Assembly: GCA_937925645.1 (NCBI GenBank)
Contig: CALAMB010000471.1
Coordinates: 1-19,453, forward strand
Origin: an uncultured Acidobacteriota bacterium
GTDB taxonomy: Bacteria; Acidobacteriota; JAAYUB01
Reading direction: 5' to 3'
Length of the DNA: 19,453 nt
How positions within the stretch are numbered: position 1 is the first letter of the stretch; each line of letters starts with the position of its first letter. The position numbers and the translations under genes were made by a program. Positions 1 to 19,453 of this stretch are shown here, piece after piece. The notes beneath the pieces were generated by a model. It was not told the origin of the DNA and did no database searches. It was given only the letters and a program-made list of their open reading frames with translations.

Positions 1-365
1 AGAATCCGCTCCGTCAGCAGGAACGTCGAGGGATTGTACACGTTAAAGAAATTGGGGTAGGCGAATCGCCCGTCGTGGGCCAGAATCTGGTGGAGCATGG
101 TGGTGCCGCTGCGCGGGGCGCCCAGGATCAAAAGCAGCGGCTGGATCGGCGCTCGGTCGATCGATCGCTGGTACAGTACCCGCTCGGCGACTGCCGCGGT
201 CGAGTTGAACAGGCTGACGCCGGTGATCACCGCCGCCCGGGGCCAGTATCGCGCATCGACGGAGAAACGGTTTTCTCCGAGCAGACGCAGCCACTTGCCG
301 AAGGTGATCCCCCGCAGCAGGCCGGTGTTGAGTCGCCAACGCAGAATCCATTCGCCCAGGTGCAT
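1..365 (-). CDS. Sulfotransferase family protein, 5' part (truncated by window edge)
   Basis: The minus strand is open from about position 365 off the left edge. It translates to a protein with LLLILGAPRSGTTMLHQILA near residue 74, the P-loop-like 5'-phosphosulfate (PAPS) binding motif of sulfotransferases (PxSGTT). Members transfer sulfate from PAPS to sugars, lipids or peptides. The segment ahead of it (LGEWILRWRLNTGLL) fits an N-terminal helix. Only about 121 residues are visible; the 3'-phosphate motif and the C-terminus lie outside. The start is uncertain: ATG at 365 has no clear ribosome site, and the frame stays open upstream past GTG codons at 416 and 446 and into the start of the divergent glycosyltransferase. 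The gene is divergent from that cluster and may modify the same product; that link is inferred from position only. Confidence 0.75.
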   Translation of the reverse strand, partial: MHLGEWILRWRLNTGLLRGITFGKWLRLLGENRFSVDARYWPRAAVITGVSLFNSTAAVAERVLYQRSIDRAPIQPLLLILGAPRSGTTMLHQILAHDGRFAYPNFFNVYNPSTFLLTERI

Positions 366-536
366 GGTGTTTGAATGCTGACCCGATTGAAAATAGTCCG
401 ACTGGTGCTCTTTCACCAATCCGAATCCGGCCGCTGATTGTACCACTTCGACCAGTCGTCCGCTCACGAATAATGAGTCGGCCGGCTCGGCGGCCACTGT
501 TCCGTCCGGCCCCGGCAGGAGGTATAATGCCCTTCC

Positions 537-1544
537 GTGATGCGCCGGGCCATCCGGGCGCAGACTGATACCGGCGGCCAAAGAAACGGCTTGAACGAAC
601 CATTCATCACCGTGGTGCTGTGCACGTATGACCGTCCCCGCCGGCTGGCGGAATTCCTGGCTGGCATGGCCGGCCAGACCATGGACCGTTCCCGGTTCGA
701 GCTGGTGGTGGTGGATGATGGCAGTTCCCCGCCGGTCGCTCCGGTGGTCGAGCCGTTCCTGAGCCGGCTGCCCATCCGACTCTTCCGGCAGGCCAACGCG
801 GGCGTGGCCCGATCGCGCAACGCGGGAGCCGGCCAGGCCCGGGGACGCTTCCTCGCCTTCACCGACGACGACAACCAACTGCCGCCCGACTGGCTGGAGC
901 GGCTGGCCGCGCGCTGCCGCCGCGATCCGGACGCCCTGATCGGCGGACACACCGTCAATGCGAATGACAACGATCTCTACGCCCGGGCCAGCATGATGAT
1001 CCTGGACGTGGCCTACCGGTGGCACAACACCGATCCGTTCGCCCCCCGGTTTTTCCACGGCGGCAACATGACCGTAAGCCGTCAAGGATTTCTGGAACTG
1101 GGGGGCTTCGATCCCCGTTACGGCAAGGCCGGCGCCGAAGATCGCGGCTTCTGCGCCAGTTGGGCCGCCGCGGAACGCCCGTTGGTCTATGCGCCGGAGG
1201 TGACCGTCGTCCACGCCCATTATCATCTCAATCTGCGCGCGTTTTGGATCCAGCACCGGGGCTATGGCCGCGGCGCCCGGATCTACCACCAGCTGCACAC
1301 CGGCCGCTCGGCGCCGGTGCCGCTGCGCCGGCAGCTGGCCTTCTACGGGATGCTGCTGGCCGCCCCCTTCCGCCACGGCCAGCGGTTGGGGTGGCGCGCG
1401 CTGCCCGTCCTGGCGCTCCTGGTGATCTCGCGCCTCGCCAATTGCGCGGGTTTCTTCGCCGAAGCGCGGCGCGACTCGGACCTCCGCCCCGTCCCGCGGC
1501 CATCCGGCTCGCCTGATCAGTCGAATCCCGCAGGAGAGCGATGA
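537..1544 (+). CDS. Family 2 (GT-A fold) glycosyltransferase
   Basis: This looks like a complete GT2 enzyme, which would transfer a sugar from a nucleotide-sugar to an acceptor at the cytoplasmic face of the membrane. Visible motifs are the N-terminal nucleotide-binding start ITVVLCTYDRPRRLAEFL (about residues 24-41), VVVDDGSSPP (about 56-65), NAGVARSRNAG (about 89-99), the metal-binding FTDDDNQLP (about 107-115), GGNMTVSR with GGFDPRYGKAGAEDRGF (about 178-204), and a basic C-terminal tail. GTG at 537 or ATG at 540 is taken as the start. An AGGAGG at 517-522 lies 14-17 bases upstream, longer than usual, so TTG at 591, just before the conserved domain, is an alternative. The stop overlaps the next start as ATGA, so the gene is translationally coupled to the radical SAM gene. 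Acceptor and donor are unknown. Confidence 0.87.
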   Translation: MMRRAIRAQTDTGGQRNGLNEPFITVVLCTYDRPRRLAEFLAGMAGQTMDRSRFELVVVDDGSSPPVAPVVEPFLSRLPIRLFRQANAGVARSRNAGAGQARGRFLAFTDDDNQLPPDWLERLAARCRRDPDALIGGHTVNANDNDLYARASMMILDVAYRWHNTDPFAPRFFHGGNMTVSRQGFLELGGFDPRYGKAGAEDRGFCASWAAAERPLVYAPEVTVVHAHYHLNLRAFWIQHRGYGRGARIYHQLHTGRSAPVPLRRQLAFYGMLLAAPFRHGQRLGWRALPVLALLVISRLANCAGFFAEARRDSDLRPVPRPSGSPDQSNPAGER

Positions 1545-2695
1545 ACCTGATTGAGCGATTCCGGCTGTTCTTCGGCCTCCTGAGCGGCGGGCGGGCCTTC
1601 ATCGGTCCGCCCTACATCCACCTGGATGTCACCCGGCGTTGCAACCTGCACTGCCCGGGTTGCCGGTTCCACTCGCCCGACGGGGCCGGCTCCTGCTATC
1701 CCGGGGATCTCGCCGTCCGGGATATCTCCCTGGGGCTGGTGCGACAGGTGGCCGGAGAGGCCCGCCGGCTGGCCATCCGGGAGGTGATCCTGGCCGGCGA
1801 CGGGGAACCGCTGCTGCATCCCCAGCTGCCCGAAATCGTCACCATCCTCAAAGCGGCCGGCTGCGCCATCCGGCTGTACACCAACGGGACCTGCCTGGCG
1901 GAGGCGGACGATGCGGTCCTGTTCGAGCCCGGCGTCGACGATCTGATCGTCTCGCTCTGGGCCAGCAGCCCGGACGAATACGCGCGTTGCTATCCGTCCA
2001 ACCCCCGCGTCTTCGAGCAGGTGACCGCCGGCGTCCAGGCGGTGGCCGCCCGCAGGACGGCCCGCGGGGCCCGCACGCCGCGCCTCACCCTCTGCGGCCC
2101 CGTCACGCGGGACAACTTCCGCAACCTGGGGGAGCGGGTGCAACTGGCCCGCCGGCTGGGTGCCGACGCCGTGGAATTCACCGCCTACCGCCAGACAAGG
2201 CAAGAGCACGCCGTCCACGCGCTGGATCCCGAAGACATCCACGCCCTCGACAAGGAGTTGGACGGGATCCGCCGGCTGGCCGACCGGCTGGGCGTCGGCC
2301 ACAACATCCCCGACCTGCGGCGGCAGCACCGGCTCGGCCGGACCGACTGGAAGCTGCGCCCCTGCTACATCGGCTGGCTGCACCTCAACGTCCACGTCGA
2401 CGGCACCGTGACCGCCTGCGGCTGGTGCCCGGCGCCCGTGGGACACCTGGGCGCCGAAGGACTGGCCGCCATCTGGAACGGTCCGGCCCTGCGCGCGTTC
2501 CGTCGGTCGGCCCTGACACCGGGCGGATGGACGCGGTTATCGCCCCACTGCATGTGCGACTGGTGCTGTTTCACGAAGGACATCCACCGGGTGCACCGCG
2601 TCATCCGCTGGTTCCTGCCGCTGGCCCGACGTCGAACGGCCGCGCCGGCGAAATCCGCCGATCAATCTTCGTTTGCGGAGGTCGACCGCTCATGA
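1541..2695 (+). CDS. Radical SAM protein with SPASM-like C-terminal domain
   Basis: The protein is a radical S-adenosylmethionine enzyme of 384 residues. The cluster motif CNLHCPGC (Cys34, Cys38, Cys41; CX3CX2C) binds the 4Fe-4S cluster that cleaves SAM, and AGDGEPLLHP (about 85) matches the glycine-rich GGE-type SAM-contacting strand. The C-terminal third has further cysteines in a SPASM-like arrangement: RPCYIGW, then DGTVTACGWC, then PHCMCDWCCF. These would bind one or two auxiliary iron-sulfur clusters, typical of peptide- or sugar-modifying members. It overlaps both neighbours by ATGA, sitting exactly between two glycosyltransferases. This suggests it modifies a sugar, nucleotide-sugar or glycosylated precursor, but no precursor-peptide gene is visible. 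The substrate cannot be assigned. Confidence 0.88.
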   Translation: MNLIERFRLFFGLLSGGRAFIGPPYIHLDVTRRCNLHCPGCRFHSPDGAGSCYPGDLAVRDISLGLVRQVAGEARRLAIREVILAGDGEPLLHPQLPEIVTILKAAGCAIRLYTNGTCLAEADDAVLFEPGVDDLIVSLWASSPDEYARCYPSNPRVFEQVTAGVQAVAARRTARGARTPRLTLCGPVTRDNFRNLGERVQLARRLGADAVEFTAYRQTRQEHAVHALDPEDIHALDKELDGIRRLADRLGVGHNIPDLRRQHRLGRTDWKLRPCYIGWLHLNVHVDGTVTACGWCPAPVGHLGAEGLAAIWNGPALRAFRRSALTPGGWTRLSPHCMCDWCCFTKDIHRVHRVIRWFLPLARRRTAAPAKSADQSSFAEVDRS

Positions 2696-3630
2696 CGCTG
2701 TCCGCTCCGGCCATATCGGTGATTCTGGTCCCCGGCCCCAGGGTCGAGGAGGCGCAGCGCGTCCTTGACGCCCTGGCGGCGCAGAGCGCCGCCGACCGTC
2801 TGGAACTCGTCCTCGTGGAGGTCGTCCCTGCAGCCGCATCGCTTTCGCTCCCGGCCGTCGGCGGGATCATCCGTCTCCAGTCGGCCGAAACCCGGTCGTG
2901 GGGCCACGCCCGCGCCATGGGCGTGCGGGCGGCACAGGCGCCCATCGTGGCGTTTCTCGAGGATCACTGCTACCCGGCGCCCCGCTGGGCGGAGGCGTTG
3001 ATCGAGGCTCACCGAAATCCTTGGGACGCGGCGGGCTACGCCTTCACCTGCGCCAATCCGGACAACTGGTTCACCCGGTCCACCTTCCTCTACGAGTACG
3101 GTGCCTGGGCCGTTCCCCAGGCTGAAGGTCCGCGGCCGGCTCTGGCAAGCAATAACATCTCCTACCAGCGGGCTTTTCTGCTGGCACTCGGTGACGAATT
3201 GGACGACCTGCTGGAGGTGGACTTCATCCTGCACGAACGGTGCCGGGCCGGCGGCGGGATCACCATGGGCCTGGCTGGCGGCGCCCAGGTCGCCCACGAG
3301 AGCTTCCGCTCGGCGGCCAATCTTCTGCGGGGGGTGTACCGGTACGCGCGCCACCTGGCGGCGTTCCGCGCCCGGCTCCTGGGCTGGAGCCGCTCCCGGC
3401 GCGCGCTGGCGGGTTTGGCGGCATTCGCCGTCCTGCCGCTGCTGAAGCCGTACCGGCTGGGCCGCGCCGTGTTACGACAGCGGGCGCATCGCCGGGCGTT
3501 CCTGGTCGCCCTGCCGTTGCTGCTGGTGGCCAGCGCCGCTTCGGCGGCGGGCGAATCGCTGGGCTACCTGCTCGGCGATCCGCCGCGGGGCGCTCATTGG
3601 ACCCGACGGCAGTTTATCCCGAAGGACTAG
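2692..3630 (+). CDS. Glycosyltransferase-like protein with hydrophobic C-terminal segments
   Basis: This is a 312-residue relative of family 2 glycosyltransferases. It begins ISVILVPGPRVEEAQRVLDALAAQ, lacks the usual first-strand CTYNR motif, and has SWGHARAMGVRAAQAPIVAF followed by EDHCYPAPRW (about residues 84-92) where the metal-binding DxD normally lies. Later come NNISYQRAFLLAL and a likely catalytic-side segment LEVDFILHERC. The last 90 residues are basic and then strongly hydrophobic (LVALPLLLVASAASAAG), so it is probably membrane associated. The start is fixed by the ATGA overlap with the radical SAM stop. The atypical DxD (EDH) means donor use may be unusual. It is the last gene of the trio and converges with the cytochrome operon after a 32-base gap with no obvious terminator. 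Confidence 0.78.
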   Translation: MTLSAPAISVILVPGPRVEEAQRVLDALAAQSAADRLELVLVEVVPAAASLSLPAVGGIIRLQSAETRSWGHARAMGVRAAQAPIVAFLEDHCYPAPRWAEALIEAHRNPWDAAGYAFTCANPDNWFTRSTFLYEYGAWAVPQAEGPRPALASNNISYQRAFLLALGDELDDLLEVDFILHERCRAGGGITMGLAGGAQVAHESFRSAANLLRGVYRYARHLAAFRARLLGWSRSRRALAGLAAFAVLPLLKPYRLGRAVLRQRAHRRAFLVALPLLLVASAASAAGESLGYLLGDPPRGAHWTRRQFIPKD

Positions 3631-3662
3631 CGCCCCGGCACCCCGCCATGTTCCCCCATTTG

Positions 3663-4760
3663 TCAGGCCGGATGCGGCGCGGAGAAGAACCGCCGCAGCA
3701 TCCAGTACAGCACCGCCAGCCCGGCCACGAACGTCACCAGGAACATGGCGAACGGCCCCCATTGGGGCACGACGTTCAGAGCCGCCGGGTCGAACCGGCC
3801 CTCGAGGTAGACCAGCCGCAGGTAGTGGCGCGCCGCCACCATGCAGACCACGCCGAGGAACACGAGTCCCGACGCCGCCATCACCGGCACCAGCGGGCGC
3901 GCCGCGCGCCGGACCCGCCACGCCAGCACCCCCGCCACGACGTTGAGGACGATGGCGGTGACGAGCGCATGCAGCGCGGGCGATCCGAGGAACCGGCCCA
4001 GCACCTCCCGGTCGATGAGCGCCAGGTAGATCAGGCTCAGGACGGTCGCCTTGACCGCGGCCACCACGAACACCCGGCCGCCCAGCGCCAGCATGTCCGT
4101 GCGCCCTTTCAGCTTCGGATGGAAGACCGCGAACCACAGCACGATGATCCCGGCCACCGCTACGGCGCCGGTGATCGAGTGGCCCCAGCGGAAGATGGTC
4201 TCCGCCACGTGCGGATTGAGGCTGGCGCCCCCCGGCGACGCCTGGTAGAGTCCCGCCCACAGGGCCGGCTTCTCCGCCAGGTCCGAGATCATGGTGAACG
4301 TGTAGGAGATGTACACGAAACCCACCGCCGCCGCCACCAGCAGGCCGCGCCGGACGACGGCCGACAGATTCTTCTTGAGCGCCACGATGTAGAGCAGATA
4401 GTACACGGCCATCACCACCGGGATCTGAAGGAACCAGTTCCACCCCGAAACGATGGTGGCGGAGTAGAAAAACTCGCCGTACACAACCTGGGTGAACAGC
4501 AGCGGCGCCACGCCCAGAGTGATGGTGACGGCCATCGCCACCGGGAAGATTTTGATGGCGGTCTCCTCCAGGAGCCGAACGGCCGCGTGCCGGCGGGCCA
4601 GCAGCAGCACCAGCAGCAGGCCGAACAGCAGGTTCATCGCCACCAGGTGCAGAGTGAAGGTGAGCCAGTGCAGCGCGGTGAGCAGCCAGTAGGGCGCCGG
4701 CTGGACGAGGGCCGGACCGGCGGTGGCCAGTACCGGCGCGAACGATTGCAGGACGTTCAT
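3663..4760 (-). CDS. Membrane subunit related to cytochrome bd subunit I (CydA-prime type)
   Basis: This is a 365-residue polytopic membrane protein with about eight or nine hydrophobic segments. The N-terminus (LLTALHWLTFTLHLVAMNLLFG, His31 and His38) resembles the first helix of CydA, where His19 in E. coli ligates haem b595. A later helix, FRWGHSITGAVAVAGIIV (His194), resembles the E. coli CydA helix containing His186, a haem b558 ligand. It carries no CxxCH. Its start overlaps the stop of the larger subunit by four bases, so the two are coupled and surely form one complex. Known families with paired CydA-derived subunits instead of CydA plus CydB make a similar role likely: electron transfer from cytochrome c or quinol to oxygen or another acceptor. 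The role is inferred from these helices and the neighbour; a direct oxidase activity is not shown. Confidence 0.72.
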   Translation of the reverse strand: MNVLQSFAPVLATAGPALVQPAPYWLLTALHWLTFTLHLVAMNLLFGLLLVLLLARRHAAVRLLEETAIKIFPVAMAVTITLGVAPLLFTQVVYGEFFYSATIVSGWNWFLQIPVVMAVYYLLYIVALKKNLSAVVRRGLLVAAAVGFVYISYTFTMISDLAEKPALWAGLYQASPGGASLNPHVAETIFRWGHSITGAVAVAGIIVLWFAVFHPKLKGRTDMLALGGRVFVVAAVKATVLSLIYLALIDREVLGRFLGSPALHALVTAIVLNVVAGVLAWRVRRAARPLVPVMAASGLVFLGVVCMVAARHYLRLVYLEGRFDPAALNVVPQWGPFAMFLVTFVAGLAVLYWMLRRFFSAPHPA

Positions 4761-6250
4761 TTCGCACCTCCTGTCAGGTGGCGGGCCACCCGTTCCTTTT
4801 CCGCGTCGGGTCCCGTGAAGGGAGGCATGGAGTCGGACATGTCGCCGATGCCGGCGACGATGTCCGCCGCGTCCGCCGGCGTCAGGCCGGCGAAGGCGTC
4901 CGCCAGCGGACGGAAGTTGCCGGCGAGGGTGTGGCAGCCGCCGCAGCGCCGCCCGAAGGCGAGCGCGTCCTGCGCCGCGGCGCTCAGCCGGCCGCCGGCG
5001 ATGGGATCAGGCCCGGCCACGGACTTCAGGTAACGCCCCAGGGCTTCGACGTCGGCCGCGTTGCCCGGAAAGGGTGGCATTTTCTCACGGTAGAAGTGCA
5101 GCCGCGGGACGATGCCGGCGATGTACGCCTCGTCCAGCCCGGCCAGGTAATCGTGGAGCGGGTGATAGCCGTCGGCGGTGTGGCAGGAGCGGCAGCCGTG
5201 CAGGTACAGGTCGCGGCCCCGGTCTCCGGTGGAGAACGCCACGGGCAGAGGGTCGGCGGCCGGCAGCGCGGCCGCGTCGCGCGCCAGCAGATTGTTGCTG
5301 AAGAGAAATTCGTGGATGACGTACGGCTTGCGGACGGCCTCGCGGGCCCACTCGAAGCCGCCCATGGCGACCAGCGCCAGCGCCAGCATCACGCCGGCGG
5401 CGACGACGCCGGTTCGGCGGGGGATGAGCAGCAGGAGGACCAGGGCCGCCAGCGCCAGCACCCCGGCTGACACGAGCATCACCTGCACCGCCAGCGCCGG
5501 CACGCGCGCCGACACCAGCTGCTCGGCCGCTACCGGCGGCAGCGAGAGGAAATACCAGTAGCCCGACGGCACGCCCACCACCAGCGCGCCCAGCGTCAGG
5601 GCGCCGTTGAAGCGGAGCATCCGCGTCTTGAGTTCCGCGTTCTGTTCCCGGGCCGCCGTGAGCGAGGCGTACAGGCCGGCCAGGGCCAGGCAGATGCCGG
5701 TGCGGAAGACCATCCCCGGCAGGAAACCGGGGTTGAAGAACCCTTCCCAGAAGCTGCCCGAGGCCAGCCAGCCGCCGGGGGTCAGCATGAAGGTGAGGAT
5801 GCCGTTGATGATCACCAGCGACAGCCAGGCGGTGACGAAGTAGATCCAGCCGATGGCCAGGTGCAGTTTCGGCGACAGCCGCCGCCAGCCGTACAGGTAG
5901 AGCATGGCGGCGGTGATCTCCAGAAAGAACATCACCCACTCCGTGGCCCAGCCCCAGACGAAATGGTTGATCAGCCACTTGGTGCCCACCGGGTGGATCA
6001 GCCCGATGGTGACCCAGATGGCGACGCCGGTCACGGCGCCGAACACCAGGGTGAGCAGGACGAAGAACCGGGAGTATCGCTCCAGGTACGCCAGGTGGGC
6101 GTCGTCGTTCCGGCGCCGCGCCCAGATCTCGGCGAGCACCAGGTACAGTCCGCCGCCGATGGCGAAGTGGGACACGAACACGTGGACGATGGCGATCACG
6201 CCAATGAGCACGCCGTTGGCTACAAATGGCTCCCATACGGGGTAATTCAT
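4757..6250 (-). CDS. Cytochrome bd subunit I-like protein fused to two cytochrome c domains
   Basis: The protein has 497 residues. Its membrane part (about 1-312) resembles CydA: His23 in the first helix (the b595 ligand position), Glu104 and Glu111 in TEWVMFFLEITAAMLYLYGW (positions of E. coli Glu99 and Glu107), Met258 in VQVMLVSAGVLA (like the b558 ligand Met393), and EWAREAVRKPYVI, a degenerate form of the GRQPW signature. A long quinol-binding Q-loop is not evident. The C-terminus has two class I cytochrome c modules: GCRSCH (353-357) with Met391, and RCGGCH (436-440) with Met475, both in MPPF motifs. They would face the periplasm and receive or pass electrons. ATG at 6250 is preferred because GAGGTGA lies just upstream; GTG at 6256 is possible. 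It is first in a two-gene operon, divergent from the PerR-type regulator. Confidence 0.85.
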   Translation of the reverse strand: MNYPVWEPFVANGVLIGVIAIVHVFVSHFAIGGGLYLVLAEIWARRRNDDAHLAYLERYSRFFVLLTLVFGAVTGVAIWVTIGLIHPVGTKWLINHFVWGWATEWVMFFLEITAAMLYLYGWRRLSPKLHLAIGWIYFVTAWLSLVIINGILTFMLTPGGWLASGSFWEGFFNPGFLPGMVFRTGICLALAGLYASLTAAREQNAELKTRMLRFNGALTLGALVVGVPSGYWYFLSLPPVAAEQLVSARVPALAVQVMLVSAGVLALAALVLLLLIPRRTGVVAAGVMLALALVAMGGFEWAREAVRKPYVIHEFLFSNNLLARDAAALPAADPLPVAFSTGDRGRDLYLHGCRSCHTADGYHPLHDYLAGLDEAYIAGIVPRLHFYREKMPPFPGNAADVEALGRYLKSVAGPDPIAGGRLSAAAQDALAFGRRCGGCHTLAGNFRPLADAFAGLTPADAADIVAGIGDMSDSMPPFTGPDAEKERVARHLTGGAK

Positions 6251-6368
6251 GGTCACCTCGTCAAAACTCGAATAATGTATAACGTGGAAAGCAGATTAGC
6301 ACATTTTCCGGGGCAGCAGAGCCATAATTAACAAAACCGCAGTATTTATGACCGCCGGGGCGGTTCAT

Positions 6369-6431
6369 CTATTCAGTAATTATTATCTTTTAATAATTAT
6401 TATTGACATAGATTGCATCGACGGGTAGATT
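6369..6431 (+). promoter_or_regulatory. perR promoter with AT-rich Fur/PerR-like palindrome
   Basis: A perfect -35 box TTGACA (6403-6408) is followed after 17 bases by TAGATT (6426-6431, four of six -10 matches). Directly before the -35 is a perfect 12-base palindrome TAATAATTATTA (6391-6402), and a related AT-rich segment AATTATTAT lies at 6378-6386. The composition is strikingly AT-rich against a GC-rich genome and resembles the 7-1-7 AT-rich operators of Fur/PerR proteins, although it is not an exact consensus. The placement suggests autorepression, and the element lies between the divergent perR and cytochrome genes, so it could control both. Confidence 0.6.
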
Positions 6432-6437
6432 ATCGGT

Positions 6438-6896
6438 ATGCGTCAACGAGAATCAGCTGCCGTTATCCGCCAACGTTGCGAGCAGATGTTGGAAAAACTG
6501 AAGGCGCGGGGGTTCCGCATTACCCACCAGCGCCTGGCGGTGCTGGAGGTGCTCGCCGCCAGCGAAGGTCACCCGAGCGTCGAGGCGGTCTACGACCAGG
6601 TTCGCGCGCGCTATCCCACTGTCAGCCTGGCCACGATCTACAAGACCATCGGCGTCCTGAAGGAGCTTGGCGAGGTGCTGGAGCTGGGCTTCGCCGACCG
6701 GAGCAGTCATTACGACGGCCACCGGCCGTACCCGCACCCCCACCTGATCTGCACCCGGTGCGGCGCCATCACCGATCCGGACCTGAGCTGTCTGCACGAC
6801 CTGACCCGGGAAGTCACCGACGAAACCGGTTTTCGGATCCTGACTCACCGGTTGGACTTCTTCGGGGTCTGCCGGAATTGCCAGCGGCGCGGTTGA
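6438..6896 (+). CDS. perR: Fur-family peroxide-responsive regulator (PerR type)
   Basis: The 152-residue protein has the Fur winged-helix DNA-binding domain (ITHQRLAVLEVLAA and SLATIYKTIGVL) and a dimerisation domain. All five residues of the PerR regulatory metal site are present: His45 (in EGHPSVEAVY), Asp93 (SSHYD), His100 and His102 (PHPHLIC) and Asp113 (AITD). The aspartate at the last position, instead of the glutamate typical of Fur, favours a peroxide sensor using iron-catalysed histidine oxidation. The structural zinc site is Cys105/Cys108 and Cys145/Cys148. It sits directly upstream of katG, as furA does in mycobacteria. The predicted transcription start falls at about the ATG at 6438, so translation is either leaderless or begins at ATG 6486 (MLEKLKARG), which is nearer the usual family start. 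Confidence 0.9.
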   Translation: MRQRESAAVIRQRCEQMLEKLKARGFRITHQRLAVLEVLAASEGHPSVEAVYDQVRARYPTVSLATIYKTIGVLKELGEVLELGFADRSSHYDGHRPYPHPHLICTRCGAITDPDLSCLHDLTREVTDETGFRILTHRLDFFGVCRNCQRRG

Positions 6897-6975
6897 CCAA
6901 ACGGACGCGCCGGCGCGACCGGGCGGTACGTTCCGGCCGGGCTGGCGCCACGCGGGACCGAAATTCGATTTTTAA

Positions 6976-9189
<2,214 letters not shown>

Positions 9190-9243
9190 TCGCGATCGAA
9201 ATTTCCAAGAGGGCTGCTGCCAAGGTGGCGAAGCCCGTATGCC

Positions 9244-9286
9244 AAAAACAAGCGGGGCCTGGATTCCAGGCCCCGCTTGTTTTTTT
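9244..9286 (+). terminator. Bidirectional intrinsic terminator between katG and peroxiredoxin gene
   Basis: A perfect 19-base-pair inverted repeat (9244-9262 with 9266-9284) has a three-base loop ATT, a GC-rich core AGCGGGGCCTGG and flanking A and T runs. The T run at 9280-9286 terminates katG. The A run at 9244-9248 gives a U run on the other strand, so it also serves the convergent minus-strand gene. Confidence 0.92.
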
Positions 9287-9355
9287 CGTCCCGCCCGTGT
9301 CCGTCGACTTCAGGAATCCGGAACCGGACGGCCGTTTTTTCAGAATGCGGCGTTT

Positions 9356-10072
9356 CTATTCGTTGGGCTTCCAAATCTTCCAGACGTTGCCCACCAGGTC
9401 GGGACCCACCTTGAGAGTGGGTTGGCCCGGCTCCCAGCCGGCGGGGCACACCTCGGCGCCACCGGTTGCCCGGACGTGCATGAACGCGTGCACCTGCCGG
9501 ATGGCCTCGCTGATCTTGCGGCCCACCGGGGGGGTGAGGATCTCGATGGCCTGGACGATGCCGTCCGGATCGATGAGAAAGCGGCCGCGCACGTCCACGC
9601 CGCCTGCCTCGTCATAAATGCCGTAGATCGACCCGATCCGTCCCCCCGCGTCGGAGAGCATGGGGAACGGGAAACCGCCCTTCACCATTTTGCCCAGTTC
9701 GTGCTCCTGCCACATCATGTGGATGAAACGGCTGTCGGTGCTGCAGGCCAGCACCTGGATGCCCAGCTTGCGGAATTCGTCGGCTTTGGCGGCGACCGCC
9801 GCCAATTCGGTGGGTCAGACGAAGGTGAAATCGCCGGGGTAGAAGCAGAGCATCACCCACTGTCCCTTGAATTCGGACAGCTTGATGTTCTTGAAGTTTC
9901 CCTCGTGGAATGCGGATGCCTCGAAATCGGGGGCCGGCTTGCCCACCATCACGCTCACGGTCGCCTCCTTTCGCGGCGCTTCGCCGGCTACCTGGCCCGC
10001 CTCGGGCCCGGGCTTCGGGGCAATGGGCCCCGCCGCCGGCTGCACGCAGCCTTGTGGTTTTTTGTCCGCCAT
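9356..10072 (-). CDS. Selenocysteine-containing 2-Cys peroxiredoxin (AhpC/PrxU type), TGA read through as Sec86
   Basis: Two open stretches in the same frame are separated only by one TGA at 9815-9817. Read through, they give a 238-residue AhpC-type peroxiredoxin in which TGA falls exactly on the peroxidatic cysteine: GDFTFV-U-PTELAAV instead of FTFVCPTEL. The domain is complete: [13 protein letters not shown] (43-55), FYPGDFTFV (77-85), Sec86, [19 protein letters not shown], and the resolving cysteine in [11 protein letters not shown]. It would reduce hydrogen peroxide and organic hydroperoxides through a selenenyl-sulfide. A hairpin with a GGUC loop follows the UGA at E. coli fdhF-like spacing. 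The start at 10072 has GAGGAGG five bases upstream; a proline- and alanine-rich extension of about 40 residues precedes the domain. Sec-peroxiredoxins (PrxU, e.g. Eubacterium acidaminophilum) are an established family. The gene converges with katG and shares its terminator. Confidence 0.93.
9786..9805 (-). promoter_or_regulatory. Bacterial SECIS-like hairpin for Sec insertion
   Basis: In the mRNA the 20 bases read UUGGCGGC-GGUC-GCCGCCAA: an eight-base-pair perfect stem with a GGUC tetraloop. The loop starts 18 bases after the UGA, with 17 bases between. In E. coli fdhF the SelB-binding loop also carries GGUC at almost the same distance. The bulged U of the fdhF upper stem is absent, and bacterial SECIS elements vary in that detail. 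The hairpin lies within the coding region, as expected for bacteria. Confidence 0.78.
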
Positions 10073-10135
10073 GTCGCCTCCTCTGAAGTGAGGTTGTGCA
10101 CATATCATGCGCGTCGGGTTTTCGACGGTAGTTTC

Positions 10136-10189
10136 ATTATAAGGGAGAAACACCTGCCGTCCAACCCTGACTTCGTCTGGTTGTCAGGG
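10136..10189 (-). promoter_or_regulatory. Promoter of the peroxiredoxin gene with upstream inverted repeat
   Basis: On the minus strand TTGGAC (10159-10164) is followed after 17 bases by a perfect TATAAT (10136-10141), giving a leader of about 57 bases. Directly upstream of the -35 is an inverted repeat CCCTGAC-N11-GTCAGGG (10165-10171 and 10183-10189), a possible regulator site. TTATAAT over the -10 is also a perfect PerR half-site, though the other half does not match well. Confidence 0.62.
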
Positions 10190-10320
10190 ATTTGAGCCCA
10201 TCTCGCGTTGAGGCCGTCAATCCGCGCGTTGGTTCGGCTGCGCAGCAGCCGCGGAGTGTAGCCCATGATTGGGGGGTTTCGGGTCCACCGGATGGGTCAG
10301 GCACACAGGCAACCGGCGCC

Positions 10321-10340
10321 GGCTCGACTGCGCTCTGGAT
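10321..10340. repeat. Dispersed intergenic repeat, copy 1
   Basis: The 20 bases GGCTCGACTGCGCTCTGGAT occur again, identically, at 16710-16729. Here the copy sits just past the end of the VOC lipoprotein gene; the surrounding bases 10200-10346 hold no gene. Both copies are followed by GC-rich sequence related to GCGCGC, suggesting a family of intergenic repeat elements. Confidence 0.6.
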
Positions 10341-10346
10341 AGCGCG

Positions 10347-10817
10347 CTATTCAGAGCGTTCCGCGCGGCGCGGCAGCTGCCACAGGCCGTGCTCCACCCC
10401 GCCCTGGATGTAAATGGCGAAGGTGCCGTGGCCCGGAATTTCCAGCGGCGGATGGGCGATGACGGCGCCGGCCGCCGCCGCGGCGGCCACCGCCGCCTCG
10501 ATGTCGGCCACGAGCCAGTAGGGCCGGACGATCGGCTCCTCGGACTCGCGCAGGGGCGCCCGCACGCCGACCAGTCCGCCCCCCGGCAGCACCGCCGTCC
10601 GCGCGTGGCCGAGCCCGGGGTCGGGTTCGCCGAACCGCAATCCGTTCGCCGCGGCGTACGCGGCGCACACCGAGTCGACATCCCGGGTGACGATTTCCAG
10701 GTAATGAATCGGCCTGACCGGGTCTCCTCGGTGGACGTTTGGATTTGGAGCCGTCCGGGCGGTCGCGCACCCCAGGACGGACACGGCGACGATGGTAACG
10801 GCGAACATCCAACGCAT
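10347..10817 (-). CDS. VOC (glyoxalase/dioxygenase-fold) domain lipoprotein
   Basis: This 156-residue protein starts with a lipoprotein signal: MRWMFAVTIVAVSVLGC, with lipobox VLGC and Cys17 as the likely lipidated residue. A single VOC-fold unit follows: IHYLEIVTRDVDSVCAAYAA, then [32 protein letters not shown] and a final strand with GGVEHGLWQL. The histidine in HYLEI and the glutamate/histidine near the end are in positions used for metal binding in this superfamily. Enzymes of this fold act on glyoxal adducts, catechols or antibiotics, so substrate prediction is not possible. ATG at 10817 has GAGGAGG about six bases upstream; the frame is open further upstream, but no good start lies there. 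An envelope-anchored VOC protein is somewhat unusual. Confidence 0.78.
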   Translation of the reverse strand: MRWMFAVTIVAVSVLGCATARTAPNPNVHRGDPVRPIHYLEIVTRDVDSVCAAYAAANGLRFGEPDPGLGHARTAVLPGGGLVGVRAPLRESEEPIVRPYWLVADIEAAVAAAAAAGAVIAHPPLEIPGHGTFAIYIQGGVEHGLWQLPRRAERSE

Positions 10818-10972
10818 GAGACTGCCTCCTCGGTAAATATGACACGTCGGCCGGAACGCGGCCGGCGCCGTCCGCAACCGGTCATCCGGCCCCCAGCCCT
10901 CCGGCTTTGCAGAATGCCGGGCCAAATGCCACACGACCACCTGCCGCGCCATCGGATCACATCCGGCGCGAG

Positions 10973-11464
10973 CTAGGGCGAGTCGCCGCGGTTCGTCGGT
11001 CGGAGAAAACCGTCCAGCTTGCCCAGTTCGCGCTCGTACTGATCCTTCCGGAACTCGAAGGGTCCGAATCCGGAATAGTCCCACGGCGCCTGGGGGGATA
11101 CCGTGGACCGGTGGGGCTGCTCAAAATCGCTCCACTGCACGGTGGTGTCGGTGACGGTGATCGTGACGGCGAAGGGCCAACACCCGTCGCAACCGCACCG
11201 GCACTGGAGCACGGCGACCTTGCCGCCATGATCACCATAGTCGCGGTCACAGAGACCGAGCCAGCGGCCCTTGGGAGTGTGAGCGGCCGACAAGCCGGAA
11301 TATCCGCCGGCGATCCCGGGCGCGCCCTCGCGCCGGGCGAACGGTTCCTCAAAGTCCTTCAAGCGGTCGATCAGATCCCGGCCATCGATGAGCGGACGGA
11401 TCTCCTTGAAGGGACCGCCGCCCTCGCTCACCGAATCCACGATCCGGATCTCGAACGTGTTCAT
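10973..11464 (-). CDS. Conserved hypothetical protein
   Basis: This is a 163-residue soluble protein of unknown function, with no signal peptide or membrane segment. It has a cysteine cluster CRCGCDGCWPF (about residues 91-101) followed by VTITVTDTTVQWSDFEQPHR and WDYSGFGPFEFRKDQYE. I recognise this last pattern from conserved hypothetical proteins of similar size, but no function is attached to it. ATG at 11464 is chosen because GAGG lies nine bases upstream; an in-frame GTG at 11479 would include the ribosome site. It is probably transcribed alone. It follows a 205-base gap after the broken hepT gene in which I see no feature. Confidence 0.7.
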   Translation of the reverse strand: MNTFEIRIVDSVSEGGGPFKEIRPLIDGRDLIDRLKDFEEPFARREGAPGIAGGYSGLSAAHTPKGRWLGLCDRDYGDHGGKVAVLQCRCGCDGCWPFAVTITVTDTTVQWSDFEQPHRSTVSPQAPWDYSGFGPFEFRKDQYERELGKLDGFLRPTNRGDSP

Positions 11465-11669
11465 GCGGTATTGCCTCACAGCCTAGCGGCTCGGCGGCGC
11501 CCCGCGCACCACCGTCGTCATACGGCCGGCGCAGCACGTCGGGTAAAACTCAATCATCATTCCCAAGACCGATGGCACGGTGCGGCGCGTTCTTGCCATC
11601 ATGGAGATTGACGAGCGAAGGCGGTCGTTGCAGCCGGCCGGCTCGTCCTGCTGTCAGGCTGGGTGATGG

Positions 11670-12005
11670 TTATTCGAGTGCTGCCATAATCCGGACGACT
11701 TCTGCCTTGAATCCGGGCAGATCCCGTGTCACTACGGTCCAAACCAGCTCCAGATCGATGCCCAGGTAGTCGTGGACTAAGATATTCCGAAAGGCGGCCA
11801 GCCGCGCCCATTCCACTTCCGGGTATTTCGCTTTCAACGCCGCCGAAATCCTTTGCGTTGTCTACGTCATCGTATGGAGATTCCGCAACACCGCGTCCTG
11901 ATGAAGATCTGAGGCGAGAAATGACACCTTGCCGATCTGAATCGACCGCTCAATGCGATCGATCATTCGAAGAATGTGCTGCAGATAGACTCAGTCTGAT
12001 TTCAA
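11670..12005 (-). pseudogene. hepT: HepT-like toxin (HEPN domain) gene broken by two in-frame stops
   Basis: One continuous frame encodes a HepT/DUF86 homologue. It reads YLQHILRMIDRIERSIQ near the start, then DLHQDAVLRNLHTMT, then KAKYPEVEWARLAAFRNILVHDYL and a C-terminal VWTVVTRDLPGF. HepT is the HEPN-domain ribonuclease toxin partner of MntA, and its RX4-6H catalytic motif is intact here as RNILVHDY. The frame is interrupted at codon 5 by TGA (11991-11993, where an arginine is expected) and at codon 48 by TAG (11862-11864, where glutamate or glutamine is expected). Each needs only one base change, so the toxin is probably dead. The TTG start at 12005 overlaps the MntA stop as TTGA, the layout expected of an intact pair. 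A sequencing error at both places is the alternative. Confidence 0.82.
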
Positions 12006-12292
12006 AGCGAAACCGCCTCCGCCATCACTTCGTCCCGGATATCGGGATTCAGGCCCGCCTCGGTGACCACGTCAACGCGACGGCCCAGCAATTCTTCCAG
12101 TTCCAGGACGAAGCCGGCCGGAAACCACGAACTGACTTCCGGCCCGGTGGTGATTAAAAGGTCGATGTCGCTTTCGCCGGACTCCTGATGCCGGACGACC
12201 GATCCGAAAACTCGAATGGAAGTGACTCCATGCCGTCGAGCGATCGTGAGAATTTGTTTCCGCCGGACCTGAAGCAGCTCCTGGGTGGTCAT
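12002..12292 (-). CDS. mntA: MntA-like nucleotidyltransferase antitoxin
   Basis: The 96-residue protein is a minimal nucleotidyltransferase with the complete active-site motif GSX10DXD: GSVVRHQESGESDIDLLI (about residues 30-47). MntA antitoxins inactivate their HepT partner by adding AMP units to a tyrosine near its RX4-6H motif. This gene lies immediately upstream of, and overlaps, the broken hepT. AGAGGTGA stands upstream of the ATG at 12292. A possible promoter is TTGCCC (12345-12350) with TAGACT (12321-12326), spacing 18, on the minus strand. The gene is intact although its toxin is not, consistent with decay starting in the toxin. Confidence 0.88.
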   Translation of the reverse strand: MTTQELLQVRRKQILTIARRHGVTSIRVFGSVVRHQESGESDIDLLITTGPEVSSWFPAGFVLELEELLGRRVDVVTEAGLNPDIRDEVMAEAVSL

Positions 12293-12450
12293 GCGCTCAC
12301 CTCTCGTTCCGCACGGCTATAGTCTAATCGAGGAGGCACGGCTCGGGCAACCACTTTGCATGCTTGACAGTGGTCGAACGGGGCGGCGGCGCCCCGCACG
12401 CCCGGCAGTTGCCGAAGCGCCGACCGGTGAAAGCCGGCAACCGGACCGGC

Positions 12451-13524
12451 TCATTCCTCCGCGAGCTTGCGTTCGCACAGAACCAGTTTGCCCAGTGGCA
12501 TGTCCGAACCGTTGTCCATGTACAGGATCGCTTGCGCGTATTTCGTATCCAGGCGCTCCATGGAGTCTTCCGTTCGGAAATCCCGGGCGCCCACATACTG
12601 GGAGACTTCGATCACTTTTCCTGCACCGATCCGTTCCAGAGTCTCGCCATCTCGAACCTGATACAGATCCCCCACGCGGATCTTGCCGAGCCAGAAGCTT
12701 TCGACATACATCCGGATCTGCTTCTGCCGTTCGCCCAGCACTATGCGCGAATAATCCTGCGGGGTCAGCAGTTCGCCGAGGCGGACGTCCAATTTGTAGA
12801 TCCACCCGTCGACGGGTGAAACCAGCGTCAGTTTTTCCAACTGACGGTTTCTCAACTCCACTTCGGCCTTGGCGGTGGCGATCTGTCGGCGGATGCTTTC
12901 GGCTTGCAATCGTTTCTGTTGGAAATCCAGCTCCGCTGCCGCTGTCGCGGTGGCGATCTGGTTGCGAATCAGTTTCGCCTCCAAAATCTTCTGGCTGTAA
13001 TCCTGTTCCGACACGGCGCCGATATCCGACAGCGGCTCCTTTCGTTTGAGCTCATCCAGGATGAGATCCAGCCGGGATTCCAGTTCCCGAACCCGCAGCA
13101 CCGGGACCTGAAGCGCGTATTGCGTCTCGCCTTGGCCGCGCTCGGCCAACGGCGCTTCGCGTTTGAGTTCGTCCAGGAGGAGATCCAGTTGGGCTTCCAA
13201 CTCCATGACCCGGAAACGGGCCACCTCAGCCGCCTGTTGTTCCACATCCGCATCCAGCTCCACCAGCACCTGCCCCCGGTTAACCGCCGCCCCCTCGTTG
13301 ACCAATATCCTCGTCACGCGCTGGGGTTGCAGCGGCCCGAGGAATACTTCCCGATGCAGCGGTTCCACCCGGCCATACATCCGAACCGGGGCGTCGTCCA
13401 GAGAGGGGGTCTTTGCCGGCGCCGGCGGCGCCGCCGCCCGGCGGAGGGACACCACCGTGTAATTGAGTCCGACGATCACCGCCACAATGAGGATCAGCCA
13501 TACGATCAATCTAGATAACTTCAT
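12451..13524 (-). CDS. HlyD/DevB-type periplasmic adaptor (membrane fusion) protein
   Basis: This 357-residue protein has one N-terminal membrane anchor (LIVWLILIVAVIVGLNYTVV, 6-25), a barrel/lipoyl part (VTRILVNEGAAVNRGQVLVELD, about 70-91), and a long coiled-coil hairpin (about 95-230). A second lipoyl strand follows (LVSPVDGWIYKLDVRLGELL), then a beta-barrel C-terminus. Adaptors of this type link an inner-membrane ABC exporter to an outer-membrane channel. It is encoded after the ATPase and permease, with 11 bases between it and the ATPase stop, giving a DevBCA-like tripartite exporter. The coiled coil contains an internal near-repeat: ELEAQLDLLLDELKREAPL and ELESRLDLILDELKRKEPL. No outer-membrane partner is in the window, and the cargo is unknown. 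Confidence 0.88.
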   Translation of the reverse strand: MKLSRLIVWLILIVAVIVGLNYTVVSLRRAAAPPAPAKTPSLDDAPVRMYGRVEPLHREVFLGPLQPQRVTRILVNEGAAVNRGQVLVELDADVEQQAAEVARFRVMELEAQLDLLLDELKREAPLAERGQGETQYALQVPVLRVRELESRLDLILDELKRKEPLSDIGAVSEQDYSQKILEAKLIRNQIATATAAAELDFQQKRLQAESIRRQIATAKAEVELRNRQLEKLTLVSPVDGWIYKLDVRLGELLTPQDYSRIVLGERQKQIRMYVESFWLGKIRVGDLYQVRDGETLERIGAGKVIEVSQYVGARDFRTEDSMERLDTKYAQAILYMDNGSDMPLGKLVLCERKLAEE

Positions 13525-13535
13525 GGCGCTATATC

Positions 13536-14237
13536 CTATTGCCTGACATATTGCTCCCGCGTGTCCGAGACGATGCGGCCGTTTTCGATTTTGATGAGAC
13601 GATCAGCGTACGGGAACACCCGGGCGTCGTGCGACACCACCGCCACAATCCGCTGATCCTCGATGGCGATGCGCTTGAGAATGCCCATCACCCCCTGCCC
13701 GCTCTCGGCGTCGAGCGCCGAAGTCGGTTCATCGCAAAGCAGAATGGCCGGATCCTTGACCAGGGCTCTGGCGATGGACGCCCGTTGCTTCATGCCGCCG
13801 GAAAGCAGGCGCGGTTGAACATGACCCGACTCACCGAGACCAAGGTTCGCCAGCAGTTCCATCGTTTTCGACCGGGCGGCGGCTGGCGGACGTCCGCCCT
13901 GCACCGCCGTGGCCAACAGCACATTTTCCATCACGCTGAGCCCTTCGATCAGCATCGGCTGCTGAAACACAAACCCGTAGTTCTGCAACCGGATATCCGC
14001 CGCCTGGTTGTCGGACAATCGCGTGAGGTCCTGATCGTTCAGAAACAGTCGGCCCTCGGACGGCCGCAAAACCAGCCCCATGATCGACAGCAACGTGGTC
14101 TTGCCGCTTCCCGAAGGCCCGGCGATGACCACCAGTTGCCCCGGCGCCAACGCCACATCCATCGGGAACAGCACCCGGCGGATCTGACGCCCGTCGGAAA
14201 AATCTTTCGCGATGTTCTCCAGTCTCAATGTCGCCAC
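13536..14237 (-). CDS. ABC transporter ATPase (LolD/MacB/DevA group)
   Basis: The 233-residue nucleotide-binding subunit is complete. It has Walker A GPSGSGKTTLL (about 40-50), a Q-loop in GFVFQQPML, the signature LSGGMKQRASIARAL, Walker B AILLCDEPTSALD, and the switch histidine in VVSHD. The short size and the linkage to an FtsX-like permease place it in the lipoprotein/macrolide-exporter group, where ATP hydrolysis drives a mechanical change in the periplasm rather than a classical transmembrane channel. The start is taken as GTG at 14237, 16 bases after the permease stop. No strong ribosome site is visible, so translation is probably coupled to the upstream gene. It is the third gene of the operon. 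Confidence 0.93.
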   Translation of the reverse strand: MATLRLENIAKDFSDGRQIRRVLFPMDVALAPGQLVVIAGPSGSGKTTLLSIMGLVLRPSEGRLFLNDQDLTRLSDNQAADIRLQNYGFVFQQPMLIEGLSVMENVLLATAVQGGRPPAAARSKTMELLANLGLGESGHVQPRLLSGGMKQRASIARALVKDPAILLCDEPTSALDAESGQGVMGILKRIAIEDQRIVAVVSHDARVFPYADRLIKIENGRIVSDTREQYVRQ

Positions 14238-14253
14238 GGGGCTGCCCGCTGCA

Positions 14254-15375
14254 TCAATGGAATACCGCCGCCGGATCGGCCTTGAGCGCCGTCCGCAGGG
14301 CGATGATGGAACCGAGGAGGCTGACGAACAAGGTCACGGATGCGAGAATGGGCGGAACCGCACCGGGAAAGTGGCTGGGGATGGAAGAATTCCCGGTGGC
14401 GTTGAGCAACGCGGCCAGCATCAGGAAACCGACGAACAGCCCGACCCCGGTGATGATCAGCGCCTCGCCGAACACCACGACGGCGATGTCCCACTTGCGG
14501 CCGCCGATGGCGCGCATCACCGCAAAATCCTGCGTTCGGCTCAGCACGCTGGTGTACATGGTGAGGGAAATGATCACCACGCCGATCAGGACCGCGATCA
14601 CCGTGGAAAAGCCGAAGCTGCCGCCGATGCCGGTGTTGGTGAAATAATACAGCCGGGTCAGGCGCGAGAGTTCGGCGGTGCTGGACACACTCGCGTACGG
14701 CATGATCGCCCGCAACCTGGCCAGCGCGGCCGCGGCGTCGGCGCCGTCGCGGAAGCGCACCAATATGACCGAGGCCTTGCCTGCCGGAGTACGGGCGATC
14801 TCCCGGACCTTCTCCAGGGAGGCGAAGACCAGCGTGCCTTGAAAGCCCCGGGCCCCATCCGTGACCGCCCGCACGCGGACTCGCCGTTCGCCGATTTCCG
14901 TGATCGCTTCGAGACCCGGATCCCCCAGCTTGGCCAGATCCAGGCGGTCCACGGTGACGGCTTCCAGGTCCAGCAACGCATCCTCATTCGACTGGGCGAA
15001 CCGCCACGGCCCGCCCGCCAACCGCGGCCGGCGGCTGCCCACCACCCGAACCGACTCATACGAACCGTCACCGGTGCGGAAGAGGCCGTTTCCGATCAGG
15101 ACCGGTTCGGCCCACGCCACCTCCGGCAAACCGACCACCCGATCGACATAGCGATCCGAAATCAAAAATCCGGCATCCGCGTTGCGCACATCCCGGCTCA
15201 TGATCCACGCGTCCGCGCCGCTGTGATCCACCAATACGGACATGTAATTCAGCAGGCCGAACAGAATGGACAGCTGCTGGCCCACCAGAAACACGATGGC
15301 CACCACACCGAGCAGCGCGCCCGCCGTGGACGCCCGATCATGGATGACCATCCGCAACGCGGTCAGACTACGCAT
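14254..15375 (-). CDS. FtsX-like ABC transporter permease (DevC/MacB type)
   Basis: The 373-residue permease has the four-helix FtsX topology: one N-terminal segment (AGALLGVVAIVFLVGQQLSI, about 18-38), a periplasmic domain of roughly 200 residues, and three C-terminal helices (FSTVIAVLIGVVIISLTMYT; IITGVGLFVGFLMLAALL; LASVTLFVSLLGSIIAL). The cytoplasmic loop LSRTQDFAVMRAIGGRKWDI is the typical coupling region that contacts the ATPase. It works with the downstream ATPase and adaptor. The ATG at 15375 overlaps the stop of the cobalamin-binding gene by eight bases, so these two are translationally coupled. This is a strong sign that the cobalamin protein belongs to the exporter operon. Confidence 0.9.
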   Translation of the reverse strand: MRSLTALRMVIHDRASTAGALLGVVAIVFLVGQQLSILFGLLNYMSVLVDHSGADAWIMSRDVRNADAGFLISDRYVDRVVGLPEVAWAEPVLIGNGLFRTGDGSYESVRVVGSRRPRLAGGPWRFAQSNEDALLDLEAVTVDRLDLAKLGDPGLEAITEIGERRVRVRAVTDGARGFQGTLVFASLEKVREIARTPAGKASVILVRFRDGADAAAALARLRAIMPYASVSSTAELSRLTRLYYFTNTGIGGSFGFSTVIAVLIGVVIISLTMYTSVLSRTQDFAVMRAIGGRKWDIAVVVFGEALIITGVGLFVGFLMLAALLNATGNSSIPSHFPGAVPPILASVTLFVSLLGSIIALRTALKADPAAVFH

Positions 15376-16420
15376 GATTGAGCACCGTCAAGGCCAGGCG
15401 GTGTCCGTGATCAAAATCCCGGGCCACGAAGGCCCCTCGACTCTCCAGCAAGGCCCGTGCGGCCACAGTCCCGCGGCCTCCCACGATCACCTTGCCGCTT
15501 GGATAATCCCGGCGCAATCCATCCAGAACCGTGAGCAGCTCATCGATCAGAAACAGCATCGTCAAGGTGATAAACAGCACGTCCGGTTCCAGGGCCGCCG
15601 CGGCGGCGACAATCTGCCCGACCGGCAGGCTGCCGCCGAGGTTTTTCACCTTCCAGCCCTTCGTTTCGAGATACGCGCTCATGGCCATCGGGATCAGGTC
15701 GTGTTCGTCGCCGGGGGCGCACGTGACCAGCGCCGTCCGTCCGATCGGTGGCGCGGCAGCGGCCGGCAGCGCCGGCAGCCGGATCAGGAGGCTTTTGATC
15801 GCTTGGGAGGCGAGGTGTTCCTCGTAAATTTCAATCTGGTGCCGCTCCCACCGATTGCCAACCTCGGCCATGGCCGGGAGCAGCATGTCCACGATCAGCC
15901 GGTCCGGCGACGTGACGGATTGAGCGGACGACAGGAGGTGCTGCTGCGCGCCCTGCACGTCACCCTGCAACAGGTGGTCCACCAGGAGCGGATCGAACGC
16001 CGTCTGGCTCACGCCATCGCGATCAGCGGCCGACGCGAACAGGCGGGACAGGCCGTCCCGGAGAACCTGCAGCGGTTCGGCCAGCTCGTTGCATTCCGGC
16101 GGCGGAATGAGCCCCTGGATGCCAACGATCCAGCTGTCCAGAACCAGGGACAGCGCGTCATGCCCCCAACCGTGAGCGGTGAACAGATTGACATACCACC
16201 GCAGCTCCTCGCCGAGCGCGTCCAGCAACCGGTGGCGGTAGATGACCCGCAGCAACCGGCCGAAATGACGGGCCGTGTCCAGCAGGTGAATGCCGGCCGT
16301 GTCCAGACGCTGATCCGGGTGGGCGCGCCATTCCAATTGAATGCGCTTTTCCACCACGGCCACAACGGCCGCATACTCGGCTTCAAAAAGAGCGGGCGCC
16401 GAATCGGATAAACCCTTCAT
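15368..16420 (-). CDS. Cobalamin-binding protein with CarH-like Wx9EH light-sensor motif
   Basis: The 350-residue protein has a novel-looking N-terminal helical domain (about 1-140) and a C-terminal cobalamin module: a helical cap (about 145-215) and a Rossmann-like B12-binding domain (about 226-350). The cap contains W191-x9-E201-H202 (GNRWERHQIEIYEEHLAS), the motif that packs over adenosylcobalamin in CarH photoreceptors. The lower-ligand histidine is His240 in PGDEHDLIPM, a DxHxx variant in which the usual glycine is isoleucine. GGSLPVGQIV follows, as in B12 domains. No MerR-type helix-turn-helix is apparent, so it may signal by protein contact or an unrecognised DNA-binding fold. ATG at 16420 has GGAGGG eight bases upstream; GTG 16435 is less likely. 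It overlaps the permease gene and heads the exporter operon. Confidence 0.83.
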   Translation of the reverse strand: MKGLSDSAPALFEAEYAAVVAVVEKRIQLEWRAHPDQRLDTAGIHLLDTARHFGRLLRVIYRHRLLDALGEELRWYVNLFTAHGWGHDALSLVLDSWIVGIQGLIPPPECNELAEPLQVLRDGLSRLFASAADRDGVSQTAFDPLLVDHLLQGDVQGAQQHLLSSAQSVTSPDRLIVDMLLPAMAEVGNRWERHQIEIYEEHLASQAIKSLLIRLPALPAAAAPPIGRTALVTCAPGDEHDLIPMAMSAYLETKGWKVKNLGGSLPVGQIVAAAAALEPDVLFITLTMLFLIDELLTVLDGLRRDYPSGKVIVGGRGTVAARALLESRGAFVARDFDHGHRLALTVLNHA

Positions 16421-16855
16421 TACCGAACCCTCCACAGATGTGCGGGCATTGCGGGCCGCACCGCCGAACGGGGCTTACCTCTCCCGGACCGATCTCAGTT
16501 TGGGATATCAGCGGCATGAAAAGCAACACAATTTTCGGACGGTTCCGACCATCGGTTTCGATCCCGGCGGACCGGACCCGCTGGAGCGCTTCCAGCCGAA
16601 CTCCAACCACTTTCGACTCCCCTCGCGGGTCGTTCCGACCGCTCGCAGTTGCCACGAACCCTGAATGGCGCAACGCGCTTTGGATCGCGCGAGCGCTTTG
16701 GAGTGCGCAGGCTCGACTGCGCTCTGGATGGACGCGGGACGCGTCTTTGGCTTCCTTTCGATATTCGCACTCTCAAATCGTTCAACCGTTCCGGAATCCA
16801 AAGCGGCGTCCAGCCGCCGCACTCCAGAGCGCGGGCCGCGGCCGGCCCGCGCTAT
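16421..16855. repeat. Gene-free gap with dispersed repeat and inverted-repeat element
   Basis: I find no gene in these 435 bases. The right half (about 16676-16855) is repeat-rich. GCGCTTTGGAT, GCGCTTTGGAG and GCGCTCTGGAT occur in quick succession at 16676-16729. GGCTCGACTGCGCTCTGGAT (16710-16729) repeats 10321-10340 exactly. Inverted counterparts follow at 16795-16840 (ATCCAAAGCGGCGTCC and CGCACTCCAGAGCG), so the block could fold back on itself. It also lies upstream of the cobalamin-exporter operon, whose promoter must be in this gap; I could not pick a convincing one. Confidence 0.55.
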
Positions 16856-17524
16856 CTAGAGCCGGCGCACCATCTCGGCGATCCAGACCGGGACGTACGG
16901 CGAGGTGCAGCCCTTGGAGACCGGGTAGTCGCGGTACAGCCCCAGCCGCTCGCCGATGGCGACGGCGCGCCGGCGATGCTCGGGGAAATGGATGCCGATT
17001 CCCCCGAGACAGAAGTTCATGGTCCATTGCGTCGGCGGCGGGGCGCCCCCCATCTCCGCCTCGATCCGGTCCAGGAGCGCCGCCAACTCGAGCCCGTCCG
17101 GATTCTTGGTGATCCGCTCGTAGGTCAGGCTCCAGCCGGCGCGCGCGGCCCAGGGGTCGGCGTCCGCCAGCCACTGCCGGCGGAGCGATTCCTTCTCGGG
17201 ATGCTTCTGGACCACGTAGGCGTTCAGCCAGTCGGCCACCTGGGCGAAGTCGCCGGACCGCACCAGCCGGTCCACCGCGTCGCGGGACAGCTCCTTCGGC
17301 TTGAGCAGGAGGACGGCCAGGAGCCGGGCGTCGATATTGCCGGTGTCCCAAAGGGCGAGGGCCAGCGCGGGGTCGGCCTTGATGGTGGCGGCGAGCTTGC
17401 GGATGTCGCCCAGCCGGACGCCGAACTGGTTGTCGCCGGCGCCGTTCTTCCGGTTGTGCTTCCGCACCTTCTCGTCCCCCATCGCCTCCAGCCGCGCGAG
17501 CGCTTCCTGTAGAGTCATGGCCAT
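16856..17524 (-). CDS. AlkD-like DNA alkylation repair (HEAT-repeat glycosylase) family protein
   Basis: This 222-residue, helix-rich protein matches the DNA alkylation repair family (ARM/HEAT-repeat fold, Pfam family PF08713 as I recognise it). Visible family features are NQFGVRLGDIRKLAATI (about 32-48), ALWDTGNIDARLLAVLLLKP (about 57-76), VRSGDFAQVADWLNAYVV (about 87-104), WAARAGWSLTYERITKN and the C-terminal YPVSKGCTSPYVPVWI. Members such as AlkD excise bulky or cationic alkylated bases, while some sequence relatives bind DNA without excision. The start at ATG 17524 has GGAG ten bases upstream; ATG 17518 is an alternative. It appears to be a single-gene unit, 84 bases from its upstream neighbour. 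Confidence 0.83.
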   Translation of the reverse strand: MAMTLQEALARLEAMGDEKVRKHNRKNGAGDNQFGVRLGDIRKLAATIKADPALALALWDTGNIDARLLAVLLLKPKELSRDAVDRLVRSGDFAQVADWLNAYVVQKHPEKESLRRQWLADADPWAARAGWSLTYERITKNPDGLELAALLDRIEAEMGGAPPPTQWTMNFCLGGIGIHFPEHRRRAVAIGERLGLYRDYPVSKGCTSPYVPVWIAEMVRRL

Positions 17525-17608
17525 GGATCTGTCACTCCTTCAGTCTGCATTGAAAGCCATCGTCGGAGCCGCGGGGGCGTGCGGCGCGCGTCCGCCGGGA
17601 ACGCCCGC

Positions 17609-18139
17609 TCAGCCGCCCTCACCCCTCGACCGAACGAACTCGGACAGATAGGGAAGGCCGTATTCAGTCACCTTGTCGATGGCGTCGTCCACGCGGGGGA
17701 TCACTTTCGCCTCGGCCACCGGCGCCGGGATGGGCGCCAGCATGGCCGTCATCTGCTCCACGGTGAGCGCCGGTTCGAACGCCTGGATGACCCACCATTC
17801 GTCCCGCTGGGTCCACAGTTGCGGCAGCCGCGTGAGGTACTCCGCCTGGCGGAATTCCCCCCGATCCGTTGACGGCTGGATAGGGGAAGGAATGACCGAC
17901 AATTCAGGATATCGCCCCAACGTGGACCATCCGATCAGGACCGTGAACTCGTCGTAATCCTTGGGACTGGGGCTGAGCACGATCCAGCACTTCAGCGAGT
18001 CGGAAATTGACCGGCTGAACGCCCGCTGGCCCGGCCACAGGTACATGGACTTCACCTTCTCCTCTTGGAATTCCGGCAGTCTCTCTTTCATCCGCTTCAA
18101 GAAGTACTGCCGGAGGACTTTTCCGTACTCCTTGCGCAT
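17609..18139 (-). CDS. Hypothetical protein
   Basis: This 176-residue cytoplasmic protein is not recognised. It opens with a basic helix (RKEYGKVLRQYFLKRMKERLPEF), then KSMYLWPGQRAFSRSI and CWIVLSPSPKDYDEFTVLIGWS. This looks like a small alpha/beta protein of the type often found as orphan or immunity-like genes; that is impression only. No membrane segments or known catalytic motifs are visible. ATG at 18139 is preferred over the upstream TTG 18151 because GGAG lies six bases before it. It follows the zinc-ribbon protein gene on the same strand after about 70 bases, so the two may be co-transcribed. Confidence 0.6.
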   Translation of the reverse strand: MRKEYGKVLRQYFLKRMKERLPEFQEEKVKSMYLWPGQRAFSRSISDSLKCWIVLSPSPKDYDEFTVLIGWSTLGRYPELSVIPSPIQPSTDRGEFRQAEYLTRLPQLWTQRDEWWVIQAFEPALTVEQMTAMLAPIPAPVAEAKVIPRVDDAIDKVTEYGLPYLSEFVRSRGEGG

Positions 18140-18208
18140 TGACGTCTCCAATCGTCATCATTGCTTCAAACGGGCGGTGTGACAGCGCAATACCGCTCAG
18201 GCGTTGTT

Positions 18209-18652
18209 TCAACGCAACCGGTTCTTGACATTTTCAACCGCACATTTCGCGCACCAGTATTCATCTCCGGTCATGGTGTAGCCGTCCGTCGTGAGTTTGA
18301 TGATCACGCCACACCGGGAGCATTTCGTCGGCTCGTAGGACGGCGGGTCCGGCATTTTCTCAAAGTTATACTCATTCGTTCCATACCACGCGACCATTTC
18401 TGACTCTAATTCATTGCGGCACTTCGTGCACGTCTGCCATTCGCCGTCGTGTCCCTCGTCATAGTGATAGCCGCAAAGAGTGTACCGGCGGTGATTCCGA
18501 TGGCAACTGTTACGCTCGTACGAGAACAGAGCGTACTGGTCTTCATCGTCGCAGATCCAATGCCCGCAGCACTCGGTCTTCGTGAGTTTTTTGGTCTTTC
18601 CACACAGACCACATCGCGGCTTTTCAGCCGTCGGCTTCGATTTTTTCGTCAT
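18209..18652 (-). CDS. Cysteine-rich zinc-ribbon-like hypothetical protein
   Basis: The 147-residue protein carries at least five metal-binding-type knuckles: CGLC near the start, CCGHWIC, CTKC (about 75), CSRC (about 110) and CAKC (about 133), with extra Cys/His pairs SCHRNH and CGYHYDEGH. It probably binds several zinc ions, folding as tandem ribbons. The NEYNFEKMPDPPSYEPTKC stretch is one I recognise from conserved hypothetical proteins with the same cysteine pattern; no function is known. GAGAGAGG lies just upstream of the ATG at 18652. Roles in nucleic-acid or protein binding are possible. A candidate promoter lies about 230 bases upstream on the same strand. Confidence 0.72.
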   Translation of the reverse strand: MTKKSKPTAEKPRCGLCGKTKKLTKTECCGHWICDDEDQYALFSYERNSCHRNHRRYTLCGYHYDEGHDGEWQTCTKCRNELESEMVAWYGTNEYNFEKMPDPPSYEPTKCSRCGVIIKLTTDGYTMTGDEYWCAKCAVENVKNRLR

Positions 18653-19236
18653 GGTCCCTCTCTCCTTGAACCATCTCGGCCTGCTTCGTCACAACACCTG
18701 AAGTCCGCGCGAGCGCGGCCTGCGCGCCGACAGCATGGCCTGGCAAACCGTGTGGCCGGTCGTGCGTTTGGCCATGAGCCAACAATCCACCTGCTGGACG
18801 ACTCCACCTGGCCAACAATTCTTGCCGTCCCCGGTCCAGACCGATGAAGATGAAAAACCGTCACGATTCTGAGTTCGCTTTCATGATTTACTGTCTTTAT
18901 TCTTCCTTGTCAATCCTTGTTGCATCATGCCAGGTCTTGACGCGGGGGCGGCGAGGGTTGGACCGGCGGCGCGAGGGGCCAGCCGCCGCGATGTCCCGGC
19001 GCCGCGACACCATTCCATCACGGTGGCGGCAGTGCGTGTCACGCGACCTTTTGAGCCGTTGCAGAACCCGCGACGATGGTTTGCCCTTTGATCCCGGACG
19101 GGCATTCAAGCGGCACAGACAGAGTGGTTGGGCGCCGGGGGTACAGCGTGCCGATAGGGCTTTCGCGCCGCTCGCTGCCGCTCGCGGTACCTCCACGTTG
19201 CCAACCGGTGGATCGTGCCACGAGCAGGGGAACGTT
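18653..19236. other. Gene-free GC-rich gap
   Basis: I see no convincing gene in these 584 bases. A possible minus-strand promoter, TTGACA (18908-18913) with TAAATC (18885-18890) at 17 bases, lies upstream of the zinc-ribbon gene. The open plus-strand frames here lack ribosome sites and family motifs. The stretch 19080-19230 abuts the tandem repeats. Confidence 0.5.
18885..18913 (-). promoter_or_regulatory. Candidate promoter upstream of zinc-ribbon protein
   Basis: A perfect TTGACA on the minus strand (18908-18913) and TAAATC (18885-18890, three of six matches) are 17 bases apart. The surrounding 40 bases are AT-rich against the local background. It is far (about 230 bases) from the start at 18652, so the assignment is weak. 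Confidence 0.3.
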
Positions 19237-19292
19237 GAATCGGTGAATCGGTGAATCGGTGAATCGGTGAATCGGTGAATCGGTGAATCGGT
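19237..19292. repeat. Tandem repeat, 8-base unit, seven perfect copies
   Basis: The unit GAATCGGT is repeated seven times without a mismatch and then breaks into GAACAGG. The unit is not a multiple of three, and no coding gene covers it. Confidence 0.97.
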
Positions 19293-19341
19293 GAACAGGA
19301 AGGACAGGACCTGGGTGCTGGGAACTGGGATCCAAAATCTA

Positions 19342-19380
19342 GGACCCAGAACCCAGGACCCAGAACCCAGGTCCCAGGTC
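19342..19380. repeat. Tandem repeat, 14-base unit
   Basis: Two perfect copies of GGACCCAGAACCCA (19342-19355 and 19356-19369) are followed by a degenerate partial copy GGTCCCAGGTCC. The preceding CTGGGTGCTGGGAACTGGGA (19313-19330 region) is an inverted relative, so a hairpin is possible. Confidence 0.85.
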
Positions 19381-19381
19381 C

Positions 19382-19430
19382 GATTACGGTCACGATTACG
19401 ATTACGGTCACGATTACGATTACGAGTCAC
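19382..19430. repeat. Tandem repeat, 6/18-base composite unit
   Basis: A higher-order repeat is built from GATTAC and GGTCAC/GAGTCAC. It runs as GATTACGGTCAC (19382-19393), GATTACGATTACGGTCAC (19394-19411) and GATTACGATTACGAGTCAC (19412-19430). It is the third distinct low-complexity block within 200 bases and continues toward the window edge. Confidence 0.85.
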
Positions 19431-19453
19431 GAGCACGAGACGAAGCTTCCAAC

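Follow-up and report, generated by a model that had tools for sequence, protein, structure and literature searches.

The window (the whole stretch of 19,453 nucleotides that was analysed) carries on its minus strand a peroxiredoxin gene, here assigned to prxU. Read from 10072 down to 9356, the TAG included, it encodes a predicted protein of 238 amino acids (M...FTFVUPTEL...VCPAGW...KPNE, with TGA read as U), as delimited by the reading frame and by the match to the PrxU model; no peroxiredoxin was found when 9356..10072 was read on the plus strand. GAGGAGG lies 4 nt upstream of the ATG, and a sigma-70-like promoter match (10136..10163, minus strand), which is a consensus match only (10 of 12), is located further upstream. 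The TGA at 9817-9815 is the only in-frame stop in the 238 codons before the terminal TAG (9358-9356). By translation and by comparison with relatives, it specifies residue 86, the sole U of the predicted protein, in the context PGDFTFVUPTEL and at the peroxidatic position of a PxxxTxxU motif. A sequence-only reading of this DNA had already placed a single in-frame TGA at the catalytic position; this is confirmed, and the strand, absent from that reading, is minus.

A perR/fur-like gene followed by katG occupies 6438-9189 (+), convergent with prxU. katG, identified by NCBIfam, adjoins prxU, and the PerR/Fur-like regulator scores 119.7 bits, below the PerR cut-off of 180. Between the convergent katG and prxU lies an inverted repeat (9244..9286) with an A-run on one side and a T-run on the other, a probable bidirectional terminator. 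Because prxU stands beside katG and a PerR/Fur-type regulator, the arrangement suggests a peroxide-defence locus. Among 80 related loci, many of them short, katG is found near prxU in at least two (L001 and L002, the closest relatives) and a perR-like gene in at least seven (the same two and five others). Elsewhere in the window, 4757-6256 (-) encodes a 499-aa protein that, by Pfam, resembles cytochrome bd subunit I at its N-terminus and also has a cbb3-type cytochrome c domain; it may be an unusual bd-type oxidase to which a cytochrome c is attached. The adjoining 365-aa ORF (3663-4760) has no Pfam or NCBIfam match. Near the end of the window (19236-19432), an 8-bp tandem repeat (TGAATCGG, 7.5 copies, 100% matches) is followed by 6- to 18-bp repeats.

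The predicted protein scores 372.7 bits against NCBIfam NF040737 (peroxi_PrxU, thioredoxin-dependent peroxiredoxin; cut-off 270), its residues 7-237 aligning to positions 2-232 of the 233 of the model, while the AhpC model TIGR03137 gives 177.3 bits, under its cut-off of 272, so that the protein does not belong to AhpC as defined by that model. Its Pfam matches are AhpC-TSA, Redoxin and 1-cysPrx_C. Both the in-frame UGA at the peroxidatic position (TxxU) that defines PrxU and the C-terminal resolving cysteine in a VCP motif (Cys209) that defines typical 2-Cys peroxiredoxins are present.

A listing of ORFs under the standard code contains a separate 5' ORF and a TTG-started 149-aa 3' ORF. The latter is found as such in the protein database (P0010, 100% identity), hence gene calling did split prxU, as the sequence-only reading had expected. 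Its further claim that the gene would be missed by automatic calling is right for this split 3' piece, but does not extend to the annotated prxU of Peptoclostridium acidaminophilum, which spans the TGA. The case is an example of how protein collections come to contain such genes in split or mistranslated form. The 149-aa ORF would fit a reading in which UGA ends translation and each part is made on its own, or in which a low level of readthrough inserts a standard amino acid; yet this ORF begins a few codons past the UGA, and its product would be without the catalytic residue.

A scan of genome contigs yielded 298 relatives; TGA occupies the aligned codon 86 in all of the best 80, to which the comparison was limited. 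The closest among them, L001 (93% protein identity) and L002 (91%), both derive from Acidobacteriota metagenome-assembled genomes (MAGs). At the DNA level the window shares 90.1% identity with L001 over 6483-10347 and 88.1% with L002 over 4594-10265, and since these identities are so high the window probably comes from a related Acidobacteriota organism, apparently an environmental one. A well-supported selenoprotein gene is thereby added to this apparent Acidobacteriota lineage.

The codon is similarly persistent in wider samples, in which PrxU matches were counted by genome collection. In the phylum of G001 (the genome of L001) 24 of 24 matches from 297 genomes have an in-frame TGA; in that of G003 (392 genomes) the single match, G003 itself, has it; and two further phylum samples gave 15 of 16 (400 genomes) and 137 of 147 (395 genomes, counted by hand from the rows), some rows of the 297-, 400- and 395-genome samples counting a second stop (TAA, TAG or TGA) with no position assigned. 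The 147 matches are spread over 131 genomes, of which 16 have two each; the 10 TGA-less rows include one fragment that does not contain the site, and the position of the TGA was confirmed for the fetched loci only. At class level, three of six genomes in the sample of G001 have a PrxU match over the cut-off, all three with TGA. In four genomes, G1381 (L193), G1227 (L198), G1347 (L200) and G789 (L162), a stop-free PrxU match stands beside another match with TGA. These Cys copies are without the SECIS loop pattern described below, and L193 retains Cys9, Cys76 and Thr209.

If the TGA were a sequencing mistake or had arisen recently by nonsense mutation, the gene would be a pseudogene of a Cys-type AhpC in which the TGA stands by chance. 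What speaks for this is that the evidence on the window organism comes from its relatives and not from its own genome or reads. The recurrence of the same TGA in all of the best 80 relatives leads us to exclude it, at a probability that we put close to nil: the TGA is present in the separately assembled MAGs of L001 and L002, which is decisive, no further stop interrupts the 238 codons, and the codon is followed by a hairpin with synonymous covariation.

Folding and comparison with relatives place a bacterial SECIS-like hairpin at 9786..9805 (minus strand), with an 8-bp stem (9805-9798 with 9793-9786), an apical loop GGUC (9797-9794) that begins 17 nt after the UGA, and a minimum free energy (MFE) of -15.3 kcal/mol. 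The bSECIS model, as given in a passage of PMC13188914, has a stem of 4-16 bp, a loop of 3-9 nt with a G in the first two positions, a spacing of 16-37 nt and an MFE of -7.5 or lower; the window hairpin (8-bp stem, 4-nt loop GGUC, 17-nt spacing) falls within the four constraints stated in that passage. By itself it is unexceptional when compared to shuffled sequences (z of -1.90, -0.81 and -0.19 for three cuts), and an Rfam search of the window reported no SECIS. Across 81 genes, mean folding z in 42-nt windows lies between -1.82 and -1.87 at three offsets from the TGA (-9, 0 and +9); at none of the remaining 55 is it stronger than -0.87. In the stem register 85.6% of cells are paired, as opposed to at most 64.7% in registers slid by -6 to +9, and in 76 distinct stretches stem pairing reaches 85.2% versus 74.5% (sd 0.7, maximum 77.1 in 500) with dealt-out partners. 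The outermost of the eight pairs (13-32) is mostly not kept, being mostly A-A or G-A in relatives.

The loop was compared in 165 loci, comprising 152 with TGA and 13 with Cys (L081-L116, L202 and L203, fetched for Sec-machinery genes, were omitted); some genes are counted twice among them, since a genome could be reached by two routes. The 135 distinct TGA copies have the loop codons GCA-GUU (77), GCG-GUC (57) or GCU-GUG (1), i.e. third bases A-U, G-C and U-G in the same numbers. Since the protein invariantly has Ala-Val at this point, the covariation concerns two synonymous third bases. It would be expected if positions N1 and N2 in the bSECIS loop pattern described in PMC13188914 form a pair. 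The other Ala and Val codons of the same stretches are mixed. None of the 13 Cys-coding copies (10 PrxU matches over the cut-off and three weaker AhpC-like matches) has a GCA-GUU or GCG-GUC loop, but none of them encodes Ala-Val there either, so that the control is not purely synonymous; mean folding z is -1.89 in the TGA copies versus -0.08 in the 13 Cys copies. No p-value is attached to the covariation because related sequences are not independent. The covariation of two synonymous third bases in the TGA copies, with the pattern absent from the Cys copies examined, constitutes a SECIS signature. Its occurrence in TGA copies and not in the 13 Cys copies also goes against UGA acting as a stop or being read through with a standard amino acid, which we accordingly hold to be extremely improbable. 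The replacement of the peroxidatic Cys by Sec in an AhpC-type protein, as claimed from the sequence alone, is instead supported by the TGA in all of the best 80 relatives, the covariation in the SECIS and the match to the PrxU model.

From the genomes of relatives we infer that the window organism has the selenocysteine machinery. The closest genome, G001, carries a tRNA-Sec with anticodon TCA (ARAGORN), selB (363 bits), selA (480 bits) and selD (371 bits). The selD of G001 (L203, 656-1576) has an in-frame TGA of its own, in a CAGU motif, and looks like a selenoprotein gene itself. selA, selB and selD are over their cut-offs in all six PrxU genomes tested, while tRNA-Sec was confirmed by ARAGORN in four of them (G001, G003, G004 and G006); in G002, the second closest, and G005, both with selA, selB and selD, the best fetched RF01852 loci, the only ones examined, are ordinary tRNAs. 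Confirmation by ARAGORN was required since RF01852 is unspecific at weak scores, the control having matched 14 of 14 genomes, five of them over the cut-off. The names in the search results agree with the accessions used, TIGR00474-6 and RF01852. selA is present in eight of nine further PrxU genomes and, in the 297-genome sample (read by eye), in 21 of 24 PrxU genomes versus 170 of 273 others (Fisher p 0.014, not corrected for kinship). The search for selA, selB, selD and tRNA-Sec that the sequence-only reading had recommended was thus fully positive in the closest genome, which serves as a stand-in for that of the window and favours Sec over decay, and incomplete for tRNA-Sec across the six.

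The database entries for homologues (P0003-P0122) print Trp at the Sec site in 85 of 115 full-length PrxU sequences, with single cases of R, G and S. The W entries, and the one with G, would agree with a changed code in which TGA means Trp or Gly and the residue is not Sec. Yet the neighbouring katG and perR-like genes are full-length under table 11, the closest genome contains tRNA-Sec along with selA, selB and selD, and Trp is not known to serve as a peroxidatic residue. The Trp and Gly entries themselves probably stem from gene calling under codes in which TGA means Trp (or Gly), by which selenoproteins would be mistranslated systematically. We give a changed code next to no credence. That the gene is prxU, encoding a 2-Cys-type peroxiredoxin with a predicted selenocysteine as peroxidatic residue, we regard as nearly certain.

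The N-terminal extension (approximately residues 1-44, 9941..10072, minus strand) carries a conserved C9xxP12 motif according to the alignments, the Cys9 codon lying at 10048-10046. Such a long extension, taken for uncommon in the sequence-only reading, is a trait of PrxU: Cys9 occurs in 78 of 81 aligned sequences, that of the window included, Cys9 and Pro12 are invariant in the 78 that bear Cys9, and an N-terminal Cys in a CxxP motif was found in all 141 loci where the alignment reaches that far. The resolving cysteine noted earlier is indeed present as Cys209 (9446..9448, minus strand), identified by translation and alignments at the canonical position (VCPAGW), but is a minority trait in PrxU, being found in 17 of the 152 TGA loci and absent from 135, usually with Thr (118) in its place. 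Cys76 (9845..9847, minus strand) is kept in every one of the 152 TGA loci. A tie between Cys76 and Sec, suggested by the occurrence of Cys76 in 4 of 13 Cys-coding loci, was rejected because Cys76 is also present in 24 of the 27 database homologues that show C at residue 86; some of these could be Sec records in which C was printed. Because Cys209 is mostly absent while Cys76 and the N-terminal CxxP cysteine are kept, it is possible, if rather doubtful, that the PrxU family resolves its selenenic acid non-canonically, with the flexible N-terminal arm or Cys76 providing the thiol, and that the clade of the window carries both systems. How PrxU is reduced where the canonical resolving Cys is lacking is a testable question raised by the comparison. 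A literature search on the resolving cysteine of Sec peroxiredoxins and on SECIS found no title on bacterial PrxU, as judged by titles.

We propose that SelB with Sec-tRNA(UCA) would bind the hairpin just past the UGA and Sec would be inserted at residue 86, a step strongly supported by the comparisons above. By analogy with known peroxiredoxin chemistry, the selenolate of Sec86 would then reduce a peroxide to water or alcohol and become a selenenic acid. The latter would be resolved by Cys209 of the partner subunit, giving a selenylsulfide that thioredoxin or another thiol reductant would then reduce.

Typical 2-Cys peroxiredoxins of the AhpC kind share with the window protein the AhpC-TSA family, a FTFVCPTE-type site and the EVCPAGW resolving segment, but have a Cys codon where the window has TGA. 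The best PDB match by sequence is Peroxiredoxin-2 (5ijt), which has Phe at the position of Cys76 and whose alignment begins at residue 40 of the window protein, leaving the N-terminal extension unmatched. The PrxU of Peptoclostridium (Eubacterium) acidaminophilum was reportedly described by Sohling et al. in 2001, a paper that PMC9312934 and PMC8533274 cite. No other entry among 72,556 plasmid records matches as well as its gene, which is 61.5% identical over residues 34-238 and resembles that of the window in having TGA at the same site, the N-terminal GCARP motif, a Cys at the Cys76 position and, counted as a likeness, the loop sequence AGUU. It differs in having Ala (EVAPSGW) at the resolving position, where the window has Cys209, and FVUATE instead of FVUPTE at the active site. 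The second-best plasmid match, which is of Chloroflexota origin, likewise carries TGA at the Sec site. No difference that would exclude the window protein from the NF040737 PrxU family was found. Sec-containing peroxiredoxins with a TxxU motif appear as a selenoprotein family in passages of two reviews (PMC13188914, PMC9312934); excerpts of earlier surveys give 43 peroxiredoxin selenoprotein genes, the second most abundant family, in 2005 (PMC1088965) and 12 genes in the table of 2006 (PMC1794560). The gene in the window is a further, ordinary member of the already known PrxU selenoprotein family.
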